Shown here piece after piece: positions 1-64,000 of a DNA stretch of 64,000 nucleotides. Source of the DNA: Bradyrhizobium guangxiense (GTDB taxonomy: Bacteria > Pseudomonadota > Alphaproteobacteria > Rhizobiales > Xanthobacteraceae); NCBI RefSeq assembly GCF_004114915.1, contig NZ_CP022219.1:3192501-3256500 (forward strand). Direction: 5' to 3'. The position numbers and the translations under genes were made by a program. Position 1 is the first letter of the stretch. Each line of letters opens with the position of its first letter. The notes beneath the pieces were generated by a model that did no database searches, had not been told where the DNA came from, and saw nothing but the letters and a program-made list of their open reading frames with translations.

Positions 1-59
1 TGATGCGACCCACGCAAGCAAGGAGTATGCCTGCCCGCGGCGGATTTTCTACCGCAGGT

Positions 60-857
60 TCAGCGGGTCTCCAGCCGCAGCCCGTCAAAAGCGGGCACGA
101 CGCCCTCGGGAAGCGATTGCCGGATGACCTCGTAATCGACGTCGGCCGTCATGTTGGTGATGACCGCGCGCTTCGGCTTGAACCTCTCGATCCAGGACAG
201 CGCGTCGTTGATGCTGAAATGGCTGACATGGCTGGGGTAGCGCAAGCCGTCGACGATCCAGAGGTCCAGGTTTTCCAGCGCGCCCCAGCTCTCGCGCGGG
301 ATGTCGTTGAGGTCGGGCGTGTAGGCCGCATCCCCGATGCGATAGCCGAGCGCGGGAATGTTGCCGTGCTGCACCAGAAAGGCGGTCAGGGTCACCGCGC
401 CGCCCTTCCCCAGGATGGTCTGGCTTTCGCCCGCTTCGATCGAATGCCGCGTCAGGATCGGCGGGGAGTCGCTGCCCTCCGGCGAGATGAAGCAATAGGA
501 GAACCGTGACAGGATGTCCTTGGCGGTCGACTGGTTGAAGTAGGTCGGGATCCGGCGGCGCATGTGCATCACGATCGAACGTAGATCGTCCATGCCGTGG
601 GTCTGGTCGGCATGTTCATGCGTCAAGAACACCGCGTCGATGTGATCGACATTGGTCGAGAGCAATTGCTCGCGCAGGTCCGGCGAGGTGTCGATCACGA
701 TGCGCGTGGTGCCGTGCTCGGAGGTCCGCTCGACCAGCAGCGAGCAGCGGCGACGGCGGTTCTTGGGATTGTTGGGATCGCAGGCGCCCCAGCCGAGCGC
801 CGGGCGCGGCACGCCGGCGGAGGAGCCGCAGCCCAGGATCGTCAGAGTCAGCGTCAT
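60..857 (-). CDS. MBL-fold metallo-hydrolase, PhnP-like
   Basis: A 265-residue metallo-beta-lactamase-fold hydrolase, probably a cytoplasmic phosphodiesterase. The metal-binding signature HEHADQTH lies at residues 80-87, after the usual first strand (TILGCGSSAGVP, residues 6-17). A later metal-ligand Asp is likely in the IVDGLR stretch. The Cys-containing N-terminal loop (GWGACDPNNPKNRR) and overall length resemble PhnP-type cyclic phosphodiesterases, but no phn gene is nearby, so the substrate is unknown. It is the last gene of a minus-strand run, 13 bases after the TatD gene, a pairing often seen in alphaproteobacteria and probably reflecting nucleotide or nucleic-acid clean-up. The fold is certain and the substrate is not. 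Confidence 0.88.
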   Translation of the reverse strand: MTLTLTILGCGSSAGVPRPALGWGACDPNNPKNRRRRCSLLVERTSEHGTTRIVIDTSPDLREQLLSTNVDHIDAVFLTHEHADQTHGMDDLRSIVMHMRRRIPTYFNQSTAKDILSRFSYCFISPEGSDSPPILTRHSIEAGESQTILGKGGAVTLTAFLVQHGNIPALGYRIGDAAYTPDLNDIPRESWGALENLDLWIVDGLRYPSHVSHFSINDALSWIERFKPKRAVITNMTADVDYEVIRQSLPEGVVPAFDGLRLETR

Positions 858-870
858 GCGGTCCCCGGTT

Positions 871-1647
871 TCAAGCTTTCACTTTCGAGAACAGGCGGAA
901 GAAATTCTCGCTGGTCTGGCGCGAGATCTCGTCAAGCGACACACCGCGCGTCTCCGCCAGCACCTTTGCGACCTCGACCACATAAGCCGGCTCGTTGCGT
1001 TTGCCCCGGAACTTGCCGGGTGCAAGATAGGGCGAGTCGGTTTCGACCAGGATGCGGTCGGAGGGCAGTTCGGCTGCGAGCGCGCGCAAGGTCTCCGATT
1101 TCTTGAAGGTCAGGATTCCCGTGAAACCGATATAGAGCCCGAGCGACACCGCCTTCAGCGCCAGCTCGCGCCCGCCGGTGTAACAATGCAGCACGGCGCG
1201 AAACGATCCCTTTGCGGCCTCGTCTTCCAGGATGCGAGCGCAATCCTCGTCGGCTTCGCGGGTGTGGATCACCAGCGGCAGGCCGGTCGTGCGTGCAGCG
1301 GCGATGTGGGCACGGAAGCCCCTCGCCTGCGCCTCCGGCGAGCCGTTGTCGTAGAAATAGTCGAGCCCGGCCTCGCCGAGCGCCACGACCTTGGGATGCT
1401 CCGTCAACGCCACGAGCTCGTCGGGCGCGATGCCGTCCTCCTCATCCGCGTTGTGCGGATGGGTCCCGACCGAGCAATAGACGTCGTCATAGCGTTCGGC
1501 GATCGCGAGCAGGCCCTTTAGCCGCCGCACCCGCGTCGAGATCGTGACCAAGCGCCCGACGCCGGCCGCGCGCGCCCGTGACACGATCCCGTCGAGATCG
1601 TCGGCAAAGTCCGGAAAATCCAGATGGCAGTGGCTGTCGACCAGCAT
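871..1647 (-). CDS. TatD-family metal-dependent hydrolase
   Basis: A 258-residue TIM-barrel amidohydrolase of the TatD/YcfH family, which acts as a cytoplasmic DNase or deoxyribonuclease-like repair enzyme. All metal ligands of the family are visible: HCH at residues 6-8, Glu92 in GEAGLDYFY, His128 in PLVIHTREAD, His154 in VLHCYTGG and Asp204 in VETDSPYLAP. The length is typical. It starts 13 bases after the metG stop and is followed by the MBL hydrolase. The order tmk-holB-(metG)-tatD recalls the tmk-holB-ycfH cluster of enterobacteria, supporting the YcfH-like assignment. The exact physiological substrate cannot be read from sequence. Confidence 0.92.
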   Translation of the reverse strand: MLVDSHCHLDFPDFADDLDGIVSRARAAGVGRLVTISTRVRRLKGLLAIAERYDDVYCSVGTHPHNADEEDGIAPDELVALTEHPKVVALGEAGLDYFYDNGSPEAQARGFRAHIAAARTTGLPLVIHTREADEDCARILEDEAAKGSFRAVLHCYTGGRELALKAVSLGLYIGFTGILTFKKSETLRALAAELPSDRILVETDSPYLAPGKFRGKRNEPAYVVEVAKVLAETRGVSLDEISRQTSENFFRLFSKVKA

Positions 1648-1660
1648 CGCACGAACGCCT

Positions 1661-3646
1661 TCAGGCCGCCGGCTCGATGTAGCGCGGGAACGCCGGGGTC
1701 GGCGCCGGCAGCGTCGAACCGGGCGCGATGCGCTTGGCGCCGCCGAGCATGGCGAAGCTGCGCTCGGCTTCGGGGATACCGAGACTGTCGAGCAGCTTGC
1801 TGGAAGCGGTCGGCATCGCCGGCTGAGCCAGGATCGCGATCTGGCGCACGACTTCGGCGGTGACGTAGAGCACCGTCTTCTGCCTGGCAGGATCGGTCTT
1901 GGCGAGCGCCCACGGCGCCTCGGCCGCGAAATAGCGATTGGCTTCGGCGACCACGGCCCAGACCGCGTTGAGCCATTGATGGATCTGCTGCGTCGCCATA
2001 GCCTCGCGCGAGGCCGCGACCATGCCGTCGGCCATCGCCAGGATCGCCTTGTCGTTGTCGCTGAATTCGCCGGGCTCGGGCAGCACGCCGCCCAGTTGCT
2101 TGGCGATCATCGACAGTGAACGCTGCGCCAGATTGCCGAGATCGTTGGCGAGGTCGGCATTGATGCGCGCGACGATGGCCTCGTGGTTGTAATTGCCGTC
2201 CTGGCCGAACGGCACCTCGCGCAGGAAGAAATAGCGCATCTGGTCGACGCCGTATTGGTCTGCAAGGTTGAAGGGATCGACGACGTTGCCGACCGACTTC
2301 GACATCTTCTCGCCCCTGTTGAACAGGAAGCCGTGGGCATAGACCCGCTTCGGCAGCGGAATGCCGGCCGACAGCAGGAACGCCGGCCAATACACGGCGT
2401 GGAAACGGATGATGTCCTTGCCGATGATGTGCACGTCGGCCGGCCAATAGCGCCAGTTCTTGTCGCTTTCGTCGGGGAAGCCGACACCGGTGATGTAGTT
2501 GGTCAGCGCGTCGACCCAGACGTACATCACGTGCTCTTCGTCGCCGGGCACCTTCACGCCCCAATCGAACGTGGTGCGTGAGATCGAGAGATCGCGCAGG
2601 CCGCCCTTGACGAAGCTGACGACCTCGTTCTTGCGGGAATCCGGCCCGATGAAATCGGGGTGATCCGCATAGAGCTTGAGCAGCTTGTCCTGGTATGCCG
2701 ACAGGCGGAAGAAATAGCTCTTTTCCTCGACCCATTCGACCGGCGTGCCCTGCGGCCCGAGCCGGACGCCGTCATCATTCAAGCGGGTCTCGTCCTCGGC
2801 GTAATACGCCTCGTCGCGCACGGAATACCAGCCGGCATAGGTGTCGGCATAGATATCGCCGTTCGCTTCCATGCGCCGCCAGATTTCCTGGCTGGAGCGG
2901 TGATGCTGCTCCTCGGTGGTGCGGATGAAGCGATCGAACGACACGTTCAGGCGCTCGTCCATTTGCTTGAAGCGGCCGGCATTGCGGGCTGCCAGGGCTG
3001 CGGCGGTCATGCCTTCACCGGCCGCCGTCTGAACCATCTTTTGACCGTGCTCGTCGGTGCCGGTCAGGAAGAACACGTCCTTGCCGTCGAGCCGCGCAAA
3101 ACGCGCCAGCACGTCGGTCGCGATCGCCTCATAGGCATGGCCGATATGCGGGCTGCCGTTGGGATAGGCGATCGCGGTCGTGATGTAGAAGACGTTGTCG
3201 CGCGCGGGAGCGGCAATCTGCGCTGCGGCTTGCGGAGCTGCGGCAGGCTTCGGCGCCGGCGGCGTCTTCGGCTTGGCAGCCTTCGGCGGCGCGACGACGG
3301 CAGCCGGCGCAGCGATCACAGCAGGCACAGCGACCTTGGCCTTCTTGGCTACTTTCTCCGCCGGAGCCTTCGCTGTTGTCTTGGCTGTCTTCGCGGCTGG
3401 CCTTTTGGCCGCCTTCTTCGCTGCCTTCTTGGCAACGACCTGCTTCTTCGCAGCCTTCGTGCCGGCTTTCTTTGCCGTCTTCGCGGCGCTTTTCTTCGCG
3501 CTCTTCTTGCCGGCTGCCTTCTTGGCCTTCGCGACCTTCTTGGCAGCTTTGGGCGCAAGCGCCTTCACGGCCTTCTTCGCGGCTTTCTTGACGGCCTTCT
3601 TCGTAGCCTTCTTGCCCTTGGCGCTTTTCTTAGCTCGCGTTGCCAC
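1661..3646 (-). CDS. metG: Methionyl-tRNA synthetase with histone-H1-like N-terminal extension
   Basis: Class I aminoacyl-tRNA synthetase charging tRNA-Met. The catalytic core starts near residue 150 ([24 protein letters not shown] box 167-170) and has the KMSKS loop at 447-451 and a normal anticodon-binding C-terminus. I see no zinc-knuckle Cys set, as in the shorter bacterial MetRS type. The unusual part is residues 1-149: about 105 residues of Lys/Ala repeats ([14 protein letters not shown]), then an Ala/Pro linker. This composition resembles histone H1 tails and would bind nucleic acid. No internal Met lies between residue 1 and the core, and the reading frame is uninterrupted, so the extension is probably translated. 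The gene lies between holB and the TatD gene. Confidence 0.95.
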
Positions 3647-3709
3647 GACGAATTCCTTTACCGGCTTCTCGAAACCTGGAAACGAACCTGAGTTCGATTA
3701 TTGATTTGC

Positions 3710-3754
3710 GCATGATCCTTTCGGAAAACCGCCGCGCACCTTTCCGGATCATGC
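3710..3754. repeat. Palindromic intergenic repeat (GCATGATCC family)
   Basis: A 45-base near-palindrome between holB and metG. It begins gcatgatcctttcgg and ends ctttccggatcatgc, so the ends pair as a hairpin. From general knowledge, similar gcatgatcc...ggatcatgc units are abundant between genes in Bradyrhizobium and relatives. It lies inside a transcribed run, so it may act as an RNA stem between two cistrons. Confidence 0.6.
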
Positions 3755-3755
3755 T

Positions 3756-4802
3756 TTAGCGCGTTGCGTCCGCGAGCCAGCCGAACACCGAGAAAACCAA
3801 GGGCTTGCGCTCCAGATTGTAGGTTTCGGTGTCGCGCGCGGCGCGGACGATCTTTTCCCATACCTCGGCTAGGCGCGCAAGGCGCGGCAGGTTCTGGTTG
3901 GCATTGGCCTCGTCCGCATGCAGGCGCTCCGCGATCCAGCGATCGATGCCGTCGACGAAGGCCGCAAGCGCGACGCGGTCGCTGGTGCCAAGCGAATCGC
4001 CGAGCGTGTGCAGTTCGCGCGGATCGACCTGTGGCAGGCGCGCCAGCAGCGCCGCCGTGCGCTGCTGAAGTTTCAGCGCATCGCCACCGAGCAGCGTCAG
4101 GGCCCGTGCGACGCTGCCCTCGGAGGCCTCTGCCGCCTCACGCAGCGCAGGATCGTTTGGATCGAGGTCGGCCGCCGCAGCCGCTGCTGCGATAACGTCG
4201 TCCGTGGCCAGCGGCCGCAGGCGCAGCTTGCGGCAGCGCGACTGGATCGTGGCGAGCACGCGCGCCGGCGCATGGCTCACCAGAAGGAAGAGCGATTGCT
4301 GCGGCGGCTCCTCCAAAATCTTCAGAAGCGCGTTGGCCGCATTTGGATTGAGCTCGTCGACGGTGTCGACCACGCAGACACGCCAGCCTTCCGCTGCCGC
4401 GGTCGAGCCGAAGAAACCGATCGTCTCGCGCGTCTCGTCCACCGTGATTACGGTGCGCATCACGCCGCGATCATTGGCGGTGCGCTCCAGCGTCAGCAGG
4501 CCGCCATGCGAGCCGGCCGCCACCTGCCGCGCAACGGCGTCGTCAGGATCGATCGCAAGATCTTCGGCGCGCTGCACGGCGGGCGTCAGCGGCTGGCCAT
4601 GGGCGAGCACGAAGCGCGCCATGCGATAGGCCAGGGTCGCCTTGCCGATCCCTTGCGGCCCTCCGATCAGCCAGGCATGCGGAATCCGCCCGCTGCGATA
4701 GGCTGTCAGCAGCGCCGTCTCGGCCTCGCGATGGCCGAACAGCCTCGATGTCTCGCGCGGATGCGGAATGGCGGTTTCGCGCTCGGTCTGACGCGGGCTC
4801 AT
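3756..4802 (-). CDS. holB: DNA polymerase III subunit delta'
   Basis: A 348-residue clamp-loader subunit. The AAA+ P-loop lies at residues 47-56 (GGPQGIGKAT). It is followed by the sensor-like LKILEEPPQQSLFLLVSH segment typical of delta' and DnaX proteins, then the SRC motif (TIQSRCRKLRLRPL). It assists loading of the beta clamp at the replication fork. The start overlaps the end of tmk by four bases (ATGA), implying translational coupling, and tmk-holB adjacency is widely conserved. The C-terminal collar domain is present, so the gene looks complete. Confidence 0.95.
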   Translation of the reverse strand: MSPRQTERETAIPHPRETSRLFGHREAETALLTAYRSGRIPHAWLIGGPQGIGKATLAYRMARFVLAHGQPLTPAVQRAEDLAIDPDDAVARQVAAGSHGGLLTLERTANDRGVMRTVITVDETRETIGFFGSTAAAEGWRVCVVDTVDELNPNAANALLKILEEPPQQSLFLLVSHAPARVLATIQSRCRKLRLRPLATDDVIAAAAAAADLDPNDPALREAAEASEGSVARALTLLGGDALKLQQRTAALLARLPQVDPRELHTLGDSLGTSDRVALAAFVDGIDRWIAERLHADEANANQNLPRLARLAEVWEKIVRAARDTETYNLERKPLVFSVFGWLADATR

Positions 4803-5485
4803 GCGGATATCACCGAAGCCGGTGTGGGAAGAAGACGATCGCGCAGCGCGGTCCAGACCCGGGCCGCGACCGTGTCAGGATCGGAATTGGCGTCGATCAG
4901 CACGCAGCGCGCGGGCTCATCCGCGGCGATCTTGCGATAGGCCTCGCGCAGGCCCTGGTGGAAGCTGAGCTGCTCGGCCTCGAACCTGTCCGGCGTGCCG
5001 CTGCCGCGCCGCGCGGCCGCGCGCTGCAGGCCGATCTCGACCGGCAAATCGAGGATGATGGTGAGGTCCGGCTTGAGATCGCCGATCGTGACCCGCTGCA
5101 TGGCGTTGATCAGGCCATCAGGCACGCGGCCCAAGCTGCCCTGATAGGCCCGCGTCGAGTCGGCGAAACGATCGCACAGCACCCAGGTGCCCTGGTTGAG
5201 CGCAGGCAGGATCACGGTACGGACGTGGTCATCGCGCGCGGCGGCAAATAAGAGCGTCTCCGCCTCGGGACCGAGCAGCTTGCCCATGCCCGACAGCACC
5301 AGATGGCGCATGATCTCGGCCCCAGGTGAGCCGCCCGGCTCGCGCGTGATGCGGATGCGAAGCTTTGTCGCGTTGAGGCGATCGGCGAGCTTCTTGATCT
5401 GGGTCGACTTGCCCGTTCCCTCGCCGCCTTCGAAGGTGATGAAGCGTCCGCGTCCGGACGGCCGCTGTGCCGCGCTCTCGCTCAT
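4799..5485 (-). CDS. tmk: Thymidylate kinase
   Basis: A 228-residue dTMP kinase, making dTDP for DNA synthesis. The P-loop is FEGGEGTGKST (residues 18-28), the DR(Y/F) motif appears as CDRFADSTRAYQG, and the TREPGGSPGAE segment is the family's nucleotide/substrate loop. About 14 extra residues precede the first strand. It starts two bases after the D,D-carboxypeptidase stop and overlaps holB by four bases, so it is the centre of a tightly packed operon. Confidence 0.96.
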   Translation of the reverse strand: MSESAAQRPSGRGRFITFEGGEGTGKSTQIKKLADRLNATKLRIRITREPGGSPGAEIMRHLVLSGMGKLLGPEAETLLFAAARDDHVRTVILPALNQGTWVLCDRFADSTRAYQGSLGRVPDGLINAMQRVTIGDLKPDLTIILDLPVEIGLQRAAARRGSGTPDRFEAEQLSFHQGLREAYRKIAADEPARCVLIDANSDPDTVAARVWTALRDRLLPTPASVISA

Positions 5486-5487
5486 GA

Positions 5488-6756
5488 TCAGAGCTTCTCG
5501 GCGCCCGCGCGAAACATGCCGATCACGAGCTCGCTGGCACCATCGATCGCGCGGCGCATGGTCGAGCCGGTGCCGATCGCCTCGCCGGCGTAGACTGGCG
5601 TCTCGACCGCGATATTGCCGCTGCGCCAGACCCTGACCACGCCGACCTGCTGGCCGGCCTCGACCGGCGCCCGCACCGGGCCCCTATAGACGACGCGCGC
5701 GATCAGCTTGTCGCTGCCGTTCTTGTGCACCATCACCTTCACAGGGGTCTTGGCGACGAGCTTGACCGAACGGCTCTCGCCGCCGAACACCTTGGCATAG
5801 CCGACCGGCTGCTCGGCTGCGATCAGCGTGCGGGTTTCGAAATTGCGGAAGCCCCATTCCAGCATCTTCTTGGCTTCCGTCGCGCGATCTTCAGGGTCTT
5901 CCAGCCCGTTGACGACCACGATCAGCCGCGTGCCGTTCTGCACGGCCGAGCCGACCATGCCGTAGCCGCCTTCCTTGGTATAGCCGGTCTTCAGGCCGTC
6001 GGCGCCTTCCATCGAATTGAGCAGCGGATTGCGGTTGGGCTGGCGGATCTTGTTCCAGGTGAACTCCTTCTCACCGAACAGTTTGTAGAATTCGGGGAAG
6101 TCCAGGATGATGTGCCGGGCGAGGACGCCGAGCTCGCGCACCGTCATCTTGTTGCCGGGATCGGGCAGACCGTTGGAATTGCCGAAGGTCGACCTGGTCA
6201 TGCCGAGCTCGCGGGCACGCTTGGTCATGAAGTCCGCGGCGAAGATCTTCTCGTTGCCCGCCATGGCTTCGGCGAGCGCGATGCAGGCGTCATTACCGCT
6301 CTGGATGATCGCGCCATGCAGGAGATCATCGACCGAGACCTTGCTGTTGATGGCGGCAAACATGGTCGAGCCGCCCGAGGGCGCCCCGCCCCGGCGCCAG
6401 GCGTTCTCGCTGATCCGGTACTCGTCGGTCAGCTTGATGTCGCCCTTCTTGATCGCATTGAAGACGACCTCCGCCGTCATCAACTTCATCATGCTGGAGG
6501 GCGCGCGCAGCTCGTCGGCGTTCTTCTCGAACAGCACGCTGCCGCTGGAAGCCTCGATCAGGATCGCGGTCGGGGCATCGCCGTCAAAGCCCGTATCGTC
6601 CGCCTTCTTGGCGCCCTGGACGCTCTGATTGGCGGCCAGCAGCGCCCCGCCCCAGCTTATGCCTACAACGAGAACCGTCGCGACCAATCCGCGCGCCAGC
6701 GCTCCGGCGGTGAAGCGGGTGCGACGAAGCAAAGAAGGACGAAATGCCATGGCCAA
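5488..6756 (-). CDS. D-alanyl-D-alanine carboxypeptidase (DacC/DacF-like PBP)
   Basis: A 422-residue penicillin-binding protein of the low-molecular-weight S11 class that trims the terminal D-Ala of peptidoglycan pentapeptides. The three active-site motifs are complete: S88-M-M-K91, S153-G-N155 and K256-T-G258. A hydrophobic segment at residues 25-42 follows an Arg-rich start and acts as a signal peptide or membrane anchor. The C-terminal part matches the beta-rich PBP5 C-terminal domain and ends in an amphipathic stretch (GASELVIGMFRAGAEKL) suited to membrane association. It is the first gene of the minus-strand run leading to tmk, holB and metG. A divergent hydrolase gene starts about 150 bases away. 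Confidence 0.93.
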   Translation of the reverse strand: MAMAFRPSLLRRTRFTAGALARGLVATVLVVGISWGGALLAANQSVQGAKKADDTGFDGDAPTAILIEASSGSVLFEKNADELRAPSSMMKLMTAEVVFNAIKKGDIKLTDEYRISENAWRRGGAPSGGSTMFAAINSKVSVDDLLHGAIIQSGNDACIALAEAMAGNEKIFAADFMTKRARELGMTRSTFGNSNGLPDPGNKMTVRELGVLARHIILDFPEFYKLFGEKEFTWNKIRQPNRNPLLNSMEGADGLKTGYTKEGGYGMVGSAVQNGTRLIVVVNGLEDPEDRATEAKKMLEWGFRNFETRTLIAAEQPVGYAKVFGGESRSVKLVAKTPVKVMVHKNGSDKLIARVVYRGPVRAPVEAGQQVGVVRVWRSGNIAVETPVYAGEAIGTGSTMRRAIDGASELVIGMFRAGAEKL

Positions 6757-6903
6757 GCCCTGAGAGCGGCGTTCTAACAGCTGGAACGGGTGCGAACAAC
6801 ACGAGGGTTGGACGACTGCCGCGAGATTGCACGATTCTCACCGCGCCCCTATCGTGGCGCCTCATGTTTTTCGACCAAACCCCTGAAACAAGGCGGAAAA
6901 GCG

Positions 6904-7860
6904 ATGTCTTCTACCCGCGTGATCAAGGCCAACGGCATCGATCTCTTCATCCGCGAAGCCGGCCAGGGTCCACTGGTGGTGCTCTGTCATGGCTGGCCGG
7001 AACTGTCCTATTCCTGGCGCCACCAGATCCCCGCGCTCGCGGCGGCCGGGTTTCACGTCGTCGCCCCCGACATGCGCGGCTACGGCCAGAGCGCGGCGCC
7101 GCCCGAGATTGCCGCCTACTCCATCTTCGACACGGTCGGTGACGTGGTCGGCCTCGTGCAGGCGCTCGGCGAGTCCAGGGCGATGGTGGTCGGCCATGAT
7201 TGGGGCGCGCCGGTTGCCTGGCATGCGGCGCTGTTCCGGCCCGACATCTTCACGGCGGTCGCTGGCCTCAGCGTGCCGCCCCCGTTTCGCGGCCGCGGCA
7301 AGCCGCTCGACCTGTTGCGCCAGGGCGGCGTCACCAATTTCTACTGGCAGTATTTCCAGGCGCCGGGCGTCGCCGAGGCCGAGCTCGAGCGCGACGTCGC
7401 CCGCACCATGCGCATCGTGCTGGGAGGACGCGGCCTTGCCGACCCCACCGCCGCCATGTTCGTGCAGGAGGGCAAGGGCTTTCTCAGCCACGCGACCGCC
7501 GAGGAGCCGCTGCCCGGCTGGCTCGACGAGGCTGATCTCGCCTATTTCACCGAAAGCTTCCGCAAGTCCGGCTTTCGCGGCGGGCTGACCTGGTACCGCA
7601 ACATCGACCGCAATTGGGAGCTGACGGCGCCCTGGCAGGACGCGCAGATTCATCAACCCTCGCTGTTCATCGCCGGCTCCAGGGACGCCGTCATCACCGG
7701 CCTGATCGGGGCCAAGCGCGTCAACGAGCTCGAACGGGTGCTGCCCAATCTGAAGCGCAAGCTGATCATCGAGGGCGCCGGCCACTGGGTGCAGCAAGAA
7801 CGGCCCGACGAGGTGAACGCGGCGCTGGTGACCTTCCTAAAGGAAAGCGCGGCTCAGTAG
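6904..7860 (+). CDS. Alpha/beta hydrolase, epoxide-hydrolase-like
   Basis: A 318-residue soluble alpha/beta hydrolase. The oxyanion motif HGWPE is at residues 29-33. The nucleophile elbow GHDWG has Asp99 rather than Ser, as in epoxide hydrolases and haloalkane dehalogenases, and the catalytic His is in EGAGHWVQQE. Cap-domain aromatic residues (FYWQYFQ, GLTWYRN) fit epoxide hydrolases, which use tyrosines to activate the epoxide. I chose the ATG at 6904 because an AAGGCGGA ribosome-binding site lies just upstream and the family homology begins there; an in-frame start exists at 6790. Its 3' end overlaps the convergent rlpA gene by seven bases. The natural substrate is unknown. Confidence 0.9.
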   Translation: MSSTRVIKANGIDLFIREAGQGPLVVLCHGWPELSYSWRHQIPALAAAGFHVVAPDMRGYGQSAAPPEIAAYSIFDTVGDVVGLVQALGESRAMVVGHDWGAPVAWHAALFRPDIFTAVAGLSVPPPFRGRGKPLDLLRQGGVTNFYWQYFQAPGVAEAELERDVARTMRIVLGGRGLADPTAAMFVQEGKGFLSHATAEEPLPGWLDEADLAYFTESFRKSGFRGGLTWYRNIDRNWELTAPWQDAQIHQPSLFIAGSRDAVITGLIGAKRVNELERVLPNLKRKLIIEGAGHWVQQERPDEVNAALVTFLKESAAQ

Positions 7861-8780
7861 AGCCCGCGACCGCTCAGGATGCTGCGGGCCTCGGCGGCGC
7901 CGTCGGTCGATGAGGCCGCGCTCTCGGCGGCGTAGCGGCCGTCCTCGTCGTATGACACCGCGCGAGCATTCTGAAGCGCACGGCCCCGGCTGCGACTCGA
8001 GGCCGACATTTCCGAGGTCGCATTGAGCGAGGCCATGTCGGCGGAGGTGTTGCCGAGATTATAGGGCCGCCCCTCCGGCATCGGCACGTCGCCGCGAATG
8101 GCGCCGCGGCCTGAGGACGGCAATTCCGGCACGAAGGGCTTTGCCGAGGCGACCCGGACCATCGAGGGCGACGGCGCCGGAACGCCGGTGCGCAGGGTCG
8201 CCAGAAGCTGGCGGTCGTCGGAGCCTTCAAGCGGCGCCCGGCCGACATATTCAACCCTGACCTTGGCGACGCCATTTCCTTTGAATTCAAGGAGTTCGGC
8301 GGCTTTGTTCGAGACGTCGATGAGGCGGTTGCCGTGATAGGGTCCGCGGTCGTTGACGCGGACGATCAGCGACTTACCGTTCGAGATGTTGGTCACCCGC
8401 GCGTAGGACGGCATCGGCAGGGTCGGATGCGCCGCGGTCAGCGAGGCCATGTCGAACACTTCGCCGTTGGCGGTCAGGCGGCCGTGGAAATCGTCACCGT
8501 ACCAGGACGCCATGCCCTCCGCGCGGTAGTTGACGTCCTCCTCCGGCACGTAGGTCCTGCCCGCCACGACATAAGGCTTGCCGACGCGATAGGTGCCGCC
8601 GCCCTTCGGGACCGGATCGCCCCAGGCCACCACCCGGGGGCTCGAGGACACGCCGTATTTGGGATCAACGCGGCTGGCGAATTTGTTGGAGGAGGCGCAA
8701 TTGGCAAGTGCAACGCAGGTCGCGACCGCCGCAACACCGCGCGCGGCCCGCAAAACCGAATCTGACCGTCGGATCCCCAT
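7854..8780 (-). CDS. rlpA: Septal ring lytic transglycosylase RlpA-family lipoprotein
   Basis: A 308-residue predicted outer-membrane lipoprotein. A signal peptide ends in the lipobox LANC, with Cys28 as the lipidated residue. The double-psi beta-barrel follows (GMASWYGDDFHGRLTANGE, then NGKSLIVRVNDRGPYHGNR), the region that cleaves naked glycan strands in RlpA proteins. The tail is low-complexity and I see no SPOR domain, unlike Pseudomonas RlpA. I preferred the ATG at 8780 over a TTG nine bases upstream. Its 3' end overlaps the facing hydrolase gene by seven bases. Confidence 0.88.
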   Translation of the reverse strand: MGIRRSDSVLRAARGVAAVATCVALANCASSNKFASRVDPKYGVSSSPRVVAWGDPVPKGGGTYRVGKPYVVAGRTYVPEEDVNYRAEGMASWYGDDFHGRLTANGEVFDMASLTAAHPTLPMPSYARVTNISNGKSLIVRVNDRGPYHGNRLIDVSNKAAELLEFKGNGVAKVRVEYVGRAPLEGSDDRQLLATLRTGVPAPSPSMVRVASAKPFVPELPSSGRGAIRGDVPMPEGRPYNLGNTSADMASLNATSEMSASSRSRGRALQNARAVSYDEDGRYAAESAASSTDGAAEARSILSGRGLY

Positions 8781-9134
8781 TCGCCCCAAATACCATTTTG
8801 CCGGAGGCGTATCCCACCCGCTTGGCTACGGGAGCGCCGTCCGGTCATCTGATCCGCGGCGGCCCACCACCGTCTCGGACGTGGTAAGGATAACGCAACC
8901 CGAACGCGGCGGAAATGGGGAGCCCACAGCGATCCCGCCGGGATGGTAAACGGGACGTTCGCATTTTTCCGTTGTTGTACGGGCCGATGGCGCCCGCGTT
9001 GTGCCAGCGCTGGACATTCTGTTGCGCCAAATCCTCACTCCACCCCCATTGTCGTTGCCTTCACCGGAATTCTTTTGACTGTGCAAGGCCGCACGCGTTC
9101 TCTCGGATGCAAGGGCGGGATTTGGAATTTAACG
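8781..9134. other. Intergenic region, 354 bases
   Basis: This lies between the rlpA start (minus strand) and a tiny plus-strand ORF. It must hold the rlpA promoter. I see no convincing gene; the reading frames here lack a ribosome-binding site and normal amino-acid composition. No exact sigma-54 or EcfG-type match was found by eye. Confidence 0.5.
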
Positions 9135-9224
9135 ATGATCGAGACGGTTTCGGCACTGATGGGTCTGGTAAGCGCGGGGATCTTCCTGGCCCATGCGTTT
9201 GAAGGCTACCGCACGAGGGCCTGA
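9135..9224 (+). CDS. Possible 29-residue membrane miniprotein
   Basis: A short ORF, ATG to TGA, whose product is mostly one hydrophobic helix (VSALMGLVSAGIFLAHAFEG) with a basic end (YRTRA). This fits a single-pass inner-membrane microprotein with the C-terminus in the cytoplasm. The upstream sequence has only a weak purine-rich site (gggatttgga). It sits among other very short ORFs between rlpA and a small secreted protein. No function is assignable; support is composition and an uninterrupted frame only. Confidence 0.4.
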   Translation: MIETVSALMGLVSAGIFLAHAFEGYRTRA

Positions 9225-9327
9225 AGGCACTCGCGCACACGGCAAGCATCACCTCTTTCAAGACGGCACGTTCGGACAATTTCAATCGATCCGACCGAGC
9301 ATCGAAGACGAGAGCGGCAGGGGTCCC

Positions 9328-9426
9328 ATGCGCAACCATGACCTAGTATCTGACGGCTTCCTGGCATTGACCGCCGGCGGCTTGGTCCTGCTCTGCTCGA
9401 GCCTCGTGGCACTGGCCTTCGCCTGA
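9328..9426 (+). CDS. Possible 32-residue membrane miniprotein
   Basis: A short ORF starting ATGCGCAACCATGAC with a purine-rich aggggt site just upstream. The product has a polar start (MRNHDLVSDG) and then one continuous hydrophobic stretch (FLALTAGGLVLLCSSLVALA), enough to span the membrane once. It is about 100 bases after the 29-residue ORF on the same strand. The function is unknown. Confidence 0.4.
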   Translation: MRNHDLVSDGFLALTAGGLVLLCSSLVALAFA

Positions 9427-9577
9427 GCGCCTATCCCCTCCTTCCGATTTTCAAGCGCGGCGGCCCCCCGGCACGCAACCTTACCCGCCTTGTCCCGCTC
9501 TCATTGAGTTGATTGAATTTCCGCGTGCGGCGCCTCGACTAAGTTTCAAGAGGCCATCACCGACTGGGGTGACGCAC

Positions 9578-9709
9578 ATGCTTGCCGAGAAATTCTTCCT
9601 GGTCCTGGAATCACTGCTCCGCGGCGACCGCACCTATCCGGACGGAAGCCCGCGGGTCATCAGCACCTCCCCGCACGTGCCGCTGAAGGTGCCGCCGGCG
9701 CGGCCATAG
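9578..9709 (+). CDS. Small hypothetical protein, 43 residues
   Basis: An ORF encoding 43 residues with an amphipathic N-terminus (MLAEKFFLVLESLLRG), then a Pro/Ser-rich tail (DGSPRVISTSPHVPLKVPPA). I chose the ATG at 9578, after cgactggggtgacgcac; a longer in-frame reading from 9509 has atypical composition. The regular residue pattern suggests a conserved rhizobial small protein, but no family or function is assigned. The stop is only 20 bases from the end of the convergent gene. Confidence 0.5.
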   Translation: MLAEKFFLVLESLLRGDRTYPDGSPRVISTSPHVPLKVPPARP

Positions 9710-9728
9710 CCGGCGCCTTCACGCGCGC

Positions 9729-10019
9729 TCAGCGCAGGCCCAGCAGGGAGCGGCGATAAAGGCTGCCACGCGCCTCGCTCTGGCAGACGAAGCTGCCGTC
9801 GAAGCCCTGGCCGTAGCGCTTCTGACCCTTGCGGTAGTAGACGCCTTTCCTGAAATCGAGCCAGACCACCTTGTCGTGCGGACAGTGACGCTGCGCTTGC
9901 GCCTCGTAGCGAAACGGCGTCAGCGGCGTTGCCAAGGCCTCTCCGGAGCCGGCGCCCACCATGATCGCGCCGGCGAGCACGATCCCGCCGGCCCATCCGC
10001 CGAAGCCGCTCCCCGTCAC
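9729..10019 (-). CDS. Small secreted protein with paired-Cys YYxKGxKRYG motif
   Basis: A 96-residue exported protein of unknown function. The start chosen is a GTG at 10019, preceded by a strong gggaggcggga ribosome-binding site. It gives a signal peptide (GGIVLAGAIMVGAGSGEALA) and a mature domain with HCPHDKVVWLDF, YYRKGQKRYG and GSFVCQSEA. The two Cys are placed to form a disulfide. Small periplasmic proteins with this CP-VVW-YY-G-C pattern are common in rhizobia and usually uncharacterised. A longer frame up to 10124 would put an odd Arg-rich sequence before the signal peptide, so I rejected it. Confidence 0.65.
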   Translation of the reverse strand: MTGSGFGGWAGGIVLAGAIMVGAGSGEALATPLTPFRYEAQAQRHCPHDKVVWLDFRKGVYYRKGQKRYGQGFDGSFVCQSEARGSLYRRSLLGLR

Positions 10020-10178
10020 GTCCCGCCTCCCAATCCCGTCCGTCGTGCGATGGCCGCATAGCAAGGTAGCACGAAATGGTGCGATCCGCCGAAGGCGAGA
10101 CGCATGGCGTCTTCCGCCGGCCATCTTGTCGGGCTAGAGAAAAGCGAGATCGCCTGCGATTGCGAGGATGCGGCCTGA

Positions 10179-10769
10179 ATGTCGGTTGAGCCTGGACCCC
10201 GATCCGAATTCGGTACCGAACGCCGCCCACCCTCGCCGCGCCTGGGCCTGCTGCCGATGATCATCTTTGGCTCGCGCTGGCTGCAGCTGCCGCTCTATCT
10301 CGGACTGATCGTGGCGCAATGCGTCTACATCGCGCTGTTCCTGAAGGAGCTCTGGCACCTCTCCTGGCACGCCCTCGACCTCACCGAACAACAGATCATG
10401 ATGAGCGTGCTCGCGCTGATCGACGTCGTGATGATCTCCAATTTGCTCGTGATGGTGATCGTCGGCGGCTACGAGACCTTCGTCTCGCGGCTCGACCTGC
10501 AAGGCCATCCCGACGAGCCGGAATGGCTCGGCCATGTCAATGCGAGCGTGCTCAAGATCAAGCTCGCCATGGCCATCATCGGCATCTCCTCGATCGCGCT
10601 GCTGCGCACCTTCATCGAGGCCGGCAATCTCGGCTCGAACCGCGCCGGCTACACCGAGAACGGCGTGATGTGGCAGGGGCTGATCCACCTCACCTTCGTC
10701 GTCTCGGCGATCGGCATTGCCTTTATCGACAGGCTCGGTGACTCCGGCGCGCGCAAGCAGGCCGCATAG
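10179..10769 (+). CDS. UPF0114 (YqhA-family) inner-membrane protein
   Basis: A 196-residue integral membrane protein. After a polar N-terminus of about 25 residues it has hydrophobic segments near residues 32-54 (LPLYLGLIVAQCVYIALFL), 74-95 (VLALIDVVMISNLLVMVIVGG), 127-145 and 165-182. The phrases GGYETFVSRL and KIKLAMAIIGISSIALLR are characteristic of the YqhA/UPF0114 family, whose biochemical role is poorly defined. It is about 15 bases from the end of the convergent ATPase-inhibitor gene. Family assignment is firm; function is open. Confidence 0.88.
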   Translation: MSVEPGPRSEFGTERRPPSPRLGLLPMIIFGSRWLQLPLYLGLIVAQCVYIALFLKELWHLSWHALDLTEQQIMMSVLALIDVVMISNLLVMVIVGGYETFVSRLDLQGHPDEPEWLGHVNASVLKIKLAMAIIGISSIALLRTFIEAGNLGSNRAGYTENGVMWQGLIHLTFVVSAIGIAFIDRLGDSGARKQAA

Positions 10770-10784
10770 CACCGGACGACCGAC

Positions 10785-11102
10785 TCACCTGTCGGCTTCA
10801 AGCTGCTGCATGGCCTGATGCAGGCACTCCTGAAGCTTGGCGGCGACCTGCTCGCGCGCAACGCCGGTGCCGGCGAGATCGCCCGACACCTTGTCCAGCA
10901 CCTCGTCCATCGTCCGGTCTTCCAGATGGTCCGCAACCAGCGTCGTCGCGTAGCTCGCGGCGGCATCGCCGCTCAGACCGAGCCGGCCGGCGGCCCAGAG
11001 ACCGAGCAGCTTGTTGGACCGGGCCGTGGCCTTGAACATGAGCTCCTCGTCGTGGACGAATTTGGCCTCAAAGCCCTGCTCGCGCTTGTCGAACGTGGTC
11101 AT
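10785..11102 (-). CDS. ATPase inhibitor subunit zeta (DUF1476)
   Basis: A 105-residue soluble, mostly helical protein matching DUF1476, the zeta subunit that inhibits ATP hydrolysis by the F1-ATPase in alphaproteobacteria such as Paracoccus. Recognisable features are the N-terminal inhibitory segment MTTFDKREQGFEAKF, then HDEELMFKATARSNKLLG and the four-helix body. I chose the Met at 11102 because the family begins MTTFDKRE; an in-frame start lies four codons upstream. It is not near the atp genes here, as is usual for zeta. Confidence 0.88.
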   Translation of the reverse strand: MTTFDKREQGFEAKFVHDEELMFKATARSNKLLGLWAAGRLGLSGDAAASYATTLVADHLEDRTMDEVLDKVSGDLAGTGVAREQVAAKLQECLHQAMQQLEADR

Positions 11103-11255
11103 GGTCAGCTCCATTGCGCTTTCGCTGATGAGGGTCGGACTGGTCGGGGGCGAACGTCTCCGCGGGTTCAGGTCGGTTCAGGATTGCGTCAAGCTTCCTC
11201 CCGGACGGCGAATGCCGTCAAGCCATCCGGCACGTCGTAGGTCCTCAACGCGAAA

Positions 11256-11285
11256 GCGCCCACCGGCACGAAGGCCGGTGGGCGC
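11256..11285 (-). terminator. Strong GC hairpin downstream of the 63-residue gene
   Basis: A perfect 12-base inverted repeat, gcgcccaccggc / gccggtgggcgc, with a six-base loop (acgaag). On the minus strand the stem is followed by a short T-rich stretch (tttcgcg). It lies about 37 bases after the stop of the small gene at 11323-11514, as expected for an intrinsic terminator. Confidence 0.7.
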
Positions 11286-11322
11286 GTCTGGTTCAAGAGA
11301 TCGCTGGGGCTGGCGAAAGCGC

Positions 11323-11514
11323 TCAGCCCTTGGCTGCGGCGGCTTCGCGCGCAAGGCGTTCGGCTCTGAGGCGCTCTTTGTTGGCGTAGAACGCCTTCTG
11401 CGCCGCTTCATGGTCGCGCATGGCCTTTTCGGCCTCGATCCGGCGTGCCGCATCGCGGGCCTGGCGCTGCTCGGGGGTCAGGGGTTTGCGTCGGAATGAA
11501 AGGTCTTCAGTCAT
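11323..11514 (-). CDS. Small charged helical protein, 63 residues
   Basis: A 63-residue protein dominated by one long, highly charged helix (PLTPEQRQARDAARRIEAEK onward), rich in Arg, Glu and Ala, with no Cys and no membrane segment. Such proteins are often annotated as hypothetical in Bradyrhizobium. The regular charge spacing suggests a coiled coil or nucleic-acid/protein adaptor, which is inference. A strong terminator hairpin lies downstream, consistent with a stand-alone transcription unit. Confidence 0.7.
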   Translation of the reverse strand: MTEDLSFRRKPLTPEQRQARDAARRIEAEKAMRDHEAAQKAFYANKERLRAERLAREAAAAKG

Positions 11515-11649
11515 GCTGAGATAACGCGGGTGTGAGGAAAGAGTTCCTCACCTCCCCCGAACGCGCCTTGCGCAAAATACCGAAAAACAACCCCATGCAC
11601 AGTAGCTATGCTGTTGGAGAACAAAGCTTTTCTGTAAGGCTCCAAGGCC

Positions 11650-12324
11650 CTAAATCTCGATCTCGGCGATGACCGGCAGATGGTCCGAGTAGGCTCTCGC
11701 CTCCGCGTCGGTCCAGACTTTCACGATCCGGCTGTCGGACGTTGCATAGATCCGGTCGAGCCGCAGAAGCGGCAGACGCGACGGGAAGGTCCGCAGTCTC
11801 GTGCGGTTTGGGCAGGCCTGCGCGAGCACGCGCCGCACCGACTTGACCCAAAACCAGTCGTTGAAATCGCCGAGGACGACGGTCCGCCCGGGTTTCACCA
11901 GGCTCACCAGAGTCTGAGCCTGCGCATAGCGCTCGTGGATGCTCAAGCCGAGATGCGTGGCGACCACGCGCACGTCGCCGGAAGGCGCCAGCAATCCCGC
12001 CGCAATCGCTCTGCGCGGCTCCCGCTCACGATAGGACACGTCGACGATCTCTGGCGCAGCGGAGAAAGGAAACCGGCTGAGGAGCATCTGGCCGTAGTCG
12101 CCATCCCTGGTGACGATCGACTTGGCGTGGACGCGGTGATCGCCGACGACACTCGCCAGCTTCGCAAAGGGATCGTCGGACCTCGATCGCGAATCCACCT
12201 CCTGAAGCGCGACGACATCAGGGGCCCATTTGCGGACAATCGAGCAGACACCTTCCAGATCGAACGTCGGATTGAGATTGAACGTGCCATGCACGTTCCA
12301 CGTCATGAAGCGCATCGGCGCCAT
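11650..12324 (-). CDS. Endonuclease/exonuclease/phosphatase-family protein
   Basis: A 224-residue EEP-superfamily hydrolase (DNase I / inositol phosphatase fold). Motifs in order: MTWNVHG at the start, ALQEVDSR (catalytic Glu), VVATHLGL (His), VVLGDFNDW (Asp/Asn pair) and YSDHLPVIAEI (terminal Asp-His). The ATG at 12324 overlaps the stop of the upstream PLD/VTT gene (TGATG), so the two are translationally coupled. The same pair of an EEP enzyme with a phospholipase D/VTT protein suggests a joint role at membrane lipids, though nuclease activity cannot be excluded. Confidence 0.87.
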   Translation of the reverse strand: MAPMRFMTWNVHGTFNLNPTFDLEGVCSIVRKWAPDVVALQEVDSRSRSDDPFAKLASVVGDHRVHAKSIVTRDGDYGQMLLSRFPFSAAPEIVDVSYREREPRRAIAAGLLAPSGDVRVVATHLGLSIHERYAQAQTLVSLVKPGRTVVLGDFNDWFWVKSVRRVLAQACPNRTRLRTFPSRLPLLRLDRIYATSDSRIVKVWTDAEARAYSDHLPVIAEIEI

Positions 12325-14480
12325 CACCGTCTCCCGGCGAGCCAGGTCGCGACGAATTGTGCGCCCGCGCAGATCCCGAGCCAGCCCAGAAACGCCAGCG
12401 CCAACAGCAACAGATTGCTCCAGGACGCATTCCTGGCCAGATCTGCGATCTGCGCGCCCAGAACGGCCATGGCGAGAATACCCGGCATCATGCCGAGCAC
12501 GGTTCCGACCAGAAAGTCACGAAGCGGCAGCGTGCTCGCGCCCGCCACGACATTCACCAGCGAGAACGGCGCGATCGGAATCATCCGGATGACGACGACC
12601 GCGAGAACCCCCTTGCCGACGACACGTTGCTGGATGCGCGCGGCGCGTCGTCCGAGCAGATGTTGGAGGCGTTCGCGGCCGAGCAAACGTCCGATTGCAA
12701 AAAGGATGAAGGCGCTGAGCGTGACCCCCGCCATTGCTGTGGCGAAACCCAGCCATGGCCCCAGGGCGGCGGCAGTTGCGGCAATCAGCACGAGAACCGG
12801 AAACACGACCAGCCCGCCCACCACAAAGGCTGCGATCGCGAATGGCGGCCCCCAGACCGAGTGCGCGTAGGCGGACAGGAACGTCGACACGTGATTGGTG
12901 TCGGCGAAATCGCTCAAGGACGTGTAGGACCAAGCCATCGCCAAGCCAAGGAGCGCCGCGGCGATCGCTGCGATCCCGATGATGGTCTTCGTGCTCCACA
13001 TGCGCGACGCCGCCCGCTCCAGATGAAGCGGCCGCTCAGGGTCCGCCACCGGCTGAACCATTGTGGCTAGAGTGCTGGTCAGGACCGAGGACTCCACCTC
13101 CCGCAGCGTTTTCTCCCCACCGGCTCGCGACACCTCATCCAGCAGAGCAGGAAGACGATCCTCGTTGCGTGCGATGGTCTGTTCGTCGAGGCCGCAGAAA
13201 TGGGCGATCAGCCGACGGCGGACCGACGCGACGAAGTCCCGGTGCTCATCGGTTGTGGCTTCGAGAATGAGATCGCATTCGCTGTCGGCACCCATCGACC
13301 GGTTGTTAAAATTGGCCGAGCCGATCCTCAAGATCCGGTCGTCGACGATCATGAGCTTGCTGTGCACCATCACGGCCGCTTCCGTATCGCCCTCGCATGA
13401 GACCGGATAGACGAAGCGGATCCGATCGGCCACGCCGGCCTCGTCGAAGCAAGCGATGAAGGCGCCGCGGCCGTTCTGCATCGCCTGGGATTCCAGCCAC
13501 GAGGAATGCAGCTTGGGGGCGACAACCAGAGCCCGGAGCGAAGGCACACGGCGCATCTGCTCCGCCAGCTCGCGCGCGATCTTGATGGCGCTGGTGAACT
13601 GGTTCTCGATGTAGACAAAACTGGTGGCCGACCGGATCGCGGCAATCAACGAGCGTTCGACCTCCCTGATGGTCGAACCTGCGGGGCAGTTCACCTCGGT
13701 CCTCGCGATCCCGACCGGCATATGCTCAGCCTCCACCGGCACATGCACCGGCCATCGCATGCGCTTAAGCGCGCGCCGTTCATGCGTCTTTTGACCTGCG
13801 GCACGCCAGCGTTCCTCGGCGAGGTCGAACAGCGAGGCTGCAGCATCCCCATCGACCAGGCATTGAACATCATGAAACGGCGGGGATGGCCTACCCTGGG
13901 GGTCGCAGCGCAATTCGTGATCGGCGCGATGGTCACGGGTGTCCCAGCGCCTGATCGTCAGATCGAGCCCGCCGACGAACGCGAGCGAACCGTCGATGCA
14001 GACGATCTTCTGGTGCTGCGCCGAGCCGAACGGAAGCGTGGAATCCAAATGAAATTGGACGCGGCCGTCCGTGCCTGCGGTGAATTTCGCCGCCGAATTC
14101 CATTCCCTCTCCGAGGCGTAGAACGAGACGAAGTCCCAGACCAGAATGTTGATCTGCAAGGTGGGACGGCGTTGAACCAGCGCGCGCAGGAACGGGCCGA
14201 GTTGTTCCGGCAGGCCGTCATCCGCGCGTCCGGACGCTCCGACCAGCCTGGTCTCGCTATGGATATCCCATCCGACGATGTAGATGAGATCCTGCGCCTC
14301 CAGCAGCGCCTCCCGTAGGGCTGCGAAATAAGCGGCAGCATCGTTGAGAACCGCCACACGCCGCGCCTCACACCGCCGCCAGACGGTGTGGCCGGGGATC
14401 AGTGTCGATGAACTCTGAAGCAGGTGGACCTCGCAATTCGCATTCGCGTCTAAACGCGCTGAACGCTCAAGGGGTTCCAC
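12324..14480 (-). CDS. Phospholipase D / VTT-domain membrane fusion protein
   Basis: A 718-residue two-part protein. Residues 40-460 contain a duplicated phospholipase D domain with both HKD motifs: HQKIVCID (His156, Lys158, Asp163) and HSKLMIVD (His373, Lys375, Asp380), the second followed by GSANFNNRS. Residues about 495-718 form a VTT/DedA-like membrane domain with several hydrophobic helices, including the VIRMIPIAPFSLVNVVAGA motif. The fusion therefore joins a phospholipid-cleaving or transphosphatidylating enzyme (cardiolipin-synthase-like) to a putative lipid scramblase or transport domain. The start appears to be GTG at 14480. It is coupled to the downstream EEP-family gene. Confidence 0.88.
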   Translation of the reverse strand: MEPLERSARLDANANCEVHLLQSSSTLIPGHTVWRRCEARRVAVLNDAAAYFAALREALLEAQDLIYIVGWDIHSETRLVGASGRADDGLPEQLGPFLRALVQRRPTLQINILVWDFVSFYASEREWNSAAKFTAGTDGRVQFHLDSTLPFGSAQHQKIVCIDGSLAFVGGLDLTIRRWDTRDHRADHELRCDPQGRPSPPFHDVQCLVDGDAAASLFDLAEERWRAAGQKTHERRALKRMRWPVHVPVEAEHMPVGIARTEVNCPAGSTIREVERSLIAAIRSATSFVYIENQFTSAIKIARELAEQMRRVPSLRALVVAPKLHSSWLESQAMQNGRGAFIACFDEAGVADRIRFVYPVSCEGDTEAAVMVHSKLMIVDDRILRIGSANFNNRSMGADSECDLILEATTDEHRDFVASVRRRLIAHFCGLDEQTIARNEDRLPALLDEVSRAGGEKTLREVESSVLTSTLATMVQPVADPERPLHLERAASRMWSTKTIIGIAAIAAALLGLAMAWSYTSLSDFADTNHVSTFLSAYAHSVWGPPFAIAAFVVGGLVVFPVLVLIAATAAALGPWLGFATAMAGVTLSAFILFAIGRLLGRERLQHLLGRRAARIQQRVVGKGVLAVVVIRMIPIAPFSLVNVVAGASTLPLRDFLVGTVLGMMPGILAMAVLGAQIADLARNASWSNLLLLALAFLGWLGICAGAQFVATWLAGRR

Positions 14481-14558
14481 GTCGTCAGCAGTCGGGATTG
14501 CCGTTCAGCATGCGAGAATGCCGAAGGCATGAGTTGGCTCGCGCCATCGCGGATTGCG

Positions 14559-14855
14559 CTATTTGGTGCGGACCGTCTTGGCGCCGGCGCTCCTCAAGAC
14601 GTCTGCAATCTTCTCGGGGGCATCGCCGTGGAAATCGACCGAGACCTCGATCAGTCCGTCCAGCTTCTGCCGGCCGTCCGGTGCAGGCGCGACCTTGACG
14701 TCGCTCCCTGCCGGTCGTGTGCCGGCTGTATTCGCGCCGCCGGCGGCCTGGACGAAGACGTCGCTGCGCGGCACGCCGCATTCCTGCACGACATGCTCGA
14801 TCGCAAGCTCGGCGCCGCGGCGCGTGTCGAATTCACCGATGATGGTACTTTCCAA
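14559..14855 (-). CDS. Small conserved stress-type protein (TTG start)
   Basis: A 98-residue soluble protein: STIIGEFDTRRGAELAIEH, a VPRSDVFVQ segment, and a C-terminal IEVSVDF...IADVLRSAGAKTV half. The pattern of an alternating strand-helix repeat, and the way it opens, resemble YflT/general-stress small alpha-beta proteins in Bradyrhizobium, but no function is known. The start codon is TTG at 14855, supported by an upstream ggaga site at suitable spacing; no ATG is available. An EcfG-type promoter lies 34-58 bases upstream. Confidence 0.7.
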   Translation of the reverse strand: MESTIIGEFDTRRGAELAIEHVVQECGVPRSDVFVQAAGGANTAGTRPAGSDVKVAPAPDGRQKLDGLIEVSVDFHGDAPEKIADVLRSAGAKTVRTK

Positions 14856-14888
14856 ATGCGCTCTCCGTGGCTGGACGAGAGTGCGAAC

Positions 14889-14913
14889 AACAAGTCAGCG
14901 AGGGCCAGGTTCC
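14889..14913 (-). promoter_or_regulatory. Candidate EcfG (general stress) promoter
   Basis: On the minus strand: GGAAC, 16 bases, TGTT. The rhizobial EcfG consensus is GGAAC-N16/17-CGTT, so three of four -10 bases match and the spacing is exact. The predicted transcript would start about 27 bases before the TTG of the small stress-type gene. Confidence 0.5.
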
Positions 14914-15059
14914 TGAAAGTCAGACCCGAAGCATCCCGAACAGGAAGAGCGGTGCGGCGCCGCAACGCAAATTCGTGAGACCACGACGTTGTTGAGGCAG
15001 GTCAATATGAACCAGCCCAAGTTTTGGAATTCTGCCTCCGGCAAACAATGGAGAGGGCC

Positions 15060-15668
15060 ATGTCAGAGCAGAGCAGCATGCATTTCTATCTCAATTGGGC
15101 CAAGGAGCGGATCGACGAAATGGATGCCGCGCTGGCCTCGTTCGAGGTCAAGGCCGGCCAGGCCAAGGCCGAGTCCAAGGTCAAGACGGATGAACTCCTG
15201 TCCGATCTCACCAAGCGCCGTGACGAATTTCGGGCCATGCTCAAGACCCAGGCGGAAGCCGGTGAAGTCGCCTGGACCAAGGCCAAGGCGGACCTGGAAA
15301 AGCAGTGGGCCGGATTCGAAGCCCAGGTGAAGACCTACTTCGAAGGCGCCGGCAAACAGTTCGAGCAGCAGCAGGCCACGTTCAAGGACGTCGCAGCGGC
15401 ACAGGCCAAGGCCTGGCGCGAAGCGGCGGACAAATTCCGCGAGGCCGCCGGCAAGGTGGCCGCAGCCCGCACCGTCGATGTCGATGCCGCGCTCAAGCAG
15501 ATGAAATCCGACGCGTCCGAAGCCGAAGCGCGCCTGCAGAAGCTGAAGCAGGCTGGCAGCGAATCCTGGTCGGTCCTGAGCGCCGCGCTCGCCGAATCCC
15601 GCAAGGCGTTCGATCAGGCGAACCAGGCCGCCTGGGACGCGCTGAAGAGCGCAGGTCCGAAGAGCTGA
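15060..15668 (+). CDS. Long coiled-coil protein, apolipoprotein/phasin-like
   Basis: A 202-residue, almost entirely helical protein rich in Ala, Lys, Glu and Gln (KAESKVKTDELLSDLTKR and similar). It has no signal peptide or Cys. Its composition resembles phasin-like or apolipoprotein-A1-like amphipathic proteins, which coat granules or membranes. I chose ATG 15060 because a perfect ggagaggg site lies just ahead; longer in-frame starts exist at 15024 and 15048. No functional partner is adjacent. The function is unknown, and phasin-like is structural resemblance only. Confidence 0.7.
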   Translation: MSEQSSMHFYLNWAKERIDEMDAALASFEVKAGQAKAESKVKTDELLSDLTKRRDEFRAMLKTQAEAGEVAWTKAKADLEKQWAGFEAQVKTYFEGAGKQFEQQQATFKDVAAAQAKAWREAADKFREAAGKVAAARTVDVDAALKQMKSDASEAEARLQKLKQAGSESWSVLSAALAESRKAFDQANQAAWDALKSAGPKS

Positions 15669-15905
15669 GGTATTCGCTTCAGCAAAGGTTGCTGCTCGCG
15701 CGCCAGGACGCTGGAACGCAGGCCGGCTTTAGGCAGAACTCCGGCCGAGCCATCACTACGCCACAGACGGCTCGGCTCAGCCCGCGGTAAGTCAAAAGTG
15801 AACAGGATCGCTCGGGAAATTAACCTCGTCTTAAGCCTGCCGGTTGTGCGGCCGGGTTCCCTTCGATAGAAGGTAGCCTCCCAGCGTCAGTAGCGTTCAA
15901 CAGTA

Positions 15906-16112
15906 ATGATCACGTACAAGCAGTACCACATCGAGCGCCTCGAGCACGGTCCGAAGCGCTGGGTTGCCCGCATCACACGAACCGACGGCAAGAACATCCG
16001 TACGATCATGCCGGCATCCGAGCATCCCTATCTCGACACGAAGCCCACCTCGTCGGGCGAGGAAGCCGAGAAGCTTGCCAAGGAAGGCATCGACTTCGGG
16101 GGCATGGTCTAG
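15906..16112 (+). CDS. Small hypothetical protein, 68 residues
   Basis: A 68-residue protein: MITYKQYHIERLEHGPKRWV, then ARITRTDGKNIRTIM and a Glu/Lys-rich C-terminus (SSGEEAEKLAKEGIDFGGM). The N-terminal half looks like a small beta-sheet domain. It has no signal peptide or membrane segment. I know of no function. It marks the left side of a stretch of orphan genes that ends at the tRNA-Ser. Confidence 0.65.
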   Translation: MITYKQYHIERLEHGPKRWVARITRTDGKNIRTIMPASEHPYLDTKPTSSGEEAEKLAKEGIDFGGMV

Positions 16113-16317
16113 CAGGTCGTCCGCCGTTTGCGCCGTTCCCGCCGATCGGCGAACCCACTCGTGTTGTCGTGGCCGCGATGTTCGTTACCAACTCTGGTTC
16201 GGCTTTTGAACGCATCACCCCCGGTCGAGGGTCGAGACATTTCGCCTGCCCCCGGCCCGACCATCGTCGCTGCGAGGACGTGCAGGATTCCCTCACCAAT
16301 TAGTGGTTCGAAGTATC

Positions 16318-16527
16318 ATGATTGCGTGGTTACTCGTCATTACCATCGGAACGACGGCGACAATTTCAGTACCGGGGATTGAATCAGAAGCCCAATGCGA
16401 GGCGCTGGCCCAAAGATTCGCTACGACGGTCGGTGTTACGCCGACGCATAAGTGCGTCGACTACAGGGCGGCGAGGATCGTGGTCAAGGATCCCGAGGTG
16501 ATTATGGTGCCGTTTGCGGAGAAGTAA
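16318..16527 (+). CDS. Small secreted protein with two Cys, 69 residues
   Basis: A 69-residue product with a short hydrophobic export signal (MIAWLLVITIGTTATISV) and a mature part with two cysteines (EAQCEALAQRF, THKCVDYRA) that could form a disulfide. A GTG at 16303 is an alternative start. The base composition is lower in GC than the flanking housekeeping genes. The function is unknown. Confidence 0.55.
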   Translation: MIAWLLVITIGTTATISVPGIESEAQCEALAQRFATTVGVTPTHKCVDYRAARIVVKDPEVIMVPFAEK

Positions 16528-16658
16528 TCGGACCACATCGACAAGGTGCCGCGTACGCAAGGGCGGCGAACGAAGGCTCGGTCTATGGCTACGCAAATCG
16601 TCACGGATAGGCATCGTTAATGCGAGCCAGATTGCGGGCATGACGACGGTCTGCGAAA

Positions 16659-16892
16659 TCAGATCTTGGCCCTAGCTTCGTAGCGACCTACCACGCACTT
16701 ATAGCGACCAACTTGCCAATCCTCGGACCGATAAATGGGGTGGTTCTCCTTCCATTGGGCCAAGCTTGCCTGGCCACCGATCATGCACTCTTGGAGAGTA
16801 AGACCCGATTCCAAGGACGAATTTGTGACAACCACCTCAGTGCAGTCCGGCGCGGTAAGGTGACAAAGCACGGCAACCATCGTCACGAACAT
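16659..16892 (-). CDS. Small secreted Cys-containing protein
   Basis: A possible 77-residue protein starting at the ATG at 16892: a hydrophobic start (MFVTMVAVLCHLTA), then PDCTEVVV, LQECMIGGQASLAQW and YKCVVGRY. The pattern of an exported protein with about three Cys and a C-terminal RYKC motif recurs among small rhizobial proteins near orphan regions. The frame continues upstream, so the start is uncertain, and the ribosome-binding site is weak. The function is unknown. Confidence 0.5.
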   Translation of the reverse strand: MFVTMVAVLCHLTAPDCTEVVVTNSSLESGLTLQECMIGGQASLAQWKENHPIYRSEDWQVGRYKCVVGRYEARAKI

Positions 16893-16945
16893 GATTCGGA
16901 ATCCAGGAAAGAGGCAATCGCATAAATGAAATGAATAGGCGCGAG

Positions 16946-17698
16946 TCACGGCGGCAAAAATGCAGCGACTGATTCGACGGATTCGGTGCTGACTGCAGGC
17001 TGATGGGATCGGACAAAAATGAAACGAGATGTAACTGGCAGATTCGCCTCGGGCCGACCATCTTGTCCGATCAGGATCAATCCCGCGCCTCCATTTGCTA
17101 CATTCAGAATGATCGGCTCTCCGCTCCACGTCTTAATCGGCTCCATTCCGATGACGAGAAACTCGCCTATGGGCTGATCGAAATATTGAATGCGCAACTG
17201 GGGTCCGACCTCAGACGGCGCAAGTTGTAAGCCGAGGTTTCTAGCTCGTGCGTAAAGGTCAGCCAATGTGACGCTATCGGACGTGAAGCCAAGCTGAGCC
17301 GGCGAGACGAGTGCGAGCTCGATGTTCGTCTTCTGAGAAGCAAGGATGAAGGTCGGTCGAGCAAGAATTTCGGCCGCTTGGCCACCCACATTGCAGCCCA
17401 TACTGTCCATCGCGGTGCGCAGCTTAAGTGAATCAGCGAAAGTGCCTATGGCAATAGTTTTCCAAGTCGCAACGTCGCCCGAGGATCTAATGAGCTCTTG
17501 AGGCCCCTCTGCATTGCGTGGCGTCGATTTGAGATGCCTTTCTAAGACATCACGCGCCGAGCACTGAGCTTGCGCCGCACTGCTTGAGAGCTGAACAATG
17601 AAAGCCGAAAGTATCAAAACCACGAAGTAGTGGCCGACCAGGCTCCTGCTGTGCCTATTGACTGCAATCCATTGCGCTATGCCTTTTGCAATAGACAT
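16946..17698 (-). CDS. Exported protein of unknown function, 250 residues
   Basis: An orphan exported protein. A long N-region is followed by a hydrophobic signal (HYFVVLILSAFIVQLSSSAAQAQ) and a mature domain starting CSARDVLERHL. A second Cys is in SMGCNVGGQAAE. The rest alternates beta-like strands (FLVIGMEPIKTW, GAGLILIGQDG, SRFIFVRS), suggesting a compact periplasmic domain. I chose ATG 17698 over a TTG at 17716. Codon use is less GC-rich than its neighbours, and it lies in the gene-poor stretch ending at tRNA-Ser, so horizontal origin is possible. Confidence 0.6.
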   Translation of the reverse strand: MSIAKGIAQWIAVNRHSRSLVGHYFVVLILSAFIVQLSSSAAQAQCSARDVLERHLKSTPRNAEGPQELIRSSGDVATWKTIAIGTFADSLKLRTAMDSMGCNVGGQAAEILARPTFILASQKTNIELALVSPAQLGFTSDSVTLADLYARARNLGLQLAPSEVGPQLRIQYFDQPIGEFLVIGMEPIKTWSGEPIILNVANGGAGLILIGQDGRPEANLPVTSRFIFVRSHQPAVSTESVESVAAFLPP

Positions 17699-17981
17699 GG
17701 CAAACCACTTTTTCAATCAAGAGCTTGACAGAAAAAGCCCGCCTCCGAGTCAATGGGAAGAACGGAGGGAAATGACGTCCATGAACATTCCCCGGCCGAC
17801 TTGGAAATGCGTCCGGAGGCGGGGCCTATGGTTTAAAGTATTCCAATTTCAATTTGCAGGCGGCAGTCCGTAAGCCTGATCACGCCCGCCCATCATCTAA
17901 AAGCTATGATGTAAATGGATCGTAGCATTATGGTTGCATCTGCTCAATGCCAGAAGTCTGACAAGCGGCCTTCAGCGGGTA

Positions 17982-18314
17982 TCATGTCCCAGGAGGCTTG
18001 AACCCTGCACCGATACGGGTTGCTTTTTCCTGGATACCCTTAAATTCGGGCAGGGTCCAAGCCCGCACCGTTTCGAGCTTCGTGAACGCGCCAGTGGCTG
18101 CGGCAGCCATTCCTGCAGCGACCGCATCCGAGCCGTCGGCAACCTCGGTGATGATCACGATGTCGTTTGAGCCCGTCGTCATGTATGCCGCCACTAGCTT
18201 GCCGCCAGCCTTCTCGACGAGCCCGTTAATAGCTGCGGTGCGGTCCGTTGGCTCGCTGACCATCCCTTTGATCGCAGTGTGAGAATACGAAGCGTACGTG
18301 ATGAACAACGGCAT
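17982..18314 (-). CDS. GYD-domain protein
   Basis: A 110-residue soluble protein of the GYD family: MPLFITYASYSHTAIKGM at the start and the GSNDIVIITEVADGSDAVAAG core. These are dimeric ferredoxin-like alpha-beta proteins with no settled function, often linked to stress. The start is clear: gggaggacgaa immediately precedes ATG 18314. It sits alone between the orphan genes and tRNA-Ser. Confidence 0.88.
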   Translation of the reverse strand: MPLFITYASYSHTAIKGMVSEPTDRTAAINGLVEKAGGKLVAAYMTTGSNDIVIITEVADGSDAVAAGMAAAATGAFTKLETVRAWTLPEFKGIQEKATRIGAGFKPPGT

Positions 18315-18916
18315 TTCGTCCTCCCAATTGCTTGCGCGAAAAAACTCAATCCGTCTTCGGATAGCGACGGACAGTTTCGAGCCTCGCACACCCTTATGTT
18401 CTTGGCAATTTGCGCTGCGTCCGACCACTCCAGCAGCTTACATCAGCTAAGCCGCCGAGACCTTTATGACGTTGAATGGTATTTCAAGGCTGGCGGCCTA
18501 GTCGGAGCGACGGCGTCTTGACGAACTTGAGGTTAGCTTCGGGTCCAAAATGCGAAGAACTCAGGTTGAGCAAATCGGATCCGCTCTGGCGCCATAAGCA
18601 GACCTCCCTCAGACGCGGCGGCAACGTCACCGATGGGCCACGCGCCCTCCTCGGCGGCTTGCCCACGAAAGTGGAAACACCATCCGCCGCGTTCGGGGCG
18701 TAAACGATCGAAATGGCTTGTGGCGACGATTGGGAAAGAATTGCGTCCACCAAACGGCTCACCGATTATCATGCAGCATCGGCATTCACTTTGACGGAGC
18801 ACGAGTTTTGAGGAAATAGAATAGGTGACGACTGCGGTACTCCCCAGACCTAGCGAGTCGCGTTTGGCGAACGAAAACCGCCAAATATTGAAAAATATTG
18901 GCTTTTTAGCCTTGAC
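18315..18916. other. Gene-poor stretch, about 600 bases
   Basis: Open frames on both strands in this interval overlap each other, have no convincing ribosome-binding sites and give irregular compositions, so I call no gene. It separates the GYD gene from the 3' end of tRNA-Ser. I looked for a second copy of the tRNA 3' end as an attachment-site duplicate and saw none. Confidence 0.5.
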
Positions 18917-19006
18917 TGGCGGAAGGGGTGGGATTCGAACCCACGGTACCCTTGCGGGCACGCCGGTTTTCAAGACCGGTGCCTTAAACCACTCGGCCAC
19001 CCTTCC
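18917..19006 (-). tRNA. tRNA-Ser (UGA anticodon)
   Basis: On the minus strand a 90-base gene reads GGAAGGGTGGCCGAGTGG at the 5' end, a CTTGAAA anticodon loop (anticodon TGA at 18970-18972), a long variable arm typical of serine tRNAs, GGTTCGAATCC in the T loop, and CCCTTCC pairing with GGAAGGG. Discriminator G and CCA are encoded. It decodes UCA (and probably UCG). Confidence 0.97.
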
Positions 19007-19184
19007 AAGTCCGGAATGGCTGTCGCTTAGCCCAGCCGACCGCGCAAGGCAACGCGAAGTTGGGCGCCCTCGCCTCACCCCCATCGGGCTTGCTCACTGT
19101 CAGGCCAGCGTCAGCCTGTTCGCTTAGCCTGTGCCTTCGCAAATCCCGGACACTGGCGACATCTCCCAGGGCGTCGCTGGTTGC

Positions 19185-19225
19185 GAGGCCCGGTTGGACT
19201 GGTCTCCATACCCGGGCCTCGTTTT
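19185..19225. terminator. Hairpin between tRNA-Ser and a secreted-protein gene
   Basis: An inverted repeat, gaggcccgg (19185-19193) / ccgggcctc (19212-19220), with an 18-base loop, followed on the plus strand by gtttt. It is about 70 bases downstream of the minus-strand gene at 19292. The T run is on the plus side, so the orientation is unclear. Confidence 0.35.
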
Positions 19226-19291
19226 GCGGCTCGCAAATGCAAACGGCGCCCTCGAGGGAGCGCCGCGCAAATCCGGTCTCGTCAGTCGGCG

Positions 19292-19666
19292 TCAGTATCC
19301 GCAGGACGCGCAGCCCATCTGCACCGGGGCGTAATAGGAATAACCGGGCGAAACCATCTCGACTCGCTGGCGCGTGGCGTATTGCGGCGGGATGCGCTCG
19401 TACTGGACGCCGGGCGGCGCCACCATCACGGTCTGCGGCACCATCACGGTGCGGTACTGCGCCGGCGTGCGGTGTGCGACCACGGAGCCCGGCGAGACCA
19501 TCACGGTCTCGTCGACCGTGCGGTATTGCGGCGGCACGTATTGCTGCTGGTAGCAGGTCGTGCAGGGCGGCGGTGCGTAGCAATTGTAGCAACCGGCGGA
19601 GGCTGCGCCCGTCATGGACATCGCGGCGACGGCGGTCGAGAAAACAACAGCAAGAGTACGCGACAT
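19292..19666 (-). CDS. Small secreted protein with tyrosine/valine repeats
   Basis: A 124-residue exported protein. The signal peptide is MSRTLAVVFSTAVAAMSMTG then AASA. The mature part starts with a Cys-rich patch (GCYNCYAPPPCTTCYQQQ). It then has imperfect repeats: PPQYRTVDETVMVSPG, PAQYRTVMVPQTVMVAPPG and PPQYATRQRVEMVSPG. It ends GCASCGY. The repeats and paired CxxC ends suggest a structural envelope protein. Proteins like this are common but uncharacterised in Bradyrhizobium. It lies between tRNA-Ser and the end of ilvD. Confidence 0.75.
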   Translation of the reverse strand: MSRTLAVVFSTAVAAMSMTGAASAGCYNCYAPPPCTTCYQQQYVPPQYRTVDETVMVSPGSVVAHRTPAQYRTVMVPQTVMVAPPGVQYERIPPQYATRQRVEMVSPGYSYYAPVQMGCASCGY

Positions 19667-19768
19667 TATGTAGTGCCCCAGTTGCCCAAATGGATTTGCG
19701 AAGGTGGCCGCATTATACGCGGCAAAATCCAGGGCTGCTGAAGTTCATCAGGGCATCCTTAATGCGAA

Positions 19769-19788
19769 CGGCCGGCTTGCGCCGGCCG
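19769..19788 (-). terminator. Intrinsic terminator after ilvD
   Basis: A perfect eight-base GC stem, cggccggc / gccggccg, with a four-base loop, 45 bases after the ilvD stop on the minus strand. It is followed by ttcgcatt rather than a long T run, so efficiency is uncertain. Confidence 0.55.
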
Positions 19789-19833
19789 CTAAGGACTCGT
19801 TGACCATCCGCGCTTCGGCGGACGGCACGAAGC

Positions 19834-21684
19834 TCATTTCGAGCGCCGCTTGACCTCGCGCACCGCGCCGCGCGCAGCGCTGGTGGTGAGCGCGGCGTAA
19901 GCCTGCAGCGCGGTCGAGACGTTGCGCTTGCGGCCCGTCGCCTGCCAGGCGGCATCGCCCTTGGCTTCTTCCGCGGCGCGGCGCTTAGCAAGCTCCTCGT
20001 CGGAGACTTCGAGGCTGATGCTGCGGTTCGGGATGTCGATCGCGATGATGTCGCCGGTGCGAACCAGGCCGATGTTGCCGCCTTCGGCGGCTTCCGGCGA
20101 CAAATGCCCGATCGACAGGCCGGACGAGCCGCCGGAGAAGCGTCCGTCGGTGACGAGCGCGCAGGCCTTGCCGAGGCCCATCGATTTCAAATAGCTGGTC
20201 GGATACAGCATCTCCTGCATGCCGGGGCCGCCGCGCGGGCCTTCATAGATGATGACCACGACCTCGCCGGCAACGACCTTGCCGCCCAGAATGCCCTCGA
20301 CCGCCGCATCCTGGCTTTCGAACACGCGCGCGGGGCCGGAGAATTTCAGGATCGAGGCATCGACGCCGGCGGTCTTCACGATGCAGCCGTCCTGCGCGAG
20401 ATTGCCGTAGAGCACGGCGAGGCCGCCGTCCTTGCTGAAGGCGTGCGCGAGGTCGCGCACGACGCCCTTCTCGCGGTCAGCGTCGAGCTCGTCGTAGCGG
20501 CGCTCCTGGCTGAAGGCGACTTGCGTCGGGATGCCGCCCGGCGAGGCGCGATAGAAGGTGCGCACCGTGTCGCTCTTGGTGCGCTTGATGTCCCAGCGCT
20601 CCAGCGCCTCGTTCATGGTCGGCGCGTGCACGGTCGAGACCGAGGTGTCGATCAGCCCGGCGCGGTCGAGCTCGCCGAGGATGCCCATGATGCCGCCGGC
20701 GCGGTGCACGTCCTCGACATGCACGTCGGCAACCGACGGCGCGACCTTGCAGAGCACGGGCACGCGGCGCGAGAGCCGGTCGATGTCGCGCATGGTGAAC
20801 TCGACCTGCCCTTCATGGGCGGCGGCAAGCAGATGCAGCACGGTGTTGGTCGAGCCGCCCATCGCGATGTCGAGCGTCATGGCGTTCTCGAATGCCTTGA
20901 AGTTGGCGATGTTCCGCGGCAGCACGGAGGCGTCGTCCTGCTCGTAATAGCGGCGGACGAGATCGACAATGGTGTGGCCGGCCTCGACGAACAGCCGCTT
21001 CCGGTCGGCATGGGTCGCGACCACCGAGCCGTTGCCGGGCAGCGCCAGGCCCAGCGCCTCGGTCAGGCAGTTCATGGAATTGGCCGTGAACATGCCCGAG
21101 CAGGAGCCGCAGGTCGGACACGCCGAGCGCTCGATGACCTTGACGTCGTCGTCGCTGACCTTGGAATCGGCGGCGGCCACCATGGCATCGATGAGGTCGA
21201 CGGCCTTGGTCTTGCCGGCCAGCTTGACCTTGCCGGCCTCCATCGGCCCGCCCGAGACGAACACGGCGGGGATGTTGAGCCTGAGCGCTGCCATCAGCAT
21301 GCCGGGCGTGATCTTGTCGCAGTTGGAGATGCAGACGAGGCCGTCGGCGCAATGCGCGTTGGCCATGTACTCGACGCTGTCGGCGATCAGCTCGCGCGAC
21401 GGCAGGCTGTAGAGCATGCCGTCATGGCCCATGGCGATGCCGTCGTCGACCGCGATGGTGTTGAACTCCTTGGCGACGCCGCCGGCCTGCTCGATCTCGC
21501 GGGCAACGAGCTGGCCGAGGTCCTTGAGGTGGACGTGGCCGGGCACGAACTGGGTGAAGGAGTTGACCACCGCAATGATCGGCTTGCCGAAATCGGCGTC
21601 CTTCATGCCGGTCGCGCGCCAGAGGCCGCGGGCGCCCGCCATGTTGCGGCCGTGGGTGGTGGTGCGGGAGCGATAGGCTGGCAT
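19834..21684 (-). CDS. ilvD: Dihydroxy-acid dehydratase
   Basis: A 616-residue Fe-S dehydratase making 2-oxoacids in valine, leucine and isoleucine synthesis. Characteristic segments are seen: CDKITPGML with the cluster Cys, the [19 protein letters not shown] motif with further cluster Cys, and the C-terminal [14 protein letters not shown] and [10 protein letters not shown] regions. Length and order match the long (4Fe-4S type) IlvD class, and the start has the standard [21 protein letters not shown] terminator hairpin follows. Confidence 0.97.
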
Positions 21685-21847
21685 GGCGGTTTCCGTCCTC
21701 GGGTTCGGGGGCCGGCGGGAAAATATGGAGCCGCCTCAGGCCTTTCCGGCCGGATAGCGCACGGGCCGGGCGCGCGCAACGGGAACTTGGTCCGGACAGG
21801 GCTCCCCTGCTCCCGGCGCGGGCTTTTGTCGCCCGTCTTACCGCTCC

Positions 21848-21953
21848 GTCATTCCGGGGCGATGCGCAGCATCGAACCCGGAAACCATCGGGCGGCAGCA
21901 CCCGTGGGACAATGGATTCCGGGTTCACGCCTTTCGGCGCGCCCCGGAATGAC
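21848..21953. repeat. Palindromic intergenic repeat (GTCATTCCGGGGCG family)
   Basis: About 106 bases in the gap between ilvD and the ABC permease gene. The ends are a perfect inverted pair, gtcattccggggcg / cgccccggaatgac, and an inner pair gaacccggaa / ttccgggttc is nested inside, so the whole unit can fold into a branched stem. A related but diverged copy occurs at 56875-56975. Elements like this are widespread between genes in Bradyrhizobium. Confidence 0.75.
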
Positions 21954-21975
21954 AGCGGGGGGCGCGTCGGAGCTC

Positions 21976-22836
21976 CTATTGCAGCGTCGGATCGAGCCGG
22001 TCGCGCAGCCAATCCCCGATCACGGACACCGCCAGCGTGGTGACCACGATGGTGGTCGCCGGCGCCAGCATGATCCAGGGGGCCCTGGTCAGATATTCGC
22101 GGCCGTAGCCGACCATGTTGCCGAGGCTGGTCATCGGCGGCTGCACGCCGAGGCCGAGGAAGGACAGGCCCGACTCCATCAGGATCACCTCGGGGAAAAC
22201 CAGCGTGGTCGAGACGATCAGGGTCGAGGCGATGTTGGGCAGGATGTGCCGGAGGTAAATCCGCGACGGCGTCGCGCCCAACTGGCGGACTGCGGCGGCG
22301 TAGCCTTGCGCATTGGCGGAAATGGCAAGGCCCCGCGCGATGCGGGCGTAGCGCTCCCAGCCGAACAGGCCCATCAGGCCGATCAAGAGCGGCAACGAAT
22401 TGCCGAAGAAGGCGAGCACCGCGAGCGCCATGATCAGGAACGGCATGCTGGCCTGGAAGTCGGACAGCATCAGCACGAGCTGCTCGATGCTCCCGCGGAA
22501 ATGCGCAGCGAGGAAGCCGAGCATGGTGCCGACGACCGCGGAGATCGCGGTGGCGCCGAACGCGATCAGAAGCGAGATGCGGATCGAGACCAGGAGCCGC
22601 GACAGCACGTCGCGGCCGAGCTCGTCGGTGCCGAGCCAGTGCGCAACATTGCCGGGCGCTGCCAGCCGGTTGCGCAGATCGAGCTGGGTGGAGCCGTAAG
22701 GTGCGATCTTCTCGGCGAAGGCCGCGATCACCAGCATCGCGACGATCCACGTAATCGCGAGCGCGACGGAGACCGGGATCGCGGGAAGGCTGATGCGGCG
22801 GCGCGCGGCCGTATCCTTCAACGCGGCGTCGGTCAT
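21976..22836 (-). CDS. Dipeptide-type ABC transporter permease (DppC-like)
   Basis: A 286-residue inner-membrane permease of the oligopeptide/dipeptide/nickel class. It has an N-terminal membrane helix (SVALAITWIVAMLVIAAFAEK), a periplasmic loop with HWLGTDELGRDVLSRLL (the DppC signature), and the EAA motif (YAAAVRQLGATPSRIYLRHI) that contacts the ATPases, followed by further helices. ATG 22836 overlaps the stop of the upstream permease gene (ATGA). It is the last gene of the importer operon, and the palindromic repeat lies just beyond. Confidence 0.93.
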   Translation of the reverse strand: MTDAALKDTAARRRISLPAIPVSVALAITWIVAMLVIAAFAEKIAPYGSTQLDLRNRLAAPGNVAHWLGTDELGRDVLSRLLVSIRISLLIAFGATAISAVVGTMLGFLAAHFRGSIEQLVLMLSDFQASMPFLIMALAVLAFFGNSLPLLIGLMGLFGWERYARIARGLAISANAQGYAAAVRQLGATPSRIYLRHILPNIASTLIVSTTLVFPEVILMESGLSFLGLGVQPPMTSLGNMVGYGREYLTRAPWIMLAPATTIVVTTLAVSVIGDWLRDRLDPTLQ

Positions 22837-23762
22837 GCGTGCGCTCCCTTGCTGCGCAGGCGCGGATCGAGGAAGCCGTAGAGGAAGTCGACGATCAGGT
22901 TGGACGTCACCATGGTCATCGCGACCAGCAGCAGGATGCACTGCACGACCGCGAGGTCGCGATTGGCAACCGCAACGACAAGAAGCCGTCCGACCCCTGG
23001 CCAGGCGAACACGCTTTCCACCACGACCGCGCCCGCGATCAGGGTGCCGACCATGAAGCCCAAAATGGTGACGGTCGGGATCGCCGCGTTCGGCAGTGCG
23101 TGCGAGGTCACCACCTTGCGCCACGGTACGCCCTTGGCCGAGGCGGTGCGGATATAGGGCTGGCCCAGCACCTCCAGCATCGCGCTACGGGTGAAGCGCG
23201 CCAGCACGGCGGCGCCGCCGAGGCTCAGCGTGGCGATGGGAAGGATCGCGTGGCGCCAGCTGTCCTGCCCGCCCGAGGGCAGCCAGCCGAGCTGCACGGC
23301 GAAGACCAGAACCAGGATCAGCGCCAGCACGAAGCTCGGCACGGTGAAGCCGGCGACCGCCGTCATCATCACGGCGCGGTCGATTGCGGAGCCCCGATGC
23401 AGCGCCGCGTAGATGCCGGCGGGAACGCCGAGCGCGACCTTGAAGAAGAACGCGGGCAGCGTCAGCGCCAGCGTCGCCGGAACGCGTTCCAGGACCAGCT
23501 CGATCGCCGGCCGGCCGTCGCGCATGGAGCGGCCGAGCTCGCCTTTGGCGATGGCGCCGAAGTAATCCAGATACTGGAACCAGATGGGATCATCGAGCCC
23601 CCAGGCCTTGCGGAACGCCGCAAGCACCTCAGGCGGCGCCTCGGGCCCCAGGATCATCAGCGCGGGATCGCCCGACAGCCGCAAGACGATGAAGGCGAAG
23701 GTGACGACGAGCACGATCGTCAGCGCCGCGCGCCCGATCCGAATGGCGAAATAGCGTCCCAT
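22833..23762 (-). CDS. Dipeptide-type ABC transporter permease (DppB-like)
   Basis: A 309-residue membrane protein. It has an N-terminal helix (ALTIVLVVTFAFIVLRLSGDP, with the DppB-like loop), a GELGRSMRDGRPAIELVLER segment typical of the family, and the EAA-like loop (RTASAKGVPWRKVVTSHALP). It pairs with the DppC-like permease to form the channel. The ATG at 23762 shares a base with the stop of the upstream ATPase gene (TGATG); a GTG one codon earlier is also possible. The substrate is probably a peptide or opine-like compound. Confidence 0.93.
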   Translation of the reverse strand: MGRYFAIRIGRAALTIVLVVTFAFIVLRLSGDPALMILGPEAPPEVLAAFRKAWGLDDPIWFQYLDYFGAIAKGELGRSMRDGRPAIELVLERVPATLALTLPAFFFKVALGVPAGIYAALHRGSAIDRAVMMTAVAGFTVPSFVLALILVLVFAVQLGWLPSGGQDSWRHAILPIATLSLGGAAVLARFTRSAMLEVLGQPYIRTASAKGVPWRKVVTSHALPNAAIPTVTILGFMVGTLIAGAVVVESVFAWPGVGRLLVVAVANRDLAVVQCILLLVAMTMVTSNLIVDFLYGFLDPRLRSKGAHA

Positions 23763-24748
23763 CACGCCGCGTCCCGCGTCTGCGTGCCCGTGACGAGATG
23801 GCAGGCGACCTGCCTGTTACCGCCGACGGCCGACAGCGCCGGCACCTCGCTCTTGCAGCGCGCGATCGCACGCGGGCAGCGCGGATGGAAGGCGCAGCCT
23901 TTGGGGCGCGCGGCCGGGTTCGGCGGATCGCCTGACAGCACGATGCGGCCGGCACTGCGGCGGCCCGGCGCGGGCGAGGCCGAGACCAGCGCCTGGGTGT
24001 AGGGATGCTCCGGCCGCGCAAAGAGATCGTCGGCGTTGCCGATCTCGACGATGCGGCCGAGATACATCACGGCGACGACATTGCTGATCTGCCTGACCAC
24101 GCGCAGATCGTGGCTGATGAACAGCAACGTCAGCGACAGCTGCGCCTGAAGATCGCAAAGCAGGTTCACGACCTGCGCCTGGATCGAGACGTCGAGTGCG
24201 CTGACCGGCTCGTCGCAGACGAGGAAATCCGGCTTCGTGGCGAGCGCCCGCGCCAGCACGATGCGCTGCCGCTGGCCACCGGACAGTGCGCCCGGATAAC
24301 GTCCGCCATGGGCCGGCGTGAGTTCAACGGCGCGCAGCAATTCGCGGACGCGCTCGTCGCGCATCGAGGGCGTGCCGACGCCGTGAATGTCGAGGGGCTC
24401 GCGGATCTGGGTCGCGACCGGCAGCCGCCGGTCCAGCGCGCCCAGCGGGTCCTGGAAGATCATCTGCATGCGCGCGCGCTGCGCACGCCAGGCCGACGTG
24501 CCCGGCGCCGCCATCGGCTTGCCGTCGAACCTCACCTCACCGCGATCGGGCGGCTCGAGGCCAAGCACGATGCGGCCGGTGGTCGACTTGCCCGAGCCGG
24601 ACTCGCCGACGAGGCCGAGCGTCTCGCCCTTGCCAATGGCCAGCGACACCCCGTCGACGGCGTGAACGGCGGTGCTGCGGCCGAACATGCCGGAGCGCAT
24701 CGAATAGCTGCGCGAGATCGCGGATATTTCGACGAGCGGCGGGCTCAT
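23762..24748 (-). CDS. ABC transporter ATP-binding protein (DppF/OppF-like)
   Basis: A 328-residue ATPase. Walker A is GESGSGKST, the signature motif is [15 protein letters not shown], Walker B is FLVCDEPVSALD, and the switch His is in FISHDL. The C-terminal oligopeptide-transporter extension has the CAFHPRCPRAIARC cluster, typical of OppF/DppF subunits. The start overlaps the stop of the sister ATPase by four bases. The C-terminal Cys set can bind an Fe-S cluster in some relatives. Confidence 0.94.
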   Translation of the reverse strand: MSPPLVEISAISRSYSMRSGMFGRSTAVHAVDGVSLAIGKGETLGLVGESGSGKSTTGRIVLGLEPPDRGEVRFDGKPMAAPGTSAWRAQRARMQMIFQDPLGALDRRLPVATQIREPLDIHGVGTPSMRDERVRELLRAVELTPAHGGRYPGALSGGQRQRIVLARALATKPDFLVCDEPVSALDVSIQAQVVNLLCDLQAQLSLTLLFISHDLRVVRQISNVVAVMYLGRIVEIGNADDLFARPEHPYTQALVSASPAPGRRSAGRIVLSGDPPNPAARPKGCAFHPRCPRAIARCKSEVPALSAVGGNRQVACHLVTGTQTRDAA

Positions 24749-25728
24749 TCGGCCGCGATCCCGAGCAGCGCGCGGCGTGATGCCTCGGCGCGGATGCAGG
24801 CCACGGCGCGGCCGTCCGCGATCGGCGCCAGGGTCGGCGCGGCATGGCCACACGGCTCGGCCGCAATCGCGCAACGGGGCGCGAAGGCGCATCCGCTCGG
24901 CATCATCGCGGGATCTGGGACGGTGCCAGGGATGGCCGTGAGACGGCGGCGCGGGCCGTCGAGCGGCGGCAGCGCGCCGATCAGGCCCTGCGCGTAGGGG
25001 TGCACGGGATCGGCGAAGAGCTGGTTGCTGGGGGCCTGCTCGACGATCCGTCCCGCATACATCACCGCGACGCGGTCGCAGTTCTCCGCGACGACGCCGA
25101 GATCGTGGCTGATCAGCACCATCGCCATGCTCATTTCACGGCGAACTGTCGAGAGCAGCTCCAGGATCTGCGCCTGGATGGTGGCATCGAGCGCGGTGGT
25201 CGGCTCGTCCGCGATCAGGAGGTCTGGATTTCCGGCGAGCGCCATCGCGATCATGATGCGCTGGACCTGGCCGCCGGAGAACTCGTGCGGATAGGCCTCG
25301 AGACGACGGCCTGCATCGGGAATGCCGACGAGGTCGAGCAGCCGCCGCGCTTCGGCCTTCACGGCGTTGCCTTGGAGATCACGATGCAGAGCCAGGGCTT
25401 CGCAGAGCTGCTTGCGGATGGTCAGCACCGGATTGAGGGCGCTCGCCGGATCCTGGAAGATCATGGCAATCCGCCCGCCCCTGACCCCGTCGAGCTCGGT
25501 GGCCGGCGCGCCGAGCAGCTCACGCCCGTCGAGCCGGACCGAGCCCGAGACCTGCGCCTGCCGCGGCAGCAGACCGAGCGCGGCGAGCCAGGTGACCGAC
25601 TTGCCCGATCCGGACTCGCCGACGAGGCCGACGGCCTCGCCCTTGCCAAGGACGAGATCGACGCCGCGCAGGACCGGCACGCCACTGAAGGCGACACGCA
25701 AGTCCCGGATGCTGACCAGCGGCGACAC
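24745..25728 (-). CDS. ABC transporter ATP-binding protein (DppD/OppD-like)
   Basis: A 327-residue ATPase. Walker A is [10 protein letters not shown], the signature is [15 protein letters not shown], and Walker B is [18 protein letters not shown], which is characteristic of OppD/DppD. The C-terminal extension carries [14 protein letters not shown]. The start is a GTG at 25728, two bases after the binding-protein gene's stop, with aaaggt just ahead. Together with the next ATPase it forms a heterodimer driving import. Confidence 0.93.
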
Positions 25729-25730
25729 CT

Positions 25731-27368
25731 TTAGGCCTCGAAATTGCCGGCGCGGAAATCCATTGCGAAGGCGGGAGCCGCCTTCCACTTGATCGATTTC
25801 GGCTTGGCGGTAAAGGTCGCGTTCTGGTGCAGCACCGTGTAGGCGGGGTCCTCGCGCTCGGCGATCTCCAGCATGCGGCGGAACGCCTTCTTGCGCGCGG
25901 GCCGGTCGGTCGAGGTCTCCAGGAACTCCGAGAGCGTGTTGAGCTCGACATTGGTCCATTCGCCGATCTGCTGCTGCTGGCCGTTGGGCCCGTGCTGGGC
26001 GACCAGCGACGACACGGGATCGTTGAAGGCGGCCGAGTTCGACCAGTCGCGCACCGCGCGGGTCGGCGCCCGCTCCATGATCTGCGACCAATTCTCCTTG
26101 GTCTCGATCTGCACGTTGAGGCCGACCGACTTCCACATCTCGACCAGCACCTGCGCGGTCGCGACCTGGTTGGTGTAGTAATTGTTGAGCAGGCGATAGG
26201 GAATTGGATCGCCCTTATAATTGGCCTGCTTGAGCAGATCCTGCGCGAGCTTGGGATCGTAGGCCGGCACGCTCCAGTCGGCGTTGAACATGTCGCCGTA
26301 GAATTCCCACTGCAGCCCCTTCGGCACGCGGGTGCGGCCCGCCCACAGGCTGTCGACGATGGCCTGGCGGTCGATCGCATGGGTGAAGGCGCGCCGCACC
26401 AAGGGATTGGCGAGCACGGCGTGGTTCTTGTCGAATACGGTCAGGCGGTGATTGAGGATGGTGCCGCCCTGCACCTCGAACGCCGAATTCTTCTCGATGC
26501 CGGCGATCTGGTCCGGCGGGATGTCGCAGGCGAACTGGTACTCACCCGACAACAGGCCGTTGATGCGGCTCGCCACTTCAGGCACTTCGAGGAAGCGGAT
26601 GCGCTTGAGCGGCGGACGACCGCCCCAATATTCGTCGTGGGCTTCCAGCGTCAGCGACACGTCGGGCTTGAGCTCGACGACCTTGTAAGGGCCGGTGGTG
26701 ACGGGCTTGCGCGCCCAATCGAGATAGCTGGCGGACTCCTCCCAGGCGCGGCGGTTCATGATGTCGGAACCGTAGCGCGAGAGCCGGCCCTCGATGGTGA
26801 CGTCGGGCGTCGCGTTGTAGAAGCGCACCGTGTACTTGTCGACCGCATCGACCCGCACGAGGTCCGGCCAGATGCGGCGCGCGACGGCCGGCACATCGGG
26901 CGGCAATTCCTTGCCTGGGCGCGGCGTCGGGATCTTCTCGAAGGCCTGGATGGTGGAGCGGCTCTTCGCCTCGGTCTCGCCGAACATGCGCTCGCGGCTG
27001 AAAGTGAAGACGACGTCTTCCGCCGTCAGCTCGTCGCCGTTGTGGAACTTGACGCCCTGGCGCAGCTTCAGCTCGACGCTCTGGTCGTCGATGCGGCGCC
27101 ATTCGGTGGCAAGGCCAGGCACGGCCTCGAGATTGCCGCGCCAGTTCTTGGAGATCAGGCCTTCCCAGATCGAGGAGAAGAACACGCGCTCGCCGACATT
27201 GGACTGCTCGCGCAGCACGTCGAGCACGTTCGCATTGGTGACCTTCTGCACGGCGATGGTCACCGACGGACGGTTATCGCCTTGCGCGATGGCGAAGCGC
27301 GGCAGCAATAGGGCGCCAGCGGCTACGCCGCTGGACTTCAGGATGGTGCGACGGGTGAATTTGCTCAT
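25731..27368 (-). CDS. ABC transporter substrate-binding protein (SBP family 5)
   Basis: A 545-residue periplasmic binding protein of the DppA/OppA/NikA type. Its N-terminus has a twin-arginine motif (TRRTILKSS) and a hydrophobic stretch ending FAIAQ, so it is probably exported folded by Tat. The family-5 core is clear (LATEWRRIDDQSVELKLRQG, then VKFHNGDELTAEDVVFTF). The ligand may be a peptide, opine or other small solute; the neighbouring TIM-barrel epimerase hints at a sugar-related compound. This gene heads the transporter part of the operon. Confidence 0.92.
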   Translation of the reverse strand: MSKFTRRTILKSSGVAAGALLLPRFAIAQGDNRPSVTIAVQKVTNANVLDVLREQSNVGERVFFSSIWEGLISKNWRGNLEAVPGLATEWRRIDDQSVELKLRQGVKFHNGDELTAEDVVFTFSRERMFGETEAKSRSTIQAFEKIPTPRPGKELPPDVPAVARRIWPDLVRVDAVDKYTVRFYNATPDVTIEGRLSRYGSDIMNRRAWEESASYLDWARKPVTTGPYKVVELKPDVSLTLEAHDEYWGGRPPLKRIRFLEVPEVASRINGLLSGEYQFACDIPPDQIAGIEKNSAFEVQGGTILNHRLTVFDKNHAVLANPLVRRAFTHAIDRQAIVDSLWAGRTRVPKGLQWEFYGDMFNADWSVPAYDPKLAQDLLKQANYKGDPIPYRLLNNYYTNQVATAQVLVEMWKSVGLNVQIETKENWSQIMERAPTRAVRDWSNSAAFNDPVSSLVAQHGPNGQQQQIGEWTNVELNTLSEFLETSTDRPARKKAFRRMLEIAEREDPAYTVLHQNATFTAKPKSIKWKAAPAFAMDFRAGNFEA

Positions 27369-27398
27369 GGCGGTGACCCCTGCTCCTTTGGTGATTTG

Positions 27399-28214
27399 TT
27401 ATTCGGCGAGACCGAGCGCGGCGAGATGGGCTGCGCCGGCGCGGACGTCGTCGTGGTTGCGGAGTTCGAGGATCAGCCGCGGGTTGGAATTCAGCCGGCC
27501 AAGAGCGCGGAACACGGCGACCCAGGGGATGTTGCCTTCGCCCGGCGCCCAGTGCCGGTCGGCAAAGCCGTCGCTATCCTGCAGATGCACATGCGTCAGC
27601 ATGTCGCCGGCGGTCTCGACATAATAATCGACCGGCGGCGCGCCGGTGGAGATGTGGGCGTAATTCGCGTGTCCGGTGTCGAGCGAGACGCGGACCTTGG
27701 CACTTTCCAGCGCCTTGGCGAGGCGGACGCGGTCGCGCGGGTCCTTGTCCTCGATGTTCTCGATGACGATCTCGCAGCCGATCGTCTCGGCGCGCGCGAT
27801 CACCTCGGCGAGCGTCGCCTTGACGCGTTCGACGATATTGGCGCGATTGTCAGGATAGAGATCGAGATTGTTGTGGTCCCAGGTCGTGAACGGCGAGTGG
27901 ATCACCATTTGCGTCGCGCCGAGGAACTCGGCGGCATCGAGGCCCTGCAGCAGGCGCTTGGTCACCGCCTGGCGGATCATGGGATCGTGGCTGTCGATCT
28001 TAAAGCCCCAGAACGGGCCGTGGATGCCGAGCCGGCCGGTATGGCCGGACAGCATCTGCTTGATTTCGCCGGCTGTGCTGCGCCAGTCGCTGTCAAGCAA
28101 ATCGGCGCGGAAGAAGTCCTGGATTTCGAGATCGCGCTGCCGCTCGAGAAGCCAGTCGCGATGCGCGGGGATCGATTTGATGGACAATGCGGCGCCCAGC
28201 ACCGGCTTCGACAT
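27399..28214 (-). CDS. Sugar phosphate isomerase/epimerase-like TIM-barrel protein
   Basis: A 271-residue xylose-isomerase-like TIM barrel. Metal-ligand motifs are visible: VIENIEDKDP (Glu), SLDTGHANYAH (Asp/His), THVHLQDSDGFADRHW (His), and Glu in LILELRNHDD. The likely reaction is aldose-ketose isomerisation or epimerisation of a sugar or polyol derivative. It lies 30 bases upstream of the binding-protein gene on the same strand, so transporter and enzyme probably serve one compound. The exact substrate is unknown. Confidence 0.85.
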   Translation of the reverse strand: MSKPVLGAALSIKSIPAHRDWLLERQRDLEIQDFFRADLLDSDWRSTAGEIKQMLSGHTGRLGIHGPFWGFKIDSHDPMIRQAVTKRLLQGLDAAEFLGATQMVIHSPFTTWDHNNLDLYPDNRANIVERVKATLAEVIARAETIGCEIVIENIEDKDPRDRVRLAKALESAKVRVSLDTGHANYAHISTGAPPVDYYVETAGDMLTHVHLQDSDGFADRHWAPGEGNIPWVAVFRALGRLNSNPRLILELRNHDDVRAGAAHLAALGLAE

Positions 28215-28668
28215 GGCTTGCTCCTTGGCCGTCAGCGATGACGGGAGCAGCGCTAGACCAGTTCAATGACAGGCCCGTGAAACCGAGGTTTCTCAGTGTC
28301 GAACAGATGTGGACATCGTGCCGACCGCGCCTTGCGGATTCGGACGACAGCGATCGCGGGACCGATGCCGAACGAACACAGGGCAAGCGGTATTTGAGTC
28401 CGTAGTGACCCGGAATGGAATCCTAACCAAGCTTCGCGTACATCGCGGGACATCGATCGGCGGCCACTTCCACGGGCATCACCCTCTGATCGCGCGACAT
28501 GGGGTTGGGGGACCACATGGGGCGGGGGATCTAAGGCTGGGGCAAGGTGACGAGGTCCGGACTCCTAGGCACTCCGGACCTCGAAACTTTTCTGAGACTG
28601 AACGCGACTTCGCGCCGTCCGGCTGGGGCATCCGGGCGGCGCGTTGTCGTTTCAGGTCGTCCTTCCGA
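28215..28668. other. Intergenic region, 454 bases
   Basis: This lies between the epimerase start and the 3' end of the DUF1236 gene, both on the minus strand. It should contain the transporter operon promoter. It includes a strong hairpin (next entry). The frames here have weak coding character and I call no gene. Confidence 0.5.
28551..28583. terminator. Perfect 11-base inverted repeat
   Basis: cgaggtccgga and tccggacctcg are separated by 11 bases. On the plus strand the stem is followed by aaactttt. It lies about 85 bases beyond the DUF1236 gene end, so it may terminate that gene on the minus strand, or a plus-strand RNA. No plus-strand gene ends here. Confidence 0.45.
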
Positions 28669-29940
28669 TCAGCGCGTCTGCGGCTCCAGAGTCACCGTGC
28701 AGTCGCCCTGCCCTTGGGTTGCCACCACGATATTGCCCGCGGGCGCACCGAGGGCGATCGGTGCGGACGCACCGCCACCAGGCATCTGGACGATCACGCT
28801 CATGGTATCGCTGCGCGCGGTCGAGCCGACAGTTGACGGTTCAGCCTGGGCGACTTGGCCCGACGCGTCACGCCGCACGATCTGACAGTTCACGTTATTG
28901 CTCGTCGCGGTGCCGGCGGCTGCCATACTCGACGAGGGAGCACTGCCGCCCATTTGCGCGCGGGCGCGCGACGGATCGCGCGGCACCTGGCTGACGATGC
29001 GGTGCGTGCGCGGCTCCACGATGACGACATCGTCATCCGTGGCAAAATACTCGTAGTCCCGATATTCCGGCTCGATCGACACGATCTCGGGCGGAAGCCG
29101 GTAGAGACGCACGCGCGGCGGGATCGTCTCGCCGACACGGATCGAGATGTTCAGATTGCGCTCGGGTTGTGCGAGGCGCGCGCGGCTCACCGTTTCGGAG
29201 ATCCGCACCTGCTTCTCGGAAGTCACCTGGGCCTGCTGATTGACCTGCGTATTGGTCTGGGTGGTTTGATTGGCTTGATTGGTCTGCGTGCCCGAGGTGC
29301 CAGGCGCGGTCTGCGCGTTGTTGGTCGGAGCCGTCCGGTTCGTATCGGTCGCAGTGGCCGGCCGGTTGTTCTGTTGCGCCGGCGGCTGCTGCTCGGCGGC
29401 GTTGCGCGGAGGCTGCGCCTGATTGCGCTCGTTCTGATTGGCTGCAGCGCCCGTGCGCTCGTTCTGCTGGCTGGCGGGGCCGGTCCTGGATTTCTCGGAC
29501 TCGGCCGTTGATTTCTGCGGCGCAGATTTGTCCTGCTTCGTTTCCGCGCTGTTCTTGCCGCTGTCGCGGCCCGGTTTCGCAGTCTCGGCTTCGCGGTTGC
29601 GATCTCGCGCAGGCTCGCGGGATTCTTGTGCCTGCTCCTTCGCCTTCGGCTGATTGCGCTCGGAAGCCGTGGCGGGCTGACGCTTGTCCTCGTTTGCCTC
29701 GTGCTTGGTGGCGCCGCCCTTCTCCTCGCGGCCGGCGCCCTGCAGTCGCTCCTGGGCGCCCTGCGCACGCTCCTGAACACGTTCTTGAGCTGCCCCACCG
29801 TGCTGGGGCGTGGCGCCTTTCGCCGGTTCCTCGGTCCGTTTCGGCTCGTCTCTGCGCTCACCGGGCGCCTGGGCATAGGCGATGCCGGACGCGAGCATGA
29901 GCCCGATGGCCGCAGTCGATAACATCAAGTGTTGACGCAT
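28669..29940 (-). CDS. DUF1236-type secreted protein with long disordered region
   Basis: A 423-residue exported protein. The signal peptide is MRQHLMLSTAAIGLMLASG then IAYAQ. Residues about 25-230 are hydrophilic and repetitive (Gln, Asn, Glu, Lys, Thr; QTNQANQTTQTNTQ), so disordered. A DUF1236-like core follows (RVGETIPPRVRLYRLPPEI, then YEYFATDDDVVIVEPRTHRI). The C-terminal domain has two Cys (NCQIVRRD and GDCTVTLEPQ). The start is clear: ggagagggacc precedes ATG 29940. An EcfG-type promoter sits 37 bases upstream, marking it as a stress-response envelope protein. Its molecular function is unknown. Confidence 0.82.
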   Translation of the reverse strand: MRQHLMLSTAAIGLMLASGIAYAQAPGERRDEPKRTEEPAKGATPQHGGAAQERVQERAQGAQERLQGAGREEKGGATKHEANEDKRQPATASERNQPKAKEQAQESREPARDRNREAETAKPGRDSGKNSAETKQDKSAPQKSTAESEKSRTGPASQQNERTGAAANQNERNQAQPPRNAAEQQPPAQQNNRPATATDTNRTAPTNNAQTAPGTSGTQTNQANQTTQTNTQVNQQAQVTSEKQVRISETVSRARLAQPERNLNISIRVGETIPPRVRLYRLPPEIVSIEPEYRDYEYFATDDDVVIVEPRTHRIVSQVPRDPSRARAQMGGSAPSSSMAAAGTATSNNVNCQIVRRDASGQVAQAEPSTVGSTARSDTMSVIVQMPGGGASAPIALGAPAGNIVVATQGQGDCTVTLEPQTR

Positions 29941-29976
29941 GGTCCCTCTCCTCGACAATTCGTAACAACAGACGCG

Positions 29977-30001
29977 AACGCTCCGTCGATGCGAATGTTC
30001 C
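29977..30001 (-). promoter_or_regulatory. EcfG-type general stress promoter
   Basis: On the minus strand: GGAAC, exactly 16 bases, CGTT. This is a perfect match to the rhizobial EcfG consensus (GGAAC-N16/17-CGTT). The predicted start of transcription is about 30 bases before the DUF1236 gene's ATG. Confidence 0.75.
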
Positions 30002-30048
30002 TGAGGAGGAACGCAGGTCATTTCCCTGCCGGGAGGGTCAGATCGGGC

Positions 30049-30426
30049 TCACATTGCGTCTTTCAGCGTGAGCCGGGCCGTGAACGTGACGCTGATCTTG
30101 CCGACCAGCGCCATTCCTTCGACCTCTGCACCGCCTGGGTAATAGTCACCGGAGAAACCGCAGGTCACCTCCCTGCCTCCGAAGACGAGCGTCTTGCCGA
30201 CGGCTTCCGTGTGCTGGTTGACGATCATGTCGCCGCGCCACTTGCCGTTCCGGAAGGTGTAGCTGCCGGTGTAGTAGAAATAGCTGTCGCCGCCCATGAT
30301 GCGGCCGTCGCAGAGCACGACCACGCCTCTGGCCTGGCCACGCTTGCCGTCCCGCATCTCGATGTCGAAGATGTAGAGGCCGTTGACGACATTGGCCTCC
30401 GCTTCCGCCCCGCTGCCAGCCGACAT
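30049..30426 (-). CDS. GrlR-like small regulatory-fold protein
   Basis: A 125-residue soluble protein resembling GrlR, the small beta-barrel repressor of a type III secretion regulator in enteropathogens. Matching phrases are VVNGLYIFDIE, GVVVLCDGRIMGGDSYFYYTG and a MIVNQHTEA segment. In Bradyrhizobium these single-domain proteins occur without known partners, so it may bind a lipid or small ligand rather than a transcription factor. I chose ATG 30426; an in-frame start at 30495 would overlap nadE. It follows nadE by about 30 bases on the same strand, so it may be co-transcribed. Confidence 0.7.
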   Translation of the reverse strand: MSAGSGAEAEANVVNGLYIFDIEMRDGKRGQARGVVVLCDGRIMGGDSYFYYTGSYTFRNGKWRGDMIVNQHTEAVGKTLVFGGREVTCGFSGDYYPGGAEVEGMALVGKISVTFTARLTLKDAM

Positions 30427-30458
30427 CCGATCATCCCCCACCGACCCCACTGCCCCGA

Positions 30459-32492
30459 TCAGTTCGGCACGTTCCGCTCGAGATCCTCGAGCCATGCCGT
30501 CGCGCTCGAATCCGACGGCGCCCGCCAGTCACCGCGCGGCGACAGCGAGCCGCCCGCCGAGACCTTCGGGCCGTTCGGCATCGCCGACCGCTTGAACTGG
30601 CTGAAGGCGAAGAAGCGGCGCAGGAACACTTCGAGCCAGCGGCGGATCTCCTTGAGGTCGTAAGCCCTGCGCCGATCGTTCGGGAACGCCGGCGGCCATT
30701 CACCCTTGGCAACGTCTTTCCACGCCTGCAGCGCCATGAAGGCAATCTTGGAGGGGCGCATGCCGAAGCGCAGCGTGTAGAACAGGTTGAAATCCTGCAG
30801 CTCGTACGGCCCGACCGAGGCTTCCGTGCTCTGCGGCTTCTGGCCGGGCTCCACCGGCACCAGCTCGGGCGAGATCTCGGCGGACAGGATCGCACCAAGC
30901 GTGCGGTTGACATCGTCGCTGAACTGCTTCGACGAGATCACCCAGCGGATCAGGTGCTGGATCAGCGTCTTCGGCACGCCTGCATTGACGTTGTAATGCG
31001 CCATCTGGTCGCCGACGCCATAGGTGCACCAGCCGAGCGCGAGCTCGGAGAGATCACCGGTTCCGATCACGATGCCGCCGTGATGGTTGGCGAGCCGAAA
31101 CAGATAATCCGTGCGCAGGCCTGCCTGCACGTTCTCGAAGGTGACGTCGTAGACCTTATCGCCCTTGCCGAAGGGGTGGCCGATATCCTTCAGCATCTGC
31201 GTCGCGGTGGTGCGGATGTCGAGCTCCTGCCAGCTCGTGTGCAGCGCCTGCATCAGCGCCAACGCATGGGTCTTGCTCTCGCTGCCGGTGGCGAAGCCCG
31301 GCATGGTGTAGGCCAGGATATTCTCGCGCGGCAGGCCGAGCAGGTCGACCGCTTTGGCGGCGACGATCAGGGCATGGGTGGAATCGAGCCCGCCCGAGAC
31401 GCCGATCACGACGCGCTTGGTGCCGGTGGCGCGCATGCGCTGCACGAGGCCGGCGACCTGGATGTTGTAGGCCTCATAGCAATCCTGCTCGAGCAGGCTT
31501 TCGTCGCTCGGCACGAAGGGGAAGCGCTCGATCTTGCGCAGAAATCCGATATCTCCGGATGGCGGCTTCAGCGCGAACGTCACCTTGCGATAGAAAGCCT
31601 CGCGCTGCCGCCGGTTATCGTCGAACGTGCCCATCAGCGCGCGTTCCTGCCTCAGCAGATCGAGATCGACGTCGGCCAGCGTGATCTGGCCGCCCTGGCG
31701 GAACCGTTCGCCCTCGGCCAGCAGCACGCCGTTCTCGTAGATCGAGGTCTGACCGTCCCAGGACAGATCCGTGGTCGATTCCCCGGCTCCCGCGGCGGAA
31801 TAGACATAGGCCGCAAGGCAGCGCGCCGACGTCGATTGGCACAGCAGCGCGCGCGAACGCGCTCGGCCGATCGTGATCGGGCTGCCCGAGAGATTGATCA
31901 GCACGCTTGCGCCCGCCAGCGCGAGCTCCGAGGCCGGCGTCACCGGGATCCACATGTCCTCGCAGATCTCGACGCCGATGGTGAGGCCCGGGACGTCCTC
32001 GGCCGAAAACAGGAGGTCGACGCCGAACGGCGCATGCAGCCCGCCGAAGGCAATCGTTTCTCCGGCGATCCCGGCGCCGGAGGCGAAATGCCGGCCCTCG
32101 TAGAATTCGCGGTAGGTCGGCAGGTAGCTCTTCGGCACCACGCCGAGAACGCTGCCGCGATGAATGACGACCGCGCAATTGTAGATGCGATGGCCAAAGC
32201 GCAGCGGCGCGCCGACGATCAGGACCGGCATCAGCCCCGCGGAGGCCTCGACGAGGCCCGCAAGGCCGCGCTCGACGGCATCGAGCAGCGGATCCTGCTT
32301 GACCAGATCTTCGATCGCATAGCCGGATAGGCTCAGCTCGGGAAACACGGCGACCGCGACCGATTGCTCGTGGCAGGCGTTGGCCGCCGCCAGCACCGCC
32401 TTCGCATTGGCCGAGGGATCGGCGACATGGGACGTGGTGACACAGGCCGCCACGCGCGCAAATCCGTGGGCGTAGATCGAGTGGAAAGTCAT
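30459..32492 (-). CDS. nadE: Glutamine-dependent NAD+ synthetase
   Basis: A 677-residue two-domain enzyme that amidates nicotinate adenine dinucleotide to NAD+ using glutamine. The N-terminal nitrilase-fold glutaminase has the triad Glu52 (FPELSLSGY), Lys121 (VPKSYLPTY) and Cys177 (EICEDMW). The C-terminal synthetase has the [14 protein letters not shown]-loop and the [11 protein letters not shown] motif. Length and architecture match the large glutamine-dependent class. I chose ATG 32492, where the family starts; a reading from 32579 is longer but atypical. The nicotinamidase gene lies about 1.3 kb upstream on the same strand, so two NAD-salvage steps lie close together. Confidence 0.96.
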
Positions 32493-32634
32493 CGAGCGCA
32501 GTACCCTTGATCTCTTCGCTGCCCAAGCCGTCAGCTCCGGACCATATGTAGCCCATCGGCCCGGCCCCGTGCAGGCCATCCGCCGTCATGCATAACGGAT
32601 TTGCAGGGCCGCCGGTTCAGAGTGCCTGGCGCGC

Positions 32635-33750
32635 TCAGGCGCTGCGGGCCAGCACGCCCGACAGATCGTCGCGCAGCCATTGCGCGATCCGCGGCCAGGC
32701 ATGGGCGTGGGTGCGCGCCCCCATGAACAGGCCGAGGTGATTGCTCGGCTCGGAGGCGGCCGCAATGAAGGCCGGTGGCGTGCCGACGAGCTTGGCGGTG
32801 GCGAGCGCCTGCACGGCCGGCACGACGTCGTCGTCGAGCCCGGCCAGCAGGAAGACCGGCGCCTTGACGACCTTCAGATCCACCACGCGGCCGAGCGCCA
32901 CGAAACTGCCGCTGGCGATCTGGTTCTCCCGGAAGATCCGGCTGACGATCTCCAGGTAATATTTGCCCGGCAGATCGAGCGTCTCCGCATTCCAGCGCTC
33001 AAAGCGCGCGAGCAGCGCCGCGCCCTCCTCGTCCGACAGATCTGTCTGCAAGGACGCGACGATATCATCGCGGTTTGGCGCCTTTGACCACAAGCGGAGC
33101 ATCCCCCCGCCGCTGACATTGCCGCCACCGCGCGCGACGAGCTGGTCGTAGACCATCTCGGGCGCGTTGCGGGTGAGCCGGCGCAACGAGGACTCGATCG
33201 ACAGATCCACGGGCGCGCCGACCAGCACCAGCCGCCGTACCTTGGCCGGAAAGCGTGCCGCATAGAGCAGCGACAGCCAACCACCCTGGCACAGGCCGAC
33301 CAGATCGACCGGCGCGCCGATCTCGTCGACGGCGACGTTGAGATCGCTGAGATAGCTGTCGATCGAGAGATAGCGCATGCTGGGGGTCGCTGACCGCCAA
33401 TCGGTGAGATAGATCCGGTCGATGCCGCCAGCTTGCAGAGACTGCACAACGCTGTGGCCGGGTGCGAAATCGGCGATCAGGGCCCGATGCAGCGCATAGG
33501 GCGCGCAGACCAGGACCGGCTGGCCTGACCGGGTCTGCGAGCAGTCGCGCAGGTGCATCGTCGCAAGCTCCAGCGCAACGCGGTTCGGCGTCGTCCACGG
33601 CAGGGTGCTCTCGTCCTGCTCGGCCTGGCCGCGCTCGACCCACCAGAAGCAAGCATCCATGGCGAGCCGCGCCGCCGTAAAAGGCCATAGCAGCGGCTCG
33701 TCAGGAGCATGACCCGGTCCACCCGGCCGTTTATCGGTCTTGTCCACCAT
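32635..33750 (-). CDS. PhaC-like alpha/beta hydrolase (cysteine nucleophile)
   Basis: A 371-residue alpha/beta hydrolase. The nucleophile elbow is GLCQGGW, with Cys154 in place of the usual Ser, as in poly-hydroxyalkanoate synthases. Asp (LLAGLDDDVVP) and His (SEPSNHLGLF) complete a plausible triad. The N-terminal DACFWWVERGQAEQ and IYLTDWRSATPSMRY segments also resemble the PhaC/PhaC-like family. It is shorter than true class I PHA synthases, so it is probably a PHA-related hydrolase or paralogue. It starts 16 bases after the pncA stop. Confidence 0.8.
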   Translation of the reverse strand: MVDKTDKRPGGPGHAPDEPLLWPFTAARLAMDACFWWVERGQAEQDESTLPWTTPNRVALELATMHLRDCSQTRSGQPVLVCAPYALHRALIADFAPGHSVVQSLQAGGIDRIYLTDWRSATPSMRYLSIDSYLSDLNVAVDEIGAPVDLVGLCQGGWLSLLYAARFPAKVRRLVLVGAPVDLSIESSLRRLTRNAPEMVYDQLVARGGGNVSGGGMLRLWSKAPNRDDIVASLQTDLSDEEGAALLARFERWNAETLDLPGKYYLEIVSRIFRENQIASGSFVALGRVVDLKVVKAPVFLLAGLDDDVVPAVQALATAKLVGTPPAFIAAASEPSNHLGLFMGARTHAHAWPRIAQWLRDDLSGVLARSA

Positions 33751-33766
33751 GACTTTCCCAAGGTCC

Positions 33767-34405
33767 TTACAGAAACGCCTCGAGGCTGACGACGGAAATG
33801 CCGAGATCGCGAAAACTCCGATGCGTCGCGGCGATCGAGCCGTCGAGATCGATGCCGCGGCAGGCGTCCTCGATGACGGCCACCTCTAACCCCGCCTTGC
33901 GCGCATCTTCGGCCGAGAAGCGGACGCAGAAGTCCAGCGCGAGACCGGCGACAAAGACGGTCTTCAGCTCGCGTTCGCGCAAATACCCGAGCAGGCCCGT
34001 CGCCGTCCGATGGTCGTTCTCGAACAATGCCGAATAGGAATCGATGCCGCGGCGAAACCCCTTGCGCACGACCAGGCTCGCCCTGGCGACATCGAGATCG
34101 CGATGGAATTCGGCGCCCGAGGTGCCCTGCACGCAGTGCGCCGGCCAGAGCACCTGGGTGCCGTAGTCGAGCTCGATGGTCTGGAACGGCTGCTTGCCCG
34201 CATGGTTCGGCGCGAACGAGACGTGGTCGCGCGGATGCCAGTCCTGGGTCAGCACCACATTGACGAATTTTTGGGCGATTCGGTTGATGGCGGGGACGAC
34301 CTTCTCGCCGCCGGGAACGGCGAGCGCGCCGCCGGTGCAGAAGTCGTTCTGCACGTCGATCGCCAGCAGCACGTCGCGGTCGGAAATCTTCATCGCCAAT
34401 CTCAT
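33767..34405 (-). CDS. pncA: Nicotinamidase / pyrazinamidase
   Basis: A 212-residue isochorismatase-fold amidase converting nicotinamide to nicotinate for NAD salvage. The catalytic Asp lies in LLAIDVQNDF (Asp17), the Lys is probably in VVRKGFRRGIDSYS, and the nucleophilic Cys is in GLALDFCVRF. Metal ligands fit DWHPRDHVSFAPNH. I chose ATG 34405 (MRLAMKIS) because ggagg lies eight bases ahead; another ATG lies at 34393. It is followed at 16 bases by the PhaC-like hydrolase, and nadE lies further downstream. Confidence 0.93.
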   Translation of the reverse strand: MRLAMKISDRDVLLAIDVQNDFCTGGALAVPGGEKVVPAINRIAQKFVNVVLTQDWHPRDHVSFAPNHAGKQPFQTIELDYGTQVLWPAHCVQGTSGAEFHRDLDVARASLVVRKGFRRGIDSYSALFENDHRTATGLLGYLRERELKTVFVAGLALDFCVRFSAEDARKAGLEVAVIEDACRGIDLDGSIAATHRSFRDLGISVVSLEAFL

Positions 34406-34666
34406 TCGATGGGCCTCCGGCGCGCCGGCGCCGGACAACACTGCCTCAGTGTCGGCCTTCCCGCGCAGCTTCGCAACCACCGGCACGATGCGAAGCCCTG
34501 TGCGACTTGGTCAGCGGACGGCCGGCAGGATGCAACGGTTTGGCCCCGTCCGTGTTGACTAGGCGCGCCCAAGGGCGGATTCTCGCATTGTTCGCGACGG
34601 GCGGATCGGGGCGAAGGAGCGGAGGACAGGGTTGCTGCGCCGGAAGGCGGTGGCAGCCGCGAGACC

Positions 34667-35659
34667 ATGAATATCGGCAAGACAGGACAGATTCTTCTCG
34701 CCGATATCGGCGGCACCAATGCGCGCTTCGCGCTGAGCCGGAGCGAATCGGGCCAGGGCGGTTTCGAGCAGACCGGACCGATCGATTATGTGAAGGTCGC
34801 CGACTTCCCGACCGTCCGGGAGGCCATCGCGGACGTCCTCGCACGCCGCTCCGGCGGCGAGCAGCCGCAACGGGCCGTGCTGGCGGTCGCCGGCCCCGTC
34901 ACCAACAACCGCTGCGTCATGACCAACAGTCCGTGGGTCATCGACGGCAACGAGCTGCAACCGGCACTCGGCTTCGACAGCGTCCATGTGCTCAACGACT
35001 TCGAGGTGGTCGCCTGGTCCCTGCCCGCCTTGCAGCCCGCCGATCTGATCCCGCTCGGCGGACAGGACGGCCTGCCCGGCGAGCCGCTGCTGGTGGTCGG
35101 ACCCGGAACCGGCTTTGGCGTCTCCTGCCTGGTCGAGCGCCATGGCGCGCGACTGGCCGTCGTCACCGAAGCCGGGCACGCGCCCCTGCCGGCGGAGAAC
35201 GAGCGCGAGGAACGCGTGATCGCGTGCTTGCGCAGACGCCTCGGCCACGTCTCGATCGAGCGTGGCGCGCTTTCGGGGTCGGGACTGCAAAACCTCTACG
35301 AAGCCTTGGCGGAGATTGACGGCGCTCAGGTTCCGCATCGCGACGCCGCCGCCATCACCAAGGCGGCCCTGGACGGCAGTTGCTCCATCAGCCGTGCGAC
35401 GTTGGAGATGTTTTGCGCCATCCTCGGTTCCGTCGCCGGCAATCTCGCTGTGACATTCGGTGCCCGCGGTGGCGTCTATATCGCCGGTGGAATCGTGCCG
35501 CGCTTTCGCGAGTTCTTGATGGCCTCCGCGTTCCGCGCCCGGTTCGAAGCCAAGGGCCGGTTCCAGGACTATCTGCGGAACATCCCGACCCGGCTCGTGA
35601 TCAAGCCCGACGCGAGCTTCGTTGGCCTGAAGATGTTTGCCGACCACAATGTGGATTGA
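34667..35659 (+). CDS. glk: Glucokinase
   Basis: A 330-residue ATP-dependent glucose kinase of the bacterial Glk family, feeding glucose-6-phosphate to central metabolism. Motifs: LADIGGTNARFAL (phosphate 1), GPVTNNRCVMTNSPWVID, the HVLNDFEVVAWSLP segment with the catalytic Asp, GPGTGFGVSCL (phosphate 2) and the EAGHAPLP zinc-less E-box. The C-terminal GGIVPRF is typical. The ATG at 34667 is the natural start. It is divergent from pncA, about 260 bases away. Confidence 0.95.
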   Translation: MNIGKTGQILLADIGGTNARFALSRSESGQGGFEQTGPIDYVKVADFPTVREAIADVLARRSGGEQPQRAVLAVAGPVTNNRCVMTNSPWVIDGNELQPALGFDSVHVLNDFEVVAWSLPALQPADLIPLGGQDGLPGEPLLVVGPGTGFGVSCLVERHGARLAVVTEAGHAPLPAENEREERVIACLRRRLGHVSIERGALSGSGLQNLYEALAEIDGAQVPHRDAAAITKAALDGSCSISRATLEMFCAILGSVAGNLAVTFGARGGVYIAGGIVPRFREFLMASAFRARFEAKGRFQDYLRNIPTRLVIKPDASFVGLKMFADHNVD

Positions 35660-35801
35660 GGCACGAAGCTTTTCTCCGCTCAGCGGTTCCACAATTCACA
35701 GCTGATTTGCAGCGGGTGCCGTTCCGACCATCAACGTGCTTGCCTGCATGTTCCCGATGAGAAACAATCAAACCGTGTGTGGCGTAGTTGCGGGGCGTAG
35801 C

Positions 35802-36005
35802 ATGCGTAAGCAGGATTTGGGTTTCGACTATCACCGCTATCACCGTCTGCTGAGCGAAGCGGACGACGAAGGCAAGCGGCTGGCGCTGATCGAATTGTTG
35901 ATCGAGGAAAAGGCGCGCGACCGGCTGGCCGCCCAACGGGTTTCGGACCGCGCGGCCATGACCGCCCACACCATCGCCACGGTGCTGAAGAACGGCCGCA
36001 ACTGA
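35802..36005 (+). CDS. Small helical protein, 67 residues
   Basis: A 67-residue protein: MRKQDLGFDYHRYHRLLSEA, then KRLALIELLIEEKARDRLAA and a short tail. It is almost entirely predicted helix with alternating charged and hydrophobic faces. An in-frame start exists at 35736, but the composition there is poor. It is the kind of short conserved protein found in Bradyrhizobium with no known function. Confidence 0.65.
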   Translation: MRKQDLGFDYHRYHRLLSEADDEGKRLALIELLIEEKARDRLAAQRVSDRAAMTAHTIATVLKNGRN

Positions 36006-36142
36006 GACTTGCACTCCGCTCGCGGCGGTGGAAACGCGGGATTCCTTTGCGAATTCGTTAACGACGCCTCGCAATCTCACGTCAAACTTTTTGCTCTAAG
36101 AGTTCCCTCACCTGATGCAATTCAGGATCAACAACAGGGGGA

Positions 36143-36304
36143 ATGAACATGAGCATGATTTCGCTTGCTGCGATGCCGGCCGTCGCTGAAACGCGTTCCG
36201 CCAATTCGTCCTTCAAGACCATCTTGCTGTTCTGCTGCGCGGGCCTGGTCGCCTCGTTCGGCCTGATGGCGTCCGGCATCGACCTCGGCGCCGGCCTGAT
36301 CTGA
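36143..36304 (+). CDS. Single-pass membrane miniprotein, 53 residues
   Basis: A 53-residue ORF preceded by caggggga, a good ribosome-binding site. The N-terminus is MNMSMISLAAMPAVAETRSA. One membrane helix follows (SFKTILLFCCAGLVASFGLM), and the tail is short and polar (ASGIDLGAGLI). The two adjacent Cys lie inside the helix. Similar miniproteins occur in related genomes but have no known role. A clean intrinsic terminator starts 24 bases after the stop, supporting a real transcription unit. Confidence 0.65.
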   Translation: MNMSMISLAAMPAVAETRSANSSFKTILLFCCAGLVASFGLMASGIDLGAGLI

Positions 36305-36327
36305 GAGTGCGACAGCCTCTCGTCAGA

Positions 36328-36360
36328 TGGCCGCCCCTATCGGGCGGCCATTTTCGTTTC
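36328..36360. terminator. Intrinsic terminator, possibly bidirectional
   Basis: A perfect stem tggccgccc / gggcggcca around a short loop, followed by ttttcgttt on the plus strand. It terminates the miniprotein gene. It abuts the stop of the minus-strand receiver gene (36359), so its reverse form may serve that gene too. Confidence 0.8.
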
Positions 36361-36736
36361 AGTGCGGCGCCTCGACTGCGCCTTCCGGAAACATCGAATC
36401 GATCATCGCCTTGAGCTGATCCATTGCGATCGGCTTGCGCAGGATCGGCCGGCGCCGGAGCAAGGACGGCAGCAGTTCCGGCCCGTAGCCGGTGGCGAAC
36501 AGAAACGGCTTTCCGCGGCGCTCGATCAGGTCGGCGACGGGGTCGACGTAGACGCCCATCAGATTGATGTCGAGGATGGCCAGATCGTATTGCGCGGTCA
36601 TGGCGAACGCGCTGGCGTCCCGAACATTATCCGCTTCCGCGACGACGTGGTGGCCGAGTTCCGCCACCATGTCGGCGATCATCATCCGGATCAGCGCCTC
36701 GTCTTCGACCAGGAAAACGGAGAGTCCGTCCGCCAT
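36359..36736 (-). CDS. Stand-alone response regulator receiver
   Basis: A 125-residue single-domain CheY-like receiver with no output domain. Features: acidic pair in FLVEDEALIR, phospho-acceptor Asp in YDLAILDINLMG, Thr/Gly in LFATGYGPELL and the conserved Lys in RKPIAMDQL. Such proteins act by protein contact, often as phosphate sinks or with a PhyR/HWE-kinase pathway in alphaproteobacteria. No kinase gene is adjacent. Confidence 0.92.
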   Translation of the reverse strand: MADGLSVFLVEDEALIRMMIADMVAELGHHVVAEADNVRDASAFAMTAQYDLAILDINLMGVYVDPVADLIERRGKPFLFATGYGPELLPSLLRRRPILRKPIAMDQLKAMIDSMFPEGAVEAPH

Positions 36737-36847
36737 ATCAACCCCGCAGTCAGCTTGCGAAGATGATCATACCTCAAATTTGGAGAGGATTCACGAATTC
36801 ATAGCGGGCTCCGTTAATTCAGACGCGCCCGATCCGATTCAACTTGA

Positions 36848-37636
36848 TCAATCCAATCCACGCTCGTGGCTCAGACGCACCATCTCCTGAATGAAGACCT
36901 GCTTCTGCTTGTCATCGAGGCTTGAATAAAGGGGCTCGGCGGCATCGGCGACATTGCGCTGGTCGGCGGCACGGTCGATCAGGAACTGCGACTCGTTGCG
37001 CATCTGCTCGATGATGTCGTCGGGGGGATCCCGCTTGGCGCGGGCAACCCGCAGGTTGAGCCGCTCCGCACCATTGTGTCCCAGGTAGTGCATCGCGCTG
37101 GAGAAACCGTACCAGTGCTTCTCCTGCTCAGGCGTGAGGTTCAGCTCGGTCTTGATCCGTTCGATATAGGCATCACTGTTGGCAACGATCTGCTCGGCGG
37201 TCTGCTGCGGTGCGCCGGGCTGGGTGAGGACAGTGACGTCTTTGCCGTCCTTGCCCTGCGGTGCGTTCTTCGCCTCCTTGGTGGCCTTGGCGCCCTTGCC
37301 CGCCTTGTTGGCGCTCTTGGCATCCTTGTCCTTGGCCGCGCCCGGCTGCTTGGCATCCTTGCCGGAGTCTTTGGCAGCCGGCGGCGGCGGATTGCCGCCA
37401 TTGTTGCCGACGCCGAGCACGCCGGTGAAGACCCCGACCACGCCGCCGATCGCGCCGCCGAGCACGCCACCGACCGGACCTGCCGCCTTGTTTCCGGCCG
37501 CCGCGCCGTCCTGAACGCCTTTGACCAAGCCCTGAGCATTGGCCACTGCGGCGGCACCGAGCAGCAACGCAAGCACGGCCCCGAGCGCGAAACATCGCCG
37601 CATGTGAAGCCGCGCTGACGGCGCCGGGTTGATCAT
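36848..37636 (-). CDS. Exported Spy/CpxP-like protein with Lys/Ala linker
   Basis: A 262-residue exported protein. It has a signal peptide (FALGAVLALLLGAAAVANAQ), a glycine-rich membrane-like stretch (GPVGGVLGGAIGGVVGVFTG), and a Lys/Ala/Pro-rich linker. The C-terminal domain has an LNLTPEQEKHWYGFSSAM motif and a long helical tail. The LTPEQ segment and helical C-terminus resemble LTXXQ (Spy/CpxP) periplasmic chaperone-like proteins. Starts at 37636 or 37648 are both possible; ggagacga before 37636 favours it. Confidence 0.7.
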   Translation of the reverse strand: MINPAPSARLHMRRCFALGAVLALLLGAAAVANAQGLVKGVQDGAAAGNKAAGPVGGVLGGAIGGVVGVFTGVLGVGNNGGNPPPPAAKDSGKDAKQPGAAKDKDAKSANKAGKGAKATKEAKNAPQGKDGKDVTVLTQPGAPQQTAEQIVANSDAYIERIKTELNLTPEQEKHWYGFSSAMHYLGHNGAERLNLRVARAKRDPPDDIIEQMRNESQFLIDRAADQRNVADAAEPLYSSLDDKQKQVFIQEMVRLSHERGLD

Positions 37637-38093
37637 TCTCGTCTCCATCGTCGATCTGACTGGCCTGTTGGGCGGGAGCCCCCCCCCGCCGCAACTCTAT
37701 CGTTTCCGCCGCTTTGCGGTCCAGACGCCGCCGATCGCTGTCCACGCCCGAAAAGTCTTTCGCGCGAAGCGGTTATGCAGGCTTATTCGAAACTGCGGCG
37801 TAATTGCGCACGGATCGTTCCCGACCGGCTCGCGCGAAGTGTGCGTCGCAAAACAAGCGATCGCCCGCACGGCACGCCCTCGCAACGGGACGCAACGTTA
37901 GTTCTATGCGCGAGCCGTTTGGTTTTCTCGACAGACGCGATCAATCATGATCTGATCGCGCTACCAATTTGCTGCGGCCTTCGCGAATTGCACATGGGGG
38001 CCGACGGCATCAATAAGAAAATCGAACAACAAGAACTCGGAAAAAGAAGTCGTAGAGGAAACTCCAACAACAACACCCAAGCGAGGAAACGAG
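37637..38093. other. Intergenic region with C9 tract and promoter area
   Basis: About 450 bases between the divergent Spy-like gene and the sugar-transporter operon. It must carry both promoters. There is a run of nine C at about 37679-37687, a slippage-prone tract outside any gene. A ribosome-binding site, gaggaaacgag, precedes the binding-protein gene. I see no gene, and no operator I can name. Confidence 0.5.
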
Positions 38094-39434
38094 ATGTCAC
38101 GCAAGGCACTGACGCGACGTCAATTTGTGGCTGCCACTGCATTGTCCTCCACAGCGCTGATCACGGCGCCCTATGTCCGCGGCGCTTACGCCGCCGGCAA
38201 GCTCTCGATCGGCTTCTGGGACCATTGGGTCCCCGGCGCCAATAAGGCCTCGACCGACCTCGTCAACGAATGGGCGGCGAAGGAGAAGGTCGAAGTCACG
38301 ATCGACTACATCCCCAGTCAGGGCAATAAGAACCTGCTCACCATTGCCGCCGAAGCGCAGGCAAAGTCGGGCCACGATATTTTCGCCATGCCGACGTGGT
38401 GGGCCCACGCCAATGCCGAGCAGTTGGAGAACGTTAGCGATATCATGGGACCGATCATCGCCGAGAACGGCGAGGTCAACGGCACCGCCAAGTATCTCGG
38501 CACGGTCGGGACCAAATGGCTTGGAGTCCCGGCCTGCGTCGGCAGTCAGATCAAGGGCCCCTGCTCCCGCATCGATTTGATGAAGAAGCATGCCGGCATC
38601 GATGTACAGGCGATGTATCCGGCCGGTTCTGAACCAAAAGCGGATGATTGGACCCTCGAAACATTCCTGAAGGCTGCCGAAGCCTGTCACAAGGCTGGCG
38701 TCCCGTTCGGCATCGGCCTCGGCGAGACCACAGACAACGTCGATACGGCGGGCGCGATCTTCCTGTCGTTTGGCGCCCAGCTCGTCGACGCCAAGGGCAA
38801 TCTCACCGTCAAGACCGATGCGGTACGTCAGGCACTCGACTTCTACAAGAAGCTGATCAACTTCCTGCCGCCTGACGTCGCAGCCTGGGATGACGCATCC
38901 AACAATAAATGGCTGGTCTCCGGCCGGGGGGCGATGATCATGAACCCGCCGAGCGCCTGGGCCGTTGCCAAGCGCGACGCGCCGCAGGTTGCAGAGCAAT
39001 GCTGGACCCACGGCTTCCCGGCCGGACCCAAGGGGCGTTTTGCGCCCTACCTGCCGTACTTCTGGAGCATCTGGAATTTCTCGAAGAACAAGGACGCGGC
39101 AAAGAGCCTCCTGGTCCATTTGTCGAAGCCGGCGGCCATCGAAAAGATGGTGGTGGCCAGCGGCGGCTACGATCTACCAGCCTATGACAAGCTGACGACG
39201 TTGAAGGTTTGGCAGGAGGAAGGGCCGCCGAAGGGCACGCTCTATCACTATCCGAACCCCTACAAGCATCAGACGCTGTCGATTGCAGCCTCGCCGGCGC
39301 CGCCGAAGATTGCACAGCAAATCTACGCGCAGGCCACGCTTACCAAGATGTGTCTGCGTTATCATCAGGGTGAAGCGATGGAAAAGACGCTCGCCTGGGC
39401 CGAAGGCGAATGTGAAGGCTTCATGCGGAGCTGA
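38094..39434 (+). CDS. Sugar ABC transporter substrate-binding protein
   Basis: A 446-residue periplasmic binding protein of the extracellular solute-binding family 1. The N-terminus has a Tat signal (LTRRQFVAATAL) and a cleavage site near AYAAG. The mature part opens LSIGFWDHWVPGANKA. It heads an operon with two permeases and a MalK-type ATPase (38.1-42.5 kb). The ligand is probably a mono- or oligosaccharide or polyol; the adjacent D-2-hydroxyacid dehydrogenase suggests a sugar-acid-related pathway. Confidence 0.92.
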   Translation: MSRKALTRRQFVAATALSSTALITAPYVRGAYAAGKLSIGFWDHWVPGANKASTDLVNEWAAKEKVEVTIDYIPSQGNKNLLTIAAEAQAKSGHDIFAMPTWWAHANAEQLENVSDIMGPIIAENGEVNGTAKYLGTVGTKWLGVPACVGSQIKGPCSRIDLMKKHAGIDVQAMYPAGSEPKADDWTLETFLKAAEACHKAGVPFGIGLGETTDNVDTAGAIFLSFGAQLVDAKGNLTVKTDAVRQALDFYKKLINFLPPDVAAWDDASNNKWLVSGRGAMIMNPPSAWAVAKRDAPQVAEQCWTHGFPAGPKGRFAPYLPYFWSIWNFSKNKDAAKSLLVHLSKPAAIEKMVVASGGYDLPAYDKLTTLKVWQEEGPPKGTLYHYPNPYKHQTLSIAASPAPPKIAQQIYAQATLTKMCLRYHQGEAMEKTLAWAEGECEGFMRS

Positions 39435-39561
39435 GACGGCGAGGTGTCGCCGCAAGCGGCCGTGAGCCGTCTTGCGGCGACACCTCCTCCCGCCTCGGCA
39501 CGAGCCGGGAACAGTTCCGAAATCGAGCCCTTTGAATCAAACCGCGCGAGGAAAATGCATC

Positions 39562-40500
39562 ATGGCGGATGTCGCATTGCAGCCGGACAGGGTTGGCGCA
39601 GCGCAACCGGCGCGAAAACGCTCCAGTCTGCAGAAGGCGCTTAAACGCAAATCCACCGCCGCGTTCCTGATGACGCTACCGCTGATCATCCTCATCACGG
39701 TTCTGGTGCTCTATCCTGCGTTCTATTCGCTTCATCTGGCGACCCTCAACAAGTCGATGCAGAGATTCATCGGTCTCGGCAACTTTGAATTCCTGTTCAA
39801 GCGCGACACCTTCTGGCTGGTCGTCAAGCAATCGTGCATCTTCGCGATCACGGCTGTGCTGTTCAAGGCGCTGATCGGGTTCATCGTCGCGCACTTCGTC
39901 CACAACATTCCGGCCAAGGGTCAGCGCAAATGGCGCGGCATGCTGCTGGTCCCGTGGGTGACCCCGCCCGCCATGAGCACACTGGCATGGCTGTGGCTGT
40001 TCGATCCCTCCTACAGTGCATTCAACTATACGCTGTCGTTCTTCGGGATCGGCCCGATTCCATGGACCGGCGATGCGGCCTGGGCGCGCTTCTCCGTCAT
40101 TCTGGTCAATGTCTGGTACGGCGCGCCGTTCTTCATGATCATGTATCTGGCCTCCCTGAAATCGGTGCCCGACCAGCTCTATGAAGCGGCAGCGATTGAC
40201 GGCGCCAATTGGTGGCAACGCATCTGGTACGTGACGCTGCCGATGATGCGCAACATCATAGCAATCACGACGCTGTTCTCGCTGATCGTCACCTTTGCCA
40301 ATTTCGACATCGTACGCATCCTGACCGCCGGCGGCCCTCTCGACCACACCCACATCTTCGCCACCTGGGCCTTCAGGATCGGCATCGAAGGAAGCGACAT
40401 TCCGCTCGGTGCCAGCGTCTCCCTGTTCATGGTGCCAATCCTGGCGATCGCAGCGATATTCATCCTGCGGGATGTCAACAAGCGCGGGAATGAAGCCTGA
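39562..40500 (+). CDS. Sugar ABC transporter permease (UgpA/MalF-like)
   Basis: A 312-residue membrane protein with six predicted helices. It begins with a basic N-terminus (ARKRSSLQKALKRKS) and a first helix (TLPLIILITVLVLYPAFYS). The EAA loop is LYEAAAIDGANWWQRIWYVTLP. It forms the heteromeric channel with the next gene, whose ATG overlaps its TGA by one base. I chose ATG 39562, following gcgaggaaaatgcatc. Confidence 0.92.
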   Translation: MADVALQPDRVGAAQPARKRSSLQKALKRKSTAAFLMTLPLIILITVLVLYPAFYSLHLATLNKSMQRFIGLGNFEFLFKRDTFWLVVKQSCIFAITAVLFKALIGFIVAHFVHNIPAKGQRKWRGMLLVPWVTPPAMSTLAWLWLFDPSYSAFNYTLSFFGIGPIPWTGDAAWARFSVILVNVWYGAPFFMIMYLASLKSVPDQLYEAAAIDGANWWQRIWYVTLPMMRNIIAITTLFSLIVTFANFDIVRILTAGGPLDHTHIFATWAFRIGIEGSDIPLGASVSLFMVPILAIAAIFILRDVNKRGNEA

Positions 40501-41411
40501 TGAGCTCAGTCACGATCGACAAGGCGGCGCCGACGCGCACGGTCAAGTATGGAAGCATGAGCCGCGACCGCAAATGGGCGCTGCGGTGGTCGTACTTCTT
40601 CCTGACGCTGTTTGCGGTCTTCTCGCTGCTCCCGCCCATCTACATGCTGATCACCTCGCTGAAGAGCAGCGCCGAGATCTCGGCGGCGACCAATCCATGG
40701 TGGGTTTTCCAGCCCACGCTCGAAAACTATGTCGGGCTGCTGACGTCAAACCAGTTTCTGCGGTTCTTCTGGAATTCCGCGCTGGTCTCGATCTTCGTGG
40801 TCACCATCACGATGCTGATCAGCGTGCCCGCGGCATTTGCCCTTGCGCGGATGCGGTTCTGGGGGTCGGCCACGCTGGCGACCGGCGTGTTCCTGACCTA
40901 CCTGATCCCGGACAGCCTGTTGTTCATTCCGTTGTTCAAGGTGTTTGCGCTGTTCGGCGACTGGACTGGCATCCAGCTCATCAACCGTTGGTACGTGCTG
41001 CTCTTCATCTATCCGACGCTGACGGTGCCGTTCTGCACCTGGATCATGATCGGCTACTTCGCCTCGATTCCCAAGGAGCTCGACGAGGCCGCCATCATCG
41101 ATGGAGCGTCCTGGTTCCAGACGCTGACCCGGATCTTCATTCCGGTGGCGCTGCCGGGGCTGATCGCCGCGACCATCTTCGCCTTTACGGTGTCCTGGGC
41201 GCAATTCCTCTATCCGCTCGTGTTTACCACCTCCACGGACCAACTCGTCCTGCCGGTCGGCATCATCACCACGCTGATCAAGGGCGACGTCTTCAACTGG
41301 GGGCAGATCATGACCGGCGCGCTGCTCGGCGCGGCGCCGCCGCTGATCATCTACGCCTTCCTGATGGACTACTACATTGCCGGCCTGACCGCCGGCGCGA
41401 CAAAGGGTTGA
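40500..41411 (+). CDS. Sugar ABC transporter permease (UgpE/MalG-like)
   Basis: A 303-residue membrane protein with an N-terminal helix (YFFLTLFAVFSLLPPIYMLI), a family-typical periplasmic segment, and the EAA motif ELDEAAIIDGASWFQTLTRI. It is the second channel half. The start codon overlaps the stop of the upstream permease by one base (TGATG), giving tight translational coupling. The ATPase follows after 20 bases. Confidence 0.92.
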   Translation: MSSVTIDKAAPTRTVKYGSMSRDRKWALRWSYFFLTLFAVFSLLPPIYMLITSLKSSAEISAATNPWWVFQPTLENYVGLLTSNQFLRFFWNSALVSIFVVTITMLISVPAAFALARMRFWGSATLATGVFLTYLIPDSLLFIPLFKVFALFGDWTGIQLINRWYVLLFIYPTLTVPFCTWIMIGYFASIPKELDEAAIIDGASWFQTLTRIFIPVALPGLIAATIFAFTVSWAQFLYPLVFTTSTDQLVLPVGIITTLIKGDVFNWGQIMTGALLGAAPPLIIYAFLMDYYIAGLTAGATKG

Positions 41412-41431
41412 TGGCGAGGAGCTAAAGTTCG

Positions 41432-42532
41432 ATGGCTGACGTTGCTTTGCGGAAGGTAGTTAAGCGTTACGACGATGTCGAAGCGGTGCGCGGCATCGAC
41501 CTCGACATCGCCGACCACGAATTCATCGTGCTGGTCGGCCCCTCCGGCTGCGGCAAGTCGACGACGCTGCGGATGATTGCAGGCCTCGAGGACATCAGCG
41601 ACGGCGACATCATGATCGGCGGCGACGTCGTCAACGACGTGCCGCCGAAGGACCGCGACATCGCGATGGTGTTCCAGAACTACGCGCTCTATCCGCACAT
41701 GACGGTCGCGGAGAACATGTCGTTCGGATTGCGTTTGAAGCACTACCCCAAGGCCGAGATTAAAGCGCGGGTGACGGAAGCCGCCCGCCTGCTCGACATC
41801 ACCGACCTGATCGACCGCAAGCCGAAGCAGCTCTCCGGCGGCCAGCGCCAGCGCGTCGCCATGGGCCGGGCCATCGTGCGCAATCCGAAGGTGTTCCTGT
41901 TCGACGAGCCGCTATCCAATCTCGACGCGAAACTCCGCGTGCAGATGCGGATCGAGATCAAGAAGGTGCATCAGAAGGTGCGCACCACCACGGTCTACGT
42001 CACCCACGACCAGGTCGAGGCGATGACCCTGGCCGATCGCGTCGTGGTGATGAACAAGGGACGCATCGAGCAGATCGGCACCCCGAACGAGCTCTATCAC
42101 AAGCCGGCAACGCGCTTCGTCGCCGGCTTCATCGGCTCGCCCGCGATGAACTTCATCCCGTGCCGGCTCGAGGATGTCGGCGGCACGTTGCAGATCCGCC
42201 TCACCGACCGCATCGCCTTCGCGCTGCCGCCGGCCCGTGCCGCGCGCTACAACGCGCTGCCGCGCACCGACAAGCTGCTGCTCGGCATCCGCCCCGAGCA
42301 TCTCACCGAGTCGCACGCGCATCTGGAGCCCGGCGTCGAGACCTTCGACACCGTGCTCGACGTCACCGAACCGATGGGAATGGAGACGCTGGTCTATTTC
42401 GGGCTCGACGGCACGCCGGTCTGCGGCCGCGTCAATCCCAATGCCGGCGCCAAGGACGGGGCACCCATGCGTTTGGCGATGGACCTCAACAATATGCACC
42501 TGCTAAACGAGGCCACCGGCGTCGTGTTGTGA
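41432..42532 (+). CDS. Sugar ABC transporter ATP-binding protein (MalK/UgpC-like)
   Basis: A 366-residue ATPase. Walker A is GPSGCGKST, the signature is [14 protein letters not shown], Walker B is [16 protein letters not shown], and the switch His is in [10 protein letters not shown]. The C-terminal regulatory beta-barrel (TOBE) is present ([12 protein letters not shown], then GIRPEHL), which in MalK relatives senses the substrate system. It completes the importer. Confidence 0.95.
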
Positions 42533-42566
42533 CGCCGGTCCAAGAAACTCGTGCAGGCAGGGGACG

Positions 42567-43556
42567 ATGGCGACCAACAAGAAGAAGATTTTCGTTACAC
42601 AGACTTTGTCGCCAGGGGCACGTGCCCTCCTCACCCAGCGGGACGATATCGAGCTCGTCGAATTTTCCAACCTGATCTCGGCCAAGGATTTCGAGGCCCT
42701 GCTGAAGAGCCACGCCCCGGTCCACGGCGTGGCGCTCGGCGCCACCGCCTTCGGCGAGACCGAGCTCGAGGCGGCGCGCGACATGAAGGTGGTGACGCGG
42801 ATCGGCGTCGGCTTCGACGCCGTCGACGTGCCCGCCCTCCCCCGCCGCAAGGTGCCGCTGATGGTCGCCGGCAGCGCCAACTCGCCTTCGGTCGCCGAAC
42901 AGGCGCTGTTCATGATGCTGACGCTGGCGAAACGGGCCAATGAACTGCATGCCTGCGTCAAGGACGGCAAATGGGCCGACCGGCTCGGCATGCTGCCGTT
43001 CGATCTCTACGGCAAGACCGTGCTGATCATCGGCTTCGGCCGCATCGGCAGCCGCACCGCCAAGCGGTGCCTGGCGATGGAAATGAACGTGCAGGTCTAC
43101 GATCCCTACAAGCCGGCCGCCGAGATCAAGGCCGCCGGCTGCGAGCCCGTCGCTGACCTCGACGCGGCGCTGCCGAACGCCGATTTCGTCACCATCCACT
43201 GTCCGAAGACGCCGGAGACGGTTGGCCTGTTCGATGCGGCGCGGATCGGCCGGATGAAGCCGAAATCCTATCTCATCAACACCGCCCGCGGCGGCATCGT
43301 GAAGGAAGCCGCGCTCTACGACGCCCTGGTCTCGGGCAAGCTTGCCGGCGCCGGCATCGACGTGTTCGAGGTGGAGCCGCCGCCGGTCAGCAACGCGTTG
43401 TTCGCCCTGCCCAACGTCATCATCGCCCCGCATGTCGCCGGCGTCACGGTCGAGGCGGTCCAGCGCATGAGCGAGCAGACCGCGCGCAACATCCTGAGTG
43501 TGCTGGACGGCGATCCGATCCGGCAGAACGTCATCAACCAGGATGTGCTGGCCTGA
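42567..43556 (+). CDS. D-2-hydroxyacid dehydrogenase (SerA-like)
   Basis: A 329-residue NAD-dependent dehydrogenase. The NAD-binding motif is GFGRIGSRTAKRC; the catalytic Arg is in NTARGGIVKE, Glu in FEVEPPPVS, and His in APHVAGVT. The family oxidises D-2-hydroxyacids (glycerate, phosphoglycerate, lactate-type). Its place 34 bases after the sugar ATPase implies use in metabolising the imported compound, perhaps glyoxylate/hydroxypyruvate or a sugar acid. The ACT domain of SerA is absent, so phosphoglycerate is less likely. Confidence 0.9.
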   Translation: MATNKKKIFVTQTLSPGARALLTQRDDIELVEFSNLISAKDFEALLKSHAPVHGVALGATAFGETELEAARDMKVVTRIGVGFDAVDVPALPRRKVPLMVAGSANSPSVAEQALFMMLTLAKRANELHACVKDGKWADRLGMLPFDLYGKTVLIIGFGRIGSRTAKRCLAMEMNVQVYDPYKPAAEIKAAGCEPVADLDAALPNADFVTIHCPKTPETVGLFDAARIGRMKPKSYLINTARGGIVKEAALYDALVSGKLAGAGIDVFEVEPPPVSNALFALPNVIIAPHVAGVTVEAVQRMSEQTARNILSVLDGDPIRQNVINQDVLA

Positions 43557-43566
43557 ACGGAGCAAA

Positions 43567-43593
43567 GGCGGGCGGAGACATCCGCCGCCTTCG
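43567..43593 (+). terminator. Hairpin after the dehydrogenase gene
   Basis: Stem ggcg-ggcgga / tccgcc-gcc around gaca, 11 bases after the dehydrogenase stop, followed by ttcgg. It is imperfect and has only a short T run, so it is a weak terminator candidate for the sugar-transporter operon. Confidence 0.4.
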
Positions 43594-43724
43594 GATGGCC
43601 AGAATGCGTCCCATTTTGGTGCAGATCGGGCCCCAACTCAGCCTTAATCAAACGCGCCTAATGTTCCCGGCCGCGGCGGCAGTGGGACAGACTTGCCGGC
43701 CGCGTCGAGCTGGAGGATGGAGCC

Positions 43725-44216
43725 TTGGCAGAGATCGACCCGACCGACCACGCGCTGGCGACCATCGCCAGCATCCTGGAGCACCCCGAGCCCGTCCTCG
43801 TCGTTCGCCAGACCGAGACCGAAATCGTGGTCGCCGGAGAGCGTGAGCACGTTGCTTCCGACGAGGCTCCGGTCATCGACGAGCAACCGGCGGTCGACGA
43901 GCCCCCCGTGGTCGAGGAGCAGCCGCTGGTGCCGGAGCACACCGATGCCGACGGCTACAGCAAGGTCGGGCCCGGGCCGATGGTGGCGATCCGACTCAAA
44001 TGGACGGTCCATCGCGGCGATGACGGCCAGTATTACGTGCACGAGACCATCGGCGAACAATCGGCTCCCGTGGTCAGCGGCCCCATGACCAGCGAGGCCG
44101 CGGTGCATTTCGTCGATGCCCAGGAGGGCGAGGCGCATCGGCGCTTCGAGCTGCTGCGCAGCGAGATCGCCGGCCGCAGCTCGCTCGCCGATTACGAGCG
44201 CAAGGGCGAAGCCTGA
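43725..44216 (+). CDS. Hypothetical protein with acidic repeat linker (TTG start)
   Basis: A 163-residue cytoplasmic protein starting at TTG with ggatggagcc just ahead. An N-terminal segment (IDPTDHALATIASILEHPEP) is followed by an acidic low-complexity linker with VIDEQPAVDEPPVVEEQP-like repeats. A compact C-terminal domain comes last (VAIRLKWTVHRGDDGQYYV, then a helix). I recognise no family. It is common to find such proteins in Bradyrhizobium. It follows the dehydrogenase by about 170 bases and is probably separate. Confidence 0.6.
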   Translation: MAEIDPTDHALATIASILEHPEPVLVVRQTETEIVVAGEREHVASDEAPVIDEQPAVDEPPVVEEQPLVPEHTDADGYSKVGPGPMVAIRLKWTVHRGDDGQYYVHETIGEQSAPVVSGPMTSEAAVHFVDAQEGEAHRRFELLRSEIAGRSSLADYERKGEA

Positions 44217-44229
44217 CGCCCCCAGGCTG

Positions 44230-44739
44230 CTACTTCCGTCCGAGGTAATCCTTCTTCACGAGCTCGACGCCTGCGTGCCGCAACAGGTCGTAGGAGGTCG
44301 TGACGTGAAAGAAGAACTGCGGGACGCTGAACGTCAGCAGCAGCGTCCGCCCGGTGAAGGGCAGCTCGGTCCCGTTCTTCAGCTTGAAGAAGACATTGCG
44401 CTCCGCCGCGGCGTCGATATCCGCGCGCGCCAGGCTTTCGATGAACTCGATCGAGGTCGCGATGCGTGCCTGGAGCCCGGCCATATCGTGCTCCAGCGCC
44501 GGTAGCGCCACCGGCTCGCACTCCGCCAGCAAGGCCGGGGCGAGCACGGCATGCCGACAAGCCTCGCCGACCTGCTGCGCCAGGTCATACATGTTCGGCG
44601 CAAGGCGCATGCCGAGCAGGACCGCAGAATTGAACTTGCGGGCCTCGGCATAGGCGACGCCCTTGTCGAGCAGGACCGACAGATTGCGCAAGTACGGCAC
44701 GAAGAGGCCTACCGAGGCCTCGTACATCGAGATCGTCAC
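44230..44739 (-). CDS. DUF1993-family protein
   Basis: A 169-residue soluble helical protein: TISMYEASVGLFVPYLRNLS, then the MRLAPNMYDLAQQVGEACRH and GRTLLLTFSVPQFFFHVTTS segments. These match DUF1993, a DinB-like four-helix family of unknown function. The start is GTG at 44739, which the family length supports; an ATG lies at 44727. It converges with the hypothetical gene, 13 bases apart. Confidence 0.85.
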   Translation of the reverse strand: MTISMYEASVGLFVPYLRNLSVLLDKGVAYAEARKFNSAVLLGMRLAPNMYDLAQQVGEACRHAVLAPALLAECEPVALPALEHDMAGLQARIATSIEFIESLARADIDAAAERNVFFKLKNGTELPFTGRTLLLTFSVPQFFFHVTTSYDLLRHAGVELVKKDYLGRK

Positions 44740-44842
44740 GTCGGAGATTCCTTTCAATTCCGCCTCGCCAGCGACGGGCATCTGGTCTAAATCCACATCC
44801 GAAGAGCTGCACAATGACAGCTCGCGCAGGGGTGGAGAAGAG

Positions 44843-45634
44843 ATGATCGTTCGGATGGCTGTTCGAATCTTGGTCGCTTTGGCCGTGGTGCTGCTGGCAA
44901 GCCTTTCGGTCCACGCGCAGCAGGCGCCCTCGCGCCTCGACGAGATCGTCAAGCGCGGCATCCTGCGCGTCGGCATGACCGGCGACTACAAGCCCTTCAC
45001 CTATCTGGACAAGGCGACGCAGACATTCAGCGGCTTCGACGTCGACATGGCGGAAGCGCTCGGCAAGGCGCTCGGGGTCAAGGTCGAGTTCGTCCCGACG
45101 GCCTGGCCGAAGCTGATGAAGGATTTCGAGGCCGACCAGTTCGACATCGCCATGGGTGGCGTCTCGGTCACGCTGGACCGGCAGAGGAAGGGCTTCTTCT
45201 CGACGCCAATCATGCGCGAAGGCAAGACGCCGATAGCCCGCTGCGCCGACGTCGGCAAGTACCAGAGCATCGCCGACATCGACAAGAAGGGCACCCGCGT
45301 GATCGTCAATCCCGGCGGCACCAACGAGCGCTTCGCGCGTGCCAACATCAAGGACGCCGAGATCACCGTGTTCGCCGACAACACCGTGATCTTCGACGAG
45401 ATCGCCAAGGGCAATGCCGATCTGATGATGACAGACGCCTCCGAGACGCGCTACCAGCAGAAGCAGCACGCCGGCGTGCTCTGCGCTGTGCATCCAGAAA
45501 AGCCGTTCGACTTCTCCGAGAAGGCCTATTGGCTTCAGCGCGACATGGCACTGAAGGCTTTCGTCGACCAATGGCTGCACATTTCCATGGAGGACGGCAG
45601 CTACAGGAAGATCTACGCCGCCTGGTTCGACTAG
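44843..45634 (+). CDS. PheC-like periplasmic binding-protein enzyme
   Basis: A 263-residue exported protein of the amino-acid-binding (SBP family 3) fold. The signal peptide is MAVRILVALAVVLLASLSVH then AQQ. The core matches periplasmic cyclohexadienyl dehydratase (PheC): RGILRVGMTGDYKPF, FDIAMGGVSVTLDRQ, VNPGGTNERFAR and DASETRY. True PheC converts prephenate or arogenate to aromatic precursors; a solute-binding protein without partner genes would also fit. No transporter genes are adjacent, which favours enzyme or orphan receptor. ATG 44843 follows ggtggagaag. Confidence 0.75.
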   Translation: MIVRMAVRILVALAVVLLASLSVHAQQAPSRLDEIVKRGILRVGMTGDYKPFTYLDKATQTFSGFDVDMAEALGKALGVKVEFVPTAWPKLMKDFEADQFDIAMGGVSVTLDRQRKGFFSTPIMREGKTPIARCADVGKYQSIADIDKKGTRVIVNPGGTNERFARANIKDAEITVFADNTVIFDEIAKGNADLMMTDASETRYQQKQHAGVLCAVHPEKPFDFSEKAYWLQRDMALKAFVDQWLHISMEDGSYRKIYAAWFD

Positions 45635-45879
45635 CGTTTTCGCGCGATACCGGCGCGCAGGGCGCATAAGACGCTGGATCCCGCTCCGATCGGCGGGAAC
45701 GGCGCTCCAGGCCGCGCCCTCCTGTCGCCCGTCTTGGCCCAACTTTGGACCGGCCACCGGTCTATTGAACCCGGGACAGCGGGACGACGACTCATACCGA
45801 GACAGTGATCTAGATCACTTTCTGCATTCAAACCGGCGCGTAAGCGTCGGTCCGGGGACCACCTGTTCAGGAGATGGAA

Positions 45880-46737
45880 ATGAGGAAGCTGTTGGCCACG
45901 GCCGCATTCCTTTTGGCGAGCACGGCTGCGCAGGCGCAGTACACCTTCGAATATGGCGGGCGCACCATCCGCATCGACCCGGACCGCGGCACGGTGCAGA
46001 TCCCCGGCGTGTACGACAACACCGGTCAGACCAAGGCCAAGAAGGCCAAGAAGAACGAGACATCCCCGGGCCAGCCGCCGCAGCAAGCCACGATCGAACC
46101 GCAAACGCCGGCTGCGTCGGCCCCAACCCCGGTCACCACGCCCCCCGCCGCCGTGCAGGCGCCCGCGCCTGCCCCTGCTGCCGCAGCAGCGCCGCCTCCG
46201 GCTCCGCCTGCGGCAGCGACCGCCAGCAACGCACCGGCCGCGACGGCCGTCTTGCCGCCACCCGCGCCCCCTGCGGCACCTGCGCCGGTCGAGCAGCAGG
46301 CGGCTCCCGCTGCGCCGTCGCCGGCCGCGACAGTGGCTGCGGCCCCCCCGGTTGCAGCCCCGCCTCCGCCGCCTGCCCCCGCTCAGGCCGCCGCCGTCGC
46401 CCCACCGGCCCCGGCAGCCGCTTCCACGCGCGATCTCAACTCACCGCTCGGGGTCTGGCTGACCGAGGAGAAGGAAGGCAAGGTCCGCATCGAGCAATGC
46501 GGCGCCAATCTGTGCGGCTATTCGGTCGACAGCAAATCGAACCAGAACGGCGAGCAGGTCCTGATCAACATGAAGCCGGGCAAGGACCAGAAGTGGTCGG
46601 GCCGTATCCTCGATCCGAACTCCGGCTCGACCTACGATTCGACGATCGCGATGAAAGGCACGGACCGTCTGCGCGTGCAGGGCTGCGCCTTCGGCGGCAT
46701 GTTCTGCGGTGGCCAGACCTGGACACGGCTCAACTGA
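45880..46737 (+). CDS. Exported DUF2147 protein with Ala/Pro linker
   Basis: A 285-residue exported protein. The signal peptide is MRKLLATAAFLLASTAAQAQ. A short N-terminal domain opens YTFEYGGRTIRI. A long low-complexity linker of Ala/Pro/Val-rich repeats (about residues 70-185) follows. The C-terminal DUF2147 domain (GVWLTEEKEGKVRIEQCGA, then LCGYSVDSKS, RLRVQGCAFGGMFCGGQTW) has several Cys. DUF2147 proteins are calycin-like envelope proteins of unknown role. The start at 45880 has aggag six bases ahead; an in-frame ATG lies at 45874. Confidence 0.8.
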   Translation: MRKLLATAAFLLASTAAQAQYTFEYGGRTIRIDPDRGTVQIPGVYDNTGQTKAKKAKKNETSPGQPPQQATIEPQTPAASAPTPVTTPPAAVQAPAPAPAAAAAPPPAPPAAATASNAPAATAVLPPPAPPAAPAPVEQQAAPAAPSPAATVAAAPPVAAPPPPPAPAQAAAVAPPAPAAASTRDLNSPLGVWLTEEKEGKVRIEQCGANLCGYSVDSKSNQNGEQVLINMKPGKDQKWSGRILDPNSGSTYDSTIAMKGTDRLRVQGCAFGGMFCGGQTWTRLN

Positions 46738-47058
46738 GCGGCTGCACCGAAGCCAACATAGCGCAGCTCCGCTGACGTTTTCGCCGCGCAACCCGCCATC
46801 GACGACACGACTGCCGAAATGGCAGTCGCTATCCCGCACCAATGAGAGCCGCATCCCCGGCGCGCGATTCAAACGCATCCATGTGAACCACTTCATACTC
46901 CACCCGCGGATGTGCTTCTAGTCTGGATTGATCGTCAGGCTATTTGCGACCTTTATACGACACAGTCGGCACCGTTTCGCCGAGACGAGTAGACCGAAAC
47001 GAGTCATTTCCCAGACATCCTTTCGGCGCCGGTCGTTGCGTAAGCGAGCGAGGTTGTT
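46738..47058. other. Promoter region of the CHAT operon, 321 bases
   Basis: No gene. It contains a hairpin, cgactgcc / ggcagtcg, at 46808-46828, probably terminating the DUF2147 gene. A possible promoter, ttgatc (46928) with tttata (46952) at 18 bases, is weak, so I mark it as a guess. A gcgagg site precedes ATG 47059. Confidence 0.4.
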
Positions 47059-49968
47059 ATGGAGGAACTCCGTGCGACGCCATCGCTAGTCTCAGGTGAC
47101 TGGGGCCCCGGCTCGCTGATGTCGGAAGAACGCATACGGCGCCATGTCATCGGCGCACTCCGAAGCCGGCAGACAAGCCTGACGACCGCGCTGCAGCCGC
47201 TGGTCACAGAGCAAGCGCGGGTGCTCGTTTCGGAATTCGGCTTCGACGCCAAGACGGTCGGCAAGATCCTGCAATCGCAAAACACCGTGCTGAGCGTCCT
47301 GTCGGATCGGTATGACGCGCTCGATGAAGCCGCGCATTACAGCGAGATCCCCTTCGTCGAACTGGCGCATGATGGCCGCATCGTCTATTCGAACGCGGCA
47401 TTCGACAAGCTTATTCCCGGCAGCCGCGGCGCTCCCTTCTCCGGTCTGTTCGGATCCCGTGCGGCCGATGTGTGGATGGCCCTCCGGGCAAATCACAACA
47501 CGAGCTTGCGCGCAGACATCCAGACCAACGAAACGGTTCGTCAGGTCAGGGTCGAGATTGGCCCGCTGCGCGACGAAGATGGCAAGCCCGGCAATTATGC
47601 ACTGCTTCTCGACCAGAGCGCCGAGCAGAGCCGCCTCGATGCCCTGCAGGATGGTGTGCTCCGAACCGACCTGACCGGCAAGATCCGGTTCGCGAACGAG
47701 CGCGCGGTGCAGGTTCTGGGATTCTCGGAATCAGAGCTCAAGGAGATGCCGCTCTCCGAGGTATTCGGCCCCGACGACGAGGGAACGACGAACCTGTTCG
47801 CCGAATGGACCACCAGGCAAACGGGGTTCTCGAGCTTCGTCCGGCTGCGCCCAAAAGACAGGCGCTCCATTCTGGCAAGGGTGAGCGGAACGCCCTACAT
47901 GGAAGCAACGAACAGCTCGGCGGGGCTGTTGGTGCTGTTCGCCCCTCTTGCAGAAGATCGCGCGCGCCAGGAGCTCAAGACGATTCTCGTCGAGCACGAC
48001 GATCCGCAAGAGATCATCGAAGCAACGCTTCAGGCGATCGGCAAGGTCATCCCGTTCGAAATGAGCATGTTCGGGGTTTACAACGATCTCAACGACTATT
48101 GGCGTGCGCTCACGATCTTTCCAAGACCCGACTGGGAGTGGAGCACGCGTTGGTTCACGGTGCCGCCGGTTGTGATCGAGTGGCTCGAGCAGGGCAAGAC
48201 GTGGGACAACAATCTGGCCGCATTCGTCGAAAGCCGCAATCCCGAGGAAAAGGACAACCCGGTAAGCAAGGCCATCATCGCCGACAAGTTCGAGTCGATG
48301 CTCGTATTGCCGATCCGCAAGGCGGGAGGCCAGTTTGGAAGCTCGCTGGCTCTGCTGTCCCGCACGCAGAAATACACGGCTTCGGATTTGCGCACACTGC
48401 AAAATCTCGGCGTCGAGGAGATATTGCAGGCCGCAAACGCCGCGATGGAACAGGCTCAGGCGCGCGCCTTGCGCAAACTCAAGGATGATCTGAACAAGGC
48501 TCCGAGTGCACGCGCCATCGCCGAGCTGCTCGCCACGGGCGCCACGAAATGCCTGGGCTGGGAATATGTCGGCGTGTTCCGGGTCGATCGTCTGCGCGGC
48601 AAGTTCGTCCTCGTCGCCGAACACGTCAAGAACGACCGCAACCTGCTTGTGAAAGCAGCCGACCGCAAGGCCGAATACACCCAGGAGCTGTCCAGCGGCA
48701 TGCTCGGCAGCTGCCTGGCCGCGCGGGATATCCTCGTCGTTCCCGACATCAGCGATGCCGAGAGCAATTACGGCTTCATCAAGACCGCACCCGATCAACG
48801 ATCGGCCATGACTGTGCCCCTGTTCGTGAACGGCAAGATCGAACTGATCCTGGACATGGAATCATCGGAGCTGAACGCGTTCCGTGGACCCGATCGCGAC
48901 GCGGCAAGTGGCCTCGCCGCCGATTGCGAACAGATCTTTGCGGCTCGCTGGCACGAAGCGATCGAGCACGCGCTCATGAACAGGATCGAGCAGGCGGCCG
49001 TCATCGTCGACGCCGTGGGGTCGATCTGCCACATGAACGGTGCAGCCATGAGCATCTTCGGCCAGACGCGCGACAAGAAGCTCTCGTCATTTGGTGCCCG
49101 GGACGAGGATTCGAGACAACTGTCGGAATCCGGGATTCAGCACCGTCTTCGCCTCCATTTGTCGATCGGCGATGCACCGCGCACCGAACTGGCTGTTCTG
49201 GCAAATCGCGAGCCGCTAAACGACGACTATGGTCATCAGCTCTGGCTGTTCACCAGCCTTGCCGATCAAAGTCGGGAGAGCGACTGGGGCTATCTGGAGG
49301 AGACCGTCACGGCGGTCGCGCGCGAGACGCGCGCCCCGCTGCTGATGGCCGACGGCCTGCTGCGCGGCGCCGCATCGCTCTTGAGCAACCCGGACCTCAT
49401 GAGAAATTGCGCCGATCTGCTCGAGCAGGCCGCCAATCACCTGCTCAGGGCCGATCTCACGTTCGAGCGTCTGTCCGACCGTCTGACCGTGCAGCAAGCT
49501 CCGCAGGAGGCGCCCGAGCAATTTGACGTGTTGGATGTGCTCTATCACGAGATCGAGGGCCTTCCGGTCGAAGATCGCGACGCGATCCACATCGTCGACG
49601 AGATTGCGACCCGCCGCCCCTTGCTGGTCAACGGTTGGACGAAGCGGTTGAGCTTTGCGTTTCGTTCCGCCCTCAGCTCCCTGCTGTTGTTGCGCATTAC
49701 GCCGAGCGACAAGCTGACCGTGACCATCGCGGAACGGCCGCCGCATCACTTCTCGGTGTCCATGCGCTTGCCCGCGACGATCGCCGACACGCTGGCTGCG
49801 GCGGCGGACCCAATCGAGCAGAGCCAGCACCGGGCCCGACAGATGGCCAGCGTCGCGGTCGAGGCGATACGCAAGACTGCCGAGCAGCACGACGGCACTC
49901 TGGCCGATTTGGACGGCGCGGGCTTCGAGTTCGACCTGCCATTGTGCGCGCAGGAGGCACCAACATGA
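47059..49968 (+). CDS. PAS/GAF multi-domain sensor with degenerate histidine-kinase core
   Basis: A 969-residue soluble protein with no membrane helix. Order: PAS near 95-185 (FVELAHDGRIVYSNAAFDK), PAS 195-300 (GVLRTDLTGKIRFANERA), GAF 305-460, GAF 475-635, PAS 640-735 (AVIVDAVGSICHMNGAAM), then a kinase-like region at 740-962. In the H-box, ARETRAPLL stands where kinases have SHELRTPL, so the phospho-accepting His is Arg755. The ATP-binding N and G boxes are not recognisable, although the very end (GTLADLDGAGFEFDLP) still looks like the last strand of an ATPase domain. It is probably a pseudokinase that relays signals by binding. Its stop overlaps the CHAT gene's start by four bases. Confidence 0.85.
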   Translation: MEELRATPSLVSGDWGPGSLMSEERIRRHVIGALRSRQTSLTTALQPLVTEQARVLVSEFGFDAKTVGKILQSQNTVLSVLSDRYDALDEAAHYSEIPFVELAHDGRIVYSNAAFDKLIPGSRGAPFSGLFGSRAADVWMALRANHNTSLRADIQTNETVRQVRVEIGPLRDEDGKPGNYALLLDQSAEQSRLDALQDGVLRTDLTGKIRFANERAVQVLGFSESELKEMPLSEVFGPDDEGTTNLFAEWTTRQTGFSSFVRLRPKDRRSILARVSGTPYMEATNSSAGLLVLFAPLAEDRARQELKTILVEHDDPQEIIEATLQAIGKVIPFEMSMFGVYNDLNDYWRALTIFPRPDWEWSTRWFTVPPVVIEWLEQGKTWDNNLAAFVESRNPEEKDNPVSKAIIADKFESMLVLPIRKAGGQFGSSLALLSRTQKYTASDLRTLQNLGVEEILQAANAAMEQAQARALRKLKDDLNKAPSARAIAELLATGATKCLGWEYVGVFRVDRLRGKFVLVAEHVKNDRNLLVKAADRKAEYTQELSSGMLGSCLAARDILVVPDISDAESNYGFIKTAPDQRSAMTVPLFVNGKIELILDMESSELNAFRGPDRDAASGLAADCEQIFAARWHEAIEHALMNRIEQAAVIVDAVGSICHMNGAAMSIFGQTRDKKLSSFGARDEDSRQLSESGIQHRLRLHLSIGDAPRTELAVLANREPLNDDYGHQLWLFTSLADQSRESDWGYLEETVTAVARETRAPLLMADGLLRGAASLLSNPDLMRNCADLLEQAANHLLRADLTFERLSDRLTVQQAPQEAPEQFDVLDVLYHEIEGLPVEDRDAIHIVDEIATRRPLLVNGWTKRLSFAFRSALSSLLLLRITPSDKLTVTIAERPPHHFSVSMRLPATIADTLAAAADPIEQSQHRARQMASVAVEAIRKTAEQHDGTLADLDGAGFEFDLPLCAQEAPT

Positions 49969-51539
49969 CAGCAAGGATTGCTATCGCCACCGCCGAGCCA
50001 AGCATGTTCGAAACGCTGCGGGCACATCTGCTCGCGGCGGGAGTGACCGTGGAGGACTTGTATGACAAGCCTCTGACGACCCCGGACCAGACGAGCGAGT
50101 GGCTCGTCGCGAATGAAACCGAATTGCTCGTGCTCGATGCCCGGTTGCCGACCGACCCGAACACCGCCTACGACTCACGCACGACGTATGGCGCGAAGCG
50201 CGTTCTCAACACCGTGCTGGCGCAGGATCCGCACACCTCCGTGCTGGTCATGGCCCCTTCGTTGGGGACCTGCGTGGACCTCGACGAGGATTGCAGAGCA
50301 GTCGGCAATGCGTTGATCCTGCCGATGGATACGCTGCAGTTGCACCGGCATCGGATCTTGCGCCCGTTCATTGCGACGCTCACCGGCCGTCCCGACGAGA
50401 CGGACGCCATTCCCGGCGCGTTCCGCGTGATCGAGATCGAGATCCACAGCGCCAAGGTGGAATGCCGGCTCGGAACGGGTGAAGACGGCTCGCCGATGCT
50501 TCGCTGGAACACCATCAGCGATCTCGATGACCTCAAGTCCGCCGCTCAAACCTATGCACGCGATGAGATGCCGCCGACCAACTGGCTCGGCCAGACCCGG
50601 GATGTCGGAACACGCCTGTTCAAGAGCTTCGTCGTCAAGGCCATCGGCGAACATCTGTTCTCGCAGATCGAGAAGTCCGCGGGCGGACTTGTGGGACTGT
50701 CGTTCCGGTTCGTCATCAGCGATGCCGGCTTCTACTCGGTGCCCTTCGAGGCGAGCGTGCGTTATCTCTCGGAGGAAAATGGGCCGTTCGTGCTGCTCTA
50801 TGCGCCGATTGTCCGGCGCATTCCGTCCTTCGTCCGTGGAAGGACCAGTGAGCGGGCGCGGATCAGACCGGGCGCGAAAATGATGTTCGTTCGCTCTCAG
50901 ATCGGCGAACATCCCGACCTGAAGCTCGACAGCGCGATCTGCGACGGCAAGAAGTTCGACAAGCTCGGCAATATCGATATCGAGCTGGATCACGTGAAGA
51001 CGCTCGGCGCCCAAGGCCATTTCGATCTGAGGATCGTCAACCTGTCGGACGCTCCTCCGGGCGAGGCCGCCCCCTATCTGCTGAAGCAGCTCGACGCGTT
51101 TCGGCCGACCATCCTCCACTACGCCGGGCACGCCTGGAGCGACGGCCAGAAAACCGCGACCCTCGTCCTGCCCGGAATGCAACCGGAGCAGGCCGTCGGC
51201 CTGAAGCTCGACAGGGTTGCGGCATCGGACGGCCTGTCAGCGACCACGCTGGTTTACCTCTCGGCCTGCCGCGGCATCTCCAAGGGCTGCGTTCAGCAAC
51301 TGGTGATGAATGGGATTCCCTATGCTTTGGGCTTCCGATGGAATGTCGAGGACGAACGCGCGCCGCAGTTCGCCAGGGAGTTCTATGACGAACTCTACAA
51401 GACGCGGTCCGTGTGCCTGGCGTTCCGCAAAGCGTGTCGCGCATCCTGGGAAAGCCTGAAATACGACGACGAAAGCCCGATCTGGCTGTCGCCGATCCTG
51501 CTGGCGCAGTCGACCGATTGGGCGGCTCGCTGCCAGTGA
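49965..51539 (+). CDS. Receiver-like/CHAT caspase-like protease
   Basis: A 524-residue protein. Residues 1-140 look like a receiver fold (ARIAIATAEPSMFETLRAHL; LVLDARLP with Asp58), but the acidic pair is missing and the last-strand Lys is replaced (LILPMD), so phosphorylation is doubtful. Residues about 360-515 are a CHAT domain: LHYAGHAW (His385, His389) and VYLSACRG (Cys435) form the caspase-like His/Cys dyad, followed by YALGFRWNVEDERA. Between them lies an uncharacterised beta-rich part (residues 150-350). The start overlaps the sensor stop (ATGA) with aggaggcac ahead. The CHAT fold is confident; the target is unknown. Confidence 0.85.
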   Translation: MTARIAIATAEPSMFETLRAHLLAAGVTVEDLYDKPLTTPDQTSEWLVANETELLVLDARLPTDPNTAYDSRTTYGAKRVLNTVLAQDPHTSVLVMAPSLGTCVDLDEDCRAVGNALILPMDTLQLHRHRILRPFIATLTGRPDETDAIPGAFRVIEIEIHSAKVECRLGTGEDGSPMLRWNTISDLDDLKSAAQTYARDEMPPTNWLGQTRDVGTRLFKSFVVKAIGEHLFSQIEKSAGGLVGLSFRFVISDAGFYSVPFEASVRYLSEENGPFVLLYAPIVRRIPSFVRGRTSERARIRPGAKMMFVRSQIGEHPDLKLDSAICDGKKFDKLGNIDIELDHVKTLGAQGHFDLRIVNLSDAPPGEAAPYLLKQLDAFRPTILHYAGHAWSDGQKTATLVLPGMQPEQAVGLKLDRVAASDGLSATTLVYLSACRGISKGCVQQLVMNGIPYALGFRWNVEDERAPQFAREFYDELYKTRSVCLAFRKACRASWESLKYDDESPIWLSPILLAQSTDWAARCQ

Positions 51540-51562
51540 GCAGCTCGTAGTGGACGAACGTC

Positions 51563-52795
51563 ATGACAGTCTGGGCCACACTCAAGAACGTCGTCGAGCA
51601 CGGGGCGAGCCGCGAGCTGCGGCGCCCTTATGTCGGCTACGTCGCTTCGACCGGTAGCAATGCAGCGACGGCGGGACAGGCCTTCGTGCCCGAAGCGAGC
51701 TATTTCGGCGTGCGCATGGTCGAGATGGGTTTGCGCGAGGGCGGCAAGTTCTTCAGCTCGTTCCTCCCGCTCGGCGTCGTGCTCACCGAGTTCAGTTTCG
51801 GCGACGGGCGGCAGCGCCGGCCCACGATCTTGAGCAATGACGAGATCGCCGCTCAGCTGAAGGGAGCCGGTGCCGCGCCAGGTTATGTCGATTTCAAGAA
51901 TATCTACGCGGTCCGGCGCGCGCCGATGAAGCAGGACAATCTGTCTCTGTTCGTCGGGCTCTTCCGTCTTCCGTTTCACGACGTCGCCCAGCAGGTCCTG
52001 CAATTGGCCGCCGACCTGACCACGCAGACCGGGCTCGCGCCGGGTGTCTCCGACGGGCTGCGTGTGGCTGAAAAGATCTACGACCGGGTCGCCGGCCTGT
52101 TCGGACTCAACATCGTCACGCCCCTGTTCTCCTATGCCGACGGCAACGCGCTTGGCCGCAGCGGCTATCTGCTGGTCGCGGGTTCCGACCTCGAGGAAAC
52201 GGCGGCCAAGCGGCTGGTGGTGACCGACGACCGATTGCTGCTGGACGGCCAGCGCGTGTCGGGACTGGACTATTGCCTCCTTGCCATCGAGTTCACGGCC
52301 AGCCTGCTGCCCGACGGGCCGGACACGATCAATCCTCTCACGCAACTCGGATTTCATCGACACTGGCAGGGTGTCGCAAGCAGCATCATGAAGCGGGAGT
52401 TGGAGCAAGCGGACGAACAGATGTTGACGCTGCGCGCCGAGGTGATCACCTCGCCCGAGCTTGCCGAAAACGATCGTCTGGTGGCGATCGGCGCCTACCA
52501 GACCAGCTACGACAAGCTGGTGGAGCGCGTGACCCCGAGAAACGCTCACCGCGGCTGGGAGAAGGCACTTCTGCCTGACCCCAACGACAAGACGATCATC
52601 AAGCCGGGCGTGACCGAGGTCCTGAAGGGCATGCAAATCCGCCTGCTCATCAAGGGCGCCCCGGAGGATCCCGACAAGCTGTTCGCGTCAGAGGCCTTCG
52701 CACTGCGAACAACGGTCGGCAAAGCCGCTCTGGCCGACTCCGACTCCGCCGTCGCGCTGGCGCGCGTGATCGATCGCGCCGCGGCAACAAGGTGA
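51563..52795 (+). CDS. CHAT-operon protein of unknown family
   Basis: A 410-residue soluble protein; I do not recognise a family. It has no signal peptide, membrane helix or Cys-rich cluster. The N-terminal third looks beta-rich (RPYVGYVAS, FLPLGVVLTEFSFGDG, VDFKNIYAVRR). A helical stretch follows (VAQQVLQLAADLTTQTG), then a strand-rich core (SGYLLVAGSDLEETAAKRL, LDYCLLAIEFTASL), helical blocks and a conserved-looking end (TEVLKGMQIRLLIKG). It starts 23 bases after the CHAT gene in the same transcription unit, so it is probably the substrate, inhibitor or effector of the protease. This is inference from position. Confidence 0.6.
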   Translation: MTVWATLKNVVEHGASRELRRPYVGYVASTGSNAATAGQAFVPEASYFGVRMVEMGLREGGKFFSSFLPLGVVLTEFSFGDGRQRRPTILSNDEIAAQLKGAGAAPGYVDFKNIYAVRRAPMKQDNLSLFVGLFRLPFHDVAQQVLQLAADLTTQTGLAPGVSDGLRVAEKIYDRVAGLFGLNIVTPLFSYADGNALGRSGYLLVAGSDLEETAAKRLVVTDDRLLLDGQRVSGLDYCLLAIEFTASLLPDGPDTINPLTQLGFHRHWQGVASSIMKRELEQADEQMLTLRAEVITSPELAENDRLVAIGAYQTSYDKLVERVTPRNAHRGWEKALLPDPNDKTIIKPGVTEVLKGMQIRLLIKGAPEDPDKLFASEAFALRTTVGKAALADSDSAVALARVIDRAAATR

Positions 52796-52869
52796 TGGCA
52801 CCGGCTCCGGCGCGTGGCGAGGCCCGCTGTGCACGGGCACCTGGACGGCGGAGACGATGTAAGTCGCCG

Positions 52870-52920
52870 TGTCCCGGCTCGGCGACGCATCGCCACCGGC
52901 GATGCGTCTTGTCCGGGACA
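52870..52920. terminator. Large double palindrome, convergent terminator or repeat
   Basis: An 11-base perfect inner stem gacgcatcgcc / ggcgatgcgtc (loop acc) is nested in an outer pair tgtcccgg / ccgggaca. It lies between the CHAT operon and the convergent cupin gene, so it can stop transcription from both sides. Its size suggests it may also be a dispersed repeat. Confidence 0.7.
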
Positions 52921-52928
52921 TGACAGCC

Positions 52929-53333
52929 TTAGCCGAGCGGCGCGCCGTACTCCGCGTCCGTCACCGGCTCCAGCCAGGTCGAGTAGTTGCCGTCGAGCGC
53001 TTCCTGCATGGCGATGTGGCACATGGCGTTGGTTGGCGATGCGCCGTGCCAGTGCACTTCACCCGGCGGAATCCAGACGGTGTCGCCGGGACGGATTTCC
53101 TGGACCGGTCCACCCTTGGTCTGAACGCGGCCGACGCCTGAGATCACGTAGAGCGTCTGGCCGAGCGGATGGTGGTGCCAGTTGGTGCGCGCACCCGGCT
53201 CGAATGCGACGCGCGAGACGTTCAGCCGCGCAGGTGCCGGGGCCATGTTGATGGGATCCTGCAACACGGTGCCGGTGAAGTGTTCCTTCGGCGCGCGGCG
53301 GGTCGGCCGCGTGCCGGCGAGCGTGATATCCAT
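52929..53333 (-). CDS. Cupin-domain protein
   Basis: A 134-residue single-domain cupin, a beta-barrel that binds a metal. Ligand motifs are GARTNWHHHPLGQTLYV and PPGEVHWHGAS. The architecture resembles short cupins of the hydroxynitrile-lyase-like or quercetinase-like groups, which act on small carbonyl or aromatic substrates. ATG 53333 has aaggaaacgaggta ahead. The RraA-family gene lies 23 bases upstream on the same strand, so they are probably co-transcribed. Confidence 0.87.
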   Translation of the reverse strand: MDITLAGTRPTRRAPKEHFTGTVLQDPINMAPAPARLNVSRVAFEPGARTNWHHHPLGQTLYVISGVGRVQTKGGPVQEIRPGDTVWIPPGEVHWHGASPTNAMCHIAMQEALDGNYSTWLEPVTDAEYGAPLG

Positions 53334-53356
53334 GCGGTACCTCGTTTCCTTGTCCG

Positions 53357-54055
53357 TTACTTCTTGCTGGCGGCGTAGCGCGCCTTGGTTTCGGCGTTCA
53401 TGGGATAGAGGCCCGGCAGCGCGGCGCCGTTGTTCACCTCGCCCACGATCCAGGCTTCCATGCGCTCCTGCTCGACGCCCTCGGCCAGCACGTGGTCGAG
53501 CATCGCCTGCGGGATCAAAACGCAGCCGTCCTGATCGGCGACCACGATGTCGTTCGGGAACACCGCGACGCCACCGCAGCCGATCGGTTCGCCCCAGCCG
53601 ACGAAGGTCAGGCCCGCGACCGAGGGCGGCGCGGCATAGCCGTCGCACCACACCGGAAGGTTGGTGCCGAGCACGCCCTCGACGTCGCGGACGACGCCGT
53701 CGGTGACGAGCGCGGTGACGCCGCGCTTCACCATGCGGGCGCAGAGAATGTCGCCGAAGATGCCAGCATCGGTGATGCCCATGGCATCGACCACGGCGAT
53801 GCAGCCTTCCGGCATCGCCTCGATCGCGGTGCGGGTCGAGATCGGCGAGGACCAGGATTCCGGCGTCGCCAGATCCTCACGCGCCGGCACGAAGCGCAGC
53901 GTGAAGGCCGGTCCGACCAGGCGCGGCAGCCCGGGGCGTAGCGGCCGCGCGCCGCGCATCCACACATTGCGCAGGCCCTTCTTCAGCAGGACCGTGGTGA
54001 TGGTGGCGGTGGTGATGCCGGCGAGGGTCTTGCGGGCTTCGGGGGACAGCGACAT
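53357..54055 (-). CDS. RraA-family protein (HMG aldolase-like)
   Basis: A 232-residue RraA-fold protein. The family's central motif is seen as DILCARMVKRGVTALVTDG, with GVVRDVEGV and CGGVAVFPNDIVVADQDGC. Although named for RNase E regulation in enteric bacteria, proteins of this length are often aldolases or dehydratases acting on 4-hydroxy-4-methyl-2-oxoglutarate-like compounds. The co-transcribed cupin favours an enzymatic role. I chose ATG 54055, where the family starts; an in-frame start at 54097 is less likely. Confidence 0.85.
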   Translation of the reverse strand: MSLSPEARKTLAGITTATITTVLLKKGLRNVWMRGARPLRPGLPRLVGPAFTLRFVPAREDLATPESWSSPISTRTAIEAMPEGCIAVVDAMGITDAGIFGDILCARMVKRGVTALVTDGVVRDVEGVLGTNLPVWCDGYAAPPSVAGLTFVGWGEPIGCGGVAVFPNDIVVADQDGCVLIPQAMLDHVLAEGVEQERMEAWIVGEVNNGAALPGLYPMNAETKARYAASKK

Positions 54056-54303
54056 GGACGAGAACGAGCTCCGAGGTGCGGGAAAGAACGCGCGCATCTT
54101 GCGAGCCGCAGCCCTTGCGTCAAGGGCAAAAGGCCAGCAATAATGCAGGTCCGCCGGGCTGTTATGCGATGCGATAACAAGGCTTTATCGCGTCCCCTTG
54201 CATTAATTTATTGGACTTGCGGGCGCATTTACGCGAAGCAGGGAGAACAGCGGAACTCAAGGTCGAGCCCGCGCATTCCTGAGAAGCCCGATTTCGACAG
54301 CTC

Positions 54304-55035
54304 ATGGCCGCGACGCTTCCCCCGCCCCGCCTTCTGCCCAGTGGCGACAGCGCCGTCACGGTCGAGTTCAGCCGCACTATCGACGACGACGCCAACCAGC
54401 GCGTGCTGGCGCTCGACAAGGCGCTTGTCGCAAGCCCGATCGACGGCATCACCGAGACCGTGCCGACCTATCGCTCGCTGCTGGTGCATTACGACCCCGG
54501 CAAGATCGGCTTCGATGCACTCGGCGAAAAGCTGCTGCCGATCGCGATCCAGCCGCCGCCGCCGGTGACAAAGGCGCGCCGCTGGCGCATTCCGGTCGCC
54601 TATGGCGGCGAGCACGGCATCGACCTCGAGGATGTCGCCAAGGCGCTCAACACCACGCCGGACGACATCATCGCCCGCCATGCGGGCGGCGACTACAAGG
54701 TTGCGATGATCGGCTTCACGCCGGGCTGGTCGTATCTCAGCGGCCTCGACAAATCCCTGCACATGTCGCGCCGGCAGAATCCGCGGCTGCTGACGCCCGC
54801 CGGCACGATCTCGATCGGCGGGGTCCAGGCCGGGATCCAGTGCCTGGCCGCCCCCAGCGGCTGGCATCTGCTCGGCCGCACGCCGGTGCGGACCTATCAG
54901 CTCCACCGCAATCCGACCTTCCTGACCGAGCCCGGTGATCGCGTGACGTTTTTCGCCATCGACCACAAGACCTTCGAGGAGCTGGACCGCGCTGCGGAAG
55001 CCGGCGAACTCGTCGCCGAGCAGGTGGCCGCATGA
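54304..55035 (+). CDS. pxpB: 5-oxoprolinase subunit B
   Basis: A 243-residue subunit of the ATP-dependent 5-oxoprolinase, which opens pyroglutamate to glutamate. It begins PRLLPSGDSAVTVEFSR and has the GFTPGWSYLSGLD and RTPVRTYQLHRNPTFLTEPG segments of the KipI/PxpB family. Its stop overlaps the start of pxpC by four bases (ATGA). The three subunits form one operon and work as a complex. Confidence 0.93.
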   Translation: MAATLPPPRLLPSGDSAVTVEFSRTIDDDANQRVLALDKALVASPIDGITETVPTYRSLLVHYDPGKIGFDALGEKLLPIAIQPPPPVTKARRWRIPVAYGGEHGIDLEDVAKALNTTPDDIIARHAGGDYKVAMIGFTPGWSYLSGLDKSLHMSRRQNPRLLTPAGTISIGGVQAGIQCLAAPSGWHLLGRTPVRTYQLHRNPTFLTEPGDRVTFFAIDHKTFEELDRAAEAGELVAEQVAA

Positions 55036-56069
55036 GCCGGCTCGTCGTCGCCAGTATCGGCCCGGCAAGCTCCGTCCAGGACGGCGGCCGCCACGGCGCG
55101 CAGCGCTATGGCCTGACGGTGAGCGGTGCGATGGACCGCCTGTCACTGGCCGCGGCGAACACGCTGGTCGGCAACGCGCCGCTCGCAGCCGCCGTCGAGA
55201 TCGGGCCGTTCGGTGCCGCCTTCACCGCCCGTGACGGCGCCGTGCGGGTGGCGATTTCGGGCGCGCCGCGCAACGCGGACGTCGCCGGAAGCCCGGTCGC
55301 CATGGACAGTTCGGTCACGCTCAAGGACGGCGAGACGCTGACGCTGGGCTTCGCCCGCGGCGGCGCCTTCACCTATCTCGCGATCGAGGGCGGCATCACG
55401 GGCGAGCTGGTGTTCGGCAGTCTCGCGGTGAATGCGCGCGCTGGTCTCGGCAGCCCCTACCCGCGCCCGCTCCAGGCCGGAGACGAATTCAGCGTCGATG
55501 CCGCGAGCGGCGCGCCCGAGATGCGGATCGAATTGCCAAAGCCCGTGAGCGGCCCCATCCGGGTCCTGCTGGGACCACAGGACGACGAGTTCGACGACGC
55601 CAATAAGGCGCTGTTCCTGAACAGCGAGTGGAAGATCTCGGCGACCTCCGACCGCATGGGCTACCGGCTCCAAGGCCCCGCCATCAAGCATCTCTACGGC
55701 CACAACATCGTCTCCGACGGCACCGTCAACGGCAGCATCCAGGTGCCGGGCAACGGCGCGCCGATCGCGCTGATGATGGACCGCGGCACTTCCGGCGGCT
55801 ATCCGAAGATCGCAACCGTGATCACGGCCGATGTCGGGCGCCTGGCGCAGACCTCGGCGGGAACGGCATTTCGCTTCAAGGCGGTCAGCATGGCCGAGGC
55901 GCAGGACGAGGCGAGGAAGTTCGCGCAAGCGATCCGCAGCCTGCCCGATCGCCTGCGGTCCTCCGACACCGTCGCACTGAACATCGAGGCCCTCAGCGAT
56001 GCCAACGTTGCCGGCCATGCGGTGAACGCGGTCGATGCCGGCACCTGGCAGGTCACAGCGGAGCCTTGA
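55032..56069 (+). CDS. pxpC: 5-oxoprolinase subunit C
   Basis: A 345-residue subunit of the KipA/PxpC biotin-dependent carboxyltransferase-like family (no biotin site is needed here). Typical phrases are [16 protein letters not shown] at the start ([19 protein letters not shown]), [18 protein letters not shown] and the [14 protein letters not shown] segment. It is coupled to pxpB and followed 32 bases later by pxpA. Confidence 0.93.
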
Positions 56070-56101
56070 GGCGACAACAAGACCAGAGGCGGAGAGCACC
56101 C

Positions 56102-56869
56102 ATGAAGACGATCGATCTGAACTGTGACCTCGGCGAAGGTTTCGGCGCGTGGGAGATGGGCAACGATGCCGCGATGATCGAGCTGGCCAGCTCGGTCAAC
56201 GTCGCCTGCGGCTTCCATGCCGGCGACCCCGACATCATGCGCCGGACCGTCGAGCTGGCGAAGGCGCGCGGCGTCTCGGTCGGCGCCCATCCCGGCTATC
56301 GCGACCTGCACGGCTTCGGCCGGCATCCGATCGCGGGGCTGAAGGCCTCCGAGATCGAGAACCTCGTCGCCTACCAGATCGGCGCGCTGCAGGCGATTGC
56401 GACGGCCGCCGGCCACAAGGTCACGCATGTGAAGGCGCATGGCGCGCTCTCCAACGTCGCCTGCGAGGACGACATGACGGCGAAGGCCATCGCCGCCGGC
56501 ATCAAGGCGGTCGATCCCAGCCTCATCTTCGTCGTGCTCGCCAATTCCAAATTGGTCAAGGCCGGCGAGGAGGCCAACCTGCCGATGGTGCACGAGGTGT
56601 TCGCCGACCGCGCCTATGAGGACGACGGCAACCTCGTCTCACGCAAGAAGCCCGGTGCGGTGCTGCACGATGCCAAGGCGATCGCCGACCGCGTGGTGCG
56701 CATGGTGCAGGACGGCGCGGTGGTCTCGGTGACCGGCAAGGTCATCAAGATGCGCACGGATACGGTGTGCATCCATGGCGACACGCAGGGGGCCGTCGAG
56801 ATCGCGCGGACCTTGCGTCAGGCGTTGAAGGACGCAGGGATCGAGGTCGCGCCGTTCAAGCGGGGGTGA
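56102..56869 (+). CDS. pxpA: 5-oxoprolinase subunit A (LamB/YcsF family)
   Basis: A 255-residue LamB/YcsF-type subunit: [20 protein letters not shown] at the start, [34 protein letters not shown], and [12 protein letters not shown]. These are the conserved metal- or substrate-binding segments of PxpA. ATG 56102 has a gcggagagcacc site. It completes pxpBCA. The palindromic repeat at 56875 follows directly. Confidence 0.95.
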
Positions 56870-56874
56870 GGTTT

Positions 56875-56975
56875 GTCGTCATTCCGGGATGATGCGAAGC
56901 ATCAGACCCGGAATCTCGAGGTTCTCAGGTGCGCAATTGCGCACCAGAGTTCGGCTTTGCCGCCCCGGAACGACG
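56875..56975. repeat. Palindromic intergenic repeat, second copy
   Basis: gtcgtcattccggg at one end and cgccccggaacgac at the other, with inner gcgaagcatcagacccggaa. It is a diverged relative of the element at 21848-21953. It lies between pxpA and a miniprotein gene on the opposite strand, so it may act as a shared terminator. Confidence 0.65.
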
Positions 56976-56977
56976 AT

Positions 56978-57130
56978 TCAGAACGGGTGCACCGACAGCG
57001 TGCCGAACACGATCGCCGCGATGACCGCAAACGCGCTGTAGAGAGCGAAATGATGCATGCTCGCCCGGGTCTGCCGCGAGAGCGAGCGCGCGTAGAAGTG
57101 CAGCCTGGCTTCCGCCGATAGTTCGCGCAT
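56978..57130 (-). CDS. Single-pass membrane miniprotein, 50 residues
   Basis: A 50-residue ORF, ATG at 57130, preceded by ttggagatcgacc (a GGAG site at normal spacing). The N-terminal half is polar and helical (MRELSAEARLHFYARSLSRQ), and the C-terminal half is one membrane helix (HHFALYSAFAVIAAIVFGTL) with a short tail. The function is unknown. The composition and site make it a plausible real gene that is easily missed by length cut-offs. Confidence 0.6.
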   Translation of the reverse strand: MRELSAEARLHFYARSLSRQTRASMHHFALYSAFAVIAAIVFGTLSVHPF

Positions 57131-57286
57131 GGTCGATCTCCAACGCCCCATTTGCAGGATTATGAGGGATCAACCAGGGCGGGAGGCAAGATGGTGGAGC
57201 AAATAGCGATGGGGGTTCTCTTTCGAGCCCCGATCGCAGGTTCAAATTCTTCGCAAGGGCGGGTTCCGAGAATCTTATTCGTTCAA

Positions 57287-57314
57287 ATCCGAGCCAGTTG
57301 GAACCGGCTCGGAT
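57287..57314 (-). terminator. Intrinsic terminator after the reductase gene
   Basis: Nine-base arms atccgagcc / ggctcggat around a ten-base loop. On the minus strand the stem is followed by ttgaacgaa. It lies 20 bases after the stop of the sulfite/nitrite reductase flavoprotein gene, ending the nirA operon. Confidence 0.65.
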
Positions 57315-57333
57315 GACAGTGGAGTGACAATCT

Positions 57334-58947
57334 TCAATAGACGTCGGCCTGGAAGCGGCCGGTCTTCTTGAGCTCGGCGACAAAGCTGACGGCCTCGTCC
57401 GTCGAACGGGCGCCGAACTGCGCGACGATATCGACCAGCGCGCGCTCGACGTCCTTGGCCATGCGCTTGGCATCGCCGCAGATGTAGAAATGTGCGCCCT
57501 CGGCGAGCCAGGTCCACAATTCGCGACCGACCTCGCGCATGCGGTCCTGCACGTAAAACTTCTTCTCGCCGTCACGCGACCAGGCCAGCGACAGCCGAGT
57601 CAGTTGGCCTGAGGTCTTCATCGCATTGAGTTCGTCCTGGTAGAAGAAATCGCAATCGCTGCGCTGGTGGCCGAAGAACAGCCAGTTCTTGCCGGGCGCG
57701 CCGGTGGCCTTGCGATCGAGCAGGAAGGCGCGGAACGGCGCGATGCCGGTACCGGGGCCGACCATGATGATCGGCGTCTTCGGATCCTGCGGCAGGCCGA
57801 AATTGTGCGCCTTCTGCACGTAGACCTTGAGCTTCTCGCCCTCGTTGATGCGCTCGCCGAGGAAGGTCGAGGCGACGCCGACGCGCTTGCGCTTGCCGAT
57901 CACGTAGCGCACGGAATCGACCGTCAGCGACAGTTTCCCCGGCGTCGCATTGTGCGAGGACGAGATCGAGTAGAGCCGCGGCTGCAGCGGCTCCAGCGCC
58001 TCCACGAACGCTTCCGGATGCGGCCGCGTGCCCGAAAACTTCTGCAGCGCCGCCATCACATCGAGGGTGGCGGCATCGCCATCGGGATCCTCGCCCTGCG
58101 CCAGCGCCCGCGCCTTCTCGCGCTGCGCGCCGCCGGTGATGAAGGAGATCAGCTCGAACAGCGAGTCCGGCGCCGGCGACAGCGAGACGTCGTCGATCAG
58201 CACCTCGCGCAGCGTCTTGCCGTTGACCTCAGTGGTGTGGGAGGCGCCGAGCAGCGCGATGATCTGGTCGACGAGGCCGACATCGTTACGCGCGAACACG
58301 CCGAAGGAGTCACCGACCACGTAGTCGAGCTTGCTCTCGGCGAGATCGAACTCGACGTGATAGGTCTCCTTCTCCGACTTCCCCTTGTTGAGGAGGCGGC
58401 GCGACAGGAAGGTCGCCAAGGCGGGATTGTCGCGCGAGCGGCCCGGCTCTGCGATCGTCACCGTCACGGCGGGCGCGGCGACCGCATCCGCCTTGTCGGG
58501 CGCTTTGGCGGCCGCCGCCTTGTCCAGCTCCTCATAGAGCGACTTCAGCATCCGCGCGGTTTCCTTGCCACCGGGGATGCAGAGGTTGAGCCGCGCTTCG
58601 GTGCGGCTGGCGATCGCCTCCGAATAGTCGTGGCAATTGTAGCCGCACTGGCCGCAATCCTGCTGCGCCATCGCCGCCATCATCTTGCGGCGGACCGGGC
58701 GCCCCTCGGCGAGCTTCATCCGCTCGGCGATCGGCATGGTCTGGTCATGCCAGGGGGCTTCGCCGTCGTCACCGTCGCCGGCGGCGCCTTGCATGACGGC
58801 GGCGCCCTGCTCCGCCGATAGCGGCGCGGCGACATCGGGCGACAGCAGCCCGGCAAAGAAGCCGTTCAGCCAGGAGCGCTGCGCATCGGAGAACGGTGCG
58901 CTGGCAGGAATGATGTCGAGCCTGGGCGGAGGGGTGATCTGGTTCAT
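57334..58947 (-). CDS. 4Fe-4S/FAD reductase partner of NirA (CysJ-like, no flavodoxin domain)
   Basis: A 537-residue electron-transfer protein. The N-terminal 4Fe-4S domain has Cys98, Cys101, Cys105 and Cys123 (CGQCGYNCHDYSEA, then CIPGG), the PF04060-type pattern. Residues from about 165 form an FAD/NADPH ferredoxin-reductase module: RLYSISSSHN (FAD), GVASTFLGER, GPGTGIAPFRAF and FYICGDAKRMAKDVE. Classic CysJ has an FMN-flavodoxin domain in place of the Fe-S domain. Together with NirA it probably passes electrons from NAD(P)H to the siroheme enzyme. The start overlaps the nirA stop by four bases (ATGA). Confidence 0.87.
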   Translation of the reverse strand: MNQITPPPRLDIIPASAPFSDAQRSWLNGFFAGLLSPDVAAPLSAEQGAAVMQGAAGDGDDGEAPWHDQTMPIAERMKLAEGRPVRRKMMAAMAQQDCGQCGYNCHDYSEAIASRTEARLNLCIPGGKETARMLKSLYEELDKAAAAKAPDKADAVAAPAVTVTIAEPGRSRDNPALATFLSRRLLNKGKSEKETYHVEFDLAESKLDYVVGDSFGVFARNDVGLVDQIIALLGASHTTEVNGKTLREVLIDDVSLSPAPDSLFELISFITGGAQREKARALAQGEDPDGDAATLDVMAALQKFSGTRPHPEAFVEALEPLQPRLYSISSSHNATPGKLSLTVDSVRYVIGKRKRVGVASTFLGERINEGEKLKVYVQKAHNFGLPQDPKTPIIMVGPGTGIAPFRAFLLDRKATGAPGKNWLFFGHQRSDCDFFYQDELNAMKTSGQLTRLSLAWSRDGEKKFYVQDRMREVGRELWTWLAEGAHFYICGDAKRMAKDVERALVDIVAQFGARSTDEAVSFVAELKKTGRFQADVY

Positions 58948-60722
58948 GAGGACACCTCGGCATCTGCAAGCTTGCGCAGCGCTTCGCCGTCGTGGCGGCG
59001 CGCAAAGGAGAGGAAGGTTTCGTCGGGCGACGAGCGATGGGCGATATAGGCCTTCAGCAGTTTTTCGACCGCCTTCGGCGCGTCCTCGGCCTTGAGATCG
59101 TGATAGACCTCCTGCCCGACATCGGCATCGGGACCGAACCCGCCGCCGGTGAAGAGGTGATAGCCCTCGACCGTGTCCTCCTCGCCCACAGGCACACGCG
59201 CGCCGATCAGGCCAATGTCGCTGATGTAGTGCTGCGCGCAGGAATGATGGCAGCCGGTGACGTGGATGTTGACCGGCTTGTCCATCGCAACGCGCGGCTC
59301 GCACCAGTCGCCGATCTCCGCAGCGTGGCGCTTGGTATTGGCCGCCGCAAAGCGGCAGCCGGCATTGCCGGTGCAGGCGATCAGGCCGGCGCGGATGTGC
59401 GAGGCCTCGACCGCGAGCCCGATCTGCTTGATGGCGGCGATGGCGAGCTCGACGTTCTCGTCGCGCACTCCTGAGATCAGCAGGTTCTGCCAGACCGTGA
59501 GACGGATCTCGCCGTCGCCGAGGTCGCGCGAAACCTTGGCAAGGCCCCGCATCTGGTCGCAGCTGAGCTTGCCGAGCGTCAACGACACGCCGATCCAGTT
59601 GAGGCCGTCCTGCTTCTGCTTGTGCACGCCGACATGAGCCATGCGGTCAGCCGCGGGCCGCGGGAGAAACGCCTCCTCCGGCACCCGCGTGAACGGCGTC
59701 TTCAACCGTTCCTCGACCAGCTTGAGGAAGCCGTCATGGCCCATGGCATCGAGCACGTATTTCAGCCGCGCCTTGTTGCGGTTGGTGCGGTCGCCATGGT
59801 CGATGAAGACCCGCACAATGGCGTCGGCAACGGCAGTCGCCTGCTCCGGCCTGACGATGATGCCGGAGTATTTTGCAAAGTCCTTGTGGCCAGTGATGCC
59901 GCCGAGGCCGAGGCGGAACCAGACCCCGGGCTCGACCCCGAACCCCTCCTTCACCTCATAGGCCGTGAACGCGATGTCGTTGGTCTCCTCGAGCACGGCG
60001 ATCCTGCCGGCGCCGTCGAAGGCGACGTTGAACTTGCGCGGCAGGCCGTAGAGCGAGCGGTCGTTGAGGATGTGGTAGTGCCATTCGCGCGCGTGCGGCC
60101 GCGTGTCGATGATTTCCTGCGGATCGATGCCGGCCGTCGGCGTTCCCGTGACGTTGCGGATGTTGTCGGCGCCGGAGCCGCGCGAGCACAGGCCGAGATC
60201 CTGGATGCCCTCGATCAGCTTCACCGCATGCTTCGGCGGGATCTCGCGCAGCTGGAGATTGGCACGGGTCGTGACGTGGCTGTAGGGGCCGCACAGCTCG
60301 TCGGCGAGATCGGCAAGACCGGACAGCTGCCAGTGCTTCATGATGCCGTTCGGAATCCGCAGGCGGCACATATAGGAGTCCTGCGTCGGTGCGACGTAGA
60401 AGATGCCGTAATAGCGCCAGCGGAAATTGTCCGCCGGGCTCGGCGGGGCGTTGTCACGCGCCTGCTGGCGCAGTCGCGGATAGGCATCGAAGGGATGCTC
60501 GTCGCGCTTGAACTTCTCCTGGTCGGCGAGCTTCTTGCCCGACGCGATCACTTTGTCCTGCGCCTTGATGTGCACGGCATCGGGACCAACAGGCTCGGCA
60601 TTGGCCTTGCCGCCGCTGCCAAGGCCGCGACCGACGCGGCTGATTTGCAGGCCGGTCGTGAAGCCTTCGAGATAGCGTTTCTGCTCGTCGGTAAAGTCGA
60701 CTGAGACCGTATCGATTTTCAT
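58944..60722 (-). CDS. nirA: Siroheme nitrite/sulfite reductase
   Basis: A 592-residue siroheme/4Fe-4S reductase. Cluster ligands are the IACTGNAGCRFA (C-x5-C) and TGCHHSC (C-x3-C) motifs, with both ferrite-reductase half-repeats present. It reduces nitrite to ammonium (six electrons), or sulfite. I choose nitrite because nasST lies immediately upstream, the promoter is sigma-54 type, and the operon lacks cys genes. ATG 60722 is where the family's N-terminus starts; an in-frame start lies at 60761. It is coupled to the reductase gene downstream. Confidence 0.92.
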   Translation of the reverse strand: MKIDTVSVDFTDEQKRYLEGFTTGLQISRVGRGLGSGGKANAEPVGPDAVHIKAQDKVIASGKKLADQEKFKRDEHPFDAYPRLRQQARDNAPPSPADNFRWRYYGIFYVAPTQDSYMCRLRIPNGIMKHWQLSGLADLADELCGPYSHVTTRANLQLREIPPKHAVKLIEGIQDLGLCSRGSGADNIRNVTGTPTAGIDPQEIIDTRPHAREWHYHILNDRSLYGLPRKFNVAFDGAGRIAVLEETNDIAFTAYEVKEGFGVEPGVWFRLGLGGITGHKDFAKYSGIIVRPEQATAVADAIVRVFIDHGDRTNRNKARLKYVLDAMGHDGFLKLVEERLKTPFTRVPEEAFLPRPAADRMAHVGVHKQKQDGLNWIGVSLTLGKLSCDQMRGLAKVSRDLGDGEIRLTVWQNLLISGVRDENVELAIAAIKQIGLAVEASHIRAGLIACTGNAGCRFAAANTKRHAAEIGDWCEPRVAMDKPVNIHVTGCHHSCAQHYISDIGLIGARVPVGEEDTVEGYHLFTGGGFGPDADVGQEVYHDLKAEDAPKAVEKLLKAYIAHRSSPDETFLSFARRHDGEALRKLADAEVSS

Positions 60723-60793
60723 GGTCGGTAACGAAGCTCCTGCGGCCACGGGGGGTGGCATCGACGGACATTGGTGCGACCCGCGAGGAACTT

Positions 60794-60813
60794 GGCTGGC
60801 TCACAAGCCGGCC
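60794..60813 (-). promoter_or_regulatory. Leader RNA hairpin upstream of nirA
   Basis: On the minus strand GGCCGGCT / AGCCAGCC (7 of 8 pairs, loop TGTG) sits in the nirA 5' untranslated region, between the sigma-54 site and the start codon. NasT is an ANTAR antiterminator, which acts on leader hairpins of such operons, so this is a candidate target. I do not see the classical paired hairpins with conserved loop bases, so this is inference. Confidence 0.35.
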
Positions 60814-60896
60814 TCATTACCCAACGGTCCGATCAGCTTCGTTGCTGCGGGACTTGGCTCAGCAGTCACCTGTGACAAGCTGGCCGCAGTGCAACA

Positions 60897-60912
60897 TTCA
60901 AGTTGCGTGCCA
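60897..60912 (-). promoter_or_regulatory. Sigma-54 (RpoN) promoter of nirA
   Basis: On the minus strand TGGCACG, four bases, TTGAA. The consensus is TGGCACG-N4-TTGCW, so only one base of the -12 element differs and the spacing is right. Transcription would start about 165 bases before the nirA ATG, leaving a long leader. It implies NtrC control by nitrogen status. Confidence 0.8.
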
Positions 60913-60997
60913 GCTTTGACCAAAGAGGAATTGCAGTGATTTCAGATGATTAAGGACCGGCCCGGAAAATCCCGGCCACCCATGGCTCACGAAATTC

Positions 60998-61038
60998 GAG
61001 CAGGACGCTCAAACTTTAACCGACGAGCGCACCTGCTC
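60998..61038 (-). terminator. Hairpin downstream of nasS
   Basis: On the minus strand GAGCAGG(T)GCGCTC pairs with GAGCG(T)CCTGCTC across a 14-base loop, with one mismatch. It lies 21 bases after the nasS stop and separates the nasTS transcript from the nirA promoter. No strong T run follows. Confidence 0.55.
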
Positions 61039-61058
61039 AAAATTGATGCAAGGCCGAA

Positions 61059-62222
61059 TCACGTCTTCCAGCGCCCGACCTCAAAGGCCTCAAGATGCCC
61101 CCGGATGTTGTCGGGATCGAACACCGGGCCAGCGAATGCCCCGAACGCCGCAGGAGCTTGCTCGGGCGCCCTGTTGCCGAGCGCCGCGTCGTAAAGATCG
61201 GGCCTGAACACCGCCATCGCCGTCTTGACGCCATCAGGGGTGAGCGCCGTCTGGCCCCAGCGCACCATCTGGGCATAGAGCCAAGCGGCCTGGGTCGGAT
61301 CGGGCCGTCCTGCCCCTTCGCGTCCGACCAGCAGGTAGCGGCCGCTTTCGCGGAAGGTGCCATCGGGCGAGATCTTCAGGCGCCCCGTCAGGGTGCGCTG
61401 GATGACCTCGGCGTCGACGCCGATCCGCTCGGGCTGCGCCAGGATTTGCGCCGCCTCGGTCCGGTTCTCGGGATGCTCGATGAACTCCGCGGCCTTCACG
61501 GCTGCCCGCACCAGGGCTGCGACCACGTCAGGGTTCTTGTCGGCCCAGGTCTGGCGGACCGCCAGCACCTTCTCCGCCGCACGGACCAGGATGTCGGAGA
61601 CGAAGTGCAGGATGTGACCGATTCCGAGATCGACCGCGATCGAGTTCCAGGGCGCGCCGACGCAGAACGCATCGACATGGCCGTTCTTGAGGCTGTCGAC
61701 CATATAGGGCGGCGGCAGCACCACGAGGCGCACATCCTCGTCGGGATCGACGCCGGCCGCTGCCATCCAGAACCGCAATTGATAATTGTGGGTGGAGAAT
61801 GGGAAGGTCATGCCGAAGGTCAGCGGCTCGGCTCCCGCCTTGCGCCTGATGGCAACAACCTTCGCCAGCGCTTTCGCCGTCGCCATCGGATCGAAGCGGT
61901 CGCCGTCGATCTGCTCCATCAGCGCGGCATGAAGCGCCGGCGAGACCGTGATGGCATTGCCGTTGATGCCGAGATTGAACGGCGCGGCGATCGGCACCTT
62001 GACGTGACCGAGTCCGAGCGAGGACGCGATCGCCACCGGCGCAAGCAGATGCGCGGCATCGAACAGGCCGATATTGAGCTTGTCGCGAACGTTGGACCAG
62101 GAGACCTCGCGCACGAGCTCGACATCGAGCCCTTCGGCGGCGGCAAATCCCTTGTCGACGGCGACGATCAGCGCGGCGGCGTCGACCAGCGGAATGAACC
62201 CGATGCGAAGGGTGGCGGTCAT
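61059..62222 (-). CDS. nasS: Nitrate/nitrite sensor protein NasS
   Basis: A 387-residue protein of the NrtA/CmpA ligand-binding family: LRIGFIPLVDAAALIVAVDK, then FNLGINGNAITVSPAL and MTFPFSTHNYQLRFWMAAAG. It has no signal peptide, unlike the periplasmic transport form, which marks it as the cytoplasmic NasS sensor that binds nitrate and releases NasT. ATG 62222 overlaps the nasT stop by four bases (ATGA). It is upstream of nirA in the same orientation. Confidence 0.9.
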   Translation of the reverse strand: MTATLRIGFIPLVDAAALIVAVDKGFAAAEGLDVELVREVSWSNVRDKLNIGLFDAAHLLAPVAIASSLGLGHVKVPIAAPFNLGINGNAITVSPALHAALMEQIDGDRFDPMATAKALAKVVAIRRKAGAEPLTFGMTFPFSTHNYQLRFWMAAAGVDPDEDVRLVVLPPPYMVDSLKNGHVDAFCVGAPWNSIAVDLGIGHILHFVSDILVRAAEKVLAVRQTWADKNPDVVAALVRAAVKAAEFIEHPENRTEAAQILAQPERIGVDAEVIQRTLTGRLKISPDGTFRESGRYLLVGREGAGRPDPTQAAWLYAQMVRWGQTALTPDGVKTAMAVFRPDLYDAALGNRAPEQAPAAFGAFAGPVFDPDNIRGHLEAFEVGRWKT

Positions 62223-62809
62223 TTCAGCATCTCCGACGCGGTGATGATCGACTGCGCGATCTCGCCGATTTTCTTCTTCTCGCGCATCGCGGTGGAGCGC
62301 AGCAGCACATAGGCCTCGTCCTCGGTCAGGCCCTTCACCCTCATCAGGATTCCCTTGGCGCGTTCAATGACCTTGCGGTCCTCGAGCTGCGACTTGGTCC
62401 GCTCGAGTTCCTCCTGGAGCTTGGCGAAGGCGTTGAAGCGGGAGACGCAGAGGTCGAGGATCGGCTTGATGCGCTCCTTCTTCAGCCCGTCGACGATGTA
62501 GGCCGACACCCCTGCCTCGACCGAGGCTTGGATCGAGGCGGAATCGCTCTGGTCGACGAACATCGCAATCGGCCGCCTCACGGCGCGGCTGACCTGGAAC
62601 ATCGCCTCCAGCACGTCGCGGCTGGGGTTCTCCAGGTCGATCAGGATGATGTCGGGGTCGACCGCATAAATACGGGCCAGCAGGCTCTGCATCTCGCTGA
62701 TATGGACGACCTGGGTGAACCCGGCTTCGCGCAATCCCTCCTCCAGGATCGCGGCCCGGATCGGGCTTTCGTCGACGATCACGATTTTGGGCGACTGTTC
62801 GGCGCTCAT
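62219..62809 (-). CDS. nasT: ANTAR antiterminator response regulator NasT
   Basis: A 196-residue regulator. The N-terminal receiver has the Asp in DPDIILIDLENPSRD, and residues about 135-190 form an ANTAR RNA-binding domain (LEDRKVIERAKGILMRVKGL). NasT binds leader hairpins to stop early termination of nitrate/nitrite assimilation genes, and NasS holds it inactive when nitrate is absent. It is the first gene of the minus-strand group, divergent from rimO. Confidence 0.93.
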   Translation of the reverse strand: MSAEQSPKIVIVDESPIRAAILEEGLREAGFTQVVHISEMQSLLARIYAVDPDIILIDLENPSRDVLEAMFQVSRAVRRPIAMFVDQSDSASIQASVEAGVSAYIVDGLKKERIKPILDLCVSRFNAFAKLQEELERTKSQLEDRKVIERAKGILMRVKGLTEDEAYVLLRSTAMREKKKIGEIAQSIITASEMLK

Positions 62810-62920
62810 GGCTCACTCACGGCAGGTGATTCATCCATAGCACGCCCGAACGCCCTGCAAAGGGTTGTAATTATGGGCAATTGGGACTAGCTCAGGCCGG
62901 TCAATCAGGCAGATTTGGAT

Positions 62921-64000
62921 ATGGATCAGACGGCTGCGCCCAAGGTCAGCTTCGTGTCACTCGGGTGTCCCAAGGCATTGGTGGATTCCGAGCGCATCAT
63001 CACGCGCCTGCGCGCGGAGGGCTACGAGCTCGCCCGCAAGCATGACGGGGCCGACATTGTCATCGTCAACACCTGCGGCTTCCTCGACAGCGCCAAGCAG
63101 GAATCGCTGTCGGCGATCGGCCAGGCCATGGCCGAGAACGGCAAGGTAATCGTGACCGGCTGTATGGGCGCCGAGCCCGAGCAGATCGAGCAGGCCTATC
63201 CCGGCGTGCTCTCCATCACCGGCCCGCAGCAATATGAGAGCGTGCTCGACGCCGTGCACCGCGCGCTGCCGCCCGCGCACAATCCGCATGTGGACCTGGT
63301 GCCGCCGCACGGCATCAAGCTGACGCCGCGCCACTACGCCTATTTGAAGATCTCCGAGGGCTGCAACAACCGCTGCACCTTCTGCATCATCCCGAAGCTG
63401 CGCGGCGATCTGGTCTCGCGCCCCGCCAATGACGTGCTGCGCGAGGCCGAGCGCCTGGTCGGCGCCGGCGTCAAGGAGCTGTTGGTGATCTCGCAGGACA
63501 CCTCGGCCTATGGCGTCGATCTCAAATATGCCGAGAGCCCGTGGAAGGACCACCAGGTCCGCGCCAAATTCCTCGACCTCGCGCGCGAGCTCGGCGAGCT
63601 GGGAGCCTGGGTCCGGCTGCAATATGTCTATCCCTACCCGCATGTCGACGAGGTCATCGCGCTGATGAACGCGGGCAAGGTGCTGCCCTATCTCGACATC
63701 CCGTTCCAGCATGCGAGCCCCGAGGTGCTGAAGGCGATGAAGCGTCCGGCCGCGCAGGATAAGACGCTGGCGCGCATCAAGCGCTGGCGCGAGGAATGCC
63801 CCGACCTCGCCTTGCGCTCGACCTTCATCGTCGGCTTCCCCGGCGAGACCGATTCAGATTTCGCTTATCTGCTCGACTGGCTGGACGAGGCCGAGATCGA
63901 CCGCGTCGGCTGCTTCAAGTACGAGCCGGTCGCCGGCGCCACCTCGAACGCGATCGAGAACCCTGTGCCCGAAGAGGTCAAGCAGGAGCGCTACAACGCG
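62921..64000 (+). CDS. rimO: Ribosomal protein S12 methylthiotransferase, 3' end beyond the window
   Basis: 360 codons of a radical-SAM enzyme that methylthiolates Asp of ribosomal protein S12; the rest lies beyond the right edge. The N-terminal cluster-binding motif is [13 protein letters not shown], followed by NTCGFL and TGCMG. The radical-SAM motif is CNNRCTFC. The TIM-barrel part follows ([14 protein letters not shown]). ATG 62921 is the natural start. It is divergent from nasT. Confidence 0.95.

Follow-up and report, generated by a model that had tools for sequence, protein, structure and literature searches.

A caspase-like protease encoded next door cuts bacterial gasdermins (bGSDMs) after Leu or Arg, and bGSDM operons set such a protease, CHAT or other, beside a membrane-acting partner (PMC9612521). 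In Craspase (type III-E gRAMP, TPR-CHAT, Csx30), too, a CHAT protease is gated and has a protein as its substrate (PMC11106740). Peptidase cascades with exchangeable effectors are found in the conflict systems of Kaur et al. 2020/2021 (MoxR-vWA ternary, NucA-peptidase, STAND), and two-component systems join a PAS/GAF sensor to a receiver-like protein. Here we describe a three-gene unit, within a window of 64,000 nucleotides of DNA from the soil bacterium Bradyrhizobium guangxiense, that resembles each of these. A PAS/GAF sensor with a DHp/CA-like module adjoins a receiver-like CHAT protease, and next to the protease lies a partner that is a candidate substrate and that may act at membranes. 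The original prediction was aware of no described counterpart to this gene set; the literature that we searched contained no described system matching it.

The three-gene unit and its boundaries

Three open reading frames on the forward strand make up the unit. They encode a sensor pseudo-histidine kinase of 969 amino acids (P0003; 47059..49968; open reading frame list and Pfam), a CHAT protease of 524 amino acids (P0001; 49965..51539; PF12770, 1.3e-16) and an orphan partner of 410 amino acids (P0002; 51563..52795; open reading frame list and structure model). The sensor stop and the CHAT start overlap as ATGA, and 23 bases separate CHAT from the orphan gene; this layout is exactly the one that had been predicted, coordinates and strand included. 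Compared with loci L005 and L006, all three genes gave dN/dS values of 0.12-0.17, with synonymous change against L006 near saturation. By this measure all three are under purifying selection. A promoter scan of 46700-53100 found no sigma-70-like promoter, and no RNA element of a known family reached the gathering score in 46600-53100.

The boundaries of the unit were read from blastn comparison with 14 of 21 empty-site loci. Homology of the left flank stopped at 46727-46743 in all 14, which is the stop codon of the upstream gene. On the right it restarted at 52798-52803, just past the orphan stop, in 11 of the loci, and at 52882, 52911 and 52927 in the other three. The segment missing in relatives (46739..52800, not assigned to a strand) is by these alignments exactly the three genes plus an upstream region of about 320 bp. 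The claim that the genes form one unit is supported. Of 28 loci that lack the operon, 21 have the DUF2147-like gene at most 1.5 kb from the cupin gene.

It had also been proposed that a strong double palindrome ends the transcription unit. The repeat itself is real: a nested inverted repeat has its arms within 52870..52920 (no strand assigned), and a stretch of 146 bases containing it folds at a z of -2.78, only 4 of 200 shuffles folding as well. No second genomic copy was found in a 63-base search. The repeat was absent from the list of a terminator scan that requires a T-run, and of the 14 empty-site loci, nine have flank homology that spans it, two have homology that does so partly and three have none that does. 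Hence, the repeat is not specific to the operon. On both grounds we rejected it as the operon terminator and assign it to the ancestral flank.

Sensor and protease

The PAS and GAF domains that had been recognized in the sensor were found by Pfam, which together with the secondary structure of the model gave the order N-terminal helices, PAS, PAS, GAF, GAF, PAS, DHp-like hairpin and CA-like domain. The DHp-like helical hairpin (residues 734-812; 49258..49494, forward strand) was matched by alignment with the H-box in proteins that carry kinase motifs, which puts Arg755 (49321-49323) at the phospho-His position. Across the 27 rows of the sensor family (21 of 28 sensor matches, together with the window protein and five from the loci; the rows dropped were mainly short or near-identical), that column holds Arg 19 times, Gln six times, Ala twice and His never. 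One protein, P0115, has an H-box pattern somewhere along its whole length; its DHp column is without His. The degenerate CA (ATPase-like) domain that follows (residues 820-961; 49516..49941, forward strand; alignment and model) has no N-box Asn in columns 864-877 of the 27 rows, and none of these rows has a DxGxG motif in its last 190 residues.

Neither HisKA nor HATPase of Pfam matched the sensor at E 1. A profile of the sensor C terminus does align with the DHp/CA parts of proteins from L045, L048, L043, L047 and L054, which we take as kinases from their motifs, and of others, and in the model two long helices (734-774/778-812) pair up ahead of an alpha/beta domain. We conclude from alignment that the C-terminal end of the sensor is a histidine-kinase-like DHp/CA module without its kinase residues, as the name pseudokinase had implied. 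Structural comparison with the PDB concerned mainly residues 346-641, outside the DHp/CA part. There, the second GAF domain was nearest to free methionine-R-sulfoxide reductase (fRMsr; the best fold row). As for the cofactor or light-type sensing suggested earlier, the fold list included many phytochrome GAF rows, along with other GAFs.

CHAT was the sole domain that Pfam found in P0001 at E 1 (50709..51500, forward strand; Pfam and alignment). The catalytic pair named in the original prediction is conserved, with His389 (51129-51131) in 31 of 31 rows and Cys435 (51267-51269) in 30 of 31 (an alignment of 30 of 32 matches and the window protein, the dropped rows being mainly short or near-identical). 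The single row without Cys435, P0101, parts from the other sequences after LVYLSA and has the look of a chimera.

The N-terminal domain of the protease (49965..50339, forward strand; alignment, hhalign, distant relative P0103) had been called receiver-like. Asp58 (50136-50138) is conserved in 30 of 30 letters, and P0103 has a Pfam Response_reg match (1.7e-21) at the corresponding N terminus, followed by CHAT. Comparison of the CHAT N terminus with receivers by hhalign gave 1.4-76.6% depending on the row set, against 0.3% for the control; Pfam gave no receiver match in P0001. On alignment and on the fusion in P0103 we call it a probable degenerate receiver-like domain. Could phosphotransfer, then, persist in the pair, Asp58 being phosphorylated by another kinase? 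The invariance of this residue and the intact-looking receiver of P0103 would fit. However, the receiver Lys, judged by eye, is missing at its expected place in the family alignment, most rows have one acidic residue only at the first strand, and inspection by eye showed no such Asp in the CHAT protein of either L025 or L029. The sensor, moreover, is without its His and ATP motifs. We consider phosphotransfer very improbable.

The orphan partner and exchange of the third gene

No family in Pfam or NCBIfam matched the orphan at E 1 and the best PDB sequence had an E of 1.9, which ruled out a known sequence family. Its structure model (ma967faaad0c4; mean pLDDT 76.6, below 50 at residues 3-18, 152-170 and 175-181) consists of a C2-like beta-sandwich with a helical insertion, modelled at low confidence, and of a C-terminal part made of helices. 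Fold comparison placed 47 of the 50 listed VIA rows among proteins known for C2 domains, three rows not being placeable as C2, and the best Foldseek E was 6e-3. The model thus provides moderate evidence that the orphan is C2-like with a helical tail.

A linker of variable length (residues 324-347; 52532..52603, forward strand; alignment and pLDDT) has pLDDT values of 59-69 in ten-residue blocks. Within it, Arg330 (52550-52552) is Arg in 41 of 44 rows (43 of 68 matches and the window protein, again after dropping mainly short or near-identical rows), and its column, at 0.36 bits, has the lowest entropy within 318-350. Arg330 is a candidate cleavage site on the basis of this conservation.

The partner had been predicted to be encoded beside the protease, and an orphan family member does directly follow CHAT in 8 of the 12 fetched loci that have the sensor-CHAT pair. 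The order sensor, CHAT, orphan is kept in these eight, which include a Rhizobium plasmid and two divergent genus loci and represent about four independent cases. The expectation that all three genes co-occur held only in part: another same-strand gene takes the third place in three loci and none does on that strand in one, the other third genes being lipase-like, subtilisin and pentapeptide protein genes, and orphan homologues are also found without the sensor. We therefore take the sensor-CHAT pair as the core and the partner as exchangeable.

Four loci have orphan relatives without the sensor, and in three of them the neighbours are caspases, a papain-like peptidase or a STAND (nSTAND1) NTPase; related loci hold MoxR, nSTAND1, TCAD7, S8 or DNA/RNA non-specific endonuclease genes. 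Unlike peptidases and an nSTAND1 NTPase as neighbours would suit an orphan that is an adaptor or scaffold, bringing CHAT to the membrane or to other substrates while the protease acts on cell proteins. The persistence of the pair with other third genes points the same way, as does the usual role of C2 domains in targeting. However, the linker is variable and of low confidence apart from one near-invariant Arg, which is more easily understood as a processing site, and we find the adaptor role doubtful.

Distribution, proposed mechanism and comparison with known systems

The sensor-CHAT pair is patchily distributed, occurring in 8 of 146 genus genomes. For the CHAT matches in G033, G095, G128 and G145, the fetched DNA (3.4 kb only for G033) gave no match to the sensor, and they were left out of the system count. 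The orphan profile matched one genome among 385 of the class, two among 296 of the family and two among 398 of the phylum, that of the window being counted each time; these samples overlap, and few candidates were scored per genome, such that distant members may be missed. For the sensor C-terminal profile, 141 of 372 genomes gave a match; the genome of the window and G152 (E 2.7e-43) alone are prominent, with the next best match at 2.7e-11. Matches beyond these two were left out of the counts, and nine were aligned. Contigs apparently common to the protein searches numbered 9 for CHAT and orphan, 11 for CHAT and sensor and 4 for all three, figures that are suggestive only. By eye, the large ORFs that surround the unit include no transposase, as had been noted before. 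Relatives lie on plasmids or adjoin IS genes, and L032 has recombinase- or IS-like ORFs by eye.

Phage-borne relatives of the orphan were ruled out by the absence of any match in 50,697 phage records, and a known defence system as the identity of the unit by the absence of a PADLOC match for any of the three proteins. Both results would favour regulated proteolysis linked to stress or development rather than defence, in which the PAS/GAF domains sense redox, oxygen or a metabolite and a membrane-associated regulator is processed. The likeness of the second GAF domain to fRMsr agrees with such a circuit, and PAS/GAF sensors typically read small molecules. Nevertheless, the patchy distribution, the plasmid and IS contexts and the other third genes resemble conflict systems, as do the caspase, MoxR and STAND neighbourhoods of its kin. 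We regard a stress circuit as unlikely.

The reading that we favour, at a probability of about 0.43, is a signal-gated proteolytic switch: a degenerate two-component pair would gate CHAT, which would process an effector that can be swapped, and the process may serve cell death or conflict. The sensor has kept the dimerization and ATPase-like scaffold of a kinase and lost the chemistry. It may contact the receiver-like domain of CHAT as a kinase contacts its receiver, either holding CHAT off or switching it on allosterically. Active CHAT would then cut the partner, most likely after Arg330 in the linker, freeing the C2-like part from the last helices to act at membranes, and an infected or stressed cell would become dormant or die. 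At other loci a different gene, such as those listed above, is plugged into the sensor-protease core.

A more specific version we put forward only tentatively. It would be a phosphorylation-free two-component system, in which the pseudokinase gates CHAT via the degenerate receiver, CHAT activates a C2-fold membrane effector by a cut after the conserved Arg, the effector gene is swapped between loci, and the whole is a death pathway parallel to gasdermins. On either reading, a very common bacterial signalling scaffold would have lost its chemistry and been put in charge of a caspase-like protease, and a C2-like family would join the possible targets of caspase relatives in bacteria. Both the cut predicted at Arg330 and the exchange of the third gene open the model to direct tests.

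Set against the described systems, the unit differs from each. Unlike a gasdermin, the partner models as C2-like, with no Pfam gasdermin match and fold rows that are mostly C2 proteins; the control gene here is a PAS/GAF pseudokinase; and the candidate site lies 80 residues from the C terminus, compared with about 20 in bGSDMs. P0001, in contrast to the Craspase protease, has no TPR (Pfam, E 1), its neighbour is a pseudokinase sensor, and the candidate site is conserved where that of Craspase is variable. The three proteins of the unit have no MoxR, vWA or STAND domain by Pfam, which sets them apart from the systems of Kaur et al. Finally, two-component systems have the phospho-His, N-box Asn and DxGxG that are lost here, and in this unit the output domain is a protease.

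Position and boundaries of the gene unit

The three open reading frames lie exactly where the original prediction had placed them, all on the plus strand: the sensor (47059-49968), the CHAT protease (49965-51539) and an orphan without known sequence family (51563-52795). The ATGA overlap of sensor stop and CHAT start is present, and the CHAT-to-orphan gap is 23 bases, as claimed. Measured against the related loci L006 and L005, respectively, dN/dS was 0.13 and 0.15 for the sensor, 0.17 and 0.12 for CHAT, and 0.15 and 0.13 for the orphan. All three genes are under constraint. The host genome (8.2 Mb) is of Bradyrhizobium type, judging by named relatives whose CHAT protein is 90-91% identical.

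How far does the accessory segment extend? All 60 genus genomes searched yielded a match to the downstream cupin protein, and we inspected the 30 loci returned as best matches. Two contained the operon (the window's own and that of genome G005). In the 28 operon-less loci, the DUF2147-like upstream gene lay ≤1.5 kb from the cupin gene in 21 and was absent from the fetched stretch in 7. We compared the window with 14 of these 21. Homology on the left ends at 46727-46743, at the upstream gene's stop, in all 14; on the right it restarts directly past the orphan stop (52798-52803) in 11 and at 52882-52927 in L062, L069 and L074. From these breaks in alignment, the accessory piece consists of the three genes plus ~320 bp upstream. 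A nested inverted repeat between the convergent genes (52870-52920) had been proposed to terminate the operon. This was not borne out: the repeat sits in the resumed common flank and is spanned, as ancestral flank, in 9 of the 14 compared loci. A 63-base search found no second genomic copy of it.

The sensor and the CHAT protease

Pfam found the PAS and GAF domains expected of the sensor and gave no match to HisKA or HATPase. The sensor model (mean pLDDT 82.7) runs from N-terminal helices through PAS, PAS, GAF, GAF and PAS to two long helices (734-774 and 778-799, extending to 812) and an alpha/beta domain, a predicted layout that reads as that of a histidine kinase. Comparison with the PDB confirmed the GAF folds, covering mainly residues 346-641. 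The C-terminal profile aligns with kinase-motif proteins across the dimerisation (DHp) and ATPase-like (CA) parts, placing Arg755 on their phospho-His. Among 27 sensors, that column holds Arg in 19, Gln in 6 and Ala in 2; none has Asn in the N-box columns, and none has DxGxG in its last 190 residues. Free methionine-R-sulfoxide reductase is the closest structural match to the second GAF domain (48511-48936), whose Cys552 occurs in 19 of 27 rows and whose Cys623 occurs in 22.

The proposed catalytic residues of the CHAT protein hold up: His389 is invariant across the 31 rows, and Cys435 is kept in 30 of them. Cys491 is conserved like the catalytic cysteine (30/31). In the N-terminal domain, Asp58 is present in 30 of 30 letters, and visual inspection showed no receiver Lys. 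In P0103, which is distantly related, a clear receiver domain (1.7e-21) precedes CHAT. Aligned against three receivers by hhalign, the close family gave 17.5% and, with six divergent rows added, 76.6%; those six rows alone gave 1.4% and an unrelated control 0.3%. With moderate confidence, we consider the domain a degenerate, receiver-like one. Elsewhere in the same genome, outside the window, the CHAT profile matched at G000:C1:233107-234129 (180 bits; L001) and 5080558-5080986 (24.5 bits; L003).

The third-gene slot

The CHAT protein query matched 12 of 146 genus genomes, 8 of which hold a sensor in the fetched stretches; with a sensor as query, a CHAT gene came next in 3 of 3 plasmid records. 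Conservation of the whole trio held only in part: the orphan family is third in 8 of 12 fetched sensor-CHAT loci, but another gene takes its place in three and no same-strand gene follows directly in one, a fraction that is not an unbiased rate because the loci were reached by different queries. The eight are the window, L004, L005, L006, L024, L026, L032 and the Rhizobium plasmid locus L029; since the first five are close relatives, the eight represent ~4 independent cases. In L032, the CHAT gene (9690-11181, minus strand) is broken into two ORFs that overlap, and ORFs resembling recombinase and IS genes lie in the region; sensor and orphan are open. In L023 (6345-9826, minus strand), the slot holds an LCAT-like lipase followed by a second CHAT protein with a TCAD7 domain; it holds a pentapeptide-repeat protein in L038 and an S8 peptidase in L039. 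L025 is the locus with no same-strand gene directly after sensor-CHAT, and its metallo-beta-lactamase and S8 peptidase genes are convergent. In a thirteenth locus (genome G152), the sensor is present, and the protein at the CHAT position begins in a receiver-like way, but only its start lies within the fetched stretch.

Four orphan relatives without a sensor were fetched. The one on a Pseudanabaena plasmid adjoins a caspase gene, and upstream there are also MoxR and an AAA-caspase fusion; that of Sporomusa adjoins a papain-like peptidase, that of G937 an nSTAND1 NTPase, and that of Prosthecochloris genes without assigned function.

Proposed mechanism and related systems

Loss of kinase chemistry from a retained scaffold, beside a receiver-like protease, suggests that the sensor may gate the CHAT protease by contact. 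The orphan has a conserved Arg, and its family repeatedly occurs beside cysteine peptidases, which suggests that this partner would be processed. A membrane outcome is suggested by its predicted C2-like fold and by the lipase that takes its place in another locus. Gasdermins offer a precedent for partner processing (PMC9612521), and Craspase sites are not conserved (PMC11106740).

A search of titles and abstract openings, with most subscription journals and bioRxiv outside its coverage, found no paper describing a CHAT protease together with a PAS/GAF sensor and, in line with the original prediction, no described system with this gene set. Related conflict systems are covered by Kaur 2020 (PMC7159879) and Kaur 2021 (PMC8195603), in the available portions of which the sensor-CHAT-orphan system was not found. 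On the Sinorhizobium meliloti plasmid pCpl (L039, 2307-18550), genes for a DNA/RNA non-specific endonuclease, sensor, CHAT, S8 and trypsin-like proteins lie on one strand, a stretch that resembles the NucA-peptidase systems described in Kaur 2020 (PMC7159879).
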